Virus record (IMG/VR): IMGVR_UViG_3300042898_003369
Span: 1-49,450 of that record
Reading direction: 5' to 3' (one strand)
Source: a virus
DNA: 49,450 nucleotides
Shown here: piece by piece, positions 1-49,450 of the stretch
Position numbering within the stretch: the first letter of the stretch is position 1
How the letters are laid out: every line of letters begins with the position of its first letter
Translations under genes and position numbers: made by a program
Notes under the pieces: generated by a model
Seen by the model: only the letters and a program-made list of their open reading frames with translations
What the model was told of the DNA's origin: nothing
Database searches by the model: none

Positions 1-2
1 CA

Positions 3-140
3 CGAGTAGAACTTCCAGATGGTACAAAAGCATTTGAGAAAAATATAGATGAAGATCCTGAAAAGTATTTTACAAAAGATATTCTTGACAAGTTGGATAT
101 AGAAATTCAAAAAGGATTTAAGTATGGGCAAGGCAGTTGA
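3..140 (+). CDS. C-terminal end of an unidentified protein (truncated by window edge)
   Basis: An open frame enters from the left edge and runs 45 codons to a TGA at 138-140. The visible end is acidic and Lys-rich and finishes in YGQGS. It overlaps the next start codon (124) by 17 nt, which suggests the two genes are cotranscribed. Nothing in these residues identifies a family. It stands just upstream of the gp41/gp61-like replication genes, so an early or middle T4-like gene is plausible, but that is inference from position only. Confidence 0.6.
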
Positions 141-447
141 ATATAAATTTATTCCTGAAGTATCAATAGACAGTACACAAACTTGCCCTATTGAAATTAC
201 ATCGGGTAAATTTTCTGGCATCATTTATCGTTATGGGCAAATTTCCTTTAAAGAAACTGATAATGACGAATTAAATGTAACGATGGATATTGAAATCATT
301 ACATCACCAGATGGATTTGATCAACAAGATAAAGATTTTACAAATATTGCTGGTGAAATATTTGTTAATATTGTAGAAAATCAAGTAGAAGCAGAACCCA
401 GAGATCTTGAATCAGATGTTCATGAAGATCCACTGGACAAACCCTAA
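124..447 (+). CDS. Hypothetical acidic protein, 107 aa
   Basis: The ATG lies inside the end of the preceding frame. The protein is predicted beta-rich in its first 90 residues (alternating hydrophobic strands around [19 protein letters not shown] and [10 protein letters not shown]) and has an acidic, Pro-containing tail ([10 protein letters not shown]). No catalytic motif or membrane segment is visible. The coding end overlaps the -35 box of the helicase promoter (434-461). I do not recognise the family. The position suggests a small replication-associated gene. Confidence 0.7.
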
Positions 448-461
448 ATCAGTGATATACT
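434..461 (+). promoter_or_regulatory. Sigma70-type early promoter of the helicase gene, predicted leaderless
   Basis: TGGACA at 434-439, a 16-nt spacer, TATACT at 456-461, then exactly 6 nt (AAAAAC) to the ATG at 468. With the usual start about 7 nt past the -10 box, the transcript would begin at the A of the ATG. The same geometry recurs at six other start codons in this window. The -35 box is one mismatch from TTGACA. Confidence 0.75.
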
Positions 462-467
462 AAAAAC

Positions 468-1886
468 ATGGAAACAGTTATTTTAAAGAACTTGGTCCTC
501 AATGAGGACTATGCTCGCAAGGTTGTCCCGTTCCTTCAGGATGAATACTTTCACGACAAGTCTGAAAAGACTGTATTCAATATCGTAAGTAAGTTTCTTC
601 TCAAGTACAATAACATTCCTACTAAGGATGCTGTACTCATTTCACTTGGAGATGACAAGACTCTTGGAGAAAGTGAATTCAAGAAGTGTGTTGCTATCTC
701 TGATGAGATGTATAAGGAAGGTGAGAAGTCTGATACTGAGTGGCTTGTAGAACATACTGAAAAGTTCTGCAAAGAGAAAGCCATTTACAATGGTATCATG
801 GCATCCATTGGTATCATTGAAGGTAAGGATAAGGAACAGACTCAGAATGCAATTCCTGAGATCATGTCTAAGGCTCTGTCTGTATCCTTTGATACTCGGG
901 TAGGACACGACTTCTTTGAAGATGTTGATGAACGCTATGAGTACTATCATCGTGTAGAAGAGCGTGTACCATTTGATCTTGAGATGTTTAATCTCATCAC
1001 CGGTGGTGGAGTTCGCAAGAAGACTCTCAACGTTGTCATGGCAGCATCGGGTGTTGGTAAGAGTGCATTCTTATGCCATCATGCTGCTGCGTGTCTTACA
1101 CAGAATTTGAATGTGCTGTATATCACACTTGAAATGTCTGAAGAAGAAATTGCTAAACGTATTGATGCAAATCTTTTAGATACAGACATTCATGTTCTTG
1201 AGAAGATGCCTCTTGCTATGTACGAGAACAAGGTAAACAATCTCAAGAAGACTTGCCGTGGTAAACTTATTATTAAAGAATATCCTACTGCTGCTGCCAA
1301 TGTCACACACTTCCGTAATCTTATGGAAGAACTGAAGATCAAGAAGAAGTTCAAGCCTGATATTATTATTGTTGATTATCTAAACATCTGCTCATGTGCA
1401 AGATTCAAGATGGGCAACGGTATGAATAGTTACACCTATGTAAAGGGTATTGCAGAAGAACTTCGTGGTCTTGCCAAGCAGTTCAATGTACCACTATGGT
1501 CTGCCACTCAGGTAAATCGTGAAGGTGCAAAGAGCAGTGACATGGAGATGACAGACACATCTGAAAGTTTTGGTCTACCACAAACTACAGACTTCTTCAT
1601 TGCACTCATTGAGACTGAAGAGTTAGCACAGAATGGTCAACTCATGGTGAAGCAGTTAAAGAACCGTGGTAATGATACAACTAAGAATCGTAAGTTTCTT
1701 ATTGGTGTAAACAAATCCAAGATGAAGTTCTATGATGTAGAAAATTCAAATAATAATCTTGTCAATGCCAACAATACAAATGAAGAAAGTTTTGGATCAG
1801 GTTCTGGTCCACTAGTATTTTCAGATGATTTTGGAATTAAAAAGAACAAGGCATTAAACTGGGTTTTTCAAGACGCACCAAAATGA
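468..1886 (+). CDS. 41: Replicative DNA helicase, DnaB/T4 gp41 type
   Basis: Hexameric 5'-3' helicase that unwinds DNA at the phage fork and works with the primase encoded next to it. The 472 aa match the family length (T4 gp41, 475 aa). An N-terminal all-helical domain (about 1-150) precedes a RecA-like core. The Walker A motif ASGVGKS is at residues 193-199, followed by the H1a-like segment YITLEMS with the catalytic Glu. Walker B is IIIVDYLN near residue 300, and a downstream ATQVNREG holds the sensor Gln/Arg region. The ATG is set by a promoter whose -10 box ends 6 nt upstream. The end overlaps the primase start by 4 nt (ATGA), which implies translational coupling. Confidence 0.93.
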   Translation: METVILKNLVLNEDYARKVVPFLQDEYFHDKSEKTVFNIVSKFLLKYNNIPTKDAVLISLGDDKTLGESEFKKCVAISDEMYKEGEKSDTEWLVEHTEKFCKEKAIYNGIMASIGIIEGKDKEQTQNAIPEIMSKALSVSFDTRVGHDFFEDVDERYEYYHRVEERVPFDLEMFNLITGGGVRKKTLNVVMAASGVGKSAFLCHHAAACLTQNLNVLYITLEMSEEEIAKRIDANLLDTDIHVLEKMPLAMYENKVNNLKKTCRGKLIIKEYPTAAANVTHFRNLMEELKIKKKFKPDIIIVDYLNICSCARFKMGNGMNSYTYVKGIAEELRGLAKQFNVPLWSATQVNREGAKSSDMEMTDTSESFGLPQTTDFFIALIETEELAQNGQLMVKQLKNRGNDTTKNRKFLIGVNKSKMKFYDVENSNNNLVNANNTNEESFGSGSGPLVFSDDFGIKKNKALNWVFQDAPK

Positions 1887-2869
1887 GCATATATATTGAT
1901 AAGAAATATGTGAATATGGTTTCTGGTTCACTTCAGAAGTTTAAGTGGAAGAAAGATAACCTAGCCACATGCAGATGTTTCGCATGTGGTGACTCAAAGA
2001 AAAATAGATCCAAGACAAGGGGATATTTCTTTGAGAACAAAGGAAAATATGTTTATAAATGTCACAATTGCGGTATTGCTTGTAATTTATATTCTGTTCT
2101 TGAAAGTATCAGCCCATCTCTCTGCAAAGAATATGCGTTTGAAAATTTCAAGGACAAAAATCCAGAACCGATTGAACGAGAGGAAGCAATTGTGCGTGAA
2201 CCTATGTTCACGAATCTCGGAACAAGGCTTGACTTACTCGATCCAACCCATAAAGCAGTAAAATATGTTCAATCTAGAGAAATTCCTAAAGAGAAGTATA
2301 GTAGTTTTTATTACTGCGCTGATTTCAGTAGGATCATGGCGGATTTTGACCGTGAAGGGACCAAGGAAGACAGACTCGTCATACCGTTCTATGACGAGGA
2401 TGGGTCACTACTTGGCGTACAGGGGCGATCCTTTGAAGAAAAGAGGGATTCCATACGCTACATTACCCTCAAGAAAGACGGCGAAGAACGGCTTTGGTAC
2501 AACCTAGATAAAGTAGATCCAAGAGAAACTGTTTACGTTACAGAAGGTCCTATTGACTCCATGTTTATTCCAAATGGAGTTGCAATGCAGGGTGCAGGTT
2601 GGTTAGACACGATTCCTAAAAAAATTGCAAAAGCAAATATAGTTTTTGTTTTTGATAATGAACCTAGAAATATTGAAATAGTAAATTTAATTGGTAGATA
2701 TATTGATGCTGGACGAAATGTAGTAATCTGGCCAAGTGAAATTGATAAAAAAGATGTCAATGATATGGTTAAAGTCTATGGAACGAATCTAACCATGAAG
2801 TTGATTATTAATAATGTTTATTCTGGACTTAAAGCTAAAATGAAGTATACTTACTGGAAGAAGGTTTAA
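1883..2869 (+). CDS. 61: DNA primase, T4 gp61 type (zinc finger + TOPRIM)
   Basis: Makes RNA primers for lagging-strand synthesis with the gp41-like helicase. The 328 aa are close to T4 gp61 (342 aa). The N-terminus carries a zinc-binding domain with Cys at 30, 32, 35, 60, 63 and 67 (CRCFACGD ... CHNCG). The TOPRIM core has the Glu motif VTEGPIDSMF and the acidic motif VFVFDNEP. The start overlaps the helicase stop as ATGA. The order helicase-primase is as in T4-like phages. A change to A/T-richer codon use is visible in the last third. Confidence 0.9.
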   Translation: MSIYIDKKYVNMVSGSLQKFKWKKDNLATCRCFACGDSKKNRSKTRGYFFENKGKYVYKCHNCGIACNLYSVLESISPSLCKEYAFENFKDKNPEPIEREEAIVREPMFTNLGTRLDLLDPTHKAVKYVQSREIPKEKYSSFYYCADFSRIMADFDREGTKEDRLVIPFYDEDGSLLGVQGRSFEEKRDSIRYITLKKDGEERLWYNLDKVDPRETVYVTEGPIDSMFIPNGVAMQGAGWLDTIPKKIAKANIVFVFDNEPRNIEIVNLIGRYIDAGRNVVIWPSEIDKKDVNDMVKVYGTNLTMKLIINNVYSGLKAKMKYTYWKKV

Positions 2870-2870
2870 A

Positions 2871-3104
2871 ATGGATAATAATGAAGATATGACAGAAGAA
2901 GATATCTTAAAGGCTAGTGAAGCCTATCTGACTTTTGTGCAAAGATTTGGTGAATATGTAAAAGAAATGGACCCAGGTTTATGGTCCCGAGCACGAGAAT
3001 ACGCTGCAGACTTTACAAAGATTGATGGTGTGAGAGTTGAACTTGTAGATGTAGATGAGGATGAAGATGACCGAGATAGCACAAATAAAAATGGCGCAGA
3101 CTAA
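2871..3104 (+). CDS. Small acidic helical protein, 77 aa, unknown function
   Basis: Starts 1 nt after the primase stop and ends inside the thyX start region, so it is part of the same transcript. Residues 10-55 form a likely helical domain (ILKASEAYLTFVQRFGEYV, then LWSRAREYAADFTKI). The tail is very acidic (DVDEDEDDRD). Proteins of this appearance are common next to replication genes in marine T4-like phages, but no function is known to me. There is no catalytic motif. Confidence 0.75.
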   Translation: MDNNEDMTEEDILKASEAYLTFVQRFGEYVKEMDPGLWSRAREYAADFTKIDGVRVELVDVDEDEDDRDSTNKNGAD

Positions 3105-3795
3105 GTACTTTGTCCTAGATCACGGTCACGTTGATCTAGTGGATTATATGGGTTCGGATTTAAGTGTGGCAAATGCAGCAAGAGTTTCTTTTAATAAAGA
3201 AAGTTCTTGGGATTATGCTGATAGCCATGTTCCAATTCGTTCTCTATCTGATAAAGATGCAAAACTAATTCGTTATCTGGCAAAGCATAATCACTTTACA
3301 CCATTCTGTCATCCACAGATCAGTGTTCGTATCAAGTGCCCTATCTTTGTTCGTGCTCAACTAGGAAAGCACCAAGTTGGTCTTGTGATGAATGAAGTCA
3401 GTCGTAGGTATGTCACTTATGAGCCTGAGATTTATACTCCTATGTGGAGAAATTCTCCTACTGATGGAGCCAAGCAAGGTAGCAGTGGTCCTATTGAAGA
3501 TCTGGATCATTGTATTAAACTTCGTCAAGAATATGATGGAGTTGCAAAAGAATGTTTAGATCTTTATAATAAACTTTTGGTAGATGGTGTTGCTCCTGAG
3601 CAAGCCCGTTCAATATTACCACAAGGAACTTATACAGAATTTGTATGGACTGGTTCTCTCTATGCATTTGCCCGTGTTTATAATTTGAGAATCGATGCAC
3701 ATGCCCAATGGGAAATTCAAGAATATGCAAAAGCAATTGACAAATTAATTGCTCCCCTTTTCCCGGTTTCGTGGCAGACTCTAACAACTAAATAA
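3091..3795 (+). CDS. thyX: Flavin-dependent thymidylate synthase ThyX
   Basis: Makes dTMP from dUMP with methylene-tetrahydrofolate and FAD/NADPH, supplying dTTP for phage replication. The 234 aa contain the N-terminal hallmark AARVSF and the signature segment KHQVGLVMNEVSRRY at residues 93-107. The NExSxRY half of the ThyX motif is intact, but the usual RHRxxS half is replaced, as in a phage-type subgroup. Downstream QARSILPQGTYTEF fits the dUMP-binding region. I chose ATG 3091 over the in-frame ATG at 3055 because the product then begins just before the conserved core and overlaps the upstream gene by only 14 nt. NrdJ follows 23 nt later, so both serve dNTP supply. Confidence 0.88.
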   Translation: MAQTKYFVLDHGHVDLVDYMGSDLSVANAARVSFNKESSWDYADSHVPIRSLSDKDAKLIRYLAKHNHFTPFCHPQISVRIKCPIFVRAQLGKHQVGLVMNEVSRRYVTYEPEIYTPMWRNSPTDGAKQGSSGPIEDLDHCIKLRQEYDGVAKECLDLYNKLLVDGVAPEQARSILPQGTYTEFVWTGSLYAFARVYNLRIDAHAQWEIQEYAKAIDKLIAPLFPVSWQTLTTK

Positions 3796-3818
3796 GACAC
3801 CCACTTAAGGATTTAACT

Positions 3819-5708
3819 ATGGCAGAAATTTTATCACCATTTCAATCGTTTATTTTTATCTCTCGCTACTCTCGTTGGCTCAATGACCAAAATCGTCGTG
3901 AGACTTGGGATGAATGTGTAGACCGTTGGTGGAAATACTTTACGAATAAAGTTCCACAACTTGCAGAACGTCCTGATGTCAAGGAAGCAATTCTGAACTT
4001 AGAAGTTCTTCCTTCTATGCGTAGTCTTATGACTGCCGGTCCTGCATTGGATCACGACAATACTTGTTTATACAATTGCTCCTATCTACCAATTGATTCT
4101 ATTGACTCATTTGCAGAACTATTTGTTATTCTTATGAATGGCACAGGTACTGGCTATTCTGTAGAAAGAAAATACACTGATAAACTTCCAACTGTTGCTA
4201 GCAAGATTGTAAAGAATTTTGATAATGTAATTGTTGTTGAAGATTCAAAGGAAGGTTGGGGAGATGCTATTAAAATATTATTTAATGATCTCTATTCTGG
4301 TAAGCACCCTAAGTGGGACTTGTCAAAGATTCGACCATCTGGTGCACGACTTAAAATTTTTGGTGGTCGTGCTAGTGGTCCCGCACCTTTAGACAATCTA
4401 TTCAAGTTTGTCGTGAAGGTTTTCTACAATGCACAAGGACGCAGACTGTCTGCACTTGAATGTCATGATGTTTGCTGTGCTATTGCTAATGCAGTAATTG
4501 TTGGTGGTGTTCGTCGTTCTGCTATGATTTCATTGAGCGATCTTGCTGACCGTGAAATGGCTCTTTGCAAGAGCGGTGCATGGTGGGAACAGGCTGGCTT
4601 TCGTTCTTATGCTAATAACTCTGCTGTTTATAATGGTCGTCCTCCAATGGGTCAATTCCTAGAAGAGTGGACATCACTATACAATAGTCACAGTGGTGAA
4701 CGTGGAATGATCAATCGTAAGGCACTGCAAGAACAGGCTGAAAAGTCTGGTCGTGATCCTGACTGTGAATATGGAACTAATCCATGTTCCGAGATCATTC
4801 TTAAGCCATTTGAATTCTGTAATCTTTCTACAGTTGTAGTTCGTCAAGACGATACTGCAGCAATACTGAAGAGAAAGATTGAGATTGCTACAATCATCGG
4901 TACAGTTCAATCAACCTTTACTCACTTTCCATATCTTCGTCCGGAGTGGAAGAAGAACTGTGAAGAGGAAAGACTACTTGGAGTATCTATGACAGGAATT
5001 TTTGATAACAAGCTTACGAGTGGCTTAGAAGGTAAGCCAAAGCTTGTTCGTCTTCTTGAGACTCTTCGTGATCATGCGACTGCGACGAATCTCAAGTGGG
5101 CAGAGAAGTTGGGAATCAACCCTAGCAAGTCAGTGACTTGCGTGAAGCCTGAAGGTACTACATCGTGTTTGGTGGACTCTGCCTCGGGTCTGCATCCTCG
5201 CTATGCGGATTATTATTTCCGCCGAATTCGTCTGGACAAGAAAGATCCTTTATATAACTTGATGAAGGATCAAGGAGTCCCGTGCGAGGATGATGTGATC
5301 AACCCAACTTCTACTGCCGTCTTTACATTTGCTATGAAGGCTCCAAAGGGAACCATGACCACTGAGGAACTTCGTGCATTAGACCATCTTGATCTGTGGA
5401 AAACTTATCAAGAACACTTCTGTCATCACAAGCCATCAATCACCGTCAACTATAAGGACTCTGAATTCCTTGAAGTGGGCAACTGGCTTTGGGAAAACTT
5501 TGATATTGCAACAGGAATAGCATTCCTTCCCGGTGGTGATAGTCACACCTACGCTCAGGCACCCTTTGAGCAGATTGATTCTGCAACCTATGCAGCACAT
5601 CCTAAGGTTAAAGTTAATTTTAAGGATCTGTCTACATACGAGGCAGAAGACAATACTGAATCCGCAAAGGAGTTTGCCTGCAGCGCAGGTGGATGTCAGA
5701 TCGTCTGA
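3819..5708 (+). CDS. nrdJ: Adenosylcobalamin-dependent (class II) ribonucleotide reductase
   Basis: Reduces ribonucleotides to deoxyribonucleotides using a B12-derived radical, so no small subunit is needed. The 629 aa carry the class II features. They are an N-terminal substrate Cys in CLYNCSYLP, the catalytic NPCSEI motif (Asn, radical Cys, Glu), GGVRRSAMISLSD, the TTSCLVDSASG loop, and a C-terminal redox pair in ACSAGGCQIV (CX4C). The length suits the monomeric RTPR-like form, slightly shorter than bacterial enzymes (about 740 aa). It starts after a plausible AAGGAT ribosome-binding site. It closes the replication/nucleotide cluster and is followed by tRNA-Asn. The CobS/CobT-like genes at 44.8-48.8 kb may bear on its cofactor. 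Confidence 0.92.
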   Translation: MAEILSPFQSFIFISRYSRWLNDQNRRETWDECVDRWWKYFTNKVPQLAERPDVKEAILNLEVLPSMRSLMTAGPALDHDNTCLYNCSYLPIDSIDSFAELFVILMNGTGTGYSVERKYTDKLPTVASKIVKNFDNVIVVEDSKEGWGDAIKILFNDLYSGKHPKWDLSKIRPSGARLKIFGGRASGPAPLDNLFKFVVKVFYNAQGRRLSALECHDVCCAIANAVIVGGVRRSAMISLSDLADREMALCKSGAWWEQAGFRSYANNSAVYNGRPPMGQFLEEWTSLYNSHSGERGMINRKALQEQAEKSGRDPDCEYGTNPCSEIILKPFEFCNLSTVVVRQDDTAAILKRKIEIATIIGTVQSTFTHFPYLRPEWKKNCEEERLLGVSMTGIFDNKLTSGLEGKPKLVRLLETLRDHATATNLKWAEKLGINPSKSVTCVKPEGTTSCLVDSASGLHPRYADYYFRRIRLDKKDPLYNLMKDQGVPCEDDVINPTSTAVFTFAMKAPKGTMTTEELRALDHLDLWKTYQEHFCHHKPSITVNYKDSEFLEVGNWLWENFDIATGIAFLPGGDSHTYAQAPFEQIDSATYAAHPKVKVNFKDLSTYEAEDNTESAKEFACSAGGCQIV

Positions 5709-5715
5709 TTTACTT

Positions 5716-5788
5716 TCCTCTGTAGCTCAGTTGGTAGAGCAGAGAGCTGTTAACTCTCGGGTCACTGGTTCAAATCCAGTCGGAGGAG
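5716..5788 (+). tRNA. tRNA-Asn (GTT)
   Basis: A 73-nt cloverleaf. Acceptor TCCTCTG pairs with CGGAGGA at 5781-5787 (one G-T pair), and G5788 is the discriminator, as expected for Asn. The D-arm is GCTCAGTTGGTAGAGC. The anticodon stem GAGAG/CTCTC carries loop CTGTTAA (anticodon GTT). The T-arm has loop TTCAAAT. CCA is not encoded. It begins 7 nt after the nrdJ stop, so it is probably cut from that transcript. Confidence 0.95.
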
Positions 5789-5797
5789 CATACAAAT

Positions 5798-5825
5798 AAA
5801 CCCCTAGGAGAAATCCTGGGGGTTT
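5798..5825 (+). terminator. Rho-independent-type terminator after nrdJ/tRNA-Asn
   Basis: A 12-bp stem (AAACCCCTAGGA with TCCTGGGGGTTT, one G-T pair) closes a GAAA tetraloop. Only three T follow before A/T-rich sequence, so termination may be partial. It ends the early/middle operon just before the late promoter at 5825. Confidence 0.75.
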
Positions 5826-5832
5826 ATAAATA
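5825..5832 (+). promoter_or_regulatory. T4-type late promoter
   Basis: Exact TATAAATA, with 5 nt (TTGGT) before the ATG at 5838. In T4 the late box lies at about -13 to -6, so transcription should begin at the start codon. It shares one T with the upstream terminator stem. Confidence 0.8.
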
Positions 5833-5837
5833 TTGGT

Positions 5838-7736
5838 ATGCTGTCATTTAAACAATACTTAATAGAAAAACAAGAAGATACCAAATATGGTGGTATGAAT
5901 GTACCATTAGATCTTGCTGATTTTCCTGATAATCAAAATGGTTCAATGATAAGTCCAGTAAATTTTTCTGGTACAGCTTTGAATCCTGTAAAATATACAC
6001 GAACAGATCGTGATGCTTATGATACAGCATTAAAACTTAAAAATGAGAAAATTTTAGCAAATAATCAAAAATTTGGATTATCTGATGAAATTGATGAAAC
6101 TCCTTTTGAAGATGCATTTAATAATACTAGGAAATATATTGAAAGTACGGTGATGGATCCAGGTAATAAGGAGAACGAGCCACGTTCACCTGAGGATATG
6201 AAATCATCCAGGACATTCTCCAGTACAGGAACTATGAATCAACCTCCAGATTTAGGACAAAAAGGATGGTTGGGTTCTATATTAAATCCAGATAATCCAC
6301 TTGACGCTGGATCATTGCATACTGATTTGTTAAGACAAGTCAAAGATAAAGGAACTCAGATATCTCAAAGATTTAATGATTTCACAAATTTTTTACGTAG
6401 TAATGATCCTTTTGATTATGCATTTTCAAAAAATTATAGAGAAAGAAAAAAATTAAATAGTCCATTATGGCAAGCACACAATGAAGCCGGAGAAAAAGAA
6501 GCAAGAAATGCAAGGTTAGGTGTAACTCCTTCAGTTGTTAATCCAAATCCACCTGAAAATTATCATGACTCACAAGATTATTTTGATAGAATAACAGGAA
6601 TTGCAAATACTTTATATAATGCTAATACTATGTTCGTAAAGAAAGAAAATCAAAAATTATCTCCATTTGATATGATTTCTTTAGAATTTGGAAAAGATAA
6701 AACCAAAGAAAGAAATGACTTTTTAGCAAAACAAAAAGAATATTTGAAACGTTCTGGACCAAATGATTTAGATTATAGTGATCAAGCAAAATTAGCTAGA
6801 CAATATGCAGATTTAAGAGATCCAAAACATGATGAAGCAATGCTTTATAAGCCATTAGAGATAACTCATTTTGATAAAACTGGTTACAGATACTTTGATC
6901 CACCCGAAGCTTTCTTAGGAAGAAACAACGTAAAATACCCTGAATTAGTTGATGCTAAATTAACATGGAATGTTCAACATCTTCTAGATCCATATTCTAC
7001 TTTTAATAAAGCTCAACGAGATAAGAAAACACCACAATTACCAGTTGATCAATCTGTTCAAAAACTAATTGATAATCAAATGAGTAATGCGCCAAATACT
7101 TTTGAAACTACAATTGATATGAATAAAGATAATATTAAAGATTGGGATCAATATATTCAGGTTATGAATCATGAAGGTCAACATGCAATAGGAACTCAAT
7201 TACGAGGAGTTGCTGCAGTTGAAAATGCAGTTAGTTCTAATTTAGAAAAAAAACCAGAATATAAATCTCCTGCTACTATTAAATATGGTATTGAACCTTC
7301 GACAAGTGGAATTGCTTTAGGATCTGGTTATGAAGAATTAGAAAAAAGAGGAATTTTAGATAGTTGGGAATTGACTCCAGAACAAAAAGAGACTGTAAAA
7401 ACTGCATTAGATCAGATGGATACTCCAACTCCTTCACCAGATAATAGATTTAAAACTCCTAATAATTATTTTTGGAGTAGAGCTGAAATGCCTGCATTTA
7501 TGAGAGATATTAAAGGTAGATTATTAAAATCAACAGGTAGTTATCCTATGAGTGATCAAACAGATGAAGAAATAGAAAAAGATAGAGATAGAATGTATAA
7601 GCTTCTTCAACAAAATGGACCAGGTGAAGATCTAGCACCGGTAAAAGCTCTTGAAATGATGGGAACCCCAGAAGGTAAAGCCATATATAGAGGTGTAGAA
7701 AAATCTTCATCGAAACAAGATAGACGATATGCCTAA
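5838..7736 (+). CDS. Late protein with capsid-targeting-like N-terminus and HExxH zinc-protease motif
   Basis: The 632-aa protein starts MLSFKQYLIEK, a match in pattern to T4 internal-protein targeting peptides that end in a (L/I)xE cleavage site. Residues 445-449 are HEGQH (VMNHEGQHAIG), the zinc-binding HExxH of metalloproteases. Glu550 in RAEMPAF is a candidate third ligand, because the other late zincin (37707) has a similar EIPAQ. The middle is Asn/Asp/Lys-rich and low in complexity. Residues 18-31 carry a GGMNxPxDLxDFPD motif also found in the 9225 gene. I infer a protease carried in the head and possibly delivered to the host. A structural role with an accidental HExxH is the alternative. 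Confidence 0.7.
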   Translation: MLSFKQYLIEKQEDTKYGGMNVPLDLADFPDNQNGSMISPVNFSGTALNPVKYTRTDRDAYDTALKLKNEKILANNQKFGLSDEIDETPFEDAFNNTRKYIESTVMDPGNKENEPRSPEDMKSSRTFSSTGTMNQPPDLGQKGWLGSILNPDNPLDAGSLHTDLLRQVKDKGTQISQRFNDFTNFLRSNDPFDYAFSKNYRERKKLNSPLWQAHNEAGEKEARNARLGVTPSVVNPNPPENYHDSQDYFDRITGIANTLYNANTMFVKKENQKLSPFDMISLEFGKDKTKERNDFLAKQKEYLKRSGPNDLDYSDQAKLARQYADLRDPKHDEAMLYKPLEITHFDKTGYRYFDPPEAFLGRNNVKYPELVDAKLTWNVQHLLDPYSTFNKAQRDKKTPQLPVDQSVQKLIDNQMSNAPNTFETTIDMNKDNIKDWDQYIQVMNHEGQHAIGTQLRGVAAVENAVSSNLEKKPEYKSPATIKYGIEPSTSGIALGSGYEELEKRGILDSWELTPEQKETVKTALDQMDTPTPSPDNRFKTPNNYFWSRAEMPAFMRDIKGRLLKSTGSYPMSDQTDEEIEKDRDRMYKLLQQNGPGEDLAPVKALEMMGTPEGKAIYRGVEKSSSKQDRRYA

Positions 7737-7846
7737 ATATTTTAGGCAGAAGTGGTTGGGCTTCCACGCAATCCTTTTGAAATAATCGAAGTATACTTCA
7801 TCAGACTGCTAAGGAACCACCACTTCTGACCAAGGTATAAGTACAT
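7737..7846. other. Intergenic region with inverted repeat and 12-bp palindrome
   Basis: No gene. CAGAAGTGG (7747-7755) and CCACTTCTG (7820-7828) form a 9-bp stem around a 64-nt interior. That interior contains the perfect palindrome GAAGTATACTTC (7788-7799). The palindrome includes TATACT on both strands, the -10 box used elsewhere in this window, but I find no convincing TTGAC box at 16-17 nt on either strand. It could be an operator, a weak bidirectional promoter or a structured leader for the resolvase gene. Confidence 0.5.
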
Positions 7847-8395
7847 ATGTTCCACATGTTAATCGGCATTGATTACTCTATAACCTGCCCCTGCCTTTGT
7901 CTTTATGATGAACGTAGAGAATTTAAGTTTGAAAATTGTTTCTTTTATTATTTGACAAATACCAAAAAGTATGCTGATAAAATTGCCCCAAATATTACTG
8001 GGGAATCTTTTCAGGAATATATTCTGGATGTTGATAGATTTGACACTATATCTCAATGGGCTTCCAATCTTTGTATTGGGGCTGGAGATATAGCCGTAGA
8101 AGGATATTCATTCGGTTCTAAAGGTCGAGTATTCAATCTAGCGGAGAATATGGGAATCTTGAAGCATAAGCTCTACAAGCTCGCCATTCCCGTGACCATC
8201 ATTGAGCCATCCCGAGTCAAGAAATGCGCTACGGGCAAAGGTAACGCTGACAAACAGGCAATGTACGAAGCCTTCTCAATAGAAACAAAAACCAATCTTT
8301 TATCGGTCTTTAATCAGAAAACTTTGAGTAATCCTGTTACGGATGTTATCGACAGTTATTATATTTTAAAGGCAATGATTCAGTCTAAAAATTAG
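7847..8395 (+). CDS. RuvC-like Holliday-junction resolvase
   Basis: A 182-aa RNase H-fold nuclease that would resolve branched replication and recombination DNA before packaging, the role played by gp49 in T4. The acidic catalytic set is visible: Asp9 in MLIGIDYS, Glu85 in AVEGYSFGSKGR, and Asp166/Asp169 in PVTDVIDSYYIL. The segment EPSRVKKCATGKGNADK is the typical RuvC substrate loop. The ATG at 7856 (MLIGIDYS) is an equally plausible start because family members begin right before the first strand. Neither has a strong ribosome-binding site. It converges with the FmdB-like gene, overlapping it by 4 nt. Confidence 0.85.
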   Translation: MFHMLIGIDYSITCPCLCLYDERREFKFENCFFYYLTNTKKYADKIAPNITGESFQEYILDVDRFDTISQWASNLCIGAGDIAVEGYSFGSKGRVFNLAENMGILKHKLYKLAIPVTIIEPSRVKKCATGKGNADKQAMYEAFSIETKTNLLSVFNQKTLSNPVTDVIDSYYILKAMIQSKN

Positions 8396-8697
8396 CGAAC
8401 AATACGTCCAGCATTCATTCTGGCACTATTATCTAATTTTTCATGAAATCTCTTAGGTACTTGACCGCTACCCTTAATTTTGTCAATTACGTCTTTAAAT
8501 TGACTTCCAACTACTTTTGAAGGTGTCAGAGTGGAATCCATTGCAAGTGATGGTGTGTTTGCTTGCCAATCCTTTATAATTTTCTTTTTACTGCACTTTG
8601 GGCAGGGTTTCTCTAAAGGAGTATTACGCTCTGATAGATTTAAGATTTCATCAAAAGTATGGTCACAATTTTCACATTTAAAAGCATAATTAGGCAT
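8392..8697 (-). CDS. FmdB-type zinc-ribbon protein
   Basis: A 101-aa protein. It starts MPNYAFKCENCDHTFDE with CxxC at 8/11 and a second pair CPKC at 32/35, the FmdB putative regulatory zinc ribbon. The rest is basic and probably flexible. Its start overlaps the end of the HNH gene by 8 nt, so the two are cotranscribed. The role is unknown in general. In phages such proteins are assumed to bind nucleic acid or act as small regulators. Confidence 0.85.
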   Translation of the reverse strand: MPNYAFKCENCDHTFDEILNLSERNTPLEKPCPKCSKKKIIKDWQANTPSLAMDSTLTPSKVVGSQFKDVIDKIKGSGQVPKRFHEKLDNSARMNAGRIVR

Positions 8698-9184
8698 TTT
8701 TTTTCCTTCTAAAGGTAATTAGCATGGCTTCAAACAAGAATCCATAAGAAGGTTCTTTTGGTTTGATTTTTAATTCCATTTTGGCTTCTTTAAGGGTTCT
8801 GTTTCCTTTTGCCAAATTACAGCATCTACATGCTGCTACCATATTTACCCAAGATGATGCACCACCTTTTGATTTTGGTATAATATGATCAACTGTTGCA
8901 TCTTTGTTATTTAAAGCAACTCCACAGTATTGACAACAAAATTGATCTCTACGTAAAATATTTTGCCTAGAAGAAGCTGCCTTTCTATAAGGCAATTTTA
9001 CATAATATTTTAAAATTAAAACTTTAGGAATCTTTATAATTTTGGAAATAGAGACAACTTCAAAACATTCATTACTTTCATCACTCCAAACTTTATCTCG
9101 GGCAATGAGTTTGTATGCTTTTCCAATAGTAATAATATTAAGAGGAGTATTGTCTTGATTTAGCAAGAGTACTTGTTTCTTCAT
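8690..9184 (-). CDS. HNH endonuclease
   Basis: A 164-aa protein with a complete HNH nuclease core. It has CQYC (Cys84/87), the catalytic VDHIIPKSKGG with Asp99-His100, Asn114 in WVNMVAAC, and the second zinc pair CRCC near 119-122. The N-terminal 75 residues are an uncharacterised domain seen with HNH cores in other phages. I start at ATG 9184 rather than the in-frame ATG at 9226. The product then begins MKKQVLLLNQDNTPL, and a late-promoter-like CATAAATA lies 10 nt upstream. It could be a homing-type or a packaging-related nuclease. Nothing here decides between them. Confidence 0.85.
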   Translation of the reverse strand: MKKQVLLLNQDNTPLNIITIGKAYKLIARDKVWSDESNECFEVVSISKIIKIPKVLILKYYVKLPYRKAASSRQNILRRDQFCCQYCGVALNNKDATVDHIIPKSKGGASSWVNMVAACRCCNLAKGNRTLKEAKMELKIKPKEPSYGFLFEAMLITFRRKKNA

Positions 9185-9194
9185 ATTCTTTAAG

Positions 9195-9202
9195 TATTTA
9201 TG
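9195..9202 (-). promoter_or_regulatory. Late-promoter-like box upstream of the HNH gene
   Basis: CATAAATA on the minus strand, 10 nt before the ATG at 9184. It lies 4 nt from an oppositely oriented box at 9207-9214 that serves the plus-strand gene at 9225, giving a divergent late-promoter pair. Confidence 0.45.
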
Positions 9203-9206
9203 TAAA

Positions 9207-9214
9207 TCTAAATA
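9207..9214 (+). promoter_or_regulatory. Late-promoter-like box upstream of 9225
   Basis: TCTAAATA, two mismatches from TATAAATA, lying 10 nt before the ATG at 9225. The same variant occurs at 23631 with the canonical 5-nt gap. Confidence 0.5.
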
Positions 9215-9224
9215 TTTAATAACC

Positions 9225-12020
9225 ATGGATAATAAACAAGATAGACAATTTTATTGGGAAGTCAAGCAATTTATGGGGAATTCTCCAAATCCTGTTCCAC
9301 AGGAAAAGAAAAATTCTCCTTCATTGGTTGAAAACATAAAAAATGTATTAAACAAGAATGAGTTGTATAGACCATCTTCGTTTAATCCATCTATTAGTTC
9401 TCCAAATACTATTAATAATGCTATTGGTGCAATGGAACAATCTAAGAATTTAGGGGCTTCACATAGTGCAGCACATGGTAGTAATGTCTATGGAAATGCT
9501 TTTGCTAATACTCCAAAAAATTTAAATGAAAAAGCAGGTGATTGGAATTGGAGAGAACACACCAAAGAAGAAAATATAGCACAGGGAATAAAAGTTAGAG
9601 ATAAACAAGATATAGATGATAGAAAAAAACTTGATAAATTTCGTAGAGAAAACCCAGATGCATATCAACAACAACTACAAGATAAAGCAGCAGGACAAGA
9701 AAGAGCATTAACTACTGTAAATGCAAATAAAAGAATTAGTCCAATGTACTGGGTTACTCAGGATGATTTTAAAAAGGCAACTGGTGAAGATTATGATGCA
9801 AGAAATGCAAAACACAGACAATTATTTTTTGATTTAAATTCTTCAGGTGAATCAAATGTTGCTCCAACCGCTGGTGTAGGACAGGGGCCTGCATACGATA
9901 GTCTTGCATACCATACCATGCGTCGTAGACCAGCCAATATTCCACAATTTGGAACTCCACAGGCTAGGTATGATACTGTAGATGGTACCATAGCCAATAC
10001 AACATCACAATCACGAGGCAAAGCTCAATGGGATGCCGATGATGCTGCAGCATTAAAACGTATTGATGCGGAAGCAGCTAAACGAGATGCAGAAATTAGA
10101 GCAGAAGCTAGAAGAATTGTTGGTGCTGAACAAAAAGCTGCTGCCTTGAAAAATGCTACAGATACAAAAGAAAAAAGACAAGGCTACATAGATCAAATTA
10201 GTGATACTCTAAACAAAGATGGTTCTAGAACAATTAAAGAACCTATACGAGGAGATGGTGGTGGAAATTTTGATGTTCAACTTAGAGATAATAATGATGA
10301 AAATTTGTATGGAAGTGGAACAGCTGCTGATCCTATTAGATATAGTCCTTATGTAGACCGATCCAAACCTGGAACAGGTATATCAGACGCTCAACGTTCT
10401 GTTACTGATACTGCAACAAATACACTTCAAGATATGATGAGAAGCGGATCTGATTGGATGAAAAAACAATCACTGAATTCTCCAGGTGTTCGCTATCCTG
10501 AAACTGGAGTAAATCCTGATGTTAACCGTGGAGAGTCTCCAATTTATCCTGAAGGTCAAGTAGATTCTACTTATAGACAACCTCCTGGTGTTGGAGTATC
10601 CAATATTATTAATAATCTGGTTACATCTGTTGGAGCTTCTGGAAAAAATGTTGCAGCTGAATTACAAAGAATAATGAAGTTAAATACAGCACAAACTAAT
10701 CCAAATGTTATACAAGATAAGTTGTATGGTGATATATCTGCTCCGATGATGGATACACAAGCAAAAACTCCTTCAGAACCACCAGCATACTCATATACAA
10801 TTCCAAGTCCGTTTAATCCAGATATAAAAACTGAACTAGATGCTGAAGATTATAATATAAAAGATGATAGTGAATCCACTGGTGGAATGAATGAACCAAT
10901 GGATCTCTCTGATTTTCCTGATAAAAAAGAAACAACATCAAAACCTGCTGGAGATTATGTAAAAGATATTATTAAACCTTTCCAAGATGCTGCTGATCAA
11001 CAATCAACACAAGATAAAATTAATGATATATTAAAAAATCTTGGTACATCAGATAGCAAAAAGACATCTAGAAGAAGTAAAAGAAAACGTAAAGAAACCA
11101 CAAGAGTGGCTATGGTAGGCGAAGCAGTTGTAATTCCTCCTCCTTTTTTTAGTGGAAAAGAACTTCGTACAGACTTAATTGGTAATCCAAATCCAGTTCC
11201 TACATTTACTAGTATAGGCAAAGGTGTAGCCAATACAGTAATGAATCCTGTAGATTCTGCAAAATCTGCAGTAAACATGGCAAAAAAAGGTGTTTCTGCT
11301 GTTGAATATGCTGTAAAAAATCCAATTCCAGCAGCAACAACTGTTGGAAAAACTGCTTTACAAGTAGGCGGTGCCTTAGTTGTCCCTTTAGTTGCTGGTG
11401 AATTAGCTCGTAGAGGTGCAGAACTAGGTACTGATTATATTGGTATGGATCCAGCTACTGAAATGAATGAATTACCAAATTTAAGCAAAGAAATACAAAG
11501 TGTTGCAGATTGGTCAGCAATGTCTGGTGCTGGACAGGTATATATGAATGCTTTGAGAGGTGCTCCTTTAGTATCAGGTTTAGGAACTCAATTAGTATCT
11601 GGTGCAATAGGTGGTGCTCTTGTTCCAGTTGTAGCTTATGGTGGATTTAAAGCTGGAGAAGCTTTGCGTGATTTTGAAACTCCACAAATGTTAGGTCTTG
11701 AAGTTGCTGACAAAGTTACGGGAAAAACTAGACCAAAAACATATGCAGAAACTGGGGAAGATATTGTAAATTATGTTGTGGGTGATAGTGAAACTGATAG
11801 AGCTAAAGAATATCGTATGCGTAGAGGTATGCCAACTCAACAAGAATATGCTCCAGAGCCAACTAGATACCCGTCTAGTGCTGAATTGGAATATCACACA
11901 CGTAAAGAAAGAGAAAGAAACAGAAATTTAGCTACAGAGATTCCATCTCCAATGCAGTCTACTACATGGGATAAGGTAAATAAACCATCCTCTGGATTTG
12001 TAAGAGCTCCAAAATTATAA
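9225..12020 (+). CDS. Large late protein, 931 aa, with Ala/Gly-rich hydrophobic C-terminal region
   Basis: Unrecognised. Residues 1-650 are hydrophilic, rich in Asn, Asp, Lys and Arg, with a probable coiled coil near 270-320 (many Ala/Glu/Arg, ADDAAALKRIDAEAAKRDAE). A basic patch (SRRSKRKRKE) lies near 615-625. From about 660 to 810 the chain turns Ala/Gly/Val-rich with hydrophobic stretches such as VGGALVVPLVAGELARRG and VSGAIGGALVPVVAYGG, which could be membrane-active. Residues about 552-566 repeat the GGMNxPxDLxDFPD motif of the 5838 product. I infer a virion or injected protein, because of the late promoter and these membrane-like segments. The function is unknown. Confidence 0.65.
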   Translation: MDNKQDRQFYWEVKQFMGNSPNPVPQEKKNSPSLVENIKNVLNKNELYRPSSFNPSISSPNTINNAIGAMEQSKNLGASHSAAHGSNVYGNAFANTPKNLNEKAGDWNWREHTKEENIAQGIKVRDKQDIDDRKKLDKFRRENPDAYQQQLQDKAAGQERALTTVNANKRISPMYWVTQDDFKKATGEDYDARNAKHRQLFFDLNSSGESNVAPTAGVGQGPAYDSLAYHTMRRRPANIPQFGTPQARYDTVDGTIANTTSQSRGKAQWDADDAAALKRIDAEAAKRDAEIRAEARRIVGAEQKAAALKNATDTKEKRQGYIDQISDTLNKDGSRTIKEPIRGDGGGNFDVQLRDNNDENLYGSGTAADPIRYSPYVDRSKPGTGISDAQRSVTDTATNTLQDMMRSGSDWMKKQSLNSPGVRYPETGVNPDVNRGESPIYPEGQVDSTYRQPPGVGVSNIINNLVTSVGASGKNVAAELQRIMKLNTAQTNPNVIQDKLYGDISAPMMDTQAKTPSEPPAYSYTIPSPFNPDIKTELDAEDYNIKDDSESTGGMNEPMDLSDFPDKKETTSKPAGDYVKDIIKPFQDAADQQSTQDKINDILKNLGTSDSKKTSRRSKRKRKETTRVAMVGEAVVIPPPFFSGKELRTDLIGNPNPVPTFTSIGKGVANTVMNPVDSAKSAVNMAKKGVSAVEYAVKNPIPAATTVGKTALQVGGALVVPLVAGELARRGAELGTDYIGMDPATEMNELPNLSKEIQSVADWSAMSGAGQVYMNALRGAPLVSGLGTQLVSGAIGGALVPVVAYGGFKAGEALRDFETPQMLGLEVADKVTGKTRPKTYAETGEDIVNYVVGDSETDRAKEYRMRRGMPTQQEYAPEPTRYPSSAELEYHTRKERERNRNLATEIPSPMQSTTWDKVNKPSSGFVRAPKL

Positions 12021-12026
12021 TAAATA
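12019..12026 (+). promoter_or_regulatory. Late promoter of the 12041 gene
   Basis: AATAAATA, one mismatch from the T4 late box, overlapping the stop of the preceding gene. It lies 14 nt before the ATG, giving a leader of about 9 nt. Confidence 0.6.
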
Positions 12027-12040
12027 CTTTGTAGAATATC

Positions 12041-13528
12041 ATGAATAATACAATAACAGAACACATTTTAAATTATCGTTATAAGACAAATGCATACATT
12101 GCTTTGTTAAATGAAAATAATTATTTTAGCCCTGAAATTTCAAATAGTTGCAGTGCTGATATTCTTAAGCAAGTAATACAAAGCACCAATTTAATTGCAG
12201 AGGGTGTATTACCGTACCCCAAATCTTTAGTAAAGAAATATCAGCTAAATGAACAAGCTGGAGTCGGAAAAGTTGCTCGTGGTGTAGATGCAGCCATGAA
12301 AGCCATGGAAGCCGCTAGAACTGCAAGAGAACTTGAAGCAGCAACCAAAGTAGGAAAATTAGGTGCAGAAGCGGGAGAAGCAGCGAAAGCTGTATCTACT
12401 GCTGTTGTAAAGCAACCAATTAGATCATTCATTGATCTTCCAACAGTGGGAGATGGTATAACTGCAGTTACTGAAGTTCCAAAACATGTAGCTGCTGGTG
12501 CAAATGTTTTAATGAATCGGGTTCAATATGAAGCATTAAAACTAGCACAAGAAGGAAAGCGTGGAGATGAATTAGCTGAGTTAGTACGACAAAATATACA
12601 AAATCTTCCTGTATTTCAAGGAATCGATAAAGCGGATCCAATTGTATATGGACAATTAACAAGAGTAAATAATGCGGCTCCAGAAATAATAAAAGCAGCC
12701 GAACAAGCTGCGGATGCTCAAAAATCCGGAAGATCTTTTGATCCGAGTATGTTACGTGATTACTCTGGAGCAACTAAAGATTTGACTACTGCTGGGGAAC
12801 TTACAAAAGAAACCGGAATGGCTCCTGAAGATATTTTTGATCTTAAAGGATTTTTAAAACAAGAAGGAAAACGTCTTAAACTTGACATCGAAACAGGAAA
12901 AAGAGCACAAGAAGCCCAACCAAATATAGATTGGACAGGCTCTATAGGAATGCCTGAAGCCGAAATATCAAGCACAATATCTGCTGCTGAAAAAGCTGCT
13001 GCATCTAGAGCTTCAGAAGGTTCAAAAACAGTTGAAGAACTTTCACCATATTATGATGAAGTCAAACAAAAGGTTTCAGATTTAAATTATGAATTAGCCA
13101 GAAGAAAAGCAGAAAGTACGCTTTTCTCTCCAGAAGAATTAACAGCACGTCAAAAACTTATGATGGATTTGCAATCTTATAATGCACCAAAAATCCAAGC
13201 AGAAAAAGAAGCAGCCGAAATAGCCAAACAAGCTGAGTTAGATAGAATAACAAAAGAAGCACAAAACAAAAAAGTTGCTGATACTGAAGCATATATGTCG
13301 CGCCGTGCAGCAGAACGAGATGCAGAAACTGCTGCAAAAAATAAAACTTACGATGATTCATTATCTGCTCGTGCAAAAGATTATTCACAAATGACTCCTG
13401 AAGAACAAACGGCGTTTTCTAGAAACTGGACTAAAAGCAATCGACCAAGAGATAGAGAAGACTTAAAAACAATTCTTCAACGAGCAGATGAGTTGTTAAA
13501 GACTCCTCCAGTTCCACCAGCCTCATAA
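12041..13528 (+). CDS. Late protein with ~70-residue N-terminal targeting-like module ending in LNE; coiled-coil body
   Basis: The 495-aa protein shares its first ~70 residues with the next gene: [17 protein letters not shown], then ILKxVIxxT, YPK and a terminal LNE (residues 69-71). LNE fits the LxE consensus of T4-type prohead protease and lies exactly where the similarity stops, so I infer a removable head-targeting propeptide. The remainder is Ala/Glu/Lys-rich and strongly helical ([36 protein letters not shown]), consistent with a rod or core-like internal protein. No enzymatic motif was seen. Confidence 0.7.
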
Positions 13529-13531
13529 ATA
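13524..13531 (+). promoter_or_regulatory. Late promoter of the 13537 gene, predicted leaderless
   Basis: CATAAATA with 5 nt (ATAAT) before the ATG at 13537. The box overlaps the stop codon of the upstream gene. Confidence 0.75.
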
Positions 13532-13536
13532 ATAAT

Positions 13537-14955
13537 ATGAAAAGTTCTTTTCTTCATTCAATTTTAGAATATCGTTATCAAACCAATGCATATATTGCAT
13601 TGTTATTAGAAAGCGGTTATTTTGAATCTAGAATTTCAAAAGAATTAAGTAAGAATATTTTAAAGAATGTTATTAAACAAACACATAGTGTTATGTTGGG
13701 TGAAGAATCATATCCAAAAAGAAAATATTATTCATTAAATGAAGGTAGTGGTCGAGAAATAATTAAAATAGCAACAGAAGCAGAAAAATTAGCTAAAGAG
13801 GCTGCAGTTGCTAAAGAAGCAAAAACAGCAGGCGAAGCAATAAAAATAGGATTATCAACAGAGCCAGCAAAAACATTACCAAAACTTGGTGTAACACCAG
13901 AATTAATTGCTGCTCCAAAACCAAAATTCTTTCCAAATGAAATTGGTTTACCGCCAACTGATTGGGTTCCAAAATTTACTGGAGAATCTGCAAAAGCATA
14001 TGCAGAACAACTTTTAGATTATGTTCAAAAATTAGCATTTGATTATTCTAAAGAAGGTGTTGCGAGTGGATCAGATTTAAGAGAGCTTATTCGTTCTACA
14101 ATAAAAGAACATCCAGCGTTAAAAAATGTTTCATTAGAACCAGAGCTACAACAAGCTTTGGAAAAAGTTGATGATGCTGCAGAACAAATTATTAAAAATG
14201 CCGAAGATATTGTTAGAAATAGTTCTAGTGGAAAACCATATTCAACACCATCTTCTTACTTTAAAGGAGAAAAACCTGAAGGAGTATTCACACCAGAAGA
14301 GTGGGCGGATTATCAATCAAGTTTAGATTCATTAAAACCAGCTGTTGTGAAGGTAGAGCCTCCACCTGAACTAATTCGTGCTCCAGAGCCAACACCTTCT
14401 TCAACTCCTAAACGAGCTACTAAACGAGCTCCAGCATCAACTCCTGCTCCAGCCTCCACACCAGCATCAACTCCTGCTCCAGCACCCGCGCCTACTCCAA
14501 CACCTACCCCGACTCCAACACCAACTCCGACTCCAACGCCAACACCAACTCCGACTCCAACGCCTACTCCAACGCCTACTCCAACACCTACCCCGACTCC
14601 GACTCCGACTCCAACACCGACTCCAACGCCTACTCCGACTCCAACTCCAGCACCTGTTCCAGCACCGGTGCCAGTTCCCCGACCAATTCCTTTACCAATT
14701 CCAACACCACCGGTACCTCCACCACCAGGTCCAGTTCCCCCTGCTCCACCACCACCACCATCAAAAACACCAACTCCCCCAAAGACACCTCTACCAAAGG
14801 AACCCACACCAAAAGAATCCTTACCATTCTTTATGTTTGGATCTTCGGATGTTAAAAGTAAACCTTATGAAGAACAAGGTAGAAAACAAGAAATTGATCT
14901 TGGCTTAGGTTTAGAATTGGTTGGTAAATATGCACGACGACAAGTTATGCGATAA
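13537..14955 (+). CDS. Late protein with shared N-terminal LNE module and long Pro-Thr repeat
   Basis: The 472-aa N-terminus is a paralogue of the 12041 product ([15 protein letters not shown], then YSLNE ending at residue 69) and is followed by a helical Lys/Ala/Glu-rich part. Residues about 285-320 are Pro/Thr/Ser/Ala-rich. From about residue 319 there are about 26 Pro-Thr dipeptides, then Pro-rich sequence ([15 protein letters not shown]), and a short charged C-terminus ending YARRQVMR. The PT tract would be a stiff extended linker. I infer a head-packaged or virion protein whose linker separates an N-terminal body from a small C-terminal end. No enzymatic motif is visible. Confidence 0.7.
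14491..14649 (+). repeat. Coding hexanucleotide repeat (CCNACN)n
   Basis: About 26 in-frame hexamers encode alternating Pro and Thr. Third positions vary among A, C, G and T between units (CCAACA, CCTACC, CCGACT), so the tract is maintained at protein level more than at DNA level. A shorter PTPTPT run occurs in the unrelated 42343 gene. The reverse strand reads as an open Gly-Val frame, which is an artefact. Confidence 0.9.
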
Positions 14956-14959
14956 ATAA

Positions 14960-14987
14960 TTGCATAGTTTAAATATGCTGTTATAAT
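14960..14987 (+). promoter_or_regulatory. Candidate sigma70-type promoter for the exonuclease gene
   Basis: TTGCAT (14960-14965), a 16-nt spacer and TATAAT (14982-14987). The -35 is weaker than at other early promoters here. Transcription would start near 14994, giving a leader of about 10 nt before ATG 15004. Confidence 0.5.
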
Positions 14988-15003
14988 TAAAGTGTGTAAA
15001 TAT

Positions 15004-15672
15004 ATGTTAATAAATTCATCAATACCGTTTGTACATAAACCTATCGAAATCCTTGGTTCCCTCAAAGAAGTTTCAACAGATGGAAAACGTCTGTACGAAA
15101 CTCCAGAGGGAATTTTTCCATCTGTAACAACTGTTGTTGGTTTTAAGAAACAACAATTCTTTGCTGGATGGAGAGCAAAAAATCCAGAGGAAAGTATGCG
15201 TGTTACAACACGAGGAACCAAATTCCATAGCATAATAGAATCATATTTAAAGAATGAAGAAATAGATTATGACAATCTTCATTCTAGCTATAAAGGTTTG
15301 TTTTCATTGATGAAACCAGAATTACATAAAATAAATAATATAATTGCATTAGAAACCCCATTATGGTCAAAGACTCTTGGTTTAGCTGGAAGAACTGATT
15401 GTATAGCAGAATATGATGGTAAATTATCAATTATAGATTTTAAAGCAAGTACAAAAGAAAAACGTGAAAAAGATATTGATACCTATTTTGCCCAAGCATG
15501 TGCGTATTCTTTGATGTTTCAAGAAAGAACTGGAATTATTATAGATAATTTTGCTATATTAATTGCGTGTGAAGATGGATTAAGCCAAGTTTTTCAAGGA
15601 AACCCAATTTCATATGTCAAATATTTAAAAAGTTTGATAACTGAATATAAGGAATTAAATGGAATTTCATAA
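15004..15672 (+). CDS. PD-(D/E)XK exonuclease, MGME1/RecB-Cas4-like
   Basis: A 222-aa single-strand or recombination exonuclease of the RecB nuclease fold, common in T4-like marine phages. The core shows RGTKFHSIIESYL (the His-containing helix), then GLAGRTDCIAEYDGK and IIDFKAS, which supply the catalytic Asp, the Asp of IDF and the Lys of KAS. The QACAYSLMFQERTG helix completes the family pattern. I use ATG 15004; GTG 14992 in frame is possible but would add only four residues. Its end overlaps the next gene by 14 nt, so the two are coupled. Confidence 0.85.
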   Translation: MLINSSIPFVHKPIEILGSLKEVSTDGKRLYETPEGIFPSVTTVVGFKKQQFFAGWRAKNPEESMRVTTRGTKFHSIIESYLKNEEIDYDNLHSSYKGLFSLMKPELHKINNIIALETPLWSKTLGLAGRTDCIAEYDGKLSIIDFKASTKEKREKDIDTYFAQACAYSLMFQERTGIIIDNFAILIACEDGLSQVFQGNPISYVKYLKSLITEYKELNGIS

Positions 15673-16261
15673 AGAAAAAACTTTAGAAGAAACTGTCAAT
15701 ACCAGAGGAACAAAACTTTGGGTGATGATGAATGATAATTCTAAGGCTATAAAACACAGAAGTCAATTCATTGACACACATGGTGGTTTTTTTACTAGAA
15801 ATGGAAGATATTGGAAATGGACCAATCCAATTGCAGAAAAAAATGGGTATTGGCTAAAACGAGTTGATACTGGAGAAAAGACTTTTTTTAAAGATATGTC
15901 TCAATTTGCAGAAAGTCAAGGCATGACTTCTGTAAAGATTTGTGAACTGTTAAACGGTAAACGAAAGACTTACAAAGGTTGGACAGCAGTCGAAATTCGT
16001 GAAGTAAAAGATGGAATTGGTTCTCATGAAAAATTGGAAGAACCAAAAGCCAAAACCATAATGACTACAAAATTGTACATATTGGTTGATACTACAACTG
16101 ACTTAGTTATGACTATTCCCAATCTTTCTCAGTTTGCCAAGCAAAACAATCTAGACTATTCTGCTCTTAAAAAACTGGTAAACGGCAAAGCTAAAACTTA
16201 TAAAAATTTAAAAGTTTATAATCCTTTAGAAAAATATAAGCATTCCCAGGAGCCTAAATAA
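15659..16261 (+). CDS. Protein with two NUMOD-like helix-turn-helix repeats
   Basis: The 200-aa protein has two copies of a modular DNA-binding motif known from homing endonucleases: FKDMSQFAESQGMTSVKICE... ending in GKRKTYKGW, and IPNLSQFAKQNNLDYSALKK... ending in GKAKTYKNL. No GIY-YIG or HNH catalytic core is present, so it is either a DNA-binding factor or the remnant of a homing endonuclease that lost its nuclease. It is cotranscribed with the exonuclease, which suggests a DNA-processing role, but the partner is unproven. Confidence 0.7.
   Translation: MEFHKEKTLEETVNTRGTKLWVMMNDNSKAIKHRSQFIDTHGGFFTRNGRYWKWTNPIAEKNGYWLKRVDTGEKTFFKDMSQFAESQGMTSVKICELLNGKRKTYKGWTAVEIREVKDGIGSHEKLEEPKAKTIMTTKLYILVDTTTDLVMTIPNLSQFAKQNNLDYSALKKLVNGKAKTYKNLKVYNPLEKYKHSQEPK
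16253..16260 (+). promoter_or_regulatory. Late promoter of the 16268 gene
   Basis: CCTAAATA, 7 nt before the ATG at 16268 and overlapping the stop of the upstream gene. It is two mismatches from the consensus. Confidence 0.55.
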
Positions 16262-16267
16262 TTTGAG

Positions 16268-18643
16268 ATGAACTTTAACACTTTTTTAAATCAAATTGCC
16301 AAACACGCAATCCTTAATGAGGCTGATGGTTCTGCTATGGCTGGACAGTTGGAAACAGCAAAAGCTGGTGCTGGTGACAATAAAGCTAAAGATGCAGCCC
16401 GTAAAAAAATTGAAAGATCCAAACAGATACCAAGAGATAAGAAGCCTGCACAAGAACTTATTAAAGATGTTATTTTAGTAAAGACAAACAGTGGAAATGT
16501 ACAATTAATTTTTAAAGATTCCTTTAACAAGGGATATCACCAAAAACTTAATAAACAAGACATGACTGTTGATGAAGCCAAGCGAGCTACCCAAGAAAAG
16601 GGGTTTGAACAGACCAGAGCTTCTAAATTATTATTTGGAAATGTGAAACAAGGTAGTGATGATAAAGACGAAAGATCTAAGAAAAAAGAAGAAACTTCAG
16701 AGAGAAAATCTGTAAGTCCAAAGTCAGCAGAAGAAACTGAAAAGTCTGAAAAAACCAAAGCAAAGAAAATGGATAAGGAACAAATGTTCCAGACCATGAC
16801 TCAGATGACACCAGAACAGTTGCTTCAAATGCCACCTGAACTGCGTAATCAGTATTTCCAGATGATGCGTCAGCCCACTCCTAATTCTGATTTTGATGAA
16901 TTAACTTATGAAAAACTAACTGTAGCATACGGTCTAAGTGACATAAGCGGAGTTCCTTACAACCAACAAGTATTGAATGCAGTTGTTTTTCTTGCTAAGA
17001 TTAAAGCAGGCGCAAGCGAACAAGAAATGCAAACATATCTTGCATTGGCTCCAGGTGGTAGAGAATTTACCAGAACTGCGTTCTTTACTGCCAGAAAAAT
17101 CTTATCACAGATTGGTGATCAGTGCCTACAAACTCTTTTAACAAACGTTGAGACAACAGGTAAGCCAGTTAATTCTGAAGGTGCTTCCGATATGTCTTGT
17201 GGTGAGTACCGTTTCAAGGTTGCTGCTGGTGGTGAAATAGCTTTTTCATCAACCGATTTCAATCAATCAAATAAAAACTTTAAAGGCTTTGTGGCTAACG
17301 CTTTGACTCAAGCCTTAAGCAACCCTGATCTAACAGCATCAGATCCAAGAATTTCTGAGACTCTACAAAAAACTGGTGAAATTGCTTCTCAGTTCTCTCA
17401 AATGCTTGTTCCCGATAACGCCATGTCAGAGATTCGCAAGGATCCTGAAATGTTGAAAAAATTACAAAACACTCCTATTAAAGATGCATCCGGACAACAA
17501 ATAGGAACTGTAGTAGATGAAGAAGGAAATTTAAATCCTCTAGCATCTATGATCAATTATCAAAAAGCATGGGAAGACGGTGCATACGATTTATTAAAAG
17601 GTAAAAAAGATAATCCTCTTAAAAAATATGTATCATCAAACCTATTAAAAACTATGTTACGTGGTGATGGAATTGTTCCTCCTGAGACTGCACCCAATCA
17701 TCTTATAACTGTTAATGGTATTTTACCGATGACAGATGATTATTTTGATAGCATTTCAAATGATGCTACATTAGATGTCAAACGGGCTAAAGATGTAATG
17801 ACTGCATCCAACATACAAAGATATAATCCTGCTGCAGCAGAACAGTTAAAGAAATTTACAACTGTAGTAGAAGCAACAGAACCCAAACAAAAGAAAATGG
17901 GATTGAAAGATATCTTAGTAGATAAAACCAAAATTGATCCAATGCAGATCATGGTTGGTTATATAACTAGTAATAATGATTTCTCATTAAATGCCAGTTT
18001 ATTGCCTGGTTTCAAACCAAAAGATCTTAATTCGATTCAATATAACTACATTACAATAGACAATAAAACAACTAAGATTCCAGTATTAACAGATGATAAT
18101 GTCACCAACCAAGTTCTTGGTGAAGAAATTATAATGTTAAATGATCTTCTTGTTGAAGCACTTACAAATAATTTTGTTTTAGCTAATTTGGTAAACTATG
18201 AAATCTTAAATGATTCTGAAGGTGCATTAATATCGAATTCACGAAACATGCTTTTGGAAGATTCTGAATATGTAATGATCAATATGAAATCAATTTTTGA
18301 AAATGCAAAAGCAAGAATTCAAAGTAATCCACTATTGCTACAAACTTTAATAAAAGATTTTATTGAAGAAGAATACGAAAGAGATTACAAAAAAGAATAC
18401 AAGAATTATCATGGTAAATCAAAGCAACGCAAAGAGCGTGCATCACGAACTAAAGCCAGAGAAGAAATGATTAAAAAAGGAAGAGCTAAAAAAGGAGATG
18501 GTAAAGACATTGACCATAAAAAAGCTCTTCGTAGTGGTGGATCAAACGGTATAAATAATTTACGTGTAAGAGATCGTTCTGCTAATAGATCTGATAATGG
18601 TCATCACGAAGGTGAAAAACAAAATAAGGATAGCTGGAAATGA
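16268..18643 (+). CDS. Late protein with targeting-like N-terminus (LNE) and HNH-like C-terminus
   Basis: The 791-aa protein begins MNFNTFLNQIAKHAILNEAD, with a potential prohead-protease site after LNE (residues 16-18). The next ~150 residues are highly charged and then Met/Gln-rich (QMTPEQLLQMPPELRNQYF). The central part appears globular. The last ~75 residues are very basic and contain GKDIDHKKALRSGG, then NGINNLRVRDRSANRS. This matches an HNH-type ββα-metal pattern (DH, Asn, then Asn) without the zinc Cys pairs. I infer a head-packaged protein with a nuclease-like tail. The conserved tail could instead be a structural DNA-binding element. It overlaps the next gene by ATGA. Confidence 0.7.
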   Translation: MNFNTFLNQIAKHAILNEADGSAMAGQLETAKAGAGDNKAKDAARKKIERSKQIPRDKKPAQELIKDVILVKTNSGNVQLIFKDSFNKGYHQKLNKQDMTVDEAKRATQEKGFEQTRASKLLFGNVKQGSDDKDERSKKKEETSERKSVSPKSAEETEKSEKTKAKKMDKEQMFQTMTQMTPEQLLQMPPELRNQYFQMMRQPTPNSDFDELTYEKLTVAYGLSDISGVPYNQQVLNAVVFLAKIKAGASEQEMQTYLALAPGGREFTRTAFFTARKILSQIGDQCLQTLLTNVETTGKPVNSEGASDMSCGEYRFKVAAGGEIAFSSTDFNQSNKNFKGFVANALTQALSNPDLTASDPRISETLQKTGEIASQFSQMLVPDNAMSEIRKDPEMLKKLQNTPIKDASGQQIGTVVDEEGNLNPLASMINYQKAWEDGAYDLLKGKKDNPLKKYVSSNLLKTMLRGDGIVPPETAPNHLITVNGILPMTDDYFDSISNDATLDVKRAKDVMTASNIQRYNPAAAEQLKKFTTVVEATEPKQKKMGLKDILVDKTKIDPMQIMVGYITSNNDFSLNASLLPGFKPKDLNSIQYNYITIDNKTTKIPVLTDDNVTNQVLGEEIIMLNDLLVEALTNNFVLANLVNYEILNDSEGALISNSRNMLLEDSEYVMINMKSIFENAKARIQSNPLLLQTLIKDFIEEEYERDYKKEYKNYHGKSKQRKERASRTKAREEMIKKGRAKKGDGKDIDHKKALRSGGSNGINNLRVRDRSANRSDNGHHEGEKQNKDSWK

Positions 18644-19398
18644 GTAGGAAATATGTCAATATGATTATGAACAAGATTCAGACCAAAGTTGGTTTGAATG
18701 AACGTGTCATAGCCATTCAACAATCTTCCAACAAATTCATTGTTGAAACAATGACTTATATACCATCTGTTCCTTTTTCATCTATAGAAATTAAAGATAT
18801 TAAACCATGTGATGTTGTTATAAATGAATCTGGAAACATTTTAAATGTTGATGCAATTGAAATTAATGAAAATAACTATAAGGTAACGTTCACAGATAAA
18901 AACGGATGTGAACTAATTGAAACTTTTGCTCCAAATAAAATTATTGGATTTGTTGATGTAACTGAGGGTGAAGAATACAACGAATACGGTGATATCATTG
19001 AAATTCATGAAGAAGCAAATAAAAAAGTAAAGCTCAATAAGATCATGAAAGGTGATGTAAAAAAATATAAAGTTTACGTCAAGAATGATAAAGGAAATGT
19101 TGTTAAAGTAAATTTTGGAGATAAGACCATGGAAATTAAACGCGATGATCCTGCTCGTCGCAAAAACTTTCGTGCTCGTCATAACTGTGATAATCCGGGA
19201 CCAAAATGGAAAGCACGGTATTGGGCATGCAAAACATGGAGTACTAAATCCGTAACCTCTATGTTAAAAGAAAACGTTTCACCTGGTGGGAAGTGCAAGG
19301 ACTTTATTAAAAGTATTGCCCACGATACTCTCAAAAATTTGAATAATATTGAATACAATTCAGATTTATATGGACTAATAAAATACAGAACTAAATAA
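18640..19398 (+). CDS. Conserved phage protein with basic Cys-containing domain
   Basis: The 252-aa protein starts within the previous stop (ATGA), so it is translationally coupled. Its N-terminus has KVGLNE at residues 17-21, again LNE. Residues about 145-210 form a distinctive domain (GDVKKYKVYVKNDKGNVVKV, then RRKNFRARHNCDNPGPKWKA and RYWACKTW) that I recognise as recurrent in T4-like marine phages, without a known function. It is rich in Lys/Arg and contains two Cys, so nucleic-acid or metal binding is conceivable. A second Cys-containing segment (GGKCKDFIKS) follows. Probably a virion or injected protein with its neighbour. Confidence 0.7.
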   Translation: MSRKYVNMIMNKIQTKVGLNERVIAIQQSSNKFIVETMTYIPSVPFSSIEIKDIKPCDVVINESGNILNVDAIEINENNYKVTFTDKNGCELIETFAPNKIIGFVDVTEGEEYNEYGDIIEIHEEANKKVKLNKIMKGDVKKYKVYVKNDKGNVVKVNFGDKTMEIKRDDPARRKNFRARHNCDNPGPKWKARYWACKTWSTKSVTSMLKENVSPGGKCKDFIKSIAHDTLKNLNNIEYNSDLYGLIKYRTK

Positions 19399-19407
19399 AG
19401 GAAAGCC

Positions 19408-19965
19408 ATGAAATTTAAAGCCCTTCTCAATAAAATCAATGAACTTGTCGAAAATGCTGGTGAACACACCTTTGGTGGTGGTCTTTATATTGGAGATCCA
19501 CAAGGAAAACTAGGTCCATCTGTGCTTACCGACAAAGGTACCCACAATCTTCAGATGCCAAGACACATTGATGCGATAAACGCAATGTTATACTCTTTGT
19601 CATCTAGAGATTATATTGATCCAGATGGCGTTCTTGGTGTTGTAAAAAATAAATTAAATCTTGTTGGACTAGATTTTGGTATGCCCAAAAAGAGTTTAAG
19701 TGATGGGTTAAATATGTTAGAGTTAGTCCAATATGGTAGCCCACAGCTAGGTATATACGGACAAAATCCTTATGATGATGTTAACAAAACTGGTTTTAGT
19801 CAGGGAGATGGAATCAAGGAAAAACTTGGTTATTCTCTTGCGCTTAGTGTAAATATTGAAAAACAACCAAACCATTTGCGACGCGTAACATTTGTCATAG
19901 TTCCAACTGAATCTTCTTCATATAATATGGAAACGAGTGCAAATGATTGCGGGTGCCAACATTGA
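19408..19965 (+). CDS. Hypothetical late-operon protein, 185 aa, with short LxE-ended N-terminus
   Basis: An AGGAAAG ribosome-binding site precedes ATG 19408. The product starts MKFKALLNKINELVENAGE, so possible protease sites fall after INE (12) and LVE (15). The body is Gly/Asn-rich (HTFGGGLYIGDPQGK) and ends with a Cys cluster (NDCGCQH). It has no membrane segment and no catalytic motif that I recognise. It lies downstream of two probable virion genes and is probably cotranscribed with them. Confidence 0.65.
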   Translation: MKFKALLNKINELVENAGEHTFGGGLYIGDPQGKLGPSVLTDKGTHNLQMPRHIDAINAMLYSLSSRDYIDPDGVLGVVKNKLNLVGLDFGMPKKSLSDGLNMLELVQYGSPQLGIYGQNPYDDVNKTGFSQGDGIKEKLGYSLALSVNIEKQPNHLRRVTFVIVPTESSSYNMETSANDCGCQH

Positions 19966-19978
19966 AACATTAATTGAA

Positions 19979-20368
19979 ATGAATAAACCCCTGACAGAAG
20001 AAAATTTTACAGAATTCTGTCAGGGTTGTTATTTTAATAGAGAATGCTCTGGTAAAGCAGAGTTCATGGATGATTTGAAGCGTATAAAATACGTTAAAAG
20101 ATTATTACAGAAAATTCATAAACACAAGACTCTCAAGTCCATCAGAGAACGTTTGATTCTTAATCACATTATAATATTAAAAAATGTCTTTGGAGAAGAA
20201 AATACTGCTCGTATTTTATTCTTCAGAGTTGAGCCTAGACTCTATTCTTATCTTAAATCCTTTCTTATATTTTTGGAATTTAACATCAAAACTTTGCCAG
20301 AAGTAAAGTACTCTGAATTAAATACCGATCCAAGAGTAGATAGAAAGTTGACACAGACAGAACAATAA
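19979..20368 (+). CDS. Conserved helical phage protein (DUF7207-like), 129 aa
   Basis: The pattern MNKPLTEENFTEFC, LKRIKYVKRLLQK, RERLILNHIIILKNVFG, then ARILFFRVEPRLYSYLKSFL is one I recognise from many marine T4-like phages, where it is annotated only as a domain of unknown function. It is all-helical with two Cys near the N-terminus. I chose ATG 19979 because related proteins start there. ATG 19943 or GTG 19937 would add a short tail and overlap the preceding gene. A strong hairpin sits 10 nt inside the frame. Confidence 0.7.
   Translation: MNKPLTEENFTEFCQGCYFNRECSGKAEFMDDLKRIKYVKRLLQKIHKHKTLKSIRERLILNHIIILKNVFGEENTARILFFRVEPRLYSYLKSFLIFLEFNIKTLPEVKYSELNTDPRVDRKLTQTEQ
19989..20025 (+). 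other. 11-bp hairpin in the start of a coding region, possible attenuator
   Basis: CCCTGACAGAA (19989-19999) pairs perfectly with TTCTGTCAGGG (20015-20025) around a 15-nt A/T-rich loop. A T-rich run (TTGTTATTTT) follows. It looks like a terminator hairpin placed in the first codons of the 19979 gene, so it may reduce read-through from the upstream genes or control translation. Confidence 0.5.
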
Positions 20369-20371
20369 ATA
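20364..20371 (+). promoter_or_regulatory. Late promoter of the 20379 gene
   Basis: AATAAATA, 7 nt before the ATG at 20379, overlapping the stop of the preceding gene. A TTGACA stands at 20349-20354 but has no good -10 box at the spacing used elsewhere, so the late box is preferred. Confidence 0.65.
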
Positions 20372-20378
20372 ATAATAT

Positions 20379-21923
20379 ATGGGAAGCCCTTCATACATTC
20401 CATCGTTTTACTTTTACAAGTTTGCAGAAGGAATTTCGGCTTCTTATACATCTTTTCAGGCATTCAAAGCTGGTGCCATAGATGCTCAAGGAAATTTTCT
20501 AAAGCCAGAGAGCAGTATTGATCCTTTAGAATACCTTATTATTAAATTAAAGAAAATATTTGAGGAACTTCCTTTTGGCATGACAAAAGCCAAACTTGGA
20601 AATTATCTCAGTACTTTGCAATTGTTTGGAGAAGAAGCAAATACTTTTGGTATTACAAAGGCAGAGTATGCTGGACTCATGGAAGGTCAATTGGTTATTC
20701 AAGGATACCCAGAAGTAAGCTATATTGCATTAGTGGAGGATATGAGCTCAGGAGGCATGGCAGCTGCTGGAGGCTCTCCTGGCTACAATACGGGTCAAGT
20801 ATCGGGTATGGACCCTGTAATGGCTCCTATGCAACGTCGTAAGCCTGTGTTGAAGGGTTTAGATTCATGTGAGATGTTTGATGTTTGTCCTGAAGAATTT
20901 AAACAATTTCAAGGTGCCAGCGACTGGAAATATGTTCCCGATAGTGAGACAAAAAAATATGTTCGTAGATATCAATTAAGAAATCCAACCGGAGCAGTTG
21001 CTTTAAGATCAGTTGATCCTGATACAGGTACTTCCAATGTTCATTGGATTAACTTTTCAAATAAAGAAAAGAAACAATTGAAAGAATCATATTCTAGTGC
21101 TGCTAGAGACTTGGTAAATATAGCAGCACAAAACATTATCAAGCCACCTGAAAAAGATATTAATCCAAATACAGGCAAACCAAAAAGAGGCGCAAAAACA
21201 CAAAGATCTGGTTTTTTGTTTTCTGCTACAGCAGATTTAACAAAGGGTGGTAAAAGTCATCAAGATGAAACTGCAGACAGATTGATTCCAGTTGCATCAA
21301 GTGAAGTAAGTACTGGTGGTGCAGATGGCTGGACATTTAAAGATGGAATATGGTCACCAGCAGACTATAAAGGTGATAATACATCTCCATTTAAGCATAT
21401 CTCCGATGATCAGAAAAATTTATTTCCAGGCTTACCACAATTTGACGCAACAGTAAAAAAAATGTTTGAACGTGGGCGTACATTAACTTCTGATCAAAAA
21501 TCAAAAATACGTAAAACAACTGAACAAATAGGTGCAAGATCGCAAAAACAACTTGGAAAAATATTTCAACAAGGTCTTTTAGATATATCTCCAGATTTAC
21601 GTTGGGTGGTTACACCAGGAAGATCCACAAAACCTTATAATTTTCCAGGATTAGTTACACAAATTACACCAGATCTTATTACAAAATATGGTGGATCATC
21701 TGCTAAACCAAAATTAAGTGCAAGACCTAGCAAAGGTAGAGTTGAATATAAAGTAAGAGGACGGGAACCTACTGTTGCAGAAGTAGCAAAAGAATTATCT
21801 GGTCCAGGTTCTGTTTCAACATCAAAAACAGATATTCTTACAGCAATGGAAAAAATGCTTAGTCCTAAACTTAATAGACAAATTCAAAGAATTTTAGCAC
21901 CAAATCTAAGAAGAGCCAGATAA
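20379..21923 (+). CDS. Late protein, 514 aa, with possible LVE-ended N-terminal domain
   Basis: The 514-aa protein is unrecognised. A ~120-residue N-terminal domain (Tyr/Phe-rich start SYIPSFYFYKFAEG, helical middle) ends in YIALVE at 115-120. A flexible Gly/Ala/Met segment (SSGGMAAAGGSPGYNTGQ) follows directly, so prohead-protease cleavage after LVE is plausible. The remainder is basic, with many Lys/Thr/Ser and a C-terminus rich in Arg (QRILAPNLRRAR). No enzymatic motif was seen. The late promoter and the N-terminal pattern put it with the other presumed head-packaged proteins. It ends at a strong bidirectional terminator. Confidence 0.65.
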   Translation: MGSPSYIPSFYFYKFAEGISASYTSFQAFKAGAIDAQGNFLKPESSIDPLEYLIIKLKKIFEELPFGMTKAKLGNYLSTLQLFGEEANTFGITKAEYAGLMEGQLVIQGYPEVSYIALVEDMSSGGMAAAGGSPGYNTGQVSGMDPVMAPMQRRKPVLKGLDSCEMFDVCPEEFKQFQGASDWKYVPDSETKKYVRRYQLRNPTGAVALRSVDPDTGTSNVHWINFSNKEKKQLKESYSSAARDLVNIAAQNIIKPPEKDINPNTGKPKRGAKTQRSGFLFSATADLTKGGKSHQDETADRLIPVASSEVSTGGADGWTFKDGIWSPADYKGDNTSPFKHISDDQKNLFPGLPQFDATVKKMFERGRTLTSDQKSKIRKTTEQIGARSQKQLGKIFQQGLLDISPDLRWVVTPGRSTKPYNFPGLVTQITPDLITKYGGSSAKPKLSARPSKGRVEYKVRGREPTVAEVAKELSGPGSVSTSKTDILTAMEKMLSPKLNRQIQRILAPNLRRAR

Positions 21924-21949
21924 AAAAACCCCCTTTCGGGGGTTTTTTT
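21922..21949. terminator. Strong bidirectional terminator
   Basis: A7-C5-TTTC-G5-T7 hairpin: a GC stem with A/T flanks works in both orientations. It separates the plus-strand 20379 gene from the convergent minus-strand 21948 gene, and overlaps both stop regions by 1-2 nt. Confidence 0.92.
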
Positions 21950-22160
21950 ATTCCTGAATAAATGTCTTACAACACTTAGGTTTTGAACAACCAGCATTTT
22001 GTCTGGCTTCTGTAATTACCTTAGTGTTAGCATCGTCCCAACCAGTAGCCCACTCTTCCCAATACACACTGGTAGACTCATTTACATTCGATGCTCTTTC
22101 TGCACCACCCATACGGGCTGCATAACCTTTTTTATACGCTTCACCTGGAATATATGTCAT
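21948..22160 (-). CDS. Small RMF/CrpP-like protein, 70 aa
   Basis: The segment AYKKGYAARMGGAERASNV followed by WEEWATGWDDA matches the pattern AxxxGYxA...GxxR...W..GW..A of the ribosome modulation factor/CrpP family of small phage and plasmid proteins. The C-terminus adds a Cys-rich tail (CSKPKCCKTFIQE). If the match is right it could bind ribosomes or a small host target. The similarity is short and that role is inference. Its ATG overlaps the stop of the 22157 gene by 4 nt, and it is the last gene of a four-gene minus-strand operon. Confidence 0.65.
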   Translation of the reverse strand: MTYIPGEAYKKGYAARMGGAERASNVNESTSVYWEEWATGWDDANTKVITEARQNAGCSKPKCCKTFIQE

Positions 22161-22591
22161 TGAAATTCTCCTGAATTATCTATTGGCTTAATTATAATCT
22201 GATTCAGCAACTTATCTAATGCCTTAACATGTGCATACTGTTCTTGAATAGCAAGGTATCCACGAATCTCAATAAGTTTAAAATATTCTTCTTGAGTAAA
22301 TGGTGTAGTCTTAGGCTTATGTCGAATAGGTCTACGAGAATGTTTTGGTGGATTATTTTTATTAAATGGTTTTTTTTGATTTTCTTTAGTCCATTGATTT
22401 AAAATGTCATCCATGTTAAGATAGTCACGAAGACTATCTGCAGGATTTTCACCATTACGCATTTGATCCCACATCTTCTTGAATTCTGGGCTAGAATTAC
22501 CAAAGAAGAAGAATCCGTTATTTGGATTGTTTTCTTCGCCATCATCGCCATTTTGCCAGTTTCTAAAATCATTAAAATCTGAATTATTCAT
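22157..22591 (-). CDS. Hypothetical early protein, 144 aa
   Basis: The N-terminal ~45 residues are Asn/Asp/Gly-rich and probably disordered, with an FFFFG patch. The middle is acidic and helical. The basic linker KKPFNKNNPPKHSRRPIRHK precedes a C-terminal helix pair (FTQEEYFKLIEIRGYLAIQE). An AAGGAAAG ribosome-binding site precedes the ATG. No family was recognised. It is in an operon with the three neighbouring small genes, transcribed from the promoter at 23072-23099. Confidence 0.7.
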   Translation of the reverse strand: MNNSDFNDFRNWQNGDDGEENNPNNGFFFFGNSSPEFKKMWDQMRNGENPADSLRDYLNMDDILNQWTKENQKKPFNKNNPPKHSRRPIRHKPKTTPFTQEEYFKLIEIRGYLAIQEQYAHVKALDKLLNQIIIKPIDNSGEFQ

Positions 22592-22599
22592 ATCTTTCC

Positions 22600-22899
22600 T
22601 TAGTTAGTATCAAAAATTTGTTCGTAAACCAATTTAGCACGGTTATCCGTGACAGAAACATAGCGAACGTGACGACTCATTGCGTCACTAATATTTAGTG
22701 GATCCTTTGGACCAAATGCCATGTTCTTAATCCAGGCAGAACACCCGCCAAGAGAAATACGAACTTCAGCACCTGATGCATCAGTACCATAAAAATCAAA
22801 CGAAGCTTTTTCACCATCATAGTAAGTGAAAAAACAATCAATAGAATCATATTTCTTGCGAACATCTGCAAGAGTCATGTTTATAACAGTCTTAGCCAT
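22600..22899 (-). CDS. Hypothetical early protein, 99 aa
   Basis: I start at ATG 22899 (MAKTVINMTLADVRKKYD). The longer frame upstream to 22971 is a shadow of the 22892 gene, which this start overlaps by 8 nt. The middle is beta-rich (CFFTYYDGEKASFDFYGTD, AEVRISLGGC), then comes a short polar C-terminus. No known motif. The close overlap indicates coupled expression in the minus-strand early operon. Confidence 0.7.
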   Translation of the reverse strand: MAKTVINMTLADVRKKYDSIDCFFTYYDGEKASFDFYGTDASGAEVRISLGGCSAWIKNMAFGPKDPLNISDAMSRHVRYVSVTDNRAKLVYEQIFDTN

Positions 22900-23065
22900 T
22901 GGGCAGTCTCTTTTCCTTGACACATACAGGAAGTTGTCCACTCGCGTCAAGACTGCGAAGTGTACCAACACGAGCCTTCATAAGGCTCTGAATACGATTG
23001 CGCTTCATGCGTTCTTCACGCTTCTTATGAGCACGTTTAGTAATACGTTGTTTTGAGTTAGGCAT
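22892..23065 (-). CDS. Very basic small protein, 57 aa, first gene of an early operon
   Basis: A short frame with many Lys/Arg (MPNSKQRITKRAHKKREERM) and a C-terminus ending EKRLPNG. The start is fixed by a promoter whose -10 box ends exactly 6 nt before the ATG, so the message should be leaderless. A small, strongly basic early protein could bind nucleic acid or a host target. No family was recognised. Confidence 0.75.
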   Translation of the reverse strand: MPNSKQRITKRAHKKREERMKRNRIQSLMKARVGTLRSLDASGQLPVCVKEKRLPNG

Positions 23066-23071
23066 AATAAG

Positions 23072-23099
23072 AGTATACTCCGGTTTATTTATTCGTCAA
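23072..23099 (-). promoter_or_regulatory. Sigma70-type early promoter, predicted leaderless
   Basis: On the minus strand: TTGACG, 16 nt, TATACT, 6 nt (CTTATT), ATG at 23065. It overlaps the last codons of the 23089 gene and drives the four-gene operon 23065 to 21948. Confidence 0.85.
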
Positions 23100-23352
23100 G
23101 TAAATCAATCCTAGATTGAAGATCATCTAGTTTATCAGTCATTTCTTCTAATTTTTGTTCTAACGTTTCATTAGTATTAATAGACATTTTTGCAATCATT
23201 TCCTCAAGTTTTTTTATTTTTATATTTAAAGCAGAATTTTGAAGTTCTATAATTTTCATTCTATCATTAAGTGCTTGATTGATACCAACTTGTTTTGATC
23301 CAAAGTCTTGTAGATATGGATCATATTCATGCTGTTTATTAGATGTATACAT
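23089..23352 (-). CDS. Coiled-coil protein, 87 aa
   Basis: From about residue 25 to the end the protein shows heptad spacing of Leu/Ile/Met (IIELQNSALNIKIKKLEEMI, then LEQKLEEMTDKLDDLQSRI). This predicts a long coiled coil, probably oligomeric. The first 25 residues are polar (HEYDPYLQDFG). It follows tRNA-Tyr by 20 nt without its own promoter, so it is probably read from the promoter at 23602-23629 with the 44-aa gene and the tRNA. The function is unknown. Confidence 0.75.
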   Translation of the reverse strand: MYTSNKQHEYDPYLQDFGSKQVGINQALNDRMKIIELQNSALNIKIKKLEEMIAKMSINTNETLEQKLEEMTDKLDDLQSRIDLLDE

Positions 23353-23372
23353 TTTTATATTATTTGGCTGAA

Positions 23373-23455
23373 TGCAAGAGGAGGGATTTGAACCTTCGTA
23401 GAAATTAATCAGCAGATTTACAGTCTGCCCTCGTTGACCGCTTGAGTACTCTTGC
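23373..23455 (-). tRNA. tRNA-Tyr (GTA)
   Basis: An 83-nt class II tRNA. Acceptor GCAAGAG pairs with CTCTTGC, with discriminator A. The anticodon stem GCAGA/TCTGC has loop CTGTAAA (GTA). A long variable arm follows, and the T-loop is TTCAAAT. CCA is not encoded. It lies between two small protein genes in one transcript. Confidence 0.93.
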
Positions 23456-23460
23456 GTAGT

Positions 23461-23595
23461 TTATTTAGGTGATTTTTTAGACTTTTTCTTTACTGGCTTC
23501 TTCTTAAAAATTGCTTCATAATTTTTGCCATATTGTTCCAAATTTACGTGTCTGGGGGAACTTCCCTTACCTGCACCGTTTGAACCATAAGTCAT
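23461..23595 (-). CDS. Lys-rich small protein, 44 aa
   Basis: A short frame starting MTYGSNGAGKGSSPRHVN and ending in a Lys tract (FKKKPVKKKSKKSPK). The leaderless promoter directly upstream (6 nt between the -10 box and ATG) makes the start credible despite the size. It is strongly basic, so nucleic-acid binding or interaction with an acidic host target is possible. No family was recognised. tRNA-Tyr starts 6 nt after the stop. Confidence 0.65.
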   Translation of the reverse strand: MTYGSNGAGKGSSPRHVNLEQYGKNYEAIFKKKPVKKKSKKSPK

Positions 23596-23601
23596 GATAC
23601 A

Positions 23602-23629
23602 AGTATATATCATGTATAACAGAAGTCAA
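23602..23629 (-). promoter_or_regulatory. Sigma70-type early promoter, predicted leaderless
   Basis: On the minus strand: TTGACT, 16 nt, TATACT, 6 nt (TGTATC), ATG at 23595. Its -35 end is 1 nt from the plus-strand late box at 23631. Confidence 0.85.
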
Positions 23630-23630
23630 A

Positions 23631-23638
23631 TCTAAATA
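23631..23638 (+). promoter_or_regulatory. Late promoter of the 23644 gene, predicted leaderless
   Basis: TCTAAATA with 5 nt (TTGAT) to the ATG at 23644. It is back-to-back with the early minus-strand promoter at 23602-23629. Confidence 0.65.
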
Positions 23639-23643
23639 TTGAT

Positions 23644-24510
23644 ATGAAGAACAATAAAGGTTATTACAGTTGGATTCACCAATTAAATCGTGCTGGATTA
23701 GAAGCCCAACAAAATGGTTTTCGTATGATTAACGAAGCCAAGGCTGCAAAAATTACAGACCCTGCTCAACGAGCCGCATTAATGGGTCAAATGCCTGTAG
23801 CCCCAGTTATTAACCCAGATTCTCCTAGCGCACATCCTGAGGATGTAAAAGACGCAATTTCTCGTCTTGGTAAACCTTCACCTACTAGCATTGCATTGGC
23901 AGATGGTGATGTTGGTGCATATGTAAATATTACTAAAATGAAACGAGCAGAACGATTGGCTCAAATGGCACAGAACACAGGTCCAATTGATGCAAAGCCA
24001 GATGGCAATGCAAATGAAGTTGCTGTAGATGGACAAGATGGTGTCATGGCTGATCCGGATTTGTCAGATTTTGAAGATGAAATGGTACAAGCCGCAGAAA
24101 TTCGTAAAGATGCTTTGGCAAATAGAAAAAGACGCGAAGCAGAAGAAGATGCTCATGATTATGCAGACCCAGAAGATGGCTACCAATATTCTATTCCAAC
24201 TGCAAACTGGCAAACAGTAAGAGAATCAATTACCTCTAAAATTTCAAAAATGATGAATGAAAATTCAGATGAAGAGACTAAACCACAGCGTGGTCGTGTT
24301 GCTAAAGGTTCTGATTCCGAGACTCCATCAAAAAGTCCAAATTCAAGCGGAGCACCTAAAGGAATGTTCAAAGGAACTGAACAACCAAGTCAGCGTCTTG
24401 GAAAAATCTTGGCTATTGTAAAAGAGGGTCCTAAAAAGCATGGCAATGAAGCCTATGCATGGGCATCCGAAGCCTTGAAGACAATGCAAGATAAGTTGAA
24501 AAAAGATTAA
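23644..24510 (+). CDS. Late acidic protein with targeting-like N-terminus (INE)
   Basis: The 288-aa N-terminus YYSWIHQLNRAGLEAQQNG then FRMINEAKAAK has a potential prohead-protease site after INE (29-31). The body is rich in Asp/Glu/Ala/Pro (DPDLSDFEDEMVQ, REAEEDAHDYADPEDGY) and mostly disordered or helical. A compact basic C-terminus (GKILAIVKEGPKKHG, then AYAWASEALKTMQD) follows. No enzymatic motif was seen. The late promoter and N-terminus place it among the presumed packaged or head-core proteins. Confidence 0.65.
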   Translation: MKNNKGYYSWIHQLNRAGLEAQQNGFRMINEAKAAKITDPAQRAALMGQMPVAPVINPDSPSAHPEDVKDAISRLGKPSPTSIALADGDVGAYVNITKMKRAERLAQMAQNTGPIDAKPDGNANEVAVDGQDGVMADPDLSDFEDEMVQAAEIRKDALANRKRREAEEDAHDYADPEDGYQYSIPTANWQTVRESITSKISKMMNENSDEETKPQRGRVAKGSDSETPSKSPNSSGAPKGMFKGTEQPSQRLGKILAIVKEGPKKHGNEAYAWASEALKTMQDKLKKD

Positions 24511-24713
24511 AGATCAGGATACCCGATTTCTCGGGACCATTCCCATTCTTGCCACAACATTCTAGCGAAATCGTCGTCAGGATCATGACGGCGCATTTCT
24601 AATTCTGCTAGACCCGGTGCTGAGATTGCAGCATCCATTTCCCACGATAGCCAAAACCACTCACCCTTCTTAAGAAGGTTGTTGGTAATGAGACATCGAA
24701 TGTCTTTAGGCAT
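24507..24713 (-). CDS. Hypothetical protein, 68 aa, Trp-rich
   Basis: MPKDIRCLITNNLLKKGEWF followed by WLSWEMDAAISAPG, with an acidic Trp-containing tail (WQEWEWSREIGYPDL). It starts 1 nt after the 24715 gene and presumably shares its late transcript. It converges with the 23644 gene (4-nt overlap). No known motif. Confidence 0.6.
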   Translation of the reverse strand: MPKDIRCLITNNLLKKGEWFWLSWEMDAAISAPGLAELEMRRHDPDDDFARMLWQEWEWSREIGYPDL

Positions 24714-24714
24714 A

Positions 24715-24951
24715 TTAATTTACATAGAAGCCAGTAAGACCATTAAATGTATTAACAGCATATACTTGGAAAGGTAAAATATAGGGCGTGTTATTAATTG
24801 TAAGAACAGAATTTAATGTATTACCTGTACCACTTACAAACTGAACAGACATAGTAACTCCTGCTGCACCACCAGAAATTAAAAGACCTTTATGCTTAGG
24901 TATTCTTGAACCGACTGTAATTGGATTTGCTGAGAAGTATTTATCGTACAT
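24715..24951 (-). CDS. Small beta-rich late protein, possible virion spike/decoration component
   Basis: The 78-aa sequence alternates short beta strands with Gly/Asn turns (GLLISGGAAGVTMSVQFVSG, then LTINNTPYILPFQVYAVN) and ends in GLTGFYVN. This resembles small phage spike-base or decoration proteins. The resemblance is of pattern only. A late-type box (TCTAAATA) lies 8 nt upstream on this strand, in keeping with a structural role. Confidence 0.6.
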   Translation of the reverse strand: MYDKYFSANPITVGSRIPKHKGLLISGGAAGVTMSVQFVSGTGNTLNSVLTINNTPYILPFQVYAVNTFNGLTGFYVN

Positions 24952-24959
24952 GATACAAA

Positions 24960-24967
24960 TATTTAGA
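24960..24967 (-). promoter_or_regulatory. Late-promoter-like box on the minus strand
   Basis: TCTAAATA read on the minus strand, 8 nt before the ATG at 24951. The leader would be about 3 nt. Confidence 0.5.
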
Positions 24968-24969
24968 GT

Positions 24970-25248
24970 TTATATTATATTCCAAAATCTATCTAATTCT
25001 TCTTTAGTTTTGGCATGATTGACCATCCAAATACAATGATAACAATTACTAGGAACGGACTTACACACACCCACATGGTATCCAGAACCTTCATTATACT
25101 GGGCAACAACAACTTTATAGGGAGTTTTAGATTCTACCTCATTTATAAAATTTTGAACAAATTCTGGGTAAATCTTTTTAGGGATTTCCACAGGCTTTTT
25201 ATTGTATTTGCGTTTAGGTTGAGTAGATGTTTTGCGAGGTCTGGGCAT
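24970..25248 (-). CDS. Hypothetical protein, 92 aa, basic N-terminus
   Basis: A basic Pro/Lys tail (MPRPRKTSTQPKRKYNKKPV) precedes an alpha/beta part with YKVVVAQYNEGSGYHVG and three Cys (VCKSVPSNCYHCIW). The start codon lies inside the late promoter of the oppositely directed 25259 gene. No clear promoter was found for it. The function is unknown. Confidence 0.6.
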   Translation of the reverse strand: MPRPRKTSTQPKRKYNKKPVEIPKKIYPEFVQNFINEVESKTPYKVVVAQYNEGSGYHVGVCKSVPSNCYHCIWMVNHAKTKEELDRFWNII

Positions 25249-25253
25249 AAATA
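25246..25253 (+). promoter_or_regulatory. Late promoter of the 25259 gene, predicted leaderless
   Basis: CATAAATA with 5 nt (ATAAT) before the ATG at 25259. The 13-nt block is identical to that before the 13537 gene. Confidence 0.75.
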
Positions 25254-25258
25254 ATAAT

Positions 25259-25441
25259 ATGAAAGATATAAACGAAGGAAATGTATATAACGTTGAAACT
25301 TCTAAGCCATCTGTAAATAGAAGTTCTGAATTAAAAGATGTTACTAAAGTTATGATGGATCAATTTTGGCAGGCTATGGCTCGTCAAAATGTAACACCTG
25401 AAAAAGCCAAAGAAATTATAAAAACAACTTTTAGCAAGTAG
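25259..25441 (+). CDS. Small late protein, 60 aa
   Basis: The start at 25259 is set by the late box 5 nt upstream. An N-terminal polar part (MKDINEGNVYNVETSKPS) precedes a helix (ELKDVTKVMMDQFWQAMARQ) and a Lys-rich end (PEKAKEIIKTTFSK). INE occurs at residues 4-6. No family was recognised. Size and class suggest a minor virion or head protein. Confidence 0.65.
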   Translation: MKDINEGNVYNVETSKPSVNRSSELKDVTKVMMDQFWQAMARQNVTPEKAKEIIKTTFSK

Positions 25442-25639
25442 TTATATAACTCCTAAAGTTTGTGCCATTTTTGAATTGCTGTTAAAATGTTCATTAAATT
25501 GTTCTACCAATTTTTCCTTATGGTCAACTAATTTGTTATATTCCTTTAAACTAGTCTTTCCATCGGTTTCACACTTACCAATGTGCTTTAAAGTTTCACC
25601 ATAGTCGTAGATCATTTCTTCTAATTTCTTGTTAGTCAT
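25442..25639 (-). CDS. Small helical early protein, 65 aa
   Basis: MTNKKLEEMIYDYGETLKHI followed by a helical Lys/Glu-rich stretch and FNEHFNSNSKMAQTLGVI. It is predicted all-helical, probably a two-helix coiled coil. An early promoter with its -10 box 9 nt before the ATG precedes it. The function is unknown. It ends directly against the 25259 gene (adjacent stop codons). Confidence 0.65.
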   Translation of the reverse strand: MTNKKLEEMIYDYGETLKHIGKCETDGKTSLKEYNKLVDHKEKLVEQFNEHFNSNSKMAQTLGVI

Positions 25640-25641
25640 AA

Positions 25642-25649
25642 TATAAATA
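25642..25649 (+). promoter_or_regulatory. Late promoter of the 3079-aa gene
   Basis: Exact TATAAATA. The ATG of the giant gene is 30 nt downstream, so this transcript should have a leader of about 25 nt, unlike most late genes here. The last base is shared with the minus-strand -10 box at 25649-25654. Confidence 0.7.
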
Positions 25650-25676
25650 GTATACGAGACAATACTTAAAAGTCAA
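25649..25676 (-). promoter_or_regulatory. Sigma70-type early promoter overlapping a late promoter
   Basis: On the minus strand: TTGACT (25671-25676), 16 nt, TATACT (25649-25654), 9 nt to the ATG at 25639. The leader would be about 3 nt. Confidence 0.8.
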
Positions 25677-25679
25677 ATA

Positions 25680-28600
25680 ATGCATCCACTTTTACTTAAT
25701 ACTAATATTACATACACTGTTCTGATGCCGACTCAATTATTTGGTCTCATTGAACATCCTGTGGTTGGATATTGGAAACAAGGTGAAACTTGGGGTAATA
25801 CAGCTGGGCTTACCTATATGTGGCATTATGTTAAGTATCCTACTGGTATTCTTGGACCAAAGGGTGCTTGCTTGGATGCAGGTCAATTTCCTAGAGCAGA
25901 TGGAACAAATACTCCACCAACGGTATCAGAATGGCCTGGAGCGGGAAGCCAAAATATTTCTGATATTGATTGGTCTATAAGTCCATGGAATACATCCACT
26001 GGTTATATTGGAATGACATTTGGTTCTCCAGGTTTTATAACAAAATCAGATGTTGATGACATTATACGAAACTATTCGCATATTCCAAATAAATACCGAA
26101 CATTTTACCCACCAAGATCGTGGAGAGCTTTAGACGGAATTGGTGTAGGACCAATAGGTATTACTGGAACAGAATATATTACTATTGATACAGCGGGTGG
26201 TACTCAAACTTATCGTACTCATTGGTTAAAACGTAAAATAAATTTTCTTAGTAATGAATTAAATACTGTTTATAGATATATGGGTTTATCTGGATTTACT
26301 TGTGCTCATTTTGATATAGATGATGAATATTTTGGTATGGCTGGGATCGGGGATATGAGAGGTATTGGTACTATTGGGCTTCGTCCTTCTGTTACTAATG
26401 GTGGTAATAGTTTTATTAATAACGTAGTATATCCAGCAAATTCTCAAAATAGTTCTAACTGGTATGCAAATTTTAATGGAATATGTGCGGTTCCAGATTC
26501 ATTAATATTACAAGGAATTACATCTAATAGAGCTTTTCTTTTAAGAAGAGGATTTACTACTACCAATGGAAACTGGAGAAATGTTGATGGGTTAACAGCT
26601 CTTGGAAATTGTTCTGCTCAAGGAAATATTGCTGCAGGTGGAACTCCATTTGCATCGTGGTTTGGACCAGAATACTATAGTGCATGGAAAGATTGGGTTG
26701 GATATTTTATCACGGATCTTATTACTGATTTTAAACAAATAAATGGAATTTGTGCCGATAATTCTTTATCTGCTGATTATGACTATTATAAGACAAATGC
26801 CGAAATACATAATTATTCTAATCCAACACCAAGTGGTACATCAAATTCTCCAACAATTTTAACAAAATCTGCTTCCGATTATGTTCCATTTACTTCACCA
26901 ACAGCCTTTCAAGATTTGGGTGTATTTAATTATTATTCATATAATGATCATGGTAATTTAGGTTCTTTTTATAATACATATAGTTCAGTTGCTGGGGATA
27001 TTTCTAGTACTGCATTTTATGGTCCGGCAGAGGTTGATGTGTATGCCAATGGCGAATACCAAATTGACAGAACATTAGATCAAAGAGGCAATAGTTATGG
27101 ATTTGCTTTTGGTGGAAATACATTTGGTAAAGCTCTTGTTCAAGTATATGAGTATTATTTTGGTTTATATAGTAAATTCAGATTTTCAAATCCTTCGTTG
27201 TGGAATCAAAATGATGCCCGTAAATGGATACCCGCAAATTATCTTGGATCAACTGCTCCAGGACAGTTAGTAACATGTTTTACATGTGCTGAAACTCTTG
27301 GTAATTGTGGTTTCTTTAAATTTGATCCAACTGGTATTAATGGATCGAGTGCTGCAAACCAAAATAAAGTTGGATTTGATCGGACACCAGCATATATTGG
27401 CTGGCATTTAAATCCGGTTTGGGGAATTAATGTTCAGACTTTTAATGGTGGTGCTACATTAGGACCAGTAAATTATATTCCAATCAGAGGATTTGATGTA
27501 CTTGGTGGTTTATCAGCTGGTGCAGAATCTAAAAGAAAGCTTGGTGGCTCTACTACTTGGAGTACATTAACAGGTGCTTTAGATCCATGTGGAAATCCAG
27601 TTCCAGGTAATACTTTACCACCTGGAACAATTTATAATAACTATTGGTCACACTGGTATCCAATGGCATATATGTCTCTTCTTGAACAAGTAAGATTTGG
27701 AAGACACGTTGCCAGAGTAAATGTTGCTGATGCAGTAAATCAAAGAAATGACCCAACCAATTATCCTGGAATAAGTGGTTCTGCATGGAATAAAATTCAA
27801 AAACCAATTCAAGTATGGATTGCTAGTCAAAAATATTTTACTAATAGTACAGATATATCTGATAATAAACCATTTTCCAATTATATGTATATTCCACAAG
27901 GAGTAACATTTAATTATACTTTAACAACAAGTATGGCTACAGGTATTACATATATCTATGGTGATGTTGGACCCATGTATTATGAAAATATGAGACACCA
28001 ATATTTAAATAAAGTTGGTAAGTTTACATATTATAATCCACCAGATCATTATACTACAACATCAATTTCAAATACTCCACCATATGTTACACAAAATGGT
28101 GTTTTTCCCAAGTATTATCCACAAGCTAATACTCAAACTCCACAAAGAGTTGGTGGCATCACATCATTTGGTGTCTGTGGTGCGATGATGCTTTCGGATG
28201 TTAGAAAAGTTAATACAATTATTGGTGAATGCCACACTGTTGGTAATGGTACTGTTAAAGAAACATTATATCTTGCTCCAGTAAATATGGATGAGAGATC
28301 ATATTTGATTTCTGGTGCACAAAAAATAAATACTAATTTCCTTTGGCGTATTACATTTGCACATCCAGCAACAGATCCTGCACCCATTATAGTTCGTGGT
28401 ATGTGTTCTGGTATTACTACAGCATACAATATCAGTGGAGTTACAGATTACATCAATAATCCAAATAATAAATTTGGTATATGGTGGAATAGTGGAAATC
28501 TGGAAATTCCAATTGTTGAAAACCCACCAGTATCTGAAGCACAAAGACTGAATACATTAAGTCTTCCAGAAAATCCAAAGTTTATGTTCAATGCAGAAAC

Positions 28601-31600
28601 TACTGCTGAATCTAGAAACATTGTTCCTAAAAATTATGTAAACCCAGATCTTTTCTGCACACTTAATTCACCATATGGTTATTGGAATCAAGCAGAACGT
28701 TGGGGCAGTCAAAATGGTTTGACATATATGTGGCCCAATGTAGAATTTATTCGTGGAAGAAATGGCCCAAGTCAAAGTGATTTAAATGCAGGAATATTTC
28801 CACCGAGTGCTGGTGTAGATCAAGGATGGACTGGTGTTGGATATAATAATTTTCCTGATGTTGATATCGATATGTCAACCTTTCCATGGAATAGTGCAAC
28901 AGGTTATATTGGTTTAACCTTTGGTGCAACTGGTTTTTATAGTATTGCTGGATTAAACCGAGTAATTCAAGACCACAGTTGGATTCCAAACAAATATAGA
29001 GTTGTGATGGCAAGTAGGTGGTGGAGAGCAGAATCTAATAGTCCGATTATGGATACCGAAGCTATTGTGTTAACTGGTGATCGTAGATCTTCTACCGCGT
29101 TTAAAACCCCATGGTTAAAACGCAAAATGAATTTCCTACGTGCCGAGTTAAAGGCAATATATTCACATCTTTCTGCTAATGGTTTTACCATGGCACATTT
29201 TGATTTAGATGATGAAATATATGGTTATCTAGACTATCGTGGTATTGGTATATCCGGAGGAATACGTATTGGTGATTCCAATTTTTATTCAAAATGGCTC
29301 TATCCTAATAATACACCAACTGGATCTAAATGGTATTCAACATTTTATGGTGCATCTGCTGCTCCAGATTCTTTTATTACTCGTGGCATCACTTCTATGC
29401 GAGCAAACCTTTTGGCAAAGGGATTTACAAGTAATCCATCAAATTGGAGATATGTTGAAGGTTTGACTGCCATAGGTGGATCTATTGATAATGTACCAGG
29501 AAATCTTGCAGGTGATGGGTCATTTGAAATTTTAGGATATGAACATCAAGCTGCAATTAAAGATTGGTATGCTGGTCACTGGACTGATATGGTAGATGAT
29601 TTTAAATTATATAATGGAATTGTTGCCGACAATTCATTATCTGCGGATTATGGATATTACAAATTAAATAATGCAGTAATTAATTTTACAAATCCATCTT
29701 ATACAAATAATTTTTATGTAAATAATACTAAAGATCATATTAGTGATGCATTAACTCGTACAAGTACTGATTATGTTCCGTTTGTTACTAATAATATTAC
29801 ATCAGCATCTGATAAAAGAATGCAAGATTATTATCAGTATAATGATGCATTTAGTTTAGAGTCGTGTCAAAATTTATATACAGAACAAGTAGGTGATGTT
29901 GGTTCAATACATGCCTACGGCGGTATAATGGCAGATATTGACCCAAATAGCAATTCTCCAAGAATTATTGATAGAAATTTAGATTGGAGAGGTAATACAT
30001 ACGGATTAGTCATCAATGGTATTACATATGGTAAAAATGTTGGTGGTTGGTATTGGTCGTGGGGAGCAATGGGTAGAAAATATGGATATTCTTCTCCCGA
30101 AGCAAGTACAACATATGCTAAAAAATGGGTACCTGCAAATTGGGTCGGAATCAGTGGACCTGCACAAATACTTCAATGCTATTCATGTGCTGAAATAATG
30201 GGAAGTACTGGGTTCTTTAGATATGATCCTACAGGATCTAATGGTTCCTGCGCAGCAAGTATAACTAAAGTTGGTTTTGATAGAGCACCACATTATATTT
30301 CCTGGCATTTAAATCCAGTATGGGGAATTAATGTTAATAGACTATCGTCTGGTTATGTTGCAGGTCCAGCTAATTATATACCATTATATGGTCCCGATAC
30401 ATTAAATGGATTATCTTTTGGAGGCAAAACAAAATATTGGACGGGAGCCAATACTACTATTTCAGTTGATAAAGTAGATCCTTGTGGTAATCCATTCCCA
30501 GGAAATACATTGCCTGCTGGAACAATTTATAATAATTATTGGACTCATTGGTATCCAATGGGATATATGGCATTAATGTCAGACGTTAAGTGGGGAAGAC
30601 AAGTAGCCAAATCAAATGTAGCGAAAGCAATATATGAAAGAAATGATCCTAACAATCATCCCAAGATAACAGGAAGTAATTGGTACGGAATACAAAAACC
30701 AATTAATACATGGGTTGCTCATCAAAAATGGACTAGTGATGCTAGCCTAGACATTAGTGATGAATCTAATTTATTTGGTAGTGCATATTATATTCCTGAA
30801 GGATTAACATTTGGATATCGTACTAGAGTTGATGCAGAATCAACTCAATTAGACGGCTTTACATTTATGTATGGTGAAGCAGGACCAATGTATTATGAAA
30901 ATATACGCCATCAGTATTTAAATAAAACTGGACGTTATTCTTATTGGAATCCTAGTATATATGATATGACTGCTTCGGATGGAACTCCATTATCATTTAT
31001 GAATGAATCAGTATGTTTTGGTGGAAGACGATACACTCAAGCACAAACATCTCCAACAAAAATTGGTGGTCTTACTTGCATGGGTATATGTGGTGCTATT
31101 AAAATGGCACTCGCAAGAAAAATTAATACTGTTATTGGAGAATGCCAAACTATTGGTAATGGTACTGTGTGGGAAACAACATATCTTGCTCCAATGAATA
31201 TGGATGAAAGATCATACATTATCTCGGGGGCACAGAAGGTTGATGGTAATTATGTTTGGCGTATTACCTTTGCTCATCCAGCAACACAATCTCCAATTAT
31301 TGTAAGAGGATCTGTTAGTGGTATTACAACAGCATATTATGTAAATGGTATTACAAATTATATTGGAACTCCTAATAATAAATTTGGTATATGGTGGAAT
31401 ACAGACCGTTATGAAATTCCAGTAGTAGAAAACCCACCAGTATCAGAAGCAGAAAGATTAGGAGTTCTCAATCTTCCTGGAGCATCGGCATTTAGTTATA
31501 ACCCATTAACAATGACACAAGCTGTAGAAGCTTCCAATGGTATTGAGGTTGTTACTGATATTGTTAATCTATCATTTAATGCTACCGAAAGAGCCGCAAC

Positions 31601-34600
31601 GATTCCACCGATGTTGGCTAACAATATTAAATATGGTGAACTTTTATATGAACAGAATGTATCTGCTAGTTTTGGACCAAATTTTACAGTAAATGGGGCA
31701 TCGTATCAAAATTTGGTAAGAACTTCTCTTAATCAATTTTATGGGAATACAGCAAATAAAAATTATTTTGGTATAGATCCATATCATTTAGTTCTTGACT
31801 ATGAATCTGATATGACAAATTATATTAATGGAGATGTTGATCCAATTGCTGGTTTATCATGCGCAAAAGCAATTGATCTTCTTAATAATCTATTAGCTTA
31901 TACTAAAGCCGTTTCTCCTAATTCTATAATTTATGAATATAACTGCCCATCATTACCATACTATTTTGCATTTACTACAGGTAATGCATGCACATGGGCT
32001 GGTAAATCAACTGCAGTTACGCTTGTTGATTATGAAAATGAAAAAACTCGATTAAAGACACAACATCAAAATAAAATATCCTTATTCAAAGCTAACACAG
32101 ATCGTGTAGATATTGAAGCCTATCCAAAATACACCGATGCCTTTAAATATGCAAAGGATACCGATGCAGCTTCATCACAACTTATATATAATAATACTTT
32201 AAGTGCTAGTCAAGTATTATTAAATAATTATCCAAAATCAGTACCAACACAAATCTTTAGTAGTTTTACTGTTTCGGATGGGAGTGAATATATATTAACC
32301 GGCACAGCTAGTAATTCGATAACAGGTTATACTGGATTACAAAATTACCAATCACTTGTAAGCTTTAATCCTCATTTGGGAACTTATACTCTTAAACCAG
32401 CAACCGATGCCGGTGTTAAGAAAATGTTTATATGGTTCCCATTACAATATATTATTAATATTTCCAAATTTGCAGCAGGAAATTGTTGGGGAGTATTGCC
32501 AGGTAATTTTGGTGTAGCTGGATCATACATTTATCAAGCCAGAAAAGTATTAAATGATCTTTGGTGTGATACACAAACTTCAATATATACAATTCCACAA
32601 ACTGCTCTTTCAAGTTATGCCTTTAAATACACTCTACCTTTAGGTAATGATGAAGTATGGAGAGGAACAACGGGTGTAATGCCACCTAATGTAGACGGAA
32701 GAACTGCAGATGTACAAAGGTTGGCACTCCAAGCTGGAATATCTAAAGCAGTTCAAATAGCAAGATTGTTTAAATCTTATGCCGGAGATACAGGACCACT
32801 TACACAAGATTGTGCTCTTGTTATTTCAAGAGGTTCAACATTCATTCAAGGTCTTACTGCATATAATGGAAACTTATCATATGTGCCATATGACCCAAGT
32901 ATCTTTACAACAACGGGTTCAACTGTTACTGCTCAATTGGCTTCTTTAGCAAATAATTATCTTCCAACATTACAAACAGAGACTGGAAGATATACGAGAG
33001 CATATACAAATGCTGATGTTCCATTATATAATCGATATTCTAGTACTATAACACCGAATGGTTCTTTGTCAAATTGTAGTAATCCAATGATTACACAAAT
33101 TGTTGCTTTGACTGGCTCAGATACTAATATAGGAAACTGGATTCGTACATCAGGGTTTAATTTAGCATTTGGTTGGAAAGTTGGTGATGCAAGAGTTGCA
33201 GATGGACGTTCTATATCTCCTGGCAGTACAACATATCAAGCAACAGTATTAAATAATGCAAATACAATTTTAAGTGAAATTTCTACTCACGTTCCATTTG
33301 AAAGATATGGATGGACTATTAGTGATTGTGATTTCAATCCTAATTTATTAATTTATTCTGGAAATGAGCCAGTCAATGATGGAAAATATCTAGGAAGTGC
33401 ATGGTATAACAACGGTGTAATTTCTATGATGCATGCATTGGGTACGGCTGGTATGACAACTGGCTTAGAAACTAAATTAAGAGGATTGTTAGAAGGTGAA
33501 ATTTATGGTTTAGTTGCCAACTGGGAATCAAAATATGCTTGGTATACTAAAGGACAGTTAACAGGATTGCCTACTGGATCCGGACAACCAAATACCAATC
33601 AATGGATTGAACCAGCGGCGGCTTTACTAAACATTTCTTTATATCTTGGAGATAAAAAGTTCTTACCATCATATAATCTTGGTGTTGCACTATTAGCTGA
33701 ATCTTTTGCTTATGAAGGTGCTGATGGTGGATTTGCTGAAGGATTTGGTTATGCCCAACAAACTGTTGGTGAAATGGTCAATTCAGTTAATTATATGGTT
33801 GCAACTGGAGATACACGACTCGTAGATCCAGTCAAGTTCCCATTTCTACAAAATTATTGGCAATGGGCTATTGATTCTCAATTACCTGGAAATTATATTA
33901 TTAATTGTCAAGATAATAGAGGTGGTCAACAAGCAGATTATACTATAGGATATTATTGGCCGTCTATTCTTGCAAGTGTATTGTCATACCAAGGTAATAC
34001 AGCATTAGCTAATTTTAAATATCTATTCCCCAGAAGTCTTCCTGATTTGCAGGGTTTACAATATACTATTGCGGCTCAAGGTATTACTGCAGCATTAACG
34101 ATTCCAAATTATAAATTTTATCCAGATAAACAACAAGTCATTTGGAGAACTGGTAGAGACAAACCATCAGTCATTGGTAATCCATATGATGCTATTAATT
34201 CTGGTACATTTGGTAATACAGCTACACCACATTATGCTATCTGGGCAAAGGGATCATCAGTTAAAGAAGGACACAAACATACCGATCAAGCACATATAAG
34301 TGTGTATCAAGGATATAAAGTTATTCTTATGGACTGTGGTGTCGATTATGATACTTCAAATCCATTATTAATAAATCCTATGGACACACTAATGGAAGCT
34401 ACTGGTCATAATATGATGCAGGTTGATGCTGTTGCTAGAAGTGTTGTAGTTGCTGCTCCTATTACAGTTGCAACACTTGGTGCAACTACTGGTAATATTA
34501 CTATTGATGGAACCTGTGCATACACTAATATTAATAATTGTACAAGAAATATTATTTGGAATTCAAATGGTTTTAATAATCCGTTAACAATAACAATTTC

Positions 34601-34919
34601 TGATAACTTTAATAAAACTATCGGAGTAACAGCAGGATTAGAAGTTTATCGATTCCATACAGGAAATACAAATGGAATTTCTATAACAGGAAGTGGAACT
34701 GGATGGACTGCTGCTTGGGATAACGTGACAATGGGAATTACTAGTAATTTTAGCATTACAATTGGACAAACTGGTTTTAATGATTTTACTCAATTAGTTC
34801 AAAGTGGTACAAATATTGGTAACCCTAGAGTTCATAAAATGCTTAATATAAGTACCGTTGGGCTTATTCCAGCAGGAAATACATTTAGCTTAACTACAAA
34901 GCTTATTGTAACCCCATAA
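25680..34919 (+). CDS. Giant 3079-aa late protein: duplicated carbohydrate-active-like module and heparinase II/III-like lyase domain
   Basis: Probably a tail fibre/spike with depolymerase activity. Two ~970-residue modules (about 29-963 and 997-1934) repeat the same landmarks. These are GLTYMW, IPNKYR, LKRKxNFL, AHFDxDDE, ADNSLSADY, WHLNPVWGIN, YYENxRHQYLNK, MDERSY and NPPVSEA. The conserved acidic AHFDxDDE and DNSLSAD sites suit a glycoside-hydrolase barrel, though no family is identified. A third region (about 1935-2280) has LDYESDM and VDIEAYPKY, again barrel-like. The C-terminal ~750 residues show heparinase/alginate-lyase features: ADGGFAEGFGY (~2680), QQVIWRTGRDKP, GHKHTDQAHISVYQGY (~2863), LMDCGVDY and GHNMMQVD (~2908). 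There is no signal peptide, as expected for a virion part. It is by far the largest gene here. Confidence 0.8.
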   Translation: MHPLLLNTNITYTVLMPTQLFGLIEHPVVGYWKQGETWGNTAGLTYMWHYVKYPTGILGPKGACLDAGQFPRADGTNTPPTVSEWPGAGSQNISDIDWSISPWNTSTGYIGMTFGSPGFITKSDVDDIIRNYSHIPNKYRTFYPPRSWRALDGIGVGPIGITGTEYITIDTAGGTQTYRTHWLKRKINFLSNELNTVYRYMGLSGFTCAHFDIDDEYFGMAGIGDMRGIGTIGLRPSVTNGGNSFINNVVYPANSQNSSNWYANFNGICAVPDSLILQGITSNRAFLLRRGFTTTNGNWRNVDGLTALGNCSAQGNIAAGGTPFASWFGPEYYSAWKDWVGYFITDLITDFKQINGICADNSLSADYDYYKTNAEIHNYSNPTPSGTSNSPTILTKSASDYVPFTSPTAFQDLGVFNYYSYNDHGNLGSFYNTYSSVAGDISSTAFYGPAEVDVYANGEYQIDRTLDQRGNSYGFAFGGNTFGKALVQVYEYYFGLYSKFRFSNPSLWNQNDARKWIPANYLGSTAPGQLVTCFTCAETLGNCGFFKFDPTGINGSSAANQNKVGFDRTPAYIGWHLNPVWGINVQTFNGGATLGPVNYIPIRGFDVLGGLSAGAESKRKLGGSTTWSTLTGALDPCGNPVPGNTLPPGTIYNNYWSHWYPMAYMSLLEQVRFGRHVARVNVADAVNQRNDPTNYPGISGSAWNKIQKPIQVWIASQKYFTNSTDISDNKPFSNYMYIPQGVTFNYTLTTSMATGITYIYGDVGPMYYENMRHQYLNKVGKFTYYNPPDHYTTTSISNTPPYVTQNGVFPKYYPQANTQTPQRVGGITSFGVCGAMMLSDVRKVNTIIGECHTVGNGTVKETLYLAPVNMDERSYLISGAQKINTNFLWRITFAHPATDPAPIIVRGMCSGITTAYNISGVTDYINNPNNKFGIWWNSGNLEIPIVENPPVSEAQRLNTLSLPENPKFMFNAETTAESRNIVPKNYVNPDLFCTLNSPYGYWNQAERWGSQNGLTYMWPNVEFIRGRNGPSQSDLNAGIFPPSAGVDQGWTGVGYNNFPDVDIDMSTFPWNSATGYIGLTFGATGFYSIAGLNRVIQDHSWIPNKYRVVMASRWWRAESNSPIMDTEAIVLTGDRRSSTAFKTPWLKRKMNFLRAELKAIYSHLSANGFTMAHFDLDDEIYGYLDYRGIGISGGIRIGDSNFYSKWLYPNNTPTGSKWYSTFYGASAAPDSFITRGITSMRANLLAKGFTSNPSNWRYVEGLTAIGGSIDNVPGNLAGDGSFEILGYEHQAAIKDWYAGHWTDMVDDFKLYNGIVADNSLSADYGYYKLNNAVINFTNPSYTNNFYVNNTKDHISDALTRTSTDYVPFVTNNITSASDKRMQDYYQYNDAFSLESCQNLYTEQVGDVGSIHAYGGIMADIDPNSNSPRIIDRNLDWRGNTYGLVINGITYGKNVGGWYWSWGAMGRKYGYSSPEASTTYAKKWVPANWVGISGPAQILQCYSCAEIMGSTGFFRYDPTGSNGSCAASITKVGFDRAPHYISWHLNPVWGINVNRLSSGYVAGPANYIPLYGPDTLNGLSFGGKTKYWTGANTTISVDKVDPCGNPFPGNTLPAGTIYNNYWTHWYPMGYMALMSDVKWGRQVAKSNVAKAIYERNDPNNHPKITGSNWYGIQKPINTWVAHQKWTSDASLDISDESNLFGSAYYIPEGLTFGYRTRVDAESTQLDGFTFMYGEAGPMYYENIRHQYLNKTGRYSYWNPSIYDMTASDGTPLSFMNESVCFGGRRYTQAQTSPTKIGGLTCMGICGAIKMALARKINTVIGECQTIGNGTVWETTYLAPMNMDERSYIISGAQKVDGNYVWRITFAHPATQSPIIVRGSVSGITTAYYVNGITNYIGTPNNKFGIWWNTDRYEIPVVENPPVSEAERLGVLNLPGASAFSYNPLTMTQAVEASNGIEVVTDIVNLSFNATERAATIPPMLANNIKYGELLYEQNVSASFGPNFTVNGASYQNLVRTSLNQFYGNTANKNYFGIDPYHLVLDYESDMTNYINGDVDPIAGLSCAKAIDLLNNLLAYTKAVSPNSIIYEYNCPSLPYYFAFTTGNACTWAGKSTAVTLVDYENEKTRLKTQHQNKISLFKANTDRVDIEAYPKYTDAFKYAKDTDAASSQLIYNNTLSASQVLLNNYPKSVPTQIFSSFTVSDGSEYILTGTASNSITGYTGLQNYQSLVSFNPHLGTYTLKPATDAGVKKMFIWFPLQYIINISKFAAGNCWGVLPGNFGVAGSYIYQARKVLNDLWCDTQTSIYTIPQTALSSYAFKYTLPLGNDEVWRGTTGVMPPNVDGRTADVQRLALQAGISKAVQIARLFKSYAGDTGPLTQDCALVISRGSTFIQGLTAYNGNLSYVPYDPSIFTTTGSTVTAQLASLANNYLPTLQTETGRYTRAYTNADVPLYNRYSSTITPNGSLSNCSNPMITQIVALTGSDTNIGNWIRTSGFNLAFGWKVGDARVADGRSISPGSTTYQATVLNNANTILSEISTHVPFERYGWTISDCDFNPNLLIYSGNEPVNDGKYLGSAWYNNGVISMMHALGTAGMTTGLETKLRGLLEGEIYGLVANWESKYAWYTKGQLTGLPTGSGQPNTNQWIEPAAALLNISLYLGDKKFLPSYNLGVALLAESFAYEGADGGFAEGFGYAQQTVGEMVNSVNYMVATGDTRLVDPVKFPFLQNYWQWAIDSQLPGNYIINCQDNRGGQQADYTIGYYWPSILASVLSYQGNTALANFKYLFPRSLPDLQGLQYTIAAQGITAALTIPNYKFYPDKQQVIWRTGRDKPSVIGNPYDAINSGTFGNTATPHYAIWAKGSSVKEGHKHTDQAHISVYQGYKVILMDCGVDYDTSNPLLINPMDTLMEATGHNMMQVDAVARSVVVAAPITVATLGATTGNITIDGTCAYTNINNCTRNIIWNSNGFNNPLTITISDNFNKTIGVTAGLEVYRFHTGNTNGISITGSGTGWTAAWDNVTMGITSNFSITIGQTGFNDFTQLVQSGTNIGNPRVHKMLNISTVGLIPAGNTFSLTTKLIVTP
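25765..28570 (+). repeat. Internal module copy 1 of the giant protein
   Basis: Encodes roughly residues 29-963, from GYWKQGETWG to NPPVSEAQRL. It is colinear with copy 2 over its whole length with many identical landmark motifs. Nucleotide identity is only moderate by eye, so the duplication is not recent. Confidence 0.85.
28672..31482 (+). repeat. Internal module copy 2 of the giant protein
   Basis: Encodes roughly residues 997-1934, from GYWNQAERWG to NPPVSEAERL. Copy-specific differences are concentrated in loops (for example around the DDE site and before MDERSY), consistent with divergence in ligand specificity. Confidence 0.85.
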
Positions 34920-34923
34920 AAGA

Positions 34924-34931
34924 TATAAATA
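34924..34931 (+). promoter_or_regulatory. Late promoter of the 34937 gene, predicted leaderless
   Basis: Exact TATAAATA with 5 nt (ATATT) to the ATG at 34937, placed 4 nt after the giant gene's stop. Confidence 0.85.
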
Positions 34932-34936
34932 ATATT

Positions 34937-35674
34937 ATGAAACACTTAGAAAACTATTACCGTAATCTTTGCGAACAACTTCAGTCCCAATTAGAAAATT
35001 CTTATCGGAACCTTTCCGAAGAACTTTCTTCTCAAATCAATCTTCTTGAGAAGAAATTTGATATTAGTAAATTTAAGAAATCCAAAAAGGGTGACAAAAA
35101 GGATGACAAAAAGTCTGGCAAGAAAGCCGATAAAAAGGCTAACAAGGACTATGATGGCGATGGTGAAGTAGAGTCATCAAAAGATGAATACTTTGGATCC
35201 AAGGATAAGGCTATCAAGAAGAAGATGGCTGAGAAAAAGAAGATGATCAAGGAAGGTCGTGAAATCCATGGTGGTATCATGAACTATGGTGGTTTCCCAA
35301 GAGTTTCAAGACTTCTTAATGAAGTAAGCGCAGTCGATGCGTTTAATGATGGAGATGACGAACCAGGCGATGAACAAGTTGCTACTCAACCAGATTTATC
35401 CAGAGTTAGTCTTTTTACCGGATACGGTGGAAAGCCAGTGGAATATGATGTTGGTAGTGACGAAGGATTGTCAGGAGCATTACGGCACATTAGAGGTATT
35501 AGAACCGGAATGGATGCTGCCGATTCTAGAGAAAATATTCGTCAAAGTGAGTTAGATGCAGACAAGGAAAACACCAAATTTGAAGATCAACTTATTAAAA
35601 TGGCAAAAGCTAGAAAACTAAAAGTGCAACACCAAGGAATCGGTGGTAGTTACTTAGTGGATTATGGTTCATAA
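34937..35674 (+). CDS. Lys-rich late protein with EF-hand-like loop; probable prohead core or packaged protein
   Basis: The 245-aa helical N-terminus ENYYRNLCEQLQSQLENSYR contains a short internal duplication (YRNLCEQL / YRNLSEEL) and ends in NLLEKK, with LLE (36-38) as a possible protease site. A very Lys-rich stretch (residues 45-70) leads to DYDGDGEVESSKDEYFGSKD (71-90). That is an EF-hand-like Ca2+ loop motif I know from T4-like phage head proteins. LLNEVSAVD (126-) is a second potential cleavage site. The C-terminal ~110 residues are acidic. A role in the prohead core or as internal protein is inferred. Confidence 0.7.
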   Translation: MKHLENYYRNLCEQLQSQLENSYRNLSEELSSQINLLEKKFDISKFKKSKKGDKKDDKKSGKKADKKANKDYDGDGEVESSKDEYFGSKDKAIKKKMAEKKKMIKEGREIHGGIMNYGGFPRVSRLLNEVSAVDAFNDGDDEPGDEQVATQPDLSRVSLFTGYGGKPVEYDVGSDEGLSGALRHIRGIRTGMDAADSRENIRQSELDADKENTKFEDQLIKMAKARKLKVQHQGIGGSYLVDYGS

Positions 35675-35703
35675 TAAATTTACTTAAGAATATATCTTAG
35701 GTT

Positions 35704-35737
35704 AAACAACCCCAATATATTTGGGGTTGTTTCTTTT
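35704..35737 (+). terminator. Rho-independent terminator after the 34937 gene
   Basis: AAACAACCCCAA pairs with TTGGGGTTGTTT around a TATAT loop, followed by a T-rich tail (TTTCTTTT). It directly precedes the next late promoter at 35739. Confidence 0.88.
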
Positions 35738-35738
35738 C

Positions 35739-35746
35739 CATAAATA
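35739..35746 (+). promoter_or_regulatory. Late promoter of the 35752 gene, predicted leaderless
   Basis: CATAAATA with 5 nt (ATTGT) to the ATG at 35752. Confidence 0.75.
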
Positions 35747-35751
35747 ATTGT

Positions 35752-36609
35752 ATGATCAAGGCTGTAGGCGATAAATTTTATGTGTTGGACTCCACGGGCA
35801 AAAAAGTTCTTGGAAAACACCCTTCAAAGAAAAAGGCTATTGCACAACTACAGGCAATTGAAATATCAAAACATAAAAATGAATCTAGAGTAATTGGTTT
35901 TTCTAATTTCTTAAAAGAAGAGTTAAAATCTACTCTTCAATATCACCAAGAACTTAATCCATCAATATGGAATGGATTTGAATTAAAGGATGATGTAAGA
36001 AATAAACTTATTGAGATTGGTAATACTTGGATTACTTGGGCAAACATTCCAATTGAAGCAGTCAAAGAAATGATTTTTGTTGGTGGTAATGCAAATTATA
36101 ATTACACACCACATTCTGATATTGATCTTCATATTCTTGTTGATATTGATGCTATTCCAAACTGCCCAGATTTTATAGATGATTATCTAAAAGATAAGAA
36201 GCAGTTATGGTCGTTAACACATGATATTCAGATTCATGGTAACGATGTAGAAATTTATGCTCAAGACATGAATGATGACTACGCCAAGGATCAAGGTGTC
36301 TTCAGTATTACAGACAATCAATGGATTGCAGAACCAGTGTATCAAGAAGTTAATCTTGATAATCCAAATATTATTAAGAAGGTTCAAGAATATATTGAAA
36401 AAATTGATTCTTTGATTGCATCAAATGCAGAGCATGAAGCATTTGAAAAACTTAAAGAGAAGTTTAAAGAAATGAGAACTGGGAGTATCGCCAAGTATGG
36501 CGAATTCTCCCATGGAAATCTCATCTTCAAAGAATTACGTAATCTTGGTTATCTTGATAAGATGAATGAATATATCAAGACAAAACAGGATGAAAATCTG
36601 AGCCTTTAA
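35752..36609 (+). CDS. Late nucleotidyltransferase-fold protein
   Basis: The 285-aa protein has three parts. Residues 1-40 form a small basic domain common in phage proteins (KAVGDKFYVLDSTGKKVLGK). Residues 49-56 are GFSNFLKE, an internal copy of the FLxE targeting-like motif. Residues 105-170 are a polymerase-beta-type nucleotidyltransferase core, with GGNANYNYTPHSDIDLHILV at 111-130 (GG ... SDID with Asp123 and Asp125) and a third acidic site in NDVEIYAQD. Such enzymes transfer NMP to protein, RNA or small molecules; the target is unknown. If packaged, it might modify a host factor on entry. It overlaps the GroES gene end-to-end by 4 nt. Confidence 0.75.
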   Translation: MIKAVGDKFYVLDSTGKKVLGKHPSKKKAIAQLQAIEISKHKNESRVIGFSNFLKEELKSTLQYHQELNPSIWNGFELKDDVRNKLIEIGNTWITWANIPIEAVKEMIFVGGNANYNYTPHSDIDLHILVDIDAIPNCPDFIDDYLKDKKQLWSLTHDIQIHGNDVEIYAQDMNDDYAKDQGVFSITDNQWIAEPVYQEVNLDNPNIIKKVQEYIEKIDSLIASNAEHEAFEKLKEKFKEMRTGSIAKYGEFSHGNLIFKELRNLGYLDKMNEYIKTKQDENLSL

Positions 36610-36875
36610 TCTCGCTCAACCATTTCAACCCAGTCTTGATGTACGATATGGTTACCAGCATGACCATCTTTAATCTTTGTTACGTCCCAAAGAATTACAT
36701 CACCAACTTTAATGTCTTCTGTAAGTTTATTACCTACAGCCAGAACTTTTGCACGAATTATCTTGTACTTAGATTTTTCTTGAAAAATGATACCTGCTTC
36801 ACTTTTCTTTTCTCCACCAACTAAAGACTTTGCGACAATCCATTTACCAATAGGTTTCATTTTACGTGTTTCCAT
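36606..36875 (-). CDS. GroES/gp31-like co-chaperonin
   Basis: The 89-aa Cpn10 fold begins KPIGKWIVAKSLVGGEKKSE, followed by AGIIFQEKSK, where GII corresponds to the GroEL-binding mobile loop. Then come RAKVLAVGNK, VGDVILWDV and a C-terminal DWVEMVERD. In T4, gp31 replaces GroES so that GroEL can fold the major capsid protein, and the same role is likely. The length is close to GroES (97 aa). ATG 36875 overlaps the upstream stop by 14 nt; ATG 36860 (MKPIGKW) is an alternative with no overlap. It is the last gene of a minus-strand operon with tRNA-Glu. Confidence 0.85.
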   Translation of the reverse strand: METRKMKPIGKWIVAKSLVGGEKKSEAGIIFQEKSKYKIIRAKVLAVGNKLTEDIKVGDVILWDVTKIKDGHAGNHIVHQDWVEMVERD

Positions 36876-37317
36876 TTTCTACAAGGTTAAAGTGATTAGC
36901 AATACGAATTTCTTCACAGAAGGTGTGATAATACATTCCAGAACTGCAACGAGTTCCAGGCTTTCCTGTTATCTCACACGTCTTGTATGAAGCCTCTTCT
37001 GCCTTATCAACCAATTTTCCAATCTCATGATATAGTTTTTCATTCTCCGTATTTACTCTGTAATAAAACCGAAGACCACCAAACTTTTCCTTGACTTGTA
37101 AAACAGTAAACAAAGGCTCTAGAGGATTCTCTTGAACGTTCTTGTGTTCTTCATCAAGAAGAATAGCAAGATCTGAGCATAGTTTGTCTACAAGCACATA
37201 CCAACCGCTAGGAAGACCATATGCAGTATTCTGATCCATGTCTTTAAACACAGAAGGATAGTCCGCAATCAATTTGTCAAGTGGATCTGTATATTCTTTT
37301 ACTTCATTCGGGTTCAT
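36862..37317 (-). CDS. Conserved phage protein with KFGGLRFY motif and Cys pairs
   Basis: The 151-aa family is recognisable by GWYVLVDKLCSDLAILL, QVKEKFGGLRFYYRV and a Cys-containing C-terminal module TCEITGKPGTRCSSG. Similar proteins occur widely in phages and some bacteria, with no known function. The C-terminal Cys pairs suggest a degenerate zinc ribbon. ATG 37317 overlaps the previous stop (ATGA). The frame is open further upstream, but that part is a shadow. Confidence 0.7.
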   Translation of the reverse strand: MNPNEVKEYTDPLDKLIADYPSVFKDMDQNTAYGLPSGWYVLVDKLCSDLAILLDEEHKNVQENPLEPLFTVLQVKEKFGGLRFYYRVNTENEKLYHEIGKLVDKAEEASYKTCEITGKPGTRCSSGMYYHTFCEEIRIANHFNLVENGNT

Positions 37318-37514
37318 TCGTCTTTTCCTTTCCCCCAACCAGTTCCATGGTTGTAGGCATCAATTATAGAGTCTTTAGTTTCCACCGCAGAATTACGCTG
37401 TACACGAAGTACACGTACTTCTTCTGCTGCATCACGACACATATTATAAACCTCTTGGTTTACTGTGCGCCACTTATCAGCCATATCTCTCAAACGTTGT
37501 TCAATGTCATTCAT
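37314..37514 (-). CDS. Small helical protein, 66 aa
   Basis: MNDIEQRLRDMADKWRTVNQ and VYNMCRDAAEEVRVLRVQRN form amphipathic helices, with a Gly/Lys-rich end. The ATG lies only 2 nt after the discriminator base of tRNA-Glu, so the tRNA must be cut out to release the message, or its 3' end forms the leader. The longer frame that reads through the tRNA is not credible. The function is unknown. Confidence 0.7.
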   Translation of the reverse strand: MNDIEQRLRDMADKWRTVNQEVYNMCRDAAEEVRVLRVQRNSAVETKDSIIDAYNHGTGWGKGKDE

Positions 37515-37516
37515 AG

Positions 37517-37591
37517 TGATCCTAATGGGATTTGAACCCATGTACTGAGATTGAAAATCTCAGGTCCTAAACCGGGCTAGACGATAGGACC
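37517..37591 (-). tRNA. tRNA-Glu (TTC)
   Basis: A 75-nt cloverleaf. Acceptor GGTCCTA pairs with TAGGATC (one G-T), with discriminator A. The anticodon stem TGAGA/TCTCA has loop TTTTCAA (TTC). The T-arm has loop TTCAAAT. The D-arm is typical for Glu (CGTCTAGCCCGG). CCA is not encoded. Confidence 0.94.
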
Positions 37592-37649
37592 AAATTAACT
37601 GTATGTCTGTCTATTGTATTCTTTAACATACTGTTTATTTATCCTCATT

Positions 37650-37678
37650 AGTATACTTCATAGAATGAGCCGTGTCAA
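37650..37678 (-). promoter_or_regulatory. Consensus sigma70 promoter for tRNA-Glu and the GroES operon
   Basis: On the minus strand: TTGACA (37673-37678), 17 nt, TATACT (37650-37655). The transcript would start about 50 nt before tRNA-Glu. This is the best consensus early promoter in the window. Its -35 box is 1 nt from the plus-strand late box at 37680. Confidence 0.88.
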
Positions 37679-37679
37679 A

Positions 37680-37687
37680 TATAAATA
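37680..37687 (+). promoter_or_regulatory. Late promoter of the 37707 gene
   Basis: Exact TATAAATA. It is followed by a two-codon frame ATG AGA TAG at 37690-37698, then the real ATG at 37707, 19 nt from the box. The mini-frame begins 2 nt after the box, so it may lie partly outside the transcript. Confidence 0.8.
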
Positions 37688-37706
37688 GTATGAGATAGGC
37701 AATATT

Positions 37707-39200
37707 ATGGATCAATTAACAAATTTATACAAAACTCGCTGTGACAATATTCAAGAAAAAATTAATTATTGTCAAAATTTGTTAAATGAAGGTGGAGTAG
37801 GTGATATTGTTAAAATGGTAAAGTCGGCTGGAGAAATATCTAAAGCAGCAGAGGTTGCTAAGGTTGCCAGAGTTCCCGGAGAAATTGCAAAAGAATTTAA
37901 ACCACTTCAACAAGCAGCAACTGAAGTTATTGATACTGCTAAAACGTGGGAAAAAAATCGATTTGGAAAACCTGTTTATGATTTTAATCTGACGGATCCC
38001 TTTAATCAACAGTTTTTAAATACAAGAGTTGCTGCAACTCCAGGAAATATTAAATCCGTTGAATCAATAGGGGGTGTTGTTCCTGATATAGACAAACCTC
38101 TAACAACTTTAACTGGAATGGACGTTTTACAAGGAATATATGGAAAGAAAGCCGCATCATATGCTGAATTAGCAGACAAAGCACAAAAACTCCAATTAAG
38201 AGGAAATTATTTACAGCCAGAAAAACCTAGTGAATTTTTACCTCCAGATTATACTAAAGCAGCATTAGAAAAACCTGTTGATATTCACGTTGGGACACAT
38301 TATGGAACAGATAAAGTAAAACCAGGGCGTGCTGACTTAACTCCTGGTGTTGGTGCTGGAGCATTTTCTATGGATGCACCACAAAGAATATTAAATGGTC
38401 AAAGAGTTCCAGCAATTAATATGAACATTACACAAGTAGCACATCCAAATTTACAAGGGGAAATGCCTGGTATTATTGCTCATGAATGGACACATGTTTC
38501 TGGACATCAGAATCCTAATTTTGCATTAGCTGGTGTTATGGATTATGGTCATACTACACCTGGAAATATTACTAAAAATTTATTAGGTAAAATTGATGAT
38601 GTCTATAAAAAGACTGGTACAGATGTTCGTTCATATTATGCTGATGCTATTCCATCAACAGATGCAGGATTATTTGATACGGCTTTCCGCACGGTAGATC
38701 ACACTCACAAAATGCAAAGAGGATTTGCAAAAGAAGTTGATACGGCTAAAACCTTTAGTGATTTATCACCAAAATCACAGAGTTTTATGGATGCTGAATT
38801 AAAAAAACATTTAACTAGAACTTATGATTTGCAAACAGAGTTTCCTAGATTAAAACAATATATACGAGATACCGCGTTAAAAAATGCAATTGGTAGCAGA
38901 GACTATTTAAGTAATAGAGAAATTCCTGCACAAATTACAAGTGCAAAAGCATGGATGGAGAAAAAAGGTCTACCACATATTGATATTAACATGCCCTTTG
39001 AAACATCTAAGAATCTTGGTAAAGAATTATTGGATAAGTATAAACAAGGAAAATTCCCAGAACTTCAAGGGTCACCTGAAATCATGCAAATGCTTGATAT
39101 GCTTCAGCATCCTAAAGGTAAAAAATTATTTGATATGATTGCTAAGAATAATAAAGGATCTGATGTATCTCAGAAGATTTCTGGAATGCAAAAGGCTTAA
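37707..39200 (+). CDS. Late zinc-metalloprotease-like protein with LNE-ended N-terminus
   Basis: The 497-aa N-terminal helix DNIQEKINYCQNLLNEGGVG has a potential prohead-protease cut after LNE (26-28). Residues 259-267 are HEWTHVSGH within MPGIIAHEWTHVSGHQN, a strong HExxH zinc motif with an extra His at +8. Glu405 in REIPAQ is a candidate further ligand and is similar to EMPAF in the 5838 product. Upstream VDIHVGTHYGTD and downstream MDYGHTTPG are Gly/His-rich. I infer a peptidase packaged in the head; its substrate could be a host or a virion protein. The late promoter is exact. Confidence 0.75.
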   Translation: MDQLTNLYKTRCDNIQEKINYCQNLLNEGGVGDIVKMVKSAGEISKAAEVAKVARVPGEIAKEFKPLQQAATEVIDTAKTWEKNRFGKPVYDFNLTDPFNQQFLNTRVAATPGNIKSVESIGGVVPDIDKPLTTLTGMDVLQGIYGKKAASYAELADKAQKLQLRGNYLQPEKPSEFLPPDYTKAALEKPVDIHVGTHYGTDKVKPGRADLTPGVGAGAFSMDAPQRILNGQRVPAINMNITQVAHPNLQGEMPGIIAHEWTHVSGHQNPNFALAGVMDYGHTTPGNITKNLLGKIDDVYKKTGTDVRSYYADAIPSTDAGLFDTAFRTVDHTHKMQRGFAKEVDTAKTFSDLSPKSQSFMDAELKKHLTRTYDLQTEFPRLKQYIRDTALKNAIGSRDYLSNREIPAQITSAKAWMEKKGLPHIDINMPFETSKNLGKELLDKYKQGKFPELQGSPEIMQMLDMLQHPKGKKLFDMIAKNNKGSDVSQKISGMQKA

Positions 39201-39320
39201 TCAATATCTTTGTTTATATGTTTCTTTAAAATAAATTAAAATATTTGCAATACCCATTGAAATAATGGGTAGAAACGTAGCAAGAGTAAACCAATAGATG
39301 TTTACGGTTGTTTCAATCAT
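39201..39320 (-). CDS. 39-aa single-span membrane protein under a late promoter
   Basis: MIETTVNIYWFTLATFLPII is followed by a hydrophobic SMGIANILIYF and a basic tail KETYKQRY: one membrane helix of about 25 residues with a positive C-terminus inside. The late-type box at 39325-39332 is 4 nt upstream. Size, topology and late timing would suit a pinholin-like or other small lysis/envelope protein, but there is no sequence evidence for that. Confidence 0.6.
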   Translation of the reverse strand: MIETTVNIYWFTLATFLPIISMGIANILIYFKETYKQRY

Positions 39321-39324
39321 CTAA

Positions 39325-39332
39325 TATTTATT
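39325..39332 (-). promoter_or_regulatory. Late-type promoter on the minus strand
   Basis: AATAAATA on the minus strand, 4 nt (TTAG) before the ATG at 39320. It is one mismatch from consensus. Confidence 0.55.
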
Positions 39333-39350
39333 GCTGTTTATTGAATACGA

Positions 39351-39959
39351 TCAAGTATCAATGAAAAACTTTTCTAAAGAATTAGTTTCTACAGTTTCTA
39401 CAGATTTAATTTCTTCGATAAATCTTTGCATTGTATAAGACTCAGATAACTCCATGTGATCGTCAATACCAAAAGTAATTAAAGGACAGAAAAAATTATA
39501 AAGATTATTTTTAATCATTTTATCAAATTGATCTATGACTTTATCAATAATTTTTTTGGGTATTAATAAATTACTTTCTTTTTGCAGAGTAAAAACCATC
39601 AGATACCCTAATTTATATTCATTATCATAATGTTTTACATCAACAGCAGCACCAATAGCCTCTTCTATTCTGTTTCCTATATTTCTTCTTAAATTTCCGT
39701 ATGGCTTTACGGTTTGATTGGTTTTTAAAAACAACTCGGATTTTTGTTGTGTTGCAATAGTCTTATACTCTATTGCAACTTTTTTCAATGGAAAATGAAT
39801 ATCCCATTGTTTTGATCCTCTATACATTGTTTTTATTTTATCTTCAGCAATTGAATTACAATTTACTTCTTTATGTAAATGTACATTAAGAGAGTTAAAA
39901 TGTTTATTGCTAGCAACATGAGCCTGAGTCCAATAATTATTTAAAAAACTTAGGTCCAT
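39351..39959 (-). CDS. PaeR7I/XhoI-family restriction-endonuclease-like protein
   Basis: The 202-aa protein contains YRGSKQWDIHFPLKKVAIEY followed by KTI. This is the PD-(D/E)XK site of the PaeR7I/XhoI type II family: Asp in QWD, then IEYK supplying Glu and Lys. It continues with NRIEEAIGAAVD, the family's NRTEEALGSA-like helix. The known enzymes of the family cut CTCGAG. No cognate DNA methyltransferase is evident nearby. The gene may act in degradation of host DNA or against competitors. The C-terminus is acidic. It lies at the end of the minus-strand early cluster, 36 nt after the 39996 gene. Confidence 0.75.
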   Translation of the reverse strand: MDLSFLNNYWTQAHVASNKHFNSLNVHLHKEVNCNSIAEDKIKTMYRGSKQWDIHFPLKKVAIEYKTIATQQKSELFLKTNQTVKPYGNLRRNIGNRIEEAIGAAVDVKHYDNEYKLGYLMVFTLQKESNLLIPKKIIDKVIDQFDKMIKNNLYNFFCPLITFGIDDHMELSESYTMQRFIEEIKSVETVETNSLEKFFIDT

Positions 39960-39995
39960 AATGTATTCTATATTCGTAAAGTAAAGATACGCCTA

Positions 39996-40307
39996 TTAAA
40001 AGGAATCTCTTTCGTTATCATCTGACTCAAAAAATCCTAATGCAATATCAAGATCAGCAATGGTGTCCAACGCTTTCTGCTGGTTTATCTTCTCCATGCG
40101 CTCCGGTGTACGGAACTTCTCCATGAAGCCACACTTGCAATGATGAAACTCAATGTCATCCGTGTGAATAAGAAGACCATCCCATTCATCGCACCAATGC
40201 CATCCATTGGCAAGTTCCTGTGCGGTCAGCATGACGCTCTCATCGCCATCAAAGGGCTGCATGAGGTAATTCCAACGCTCTTGAGTCATTTTGTGTTTGT
40301 CACTCAC
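39996..40307 (-). CDS. Phage protein with LTAQELANGWHWCDEWDGL motif, 103 aa
   Basis: I choose GTG 40307 because a strong AAGGAGG lies 7 nt upstream and the GTG overlaps the preceding stop as GTGA. ATG 40289 lacks such a site. The pattern LTAQELANGWHWCDEWDGLL, then HHCKCG, is common in small phage proteins, with two His and three Cys that may bind a metal. The C-terminus is acidic. The function is unknown. Confidence 0.75.
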   Translation of the reverse strand: MSDKHKMTQERWNYLMQPFDGDESVMLTAQELANGWHWCDEWDGLLIHTDDIEFHHCKCGFMEKFRTPERMEKINQQKALDTIADLDIALGFFESDDNERDSF

Positions 40308-40615
40308 TTGCCGTCCTCCTTGAAGCAATCCCAACTACGAGATGCTGCAATTTGGACTGAGTTTTCCGCATTAAACATGGACATCAACCTGCAAACTTCA
40401 CGCCTTGCCTCGTCGCGTTCTTCTCGCAACTTCTTGTTCATCAAGCCAACAGGTTCGCAGGCATTACAACAGCCCTCAAAGCCCTCTTTGATTTCGTTAA
40501 GTTCATAGGCAAGATGCACAACATCCTCACGGAGTGTTTTAATCATTTGCAATAGAACATCAGTGGAAGGAACTGTATCACCGTGATCATTGTCGCCTAC
40601 AAAGTTAACAGCCAT
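40304..40615 (-). CDS. Coiled-coil protein with Cys pair, 103 aa
   Basis: The helical middle (LLQMIKTLREDVVHLAYELN, then NKKLREERDEARREVCRLMS) predicts a coiled coil interrupted by GFEGCCNACEPVG, a Cys-rich turn. It is probably dimeric. The end contains an unusually strong ribosome-binding site for the next gene. It is within the minus-strand operon from 41427, with no known family. Confidence 0.7.
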   Translation of the reverse strand: MAVNFVGDNDHGDTVPSTDVLLQMIKTLREDVVHLAYELNEIKEGFEGCCNACEPVGLMNKKLREERDEARREVCRLMSMFNAENSVQIAASRSWDCFKEDGK

Positions 40616-40626
40616 TAGAATCCTTA

Positions 40627-40746
40627 TTAATTTGCTTCAAATGCACGGATAGCAATTCCTACCACAACGGCAAAACCAATTGAAAGTATTGCAAGTCCAA
40701 GTACAAGAGCAGCCATGATAGCAACAAAACTTACAAAATTAGTCAT
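40627..40746 (-). CDS. 39-aa single-span membrane protein
   Basis: MTNFVSFVAIMAALVLGLAI followed by LSIGFAVVVGIAIRAFEAN: almost entirely hydrophobic, one long membrane helix with small residues and a short charged end. Its ATG is 1 nt after the stop of the other membrane protein gene (40748). Two adjacent small membrane genes suggest a joint action at the envelope. Confidence 0.65.
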   Translation of the reverse strand: MTNFVSFVAIMAALVLGLAILSIGFAVVVGIAIRAFEAN

Positions 40747-40747
40747 A

Positions 40748-40969
40748 TTACTTACCTACTGTAATGGTAACCTTCTGACAGAGTTGCAGACTCATGAGAA
40801 ACAATGTACTGGCAGCAAACATGAGCATGGCTAGAATAGCCAAGTCAAGCAGTACAGAGAATGCACCCGGTGGGGGCAATAGAGAAAGAATGTAACGCTT
40901 AGGAGCAGGCTTAGTGATTTTCTTTTTAGTACTCAATTTTATTCCTTTTGATTTTTTGAATTCTTCCAT
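40748..40969 (-). CDS. Small membrane protein, 73 aa
   Basis: A basic N-terminus (MEEFKKSKGIKLSTKKKITK) is followed by Pro-rich PAPKRYILSLLPPPG and a hydrophobic span AFSVLLDLAILAMLMFAAS continuing to LFLMSLQ. The start is uncertain: ATG 40969 overlaps the previous gene by 44 nt, and no ribosome-binding site is obvious. The topology appears to be N-in with one span. The function is unknown. Confidence 0.6.
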   Translation of the reverse strand: MEEFKKSKGIKLSTKKKITKPAPKRYILSLLPPPGAFSVLLDLAILAMLMFAASTLFLMSLQLCQKVTITVGK

Positions 40970-41189
40970 AACGACGACGAGCGCAGGCAACAATCTTCTT
41001 GTACTCTAAAGCAGTACATTCAAAACCAAGATCAAAACTATTCTTACCCATCATCATACCCGAACCCATAAATTGCTTCGGGTAACGATTCTCAAGTCCT
41101 CGTGAAATTTGAAAATAATTTCCACGATTGTAAATGAATGAGTAGTAATACTTCTTGGCTTTAACTTTTTTAAGTGTTTTAGTATTCAT
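40926..41189 (-). CDS. Basic hypothetical protein, 87 aa
   Basis: Starts at ATG 41189, 1 nt after the stop of the leader gene; longer versions are shadows of that gene. Sequence marks: KKVKAKKYYYSFIYNRGNYF, then RGLENRYPKQFMGSGMMMG, and a basic end (ACARRRYGRIQKIKRNKIEY). It is Tyr- and Lys/Arg-rich and probably alpha/beta. An early gene, perhaps DNA- or RNA-binding. No family was recognised. Confidence 0.65.
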   Translation of the reverse strand: MNTKTLKKVKAKKYYYSFIYNRGNYFQISRGLENRYPKQFMGSGMMMGKNSFDLGFECTALEYKKIVACARRRYGRIQKIKRNKIEY

Positions 41190-41190
41190 G

Positions 41191-41427
41191 TTATTTCCAA
41201 TTCTTGTTAATAAGAGTATAGTGTCCGTCATTACGAATGAACTTAAGAATGTCATCAGCAAAAGTCTTATCACCATCAAAAAGAATGGTGAAAGCATCTT
41301 CAAGCCTAATGTAGTTGTATTCAAACTCAGGTTTCACCTTATACATCCACTCAATGAACATATATTCATTGCCGCTAAAGGTGGCATGGTTACTCCCAAT
41401 CTTTGATGTCTTGGTTGTCGTGTTCAT
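41191..41427 (-). CDS. Hypothetical early protein, 78 aa, first gene of the minus-strand operon
   Basis: The start is fixed by a leaderless promoter (6 nt between -10 and ATG). MNTTTKTSKIGSNHATFSGN precedes EYMFIEWMYKVKPEFEYNYI and ADDILKFIRNDGHYTLINKN. An alpha/beta protein without recognised motifs. It leads a run of closely packed genes (41427 to about 39996). Confidence 0.7.
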   Translation of the reverse strand: MNTTTKTSKIGSNHATFSGNEYMFIEWMYKVKPEFEYNYIRLEDAFTILFDGDKTFADDILKFIRNDGHYTLINKNWK

Positions 41428-41433
41428 ACCAAT

Positions 41434-41461
41434 ATGATACCATATCTAGAGTGAATGTCAA
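41434..41461 (-). promoter_or_regulatory. Sigma70-type early promoter, predicted leaderless
   Basis: On the minus strand: TTGACA, 16 nt, TATCAT, 6 nt (ATTGGT), ATG at 41427. It overlaps the last codon of the upstream 41458 gene. Confidence 0.82.
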
Positions 41462-41892
41462 ACAACTCGTTTACGTTTTAATGAAATAAGTGCAGCCATT
41501 CCTAACATCAACCCCATGCCCGGAGAAGGAACAGGAGTAGGCGTAACACCACCTGATTCTGTCATCTGCAACGAACCCATTGAGATGCTTTCGATTCGAT
41601 CATACATGATTGGAATAGCAAACTGCTGATCAACCATCTGAATGGTCTTGACCAATACTCCCCCATTGTAGATTTTATAGATCCATAGACCATCAGCCGT
41701 TCCCATAAACAAATTTGATGAAAAACTTGTAACGGCAACTGTAGGGGGCTCAATGGCTTCAGCCCAAGGTTCCATCATGGTATATGCAGAGTCAAAGGTC
41801 AACCTGTTTGTATATGAAACTTCCACATACATAGAACCCTCATACACAGAATCATGAAACATCTGACCAGTAGAGTAGAGTCTAGAAATCAT
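41458..41892 (-). CDS. Protein with C-terminal PEP-CTERM-like sorting signal
   Basis: The 144-aa protein is beta-rich for its first 110 residues (SMYVEVSYTNRLTF, GLWIYKIYNGGVLVKTIQ). It ends with a Thr/Pro linker, PVPSPG, a hydrophobic span GMGLMLGMAALIS and a basic end KRKR. That tripartite end is the exosortase (PEP-CTERM) signal pattern. Normal substrates also have an N-terminal signal peptide, and none is visible from either candidate start. I use ATG 41892 because a promoter with the standard 6-nt spacing points to it. It is either an acquired host surface protein that lost its signal or a phage decoy. PEP-CTERM in a phage is unusual. Confidence 0.75.
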   Translation of the reverse strand: MISRLYSTGQMFHDSVYEGSMYVEVSYTNRLTFDSAYTMMEPWAEAIEPPTVAVTSFSSNLFMGTADGLWIYKIYNGGVLVKTIQMVDQQFAIPIMYDRIESISMGSLQMTESGGVTPTPVPSPGMGLMLGMAALISLKRKRVV

Positions 41893-41898
41893 AGAGTT

Positions 41899-41926
41899 AG
41901 TATACACCATATGGTTAAAGAGTCAA
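41899..41926 (-). promoter_or_regulatory. Sigma70-type early promoter, predicted leaderless
   Basis: On the minus strand: TTGACT, 16 nt, TATACT, 6 nt (AACTCT), ATG at 41892. It decides the start of the PEP-CTERM-like gene. It is 2 nt from the late box at 41929. Confidence 0.85.
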
Positions 41927-41928
41927 GA

Positions 41929-41936
41929 TATAAATA
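41929..41936 (+). promoter_or_regulatory. Late promoter of the FLxE operon, predicted leaderless
   Basis: Exact TATAAATA with 5 nt (TCTAC) before the ATG at 41942. It is the only promoter I find for the five overlapping genes that follow. Confidence 0.85.
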
Positions 41937-41941
41937 TCTAC

Positions 41942-42346
41942 ATGAAGAGTTTCAAAAATTTTTTAATTGAGTCAAATGATCTTACCGAAGAGAAAGATGC
42001 CTGCTATCGTAAAGCAATGGCTTCTTATGGTAAGTGGTCAGCCCGTGCAGCCCAAGCAACCGCCAAGTGCCGCAAAGGCAAGGGACAGGTCAAAAAGTCT
42101 AAAGAAGGTGCAAACCTGAAGAGATGGGAAGCAGAGGATTGGAAGGATACTAAGACTGGTAAGGACTGTGGTGCAGGGGGTAAGAATGAGTATTGCAGAC
42201 CAAGCAAGAGAGTCAGTAGTAAGACTCCAAAGACATCATCAGAGATGTCATCAAAGGAATTGCAACGCAAGAAGGCAGAGAAGTCACGAGTAGGAATGCA
42301 GGGAGCATCGGGTAACAAAGTATCACCAACAAAGAGAAACACATGA
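41942..42346 (+). CDS. Basic DUF5872-like protein with capsid-targeting-like N-terminus
   Basis: The 134-aa protein starts MKSFKNFLIESND, with a predicted cut after LIE. The rest is Lys/Arg/Ser-rich and matches a domain I know from large DNA viruses and phages (DUF5872). Marks: KRWEAEDWKDTKTGKDCG, NEYCRPSKRVSSKTPKTSSE and ELQRKKAEKSRVGM. The strong positive charge and the late timing would suit a DNA-associated internal head protein. It is the first gene of a five-gene operon with 4-nt ATGA overlaps. Confidence 0.8.
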   Translation: MKSFKNFLIESNDLTEEKDACYRKAMASYGKWSARAAQATAKCRKGKGQVKKSKEGANLKRWEAEDWKDTKTGKDCGAGGKNEYCRPSKRVSSKTPKTSSEMSSKELQRKKAEKSRVGMQGASGNKVSPTKRNT

Positions 42347-42810
42347 AAAGTTTTAAAGAATTTTTAAGAGAAAATGATTCGCTTACTGATTTTGATAAAC
42401 AAGAAATCGAAAATGCAGCGATGAATCCAAACCAAAATGAAACCCCACGTGAAAGAAAAAACCGAGAAGCACAAGAACTGATTAGAAATCAACAAAACTT
42501 GCGAACAACGGCTATGAATCCTTCTGGTTCACCTGAATTTTTTGATAATGAATTACATATGAATAAACCTCAAGGAATTCAAACAGAATATGAAGATAAA
42601 GAAGAAATGTCTGTTTTGGATATGGCAGCAATAACCGCAAGAGGAACTTTAAATGCAATGGGACAGGTGTTTGGTGGTATTACACCTATACAAAAACCAA
42701 AACCAAATAAACCAACACCAACACCAACACCAAGCCCGTTTGACGATAATTATGTGGCTTCACCAACAACAGGATCTAGGTTTGGATATTCGGATAAAGA
42801 AAACAAATGA
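42343..42810 (+). CDS. Protein with capsid-targeting-like N-terminus and short Pro-Thr tract
   Basis: The 155-aa N-terminus MKSFKEFLRENDS has a predicted cut after LRE. The body is hydrophilic and rich in Asn/Glu/Pro (NAAMNPNQNETPRERKNREA), with one mildly hydrophobic helix (VLDMAAITARGTLNAMGQVF). PTPTPTPSPF near the end resembles the PT linker of the 13537 product. It is probably largely disordered. Second gene of the operon. Confidence 0.75.
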   Translation: MKSFKEFLRENDSLTDFDKQEIENAAMNPNQNETPRERKNREAQELIRNQQNLRTTAMNPSGSPEFFDNELHMNKPQGIQTEYEDKEEMSVLDMAAITARGTLNAMGQVFGGITPIQKPKPNKPTPTPTPSPFDDNYVASPTTGSRFGYSDKENK

Positions 42811-43352
42811 AAAAATTTAAAGAATTTTTAAGAGAAGATGCACAGGAGTTCTCATCAGCCGGAACCAGCATCAACAAAAACAAACTTCCAACAGGATACT
42901 CAACTGTGCATAGAAAGATTGGTTGGAAGAAGGGAACTACGCATATTGATATCGGTGGGGGTAAGTTTGATAATGGTGTAGAATTTCTTAAAAATTTGGG
43001 GGTGAATGCTCATGTCTATGACCCGTTCAACCGACCCGAAGATCACAATAAGAGAGTCATGGAGACTGTAGGCAAACAGGGAGCAGATACCGCATCACTC
43101 TTCAATGTTCTGAATGTTATTAAGGAACCGGAGTACAGACAAGAAGCCTTAAGGACAGCACACTCAACACTCAAACCCGGTGGTAGAATCTTTATTGGCA
43201 TATACGAAGGGGATAAGTCAGGCAAAGGAAGAAAAACAAAGAAAGATTCATGGCAGAACAATTCCCCAACACAAGCATACCTAGATGATGTAAAGAAGGT
43301 ATTTCCGAATGCAACAATACAGCATGGAATGATACATGGAGTAAGAGAATGA
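42807..43352 (+). CDS. SAM-dependent methyltransferase-like protein with capsid-targeting-like N-terminus
   Basis: The 181-aa N-terminus MKKFKEFLREDAQ has a predicted cut after LRE. The remainder is a small Rossmann methyltransferase: motif I THIDIGGGKFDN, an acidic end of strand 2 in AHVYDPFNRP, the LFNVLNVIKE region, LKPGGRIFIGIYEGDKSGKG and a Trp-containing KDSWQNN. This matches a family of small methyltransferase-like proteins often found in phage and plasmid accessory regions. The substrate is unknown. As the targeting peptide implies packaging, a role right after injection is possible. No DNA-methyltransferase (DPPY-type) motif is seen. Confidence 0.8.
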   Translation: MKKFKEFLREDAQEFSSAGTSINKNKLPTGYSTVHRKIGWKKGTTHIDIGGGKFDNGVEFLKNLGVNAHVYDPFNRPEDHNKRVMETVGKQGADTASLFNVLNVIKEPEYRQEALRTAHSTLKPGGRIFIGIYEGDKSGKGRKTKKDSWQNNSPTQAYLDDVKKVFPNATIQHGMIHGVRE

Positions 43353-43522
43353 GAAAATTTAAAGAATTTTTAGAAAATTATGATGTGTATCTTGATGTAG
43401 TACCACCATTTAGTAATATATCTCAACAAAAGGATATTACCAATTCAGAGACAGATACAGAAGTGTATACACCACAAGCAGATAAACTAAAGAAGTTAAA
43501 AGTTAAAAAGGTAAAACAATGA
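43349..43522 (+). CDS. 57-aa protein with capsid-targeting-like N-terminus
   Basis: Starts MRKFKEFLENYDVYLD, the same opening as its neighbours, but LEN in place of LxE removes the exact cut consensus. The rest is short, with a Pro patch (VVPPFSNISQQKD) and a Lys-rich end (KLKKLKVKKVKQ). The ATGA overlaps on both sides support it being a real gene despite its size. It may be a minimal packaged peptide. Confidence 0.7.
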   Translation: MRKFKEFLENYDVYLDVVPPFSNISQQKDITNSETDTEVYTPQADKLKKLKVKKVKQ

Positions 43523-43830
43523 AGAAATTTAAAACATTTTTGTATGAAGTAAATACACCGGGTGCAACAGGATCTGCTCCATCAGGGAAAGTTCCCAACA
43601 ATGGAGTATTAGTGCCAGTAGGACCAGGATATCCACCAAATAATCCTTTACCTACTCCATCGCCTACTCCACCACCGCCTCCACCACCAGCAGCACCACC
43701 TCCACCTATGTTTCCACCTCACAAGACACTTCCTCCATTACCAAAGTTACCACCGGACTTTAACAGACGTTTTAGGGGTGGTATGTACGAATATGACTCT
43801 AAAGATAAGACTTGGAAAATGGGTGGGTAA
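43519..43830 (+). CDS. Pro-rich protein with capsid-targeting-like N-terminus
   Basis: The 103-aa N-terminus MKKFKTFLYEVNTPG has a predicted cut after LYE. Then follows a Pro-dominated middle (PLPTPSPTPPPPPPPAAPPP) and a short charged C-terminal part (FRGGMYEYDSKDKTWKMGG). Last gene of the operon. Its stop lies in a G-rich tract (43821-43858). No globular domain is apparent except perhaps the last 30 residues. Confidence 0.72.
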   Translation: MKKFKTFLYEVNTPGATGSAPSGKVPNNGVLVPVGPGYPPNNPLPTPSPTPPPPPPPAAPPPPMFPPHKTLPPLPKLPPDFNRRFRGGMYEYDSKDKTWKMGG

Positions 43831-43858
43831 GAATGGGTTGGTATGGGGTGGTGTGGGG
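43821..43858 (+). other. G-quadruplex-capable G-rich tract
   Basis: Five runs of G3-4 with loops of 1, 7, 7 and 6 nt (GGG at 43821, 43825 and 43835; GGGG at 43845 and 43855) satisfy the common G4 pattern on the plus strand. It spans the stop codon of the last FLxE gene, so it would lie at the 3' end of that operon's coding part. Confidence 0.7.
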
Positions 43859-43860
43859 TA

Positions 43861-44010
43861 ATGAATTTTAAAGAAATTTTGAGAGTATGGAGTTTAGTGA
43901 CCACTCCTCAAAGCCTCTTTAAGCGTTCTATACGCCTCTCAGAGCCATCCGAGGGTCAAAAAGAACTCCAGAGACCCTTTAAGGCACCAATCGCCTATAT
44001 CCAGTCCTAG
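43861..44010 (+). CDS. Possible remnant of a sixth FLxE-type gene, 49 codons
   Basis: ATG 43861 opens MNFKEILRVWSLVTTPQ, whose first seven residues resemble the MKxFKxFL openings of the five preceding genes, but the LxE is missing. The remaining codons read through sequence with short inverted repeats and look non-coding. It may be a decayed copy whose body was replaced. I rate it as uncertain. Confidence 0.35.
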   Translation: MNFKEILRVWSLVTTPQSLFKRSIRLSEPSEGQKELQRPFKAPIAYIQS

Positions 44011-44192
44011 GAGTCAAGCAAATACTTGAAATTTTATTAAAAATTTACAATTTCTTACAGTTTCTGCGTACCGTCCATCCAGGTTGGACAATTCAGGGTC
44101 CTTTATGAACAATTTGAGTAAATTATTATAATTTTTTGAACAATCCTGTCCAGATTAGCTGTATCCTGTCCAGGCCACATACCTGGAGCTCT

Positions 44193-44480
44193 CTAAGGGT
44201 ATTGAATCCCGTCCAGAGTATTAATATTATTAATCTGGGGCCTCCAGGTGCCCTTTTGATAGTAGCTGCATGTATCGATGCGAATCCTGTCCGCCTGAAT
44301 CCCGTCCGATAATATTAAATTATTATTATAACCTCTGAGGTAGCGAATAACCTCGTCACCTGGCAGACCGATAACCAGGAGTCCGATAAGTATAGCCCAG
44401 ATAACAACCCACGCCCGATAACTCCCAGCCCGACCTATAATGATTATCGGACACAGGGACTGGGAGTTTATCGGTCGCAT
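44193..44480 (-). CDS. Doubtful small membrane-protein frame, 95 aa
   Basis: The frame from ATG 44480 begins MRPINSQSLCPIIIIGRAGS and contains one hydrophobic span (WVVIWAILIGLLVIGLPG). It reads through iterons and heptamers, which argues against coding. In its favour is the early promoter at 44493-44520. At the usual 6-nt spacing the first codon would be CTG (44486), in frame. Uncertain. Confidence 0.3.
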   Translation of the reverse strand: MRPINSQSLCPIIIIGRAGSYRAWVVIWAILIGLLVIGLPGDEVIRYLRGYNNNLILSDGIQADRIRIDTCSYYQKGTWRPQINNINTLDGIQYP

Positions 44481-44544
44481 GAACAGTCCTATAATATACA
44501 CCAGATATAGGGGAAGTCAAGCAACTAATCCACAAGTCCGATAA
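44306..44544. repeat. CCGATAA heptamers in both orientations
   Basis: Direct copies at 44306, 44368, 44383, 44415 and 44538; inverted copies (TTATCGG) at 44444 and 44468. A further copy lies at 48827, upstream of the CobS-like gene. Most are preceded by GT or GA. This looks like a protein-binding heptamer. Confidence 0.7.
44493..44520 (-). promoter_or_regulatory. Sigma70-type promoter inside the repeat region
   Basis: On the minus strand: TTGACT (44515-44520), 16 nt, TATATT (44493-44498). It could drive the doubtful 95-aa frame, an RNA, or a priming transcript for replication. Confidence 0.6.
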
Positions 44545-44647
44545 CGTGAGAGCTGGTCCCAGCTGCCAGGTGCCAGGTGAACACTGAGACCATAAAGAAA
44601 TTAATTATTATTTGTGGGCCAGGTGTATCCCGTCCGTCCTGTCCGAG

Positions 44648-44703
44648 CTACTATCAGGGGGGAATAAAATAATATCAGAAACCTCGGAGGTTTCTGATAG
44701 TAG
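44648..44703 (-). terminator. Composite terminator, copy 1 (end of the CobT-like gene)
   Basis: On the minus strand CTACTATCAG leads into hairpin ATCAGAAACCT / AGGTTTCTGAT (loop CCG), then a T-rich tail (ATTATTTTATT), then CTGATAGTAG. The outer decamers are exact inverted repeats and compete with the inner stem for ATCAG/CTGAT. It lies downstream of the 44794 stop. Confidence 0.85.
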
Positions 44704-44793
44704 TCTCCAGGTACACAGCCACCCAGGACTGGCTCTCTCCTTCCAGTACTGGGTGACTATGTATGAATGAATCAAACACCAACTCAGTAAATC

Positions 44794-46959
44794 TTATCTC
44801 TGCCGAAACTTGAATCCTTCCGGGAAGGCAGGGAGTCCGTAGACTCCCGAATCCATCTTGCGAATCGGCGCACCCGCCACAATGTCAACATACCGGGAGA
44901 GGAACACGCGACTACCTGCGCGCTTGCCCATCGTCTTGATGAAGGCATTCTTGACCTTGGTGAAGTTACCCGTGGTCGAAACAGCCTCTTCATCCTTCAC
45001 GGGCTTCGTAGTCTGAATGAGAAAGTACGAATCGTAACCGGGGAAAGTATCTTCGTGCAGAATCAAGCAACCTTCCTTGAACGCTTCTGATGCAGCCTTG
45101 AAGCGATCCGAAGTCTCCAATGGGGACTCCTGATACGATCCTGCCTCACGCAACTTCTCATTCTCATCCTGACTCATGCAGAACTGCTCATAGGCACGAA
45201 TGCCAAGGGTACGACCCGCCATCACATACATACCGATGCAACGAGCATTCAACTTGATGCGAAGCGAATCAAGCATTGAAGCGATCACCGCGTTAGGCAG
45301 TCCACTCTTCGTGTACTTTTTCGGAAGCACAATAATGGTATCGAGAATCTCATTCGTTACAGTCGCGGTACTGTCCTGCGAACAGAAGTGATACAGGTTG
45401 TTTGCTTCAAGCGTATTCACGCCATTGCAGCAGCCGTCAGTCACAACCATGATCGTAGGAATCTGAATGTTGTTCTCCTTCACCCAATTCACCATGAACT
45501 GCGAAGCAAGCGCAACGCACTCCACCGTAGGCGTACCGTTCAAGGAAATCAGACGAGAAGCAGGACGAGTCTGCGTGACATACGCTTCGTAGATGAAAGC
45601 GCACAGACGCTCACGGGTTGCTGCGTCATCCTTGGATGAAGCAATGTTCATCAGTCGAGCAGAACCCATTTCCAATGCCGTTGGGCATTCGCGTCTGAGT
45701 TTACCCGCGTTCCAAACATGATCGAAGTCATGGCTGAATCCCGTAGGATTGGTCTTCTGCCATTCACGGTACGCTTCTTCGTAGCCGGGAATCTTCAGGC
45801 AGTAGACATCGGTGAAGCCGAACACTTCAAACGGAATGTTTGCCTTCTCGCAGAACCAAACCAACTGAAGCACCTGAAGGTAGGCATGACCAATGGTCTG
45901 ACCCATGCTACCGCTGAAGTCGAGCATGAACACGATCCCGTGGTTCTTGCCGTCCTGCTTGACGATCTTCGACAGGAAGATATCGTCATGCGTCTTGTAC
46001 TGATGAAGACGATCAAGGTTCAGCATTCCGGTCTGCTTGGGACGCTCACGGCGAATATCGTCCGCAGCCTTCTTGCGCTCAAACTGTGCAACCATCTGAC
46101 GAACGAACGCATCGGACTCACGAACAAACTTGCGATACTCTTCAATGTTCAGCGTGTTGCAGCCTTCATTGCCGTTGAAATCGGTGAGAATCGTATCGGT
46201 GCTGATGATGTAGTCTGACAGATCCTTCACGCCCGTGATGGTCACAACACCATCCTGAAAGTGATTGCCCTTCTTACTCACGAAGTCACCGGGAACCTCA
46301 GTCTTGTCTGCCAAGATTTGCTTCTGATCCTTCTCACCCTGCTTGTCTCCTTGAGCAGCAGCGGCTTCCATCTTCTCGCGGATCTCCTTCATGGAAGGAT
46401 GTTCGTACAGGAACTTGGCAACCTCAAAGACCTGATCGAAATTGACAACACCGTCCACCATGTCCACGACTTCCTGCTCGTTACCCTCAAAGGTCATGGG
46501 GATGAAGCCGGGAATACCGAACTTGAAGTGAATGTTGAGGCGGTTGAGGAACCCTGCCTTCGGCAGATCCATCTGCTTGAATCCAAACAGGTCGAGTTCT
46601 GCGATCTCCTTGTAGCCAAGGAAGAAGTCGCGGCGAGTGCCGGGGAACTTCTGCTTCATCAACTTCTCAATGCGAACATCTTCGATCACATTGGCGATAC
46701 GCTGAAGGAGCGGGAGGTTGTAGCCGTCCACCTCCGCAGCCTTAAGCAACTCTTCGCTGCGTTCGTAGGGAGTCCACAGAGCATGGCTGATCTCATGGGC
46801 GATCAACATGGTCTTGACCGTATCGGTCACATCCCACATGGGCATAACGAGGTGCCGAGACTTAACATCGAACGATGCAGTATTGGCATCCTTGGAAAAG
46901 GAGAAGGAGAGGTTTTCGGACGCGAGTGCCTTAGCGAAGATGGAGAGAGATGTATTCAT
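44794..46959 (-). CDS. cobT: CobT-like VWA-domain protein
   Basis: The 721-aa N-terminal part has a zincin-like HEISHAL (His55-Glu56, His59) and Glu93 in VIEDVRIE, as in CobT/VWA peptidase-like proteins. Residues 195-310 are charged. The VWA domain begins at GIVFMLDFSGSMG with MIDAS residues Asp347, Ser349 and Ser351, followed by the Thr/Asp positions of VVTDGCCNG. In bacteria CobT pairs with the AAA+ CobS in cobalt insertion into hydrogenobyrinate for B12. The CobS-like gene is just upstream. MoxR/VWA pairs also act as metal-insertion or remodelling chaperones, so the real substrate is open. Codon use is G+C-richer than in most other genes here. Confidence 0.82.
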   Translation of the reverse strand: MNTSLSIFAKALASENLSFSFSKDANTASFDVKSRHLVMPMWDVTDTVKTMLIAHEISHALWTPYERSEELLKAAEVDGYNLPLLQRIANVIEDVRIEKLMKQKFPGTRRDFFLGYKEIAELDLFGFKQMDLPKAGFLNRLNIHFKFGIPGFIPMTFEGNEQEVVDMVDGVVNFDQVFEVAKFLYEHPSMKEIREKMEAAAAQGDKQGEKDQKQILADKTEVPGDFVSKKGNHFQDGVVTITGVKDLSDYIISTDTILTDFNGNEGCNTLNIEEYRKFVRESDAFVRQMVAQFERKKAADDIRRERPKQTGMLNLDRLHQYKTHDDIFLSKIVKQDGKNHGIVFMLDFSGSMGQTIGHAYLQVLQLVWFCEKANIPFEVFGFTDVYCLKIPGYEEAYREWQKTNPTGFSHDFDHVWNAGKLRRECPTALEMGSARLMNIASSKDDAATRERLCAFIYEAYVTQTRPASRLISLNGTPTVECVALASQFMVNWVKENNIQIPTIMVVTDGCCNGVNTLEANNLYHFCSQDSTATVTNEILDTIIVLPKKYTKSGLPNAVIASMLDSLRIKLNARCIGMYVMAGRTLGIRAYEQFCMSQDENEKLREAGSYQESPLETSDRFKAASEAFKEGCLILHEDTFPGYDSYFLIQTTKPVKDEEAVSTTGNFTKVKNAFIKTMGKRAGSRVFLSRYVDIVAGAPIRKMDSGVYGLPAFPEGFKFRQR

Positions 46960-46965
46960 GCCCCA

Positions 46966-46994
46966 ATTTTACCACACCTTTGGCAAGAAGTCAA
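46966..46994 (-). promoter_or_regulatory. Sigma70-type early promoter, predicted leaderless
   Basis: On the minus strand: TTGACT, 17 nt, TAAAAT, 6 nt (TGGGGC), ATG at 46959. The stretch GTGTGGTAAAATTGGGGC then ATGAA is identical to that before the CobS-like gene. Confidence 0.88.
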
Positions 46995-47034
46995 GCCTCA
47001 CGCAAAGTTTATTTTTGCGTCCCATAACGTCCGG

Positions 47035-47089
47035 CTACTATCAGGGACATACAAAAACACAGAAAGGCCAGGGGCCTTTCTGATAGTAG
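47035..47089 (-). terminator. Composite terminator, copy 2
   Basis: On the minus strand CTACTATCAG, inner hairpin CAGAAAGGCC / GGCCTTTCTG, a T-run (GTTTTTG), then CTGATAGTAG. Same architecture as copies 1 and 3 with a different inner stem. It separates the 47140 gene from the CobT-like gene's promoter. Confidence 0.85.
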
Positions 47090-47102
47090 CTACATAATGC
47101 TA

Positions 47103-47128
47103 CCCCACTCCCCTTGCGGGGAGTGGGG
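47103..47128 (-). terminator. Hairpin after the 47140 gene
   Basis: An 11-bp stem CCCCACTCCCC / GGGGAGTGGGG with a 4-nt loop, without a clear T-run on either side. It precedes composite terminator copy 2, so the pair may act in tandem or protect the 3' end. Confidence 0.65.
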
Positions 47129-47139
47129 CTTGAACAGCA

Positions 47140-47364
47140 TCAGACGGTAACGGTGGGAACGATCAGGGGAGTGAGATCGTAAACACCCTTCGTGCTAGTC
47201 TGGCAATCCTTCAACACCCAAGTGGGAATGCCTTTCATGTTGATGGAATGTGCGACTGCAAGAAGATCCGTCTTGCTGAAGTTGTTGGTGTTACCGTTGT
47301 GAACGGTATCCGCAAACTGCTTGGCGGCGGAAATGAAACGATTGCGCTTGTTGAGATATGGCAT
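47140..47364 (-). CDS. Small protein cotranscribed with the CobS-like gene, 74 aa
   Basis: MPYLNKRNRFISAAKQFADT then NNFSKTDLLAVAHSINMKGI, PTWVLKDCQTSTKG and a hydrophobic end VPTVTV. It is helical at the start with a winged-helix-like feel (KTDLLAVAHSINMKGIPTWV), so DNA or protein binding is possible. It starts 18 nt after the CobS-like stop behind a purine-rich ribosome-binding region (AAAGAAAG). No family was recognised. Confidence 0.7.
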   Translation of the reverse strand: MPYLNKRNRFISAAKQFADTVHNGNTNNFSKTDLLAVAHSINMKGIPTWVLKDCQTSTKGVYDLTPLIVPTVTV

Positions 47365-47382
47365 TTTCTTTTTCTTTCTTTG

Positions 47383-48762
47383 TTAGGCGTTAACTGCGTA
47401 CTGGGTATTGGTATCGTCGGACGGAATGGACGGGATGACTTCTGCCATGTGAGGGTAAGCATTGGACAACTTCTCCAACTGTGCTTTCAATTCTGCGATC
47501 TTCTGCTGCTCCGCGCTAGGTGCCTTCACCGGAGCCTCCGGCATTCCCTCCGGCACAGGAAGAATCGTTGGGTCGATCTTCGTGTACAGGTTGTAGAACG
47601 CCTCCTTGGTTGATGTATCGAAACGAGTCAGCGTCAACTTGATTGCCTTCTCCTTGTCACCGAAGATGGCGAATGCCTTGCAGACTTCCTCAAGACGGCG
47701 AGTCGTGATGATGTCATCCAAGCCGCCTTCCTTGAAGCCCATGCGAATTGTCTCTGCCCACTTCGTGAGGTACTGAGCGAACTCCTTGTCCTCCTTGCCG
47801 AACGCCTTCATCTTACGAATGATGATACGCGCTTCGATAGTGCGATCTGCGTAGTCCTGCTCAAACCAATACGAGAAGCGATCAAGGAAAGCCTCGTTCA
47901 TGCAGCGAGTACCGACAAACCGATCAGACTCACCCTTGCCCTTGGTGTTGGCAGTCGCAACCACATTGAAACCAACTGCGGGCTTGATGAACATACCGAT
48001 CTTCTTGATGTAGATACCCTTGCCTTCCAACACAGGCTGCAAGCACATCATGCGCTCCGTACCAAGGTCGATCTCGTCAAGGAGCAGAATGGAACCGCGC
48101 TGCATAGCCTGAACCACTCCACCGAACACGAACTTCGTTTCACCGTTGACAAGACGGAAACCACCGATGAGGTCATCCTCGTCAGTCTCGGCGGTGATGT
48201 TGACGCGAATGCACTCCCGTGCAGCAGACGCACAGATCTGCTCCACCATCGTAGTCTTACCGTTGCCGGACATACCCGTGATGTAGACGGGAGCGAATTG
48301 CTTGGATGCGAGAATGGTAGCAATGTCATCGTAGTGACCCCAAGGAACGAAAGTGTCGTTCTTGGTAGGGACGAGCGAGACATCGGAGGACGGCATAGCG
48401 AGGTTGTAGGTGTTACTGTTCATGTTGCTAATTGTACCACAAGTTTCAGAGGAAGTCAAGGTTTCAGAAAAAGATTCAGGAATATTTTCAGTAGGGATGT
48501 CCAAGTCATCGGCAAAGTCGAATGAAACCATCTCCGGAATGTGGTACTTGCCACGACCTGCACGGCGGCTCTTGTTCTGCACAAGCCAAGCCGGAAGAAC
48601 GCTGTAGCGTGGATCATGGGGAGCATCCTGCCATGCACGGTCAAGTGCTGCCATGCACTGCTCCCTGCTGTAGATGGCATCTGCCAAGGTAGAGGGTGTA
48701 CCATTGAGAATCTCAAGGGCTGCGAGGAAGTTCTTTTTACGGTTATCAATGTTGCTGTTCAT
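47383..48762 (-). CDS. cobS: CobS-like AAA+ ATPase with an in-frame N-terminal extension
   Basis: The 459-aa AAA+ core begins near residue 140. Walker A GMSGNGKT is at 163-170, Walker B LLLDEID at about 226-232, and the sensor-1 region is VVATANTKGKG. This is the CobS/MoxR pattern. CobS hydrolyses ATP to drive CobT-dependent cobalt chelation in B12 synthesis, and phage cobS genes are known from cyanophages. Residues 1-113 are an extension I do not recognise. Met114 has its own promoter with near-leaderless spacing and starts MNSNTYN, echoing MNSNIDN at Met1. A 346-residue product may therefore be made as well. G+C-rich codons, as in the CobT-like gene. Confidence 0.85.
   Translation of the reverse strand: MNSNIDNRKKNFLAALEILNGTPSTLADAIYSREQCMAALDRAWQDAPHDPRYSVLPAWLVQNKSRRAGRGKYHIPEMVSFDFADDLDIPTENIPESFSETLTSSETCGTISNMNSNTYNLAMPSSDVSLVPTKNDTFVPWGHYDDIATILASKQFAPVYITGMSGNGKTTMVEQICASAARECIRVNITAETDEDDLIGGFRLVNGETKFVFGGVVQAMQRGSILLLDEIDLGTERMMCLQPVLEGKGIYIKKIGMFIKPAVGFNVVATANTKGKGESDRFVGTRCMNEAFLDRFSYWFEQDYADRTIEARIIIRKMKAFGKEDKEFAQYLTKWAETIRMGFKEGGLDDIITTRRLEEVCKAFAIFGDKEKAIKLTLTRFDTSTKEAFYNLYTKIDPTILPVPEGMPEAPVKAPSAEQQKIAELKAQLEKLSNAYPHMAEVIPSIPSDDTNTQYAVNA
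48431..48459 (-). promoter_or_regulatory. Internal promoter within the CobS-like frame
   Basis: On the minus strand: TTGACT (48454-48459), 17 nt, TACAAT (48431-48436), 7 nt to an in-frame ATG at 48423 (Met114). The spacing matches the other early promoters, one nt longer to the ATG. Confidence 0.75.
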
Positions 48763-48768
48763 GCCCCA

Positions 48769-48797
48769 ATTTTACCACACAAACTTTCTAAAGTCAA
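48769..48797 (-). promoter_or_regulatory. Sigma70-type early promoter of the CobS-like gene, predicted leaderless
   Basis: On the minus strand: TTGACT, 17 nt, TAAAAT, 6 nt (TGGGGC), ATG at 48762. The -10 to ATG segment is identical to that of the CobT-like gene, so both should be expressed together. Confidence 0.88.
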
Positions 48798-48850
48798 CCC
48801 CACCTCCAAGATTTTTTTATCCAGGTCCGATAACAGTCCGGTACCGTCCA

Positions 48851-48909
48851 CTACTATCATAATAATATAAAAAAACATCAGAGCCTGGGAGGCCAGGCTC
48901 TGATAGTAG
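48851..48909 (-). terminator. Composite terminator, copy 3
   Basis: On the minus strand CTACTATCAG, inner hairpin ATCAGAGCCTGG / CCAGGCTCTGAT, a run of seven T after G, an A/T stretch, then TGATAGTAG. It ends the tRNA/ncRNA transcript before the CobS promoter. Confidence 0.87.
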
Positions 48910-48920
48910 CTTAATAAAAA

Positions 48921-49021
48921 GTTCCTGCCCGTGTGAAAAAAGAACGTCATATCCCATGTTATCTTAACCTTAAAGAAGGTTAAGATGCTATGACCCAGAC
49001 GACTTGAACACGGGCAGGAAC
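48921..49021 (-). ncRNA. Unknown structured RNA, ~101 nt, abutting tRNA-Ile
   Basis: A 14-bp perfect outer stem joins GTTCCTGCCCGTGT (48921-48934) and ACACGGGCAGGAAC (49008-49021). Inside, GTCATA (48946-48951) pairs with TATGAC (48989-48994), and an 11-bp apical hairpin ATCTTAACCTT / AAGGTTAAGAT (48961-48986) closes an AAAG loop. On the minus strand the outer stem is followed by TTTTT. It begins 3 nt after the tRNA-Ile 3' end. It is not a tRNA and has no sensible frame. Three nested stems in a tRNA transcript argue for a stable RNA. The alternative is an elaborate terminator. Confidence 0.7.
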
Positions 49022-49024
49022 AAA

Positions 49025-49100
49025 TAGAAGGGGCGGGAGTTGCACCCACATTTTCACGCTTATAAGGCATGCGCTCTAACTACGTTTCAGCCACCCTTCT
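49025..49100 (-). tRNA. tRNA-Ile (TAT), atypical T-loop
   Basis: A 76-nt cloverleaf. Acceptor AGAAGGG pairs with CCCTTCT, with discriminator A. The anticodon stem CATGC/GCGTG (one T-G) has loop CTTATAA, giving TAT for AUA codons. T-stem GTGGG/CCCGC. The T-loop is TGCAACT, with G in place of the nearly universal T55. The D-loop is also irregular (AAACGTAGTTA). It could be a divergent functional tRNA or one in decay. Confidence 0.8.
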
Positions 49101-49206
49101 GTACGACACTAATCATACGGCTAGTGTCCAACCGTGCAACCGTAGGCTACCGCTATGCGGTTTTGGGAACTACCGCCAAAACATAATATATAAATTATTC
49201 TTATGC
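49101..49206 (-). other. Structured leader between tRNA-Arg and tRNA-Ile
   Basis: About 105 nt with no gene. On the minus strand there are several inverted repeats: GTTTTGG/CCAAAAC, ACCGC/GCGGT around ATA, and GACACTA/TAGTGTC around a 10-nt loop. It would be the first part of the transcript from the promoter at 49207-49234, so it may be a separate small RNA or a processing leader for tRNA-Ile. Confidence 0.5.
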
Positions 49207-49234
49207 ATTGTAGCACCTTTCTATTGGTTGTCAA
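49207..49234 (-). promoter_or_regulatory. Sigma70-type promoter between tRNA genes
   Basis: On the minus strand: TTGACA (49229-49234), 16 nt, TACAAT (49207-49212). It starts a transcript covering the structured leader, tRNA-Ile and the 101-nt RNA. The -35 box is 1 nt from the tRNA-Arg 3' end. Confidence 0.78.
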
Positions 49235-49235
49235 G

Positions 49236-49309
49236 CATTCCCGGTTGGATTTGAACCAACGACCTACAGATTAGAAATCTGTTACTCTATCCAACTGAGT
49301 TACGGGAAT
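49236..49309 (-). tRNA. tRNA-Arg (TCT)
   Basis: A 74-nt cloverleaf. Acceptor ATTCCCG pairs with CGGGAAT, with discriminator G. D-arm ACTCAGTTGGATAGAGT. The anticodon stem ACAGA/TCTGT has loop TTTCTAA (TCT, for AGA). T-loop TTCAAAT. CCA is not encoded. Confidence 0.94.
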
Positions 49310-49314
49310 ATATG

Positions 49315-49398
49315 TAGCACGGGTGGGACTTGAACCCACAAGACTTTACAGTCGGCAGATTTTAAGTCTGCTGCGTATGCCAATTCCGCCACCGCGCC
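49315..49398 (-). tRNA. tRNA-Leu (TAA)
   Basis: An 84-nt class II tRNA. Acceptor GGCGCGG pairs with CCGTGCT (two G-T pairs), with discriminator A. The anticodon stem GCAGA/TCTGC has loop CTTAAAA (TAA, for UUA). A long variable arm follows, and the T-loop is TTCAAGT. It lies 5 nt upstream of tRNA-Arg on the same strand. Confidence 0.93.
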
Positions 49399-49403
49399 CT
49401 AAG

Positions 49404-49450
49404 TTAATCTTCTTCAAACAACATGGGCGTTTCAGTCACTCCAAATTGTT
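49404..49450 (-). CDS. C-terminal end of an unidentified protein (truncated by window edge)
   Basis: The minus-strand frame entering from the right edge reads QFGVTETPMLFEED and stops with TAA at 49406-49404, 6 nt before tRNA-Leu. It is too short to identify. Its stop directly before the tRNA cluster suggests that tRNA-Leu and tRNA-Arg are cut from its message. Confidence 0.55.
   Translation of the reverse strand, partial: QFGVTETPMLFEED

Follow-up and report, generated by a model that had tools for sequence, protein, structure and literature searches.

Five overlapping genes at positions 41942-43830 of the window, by which we mean the whole stretch of 49,450 nucleotides of viral DNA analysed here, very probably constitute a capsid-targeting operon of the T4 internal-protein type, whose products would be packaged into the head, cleaved there in four cases of five, and injected. 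The products share the start M[K/R]xFKxFLx[E/N], and the bodies behind it are unrelated. The first-pass annotation had read this common N-terminus as a head address tag, a reading that is largely supported by the residues known from T4 IPIII, the S77 protease and gp23 genes, the turnover of the cassette among relatives, homologous bodies that lack the tag, and virion reports on related phages. The general kind, namely T4 internal proteins with a capsid targeting sequence (CTS), is already known; in the light of the open-licence literature, the five-gene operon, the breadth of the bodies, a class of leaders with Asn at position 10, and a second leader together with its swap look new.

The operon and its phage

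41929-41936, + strand: late promoter element TATAAATA, exact T4-type, ending 5 nt upstream of the gene 1 ATG
41942-42346, + strand: gene 1, leader MKSFKNFLIE and a basic DUF5872 body
42343-42810, + strand: gene 2, leader MKSFKEFLRE and a disordered-looking acidic body of no family
42807-43352, + strand: gene 3, leader MKKFKEFLRE and a class I SAM methyltransferase body (predicted)
43349-43522, + strand: gene 4, 57 aa, leader MRKFKEFLEN with Asn at position 10
43519-43830, + strand: gene 5, leader MKKFKTFLYE and a Pro-rich body

Coordinates and translations of the five open reading frames (ORFs) agree with the first-pass annotation, which had described the five openings, the diverging bodies and the overlaps at all junctions; each of the four junctions is a 4-nt ATGA overlap, and the single exact late promoter is borne out by one TATAAATA ahead of gene 1. 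Its labels for the bodies also held: DUF5872 for gene 1 (6e-12, 46.6 bits against a cut-off of 27.5) and Methyltransf_23 for gene 3 (2.7e-8, 34.2 bits against a cut-off of 27) stand above the Pfam cut-offs, and the disordered, short and Pro-rich products of genes 2, 4 and 5 matched no Pfam family at E ≤ 0.01. PHROGs returned one significant match for the five proteins, that of gene 3 to phrog_14016 (unknown function), and NCBIfam, searched with genes 1-3 and the 5838 protein described below, nothing but sub-cut-off methyltransferase matches for gene 3. The mature (leaderless) products would have pI values of 10.02, 4.84, 9.55, 8.19 and 9.90 in gene order, to be compared with 9.56 and 9.65 for T4 IPII and IPIII without leader. 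In the AlphaFold model of the gene 3 product (pTM 0.78), residues 1-22 have pLDDT < 50, which places the leader outside the confident fold. Foldseek against the PDB retrieved SAM methyltransferases (down to 1.1e-6) at a query TM of 0.38-0.62 with high rmsd, so that on the model the body is assigned to the class I methyltransferases by fold class only, with a predicted activity.

The window corresponds to bases 573-50022 (reversed, 100% identity) of a 135,768-base IMG/VR contig, G001. A gp21-like prohead protease had been named by the first-pass annotation as the enzyme to look for in the full genome, and this 136-kb contig indeed holds a Peptidase_S77 ORF (T4 gp21 family, E 3.2e-39) as well as a gene for the major capsid protein gp23 (E 2.4e-135), which we read as standing in T4-like order with adjoining head genes. 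The best annotated relatives of the capsid protein are from Kyanoviridae-type phages, at ≈ 53% identity. When the N-terminal part of gp23 from seven T4-like phages was aligned, each had [LIM]xE around the LTE of T4, which we take to be the T4 cut site; in C48C1, G014 and G017 the motif occupies the same columns as in T4, and in G001 (LYE), G003 (LVE) and G013 it comes a few columns sooner. The protease motif in the gp23 relatives is thus plausible, if not column-exact.

The contig contains 19 TATAAATA sites, of which 6 are followed at exactly 5 nt by an ATG start, namely those before window positions 41942, 5838 and 34937, before G001 positions 133286 and 133785, and before an internal start near 132016. 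A relaxed form of the element precedes the first tagged genes of the related loci L006, L007, L009 and L016 with a gap of 5 or 7. The T4 late start-site rule fixes +1 relative to the late promoter element; by this rule +1 of the operon transcript would presumably be the gene 1 ATG, and the 5-nt spacing taken together with the rule suggests that the operon mRNA, like the others with such a gap, may be leaderless or nearly so.

The leader and the T4 capsid targeting sequence

According to passages of PMC9026906, the first ten residues of T4 IPIII are enough for packaging, and mutagenesis assigned residues 4 and 7 to targeting and residues 8 and 10 to processing, with Asp at position 10 stopping processing and sparing targeting. 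The same passages already suggest that the CTS is in general use among T4-like phages; the T-even internal proteins are a diverse set in which the CTS alone is conserved (passages of PMC3012670 and PMC9026906), and for T4 IPI a role against host defence has been published (passages of PMC3012670). The operon leaders agree with the CTS at positions 4, 7 and 8 in all five products and at position 10 in four. The first-pass annotation's rule of cleavage after LxE is thus upheld for four leaders and fails for the 43349 product, which has Asn10 and no LxE. From the T4 data on position 10, this short protein is predicted to be targeted and not cut, that is, packaged but uncut. Among its FLEN-type counterparts, position 10 is Asn in the window, in L006-L013 and in L015, with Ser taking its place in L014 and Glu in L016; judged from these leaders, Asn10 is a variant class that is kept.

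The same residues stand out when the proteins are chosen by their bodies. In all 12 methyltransferase proteins (the window and 11 related contigs, whose proteins are 54-87% identical to that of the window), K2, F4, F7 and E10 are invariant, in a set that is mostly, not wholly, body-selected, MKKFKEFL having been one of six search strings. Position 8 is Leu in 10 of the 12 (Phe in L012, Ile in L015), and positions 3, 5, 6 and 9 are more variable. The L015 tag comes after a TTG, in an ORF that at its longest begins six residues further upstream.

The operon thus resembles T4 IPI, IPII and IPIII in carrying an N-terminal stretch of ten residues on unrelated bodies, with like residues at positions 4, 7, 8 and 10, and in occurring in a phage that combines a gp21-type protease with a T4-type late promoter element. 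It differs in the leader itself (M[K/R]xFKxFLx[E/N] against MKTYQEFIAE in T4), in the arrangement as five overlapping genes of which one has an Asn10 leader, and in bodies that had no similarity to internal proteins in Pfam and PHROGs searches. An enzyme carried in the head would recall T4 Alt, a packaged and ejected ADP-ribosyltransferase (passages of PMC9026906), and one ADPrib_exo_Tox match occurs among 73 tagged proteins from other loci; the operon itself differs from Alt, having no ADP-ribosyltransferase match in Pfam.

Late timing, packaging, cleavage and injection in the phage of G001, as well as the functions of the bodies, are what we infer from these parallels, and delivery into the host would follow by extension from T4. 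The operon would be transcribed late off one promoter, its genes being translationally coupled through the ATGA overlaps, and Phe4 and Phe7 of the leader would direct each product into the prohead core while the head assembles. The gp21-type protease would then cut after (L/I)xE and set the DUF5872, disordered, methyltransferase and Pro-rich bodies free in the head, the Asn10 protein remaining uncut. Once freed, the proteins would exit together with the DNA to work early in the host: the basic DUF5872 protein may bind DNA, for instance, and the gene 3 body may methylate some target.

The phrase 'capsid targeting' appears in papers on T4, SPN3US (PMC5694885, PMC7411985) and P1 (PMC9024508). The six seven-letter leader strings were absent from the open-licence papers searched. 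No description of the tag in T4-like phages of other hosts was recognised in the open-licence literature, as represented by titles, the starts of abstracts, and passages of PMC9391042, PMC3012670, PMC9026906, PMC3037559 and PMC9146016; the SPN3US and P1 papers may treat such leaders.

Spread of the tag and turnover of its bodies

Across the window, a strict DNA pattern for the tag, which passes over gene 4 because of its Arg at position 2, matched four operon starts only, with none for the reversed control. A looser pattern gave 54 matches in 19 records against 2 for its reversed control; the sharing of the tag exceeds chance. In 13 further named phages the loose pattern gave 14 matches against 7 for the reversed control, a background that calls for caution with single matches. 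Its three matches in T4 are ipII, ipIII and gene 61.1 (MKTFKEFIKE), ipI not matching, and one match in Cr30 has an in-frame stop. The window holds one separate tagged gene:

5838-7736, + strand: MLSFKQYLIE, 632 aa; TATAAATA at 5825-5832, 5 nt before the ATG

Scanning IMG/VR with the pattern gave at least 120 stretches from at least 80 loci, whose many tagged proteins form tens of body clusters. Among the matches listed, 172 tagged ORFs fall into 77 body clusters, a count that includes overlapping loci (L005/L006/L009 with L019-L036) and a few ORFs tagged by chance (e.g. L031:19623). The set of 73 mentioned above, made up of 69 cluster representatives at least 60 aa long and 4 others, was picked by pattern, and the conserved columns of its alignment are partly circular. 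Its bodies belong to various Pfam families with one or two proteins each, including, among the matches listed (25 of 26 families), DUF6267, DUF6321, ADPrib_exo_Tox, PolyA_pol, Zeta_toxin/AAA_33, CTP_transf_like, GNAT, HAD phosphatase, Glyco_hydro_19, DPBB_1 and Phage_lysozyme; PHROGs added cytidyltransferases and endolysins (among the matches listed, 25 of 57 families).

The tag goes together with the S77 protease. In 20 named phages, the loose pattern occurred in 12 of 13 S77-positive and in none of 7 S77-negative records. Chance seems to account for the matches in Aeh1 (three copies of a near-identical sequence) and HTVC008M, which makes 10 of 13 the safer count; S-PM2 has S77 and no match to the tag pattern. 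As for the IMG/VR contigs tested for both proteins, all five with gp23 above the cut-off also have S77, and the seven without S77 have no gp23 above the cut-off either and are for this reason probably fragments. S77 was also not found in G006, G011 and G021-G023, which stand outside the gp23 tally. A gp23-like match in G019 (8.4e-5, below the cut-off) was set aside, as no capsid module was recognised in the surrounding stretch.

The methyltransferase served to fetch 12 loci, one of which, L005, is the window's own phage. In the 11 related contigs its tag is kept and the neighbours change, most of them being tagged. Upstream lies DUF5872 in L005, L006, L007 and L016; directly upstream, L011 encodes a tagged protein of 228 aa, L008 a short FLEN protein and L012 an untagged protein of 350 aa, and downstream there follows either the short protein or a tagged protein of 201, 149, 145 or 135 aa. 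Conserved tags with variable neighbours and bodies are what the first-pass annotation had expected from comparing cassettes between related phages. Further afield, the methyltransferase body stands behind MKSLTDYLEE in Vibrio phage D479_0170 and behind MKQFCNFLAE in Vibriophage KVP40.0066; the latter gene, near gp24 and gp55, shares tag and body with gene 3 and differs in lying outside any such run of tagged genes, with 32% identity over residues 1-129. Tagless homologues occur as well. The methyltransferase body lacks the tag in LR745208, an unannotated 485-kb phage record in which its start is likely MTYSARTTRP... and the ORF upstream of that start has no tag. DUF5872 is tagless in podovirus P-SCSP2, in a row of small genes flanked by those for the scaffold and the major capsid protein. 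It is tagless again in Roseobacter phage CRP-7, in which a pair of neighbouring small genes by the terminase gene resembles (by eye) two parts of the gene 1 protein. LR745208, P-SCSP2 and CRP-7 gave neither an S77 match nor a match to the tag pattern.

Gene conversion or shuffling of leaders at the DNA level was considered as the way in which they spread. Paired leaders use the same codon in 64% of cases within records and in 62% between records (a sample of 3000 pairs for the latter), where body codon use predicts 55% and 51%, respectively; identical stretches of at least 15 nt occur more often within records (12% vs 4%). With no clear codon excess, this mechanism was dropped.

The leader could instead matter as RNA, an AT-rich, weakly structured start aiding coupled or leaderless late translation with the peptide as a by-product. 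The GC content of its DNA is 13-20%, that of the bodies 30-48%, and of 134 tagged starts, 51 share an ATGA overlap with the upstream ORF and 11 are preceded at 5 or 7 nt by a promoter-like element. However, 71 of the 134 lack both the overlap and any promoter-like element within 12 nt, position 8 keeps the same codon in only 28 of 104 within-record comparisons despite the same residue, F and Y exchange at positions 4 and 7, and E10 is left unexplained, all of which makes a signal of this kind very unlikely.

Virion reports and a second leader

Reports of a tagged protein in virions come from two cyanophages. The single pattern match in the S-SM1 record is SSM1_190 (MKKFSAFLNE), annotated T4-GC190, and T4-GC190, a putative cytidylyltransferase, was detected in purified S-SM1 virions (Sullivan et al. 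2010, passages of PMC3037559). Likewise, the cytidylyltransferase SSZBM1_140 was detected with two peptides in S-SZBM1 virions (PMC9146016, Table 1); it begins MRFRQFIIE, a tag shortened by one residue, and the published length of 362 aa agrees with such a start. Two further S-SZBM1 proteins with the tag, SSZBM1_191 (MKSFKSFLSE) and SSZBM1_192 (MKTFKQYITE), are absent from the 30 virion proteins listed in that table, and a third pattern match lies at position 4318. The tag is also carried by syn9 gp184 and P-SSM2_194, so that this virion cytidylyltransferase (T4-GC190) is tagged in S-SM1, syn9 and P-SSM2 and has a shortened tag in S-SZBM1. In contrast to the operon, its body is not among the five described here, and the passages of PMC3037559 and PMC9146016 make no link to the CTS.

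These proteomes cover the whole virion with head and tail not distinguished, and for this reason they are neutral on a leader that addresses the inner membrane, the tail or the baseplate instead of the head core. Such an address would suit the amphipathic look of the leader and the few tagged bodies that resemble lysozymes or endolysins; the T4 precedent at the same residues and the association of the tag with the S77 protease speak for the head, and we consider the other destinations very unlikely. The resemblance of a few tagged bodies to lysozymes or chitinases is odd for a head protein unless it has a role at entry.

Several proteins in G001 and its relatives open with a longer leader, centred on YYKNL[S/C]EQLQ, one of which lies in the window:

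34937-35674, + strand: second-leader protein MKHLENYYRNLCEQLQ...; TATAAATA from 34924, 5 nt before the ATG

A body similar to that of the 34937 protein follows the leader in L194 and L226 (by eye). An IMG/VR scan for the long leader returned 67 stretches with 78 distinct proteins, and [LIM]xE occurs within 30 residues after its core in 77 of 78, against 94 of 872 body windows, a comparison favoured by the repeat-like pattern of the long leader itself. LxE is a short motif: [LIM]xE turns up in ≈ 11% of body windows of 30 residues. Searching 50,697 phage records with a 29-aa query of the long leader gave no match at E up to 1, a weak test for so short a query.

The two leaders are found on the same bodies. 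The body NDETGK... carries the short leader in L209-L211 and the long one in L212/L228 (one contig), and GLKKAL... the short leader in L214 and L215 and the long one in L239, L242, L256 and L260. The break lies at LxE in the clearest cases, other cross-matches being weaker; the search comprised five loci, with the reading frame given for four (L213 left out). Among the sequence arguments, this swap speaks most strongly for both being exchangeable address leaders; we infer that the long leader, too, leads to the head. The swap also bears on gene duplication, in which the five genes would be paralogues that kept an old N-terminus of no address role and diverged in the rest. The head-to-tail gene order and the similar leader DNA fit such an origin; one body behind two unrelated leaders in related phages speaks strongly against it, as do the tagless homologues of two bodies (methyltransferase and DUF5872) and the spread of tagged bodies over unrelated Pfam families, and we regard duplication as highly improbable.

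Beyond the capsid-targeting operon itself, we lean slightly towards a general delivery system of T4-like phages. It would use at least two interchangeable address codes (MKxFKxFLxE and YYKNL[S/C]EQLQ...LxE), each ending at a prohead-protease site, with bodies moving between codes and phages and with an uncut Asn10 class; methyltransferases, nucleotidyltransferases, ADP-ribosyltransferases, kinases, HAD proteins and lytic enzymes would be among the many types that are injected as infection begins, and T4 gene 61.1 would count as an internal protein that has been overlooked. Since the tag sits on many unrelated proteins in related phages, it could serve to predict injected proteins: if the proposal is right, these can be read from sequence, ten residues flagging candidates for head packaging and host takeover in uncultured T4-like phages. 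Many 'hypothetical' genes would thereby gain a function, with a pointer to new anti-defence proteins, and new leaders, including a naturally non-cleaved one, would become available to load cargo into T4-like heads.

A second candidate for the long leader in the window is weak and was recognised by eye:

37707-39200, + strand: MDQLTNLYKTRCDNIQEKIN...LLNE, a degenerate form of the second leader; TATAAATA at 37680, leaving a gap of 19 nt

Late promoter elements close to start codons

The T4-type late promoter element TATAAATA is separated from the ATG by exactly 5 nt at 6 of the 19 sites listed for G001 (all its sites), the T4-like contig that contains the window in reverse orientation, and a relaxed form of the element leaves gaps of 5 or 7 nt in four relatives.

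TATAAATA with the ATG 5 nt downstream
Window 41929-41936
Window 5825-5832
Window 34924-34931
G001 133273
G001 133772
G001 132029

With the element only this far from the ATG, leaderless late mRNAs would result from these sites.

Leaders and the bodies that carry them

A second, longer N-terminal leader of the YYKNL[S/C]EQLQ type was found on many differing bodies, and on at least two bodies it is exchanged with the short leader, the tag likened to the T4 capsid targeting sequence.

Second-leader family
G001 132046, 132467
Related locus L008 10742, 11375
Related loci L216-L281

The set of tagged proteins scanned contains Phage_lysozyme and endolysin matches, and one tagged body appears lysozyme-like by eye.

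L036:6431-7264, minus strand, tagged protein starting MLRFKEFLLE

A tagged 721-aa protein of L008 has a homologue broken into several ORFs in the related locus L015 (7295-9468). Cross-hits in sequence searches also revealed an internal repeat in a 3079-aa ORF, window 28203-28547 matching 31116-31457 at 77% identity.

In T4 itself, a 54-aa hypothetical protein begins with MKTFKEFIKE, resembling the capsid targeting sequence; judged by this N-terminus, gp61.1 is possibly an unrecognised T4 internal protein.

NC_000866 18966-19130, minus strand, T4 gene 61.1

Flanks of the tagged operon

Window 41458-41910, minus strand, gene upstream of and divergent from the operon
Window 43861-43890, ATGAATTTTAAAGAAATTTTGAGAG (MNFKEILR), shortly past the operon

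The C-terminus of the divergent gene product (PSPGMGLMLGMAALISLKRKRVV) presumably resembles a PEP-CTERM sorting signal. On the other flank, ATGAATTTTAAAGAAATTTTGAGAG looks like a decayed leader, and is perhaps the remnant of a lost cassette.
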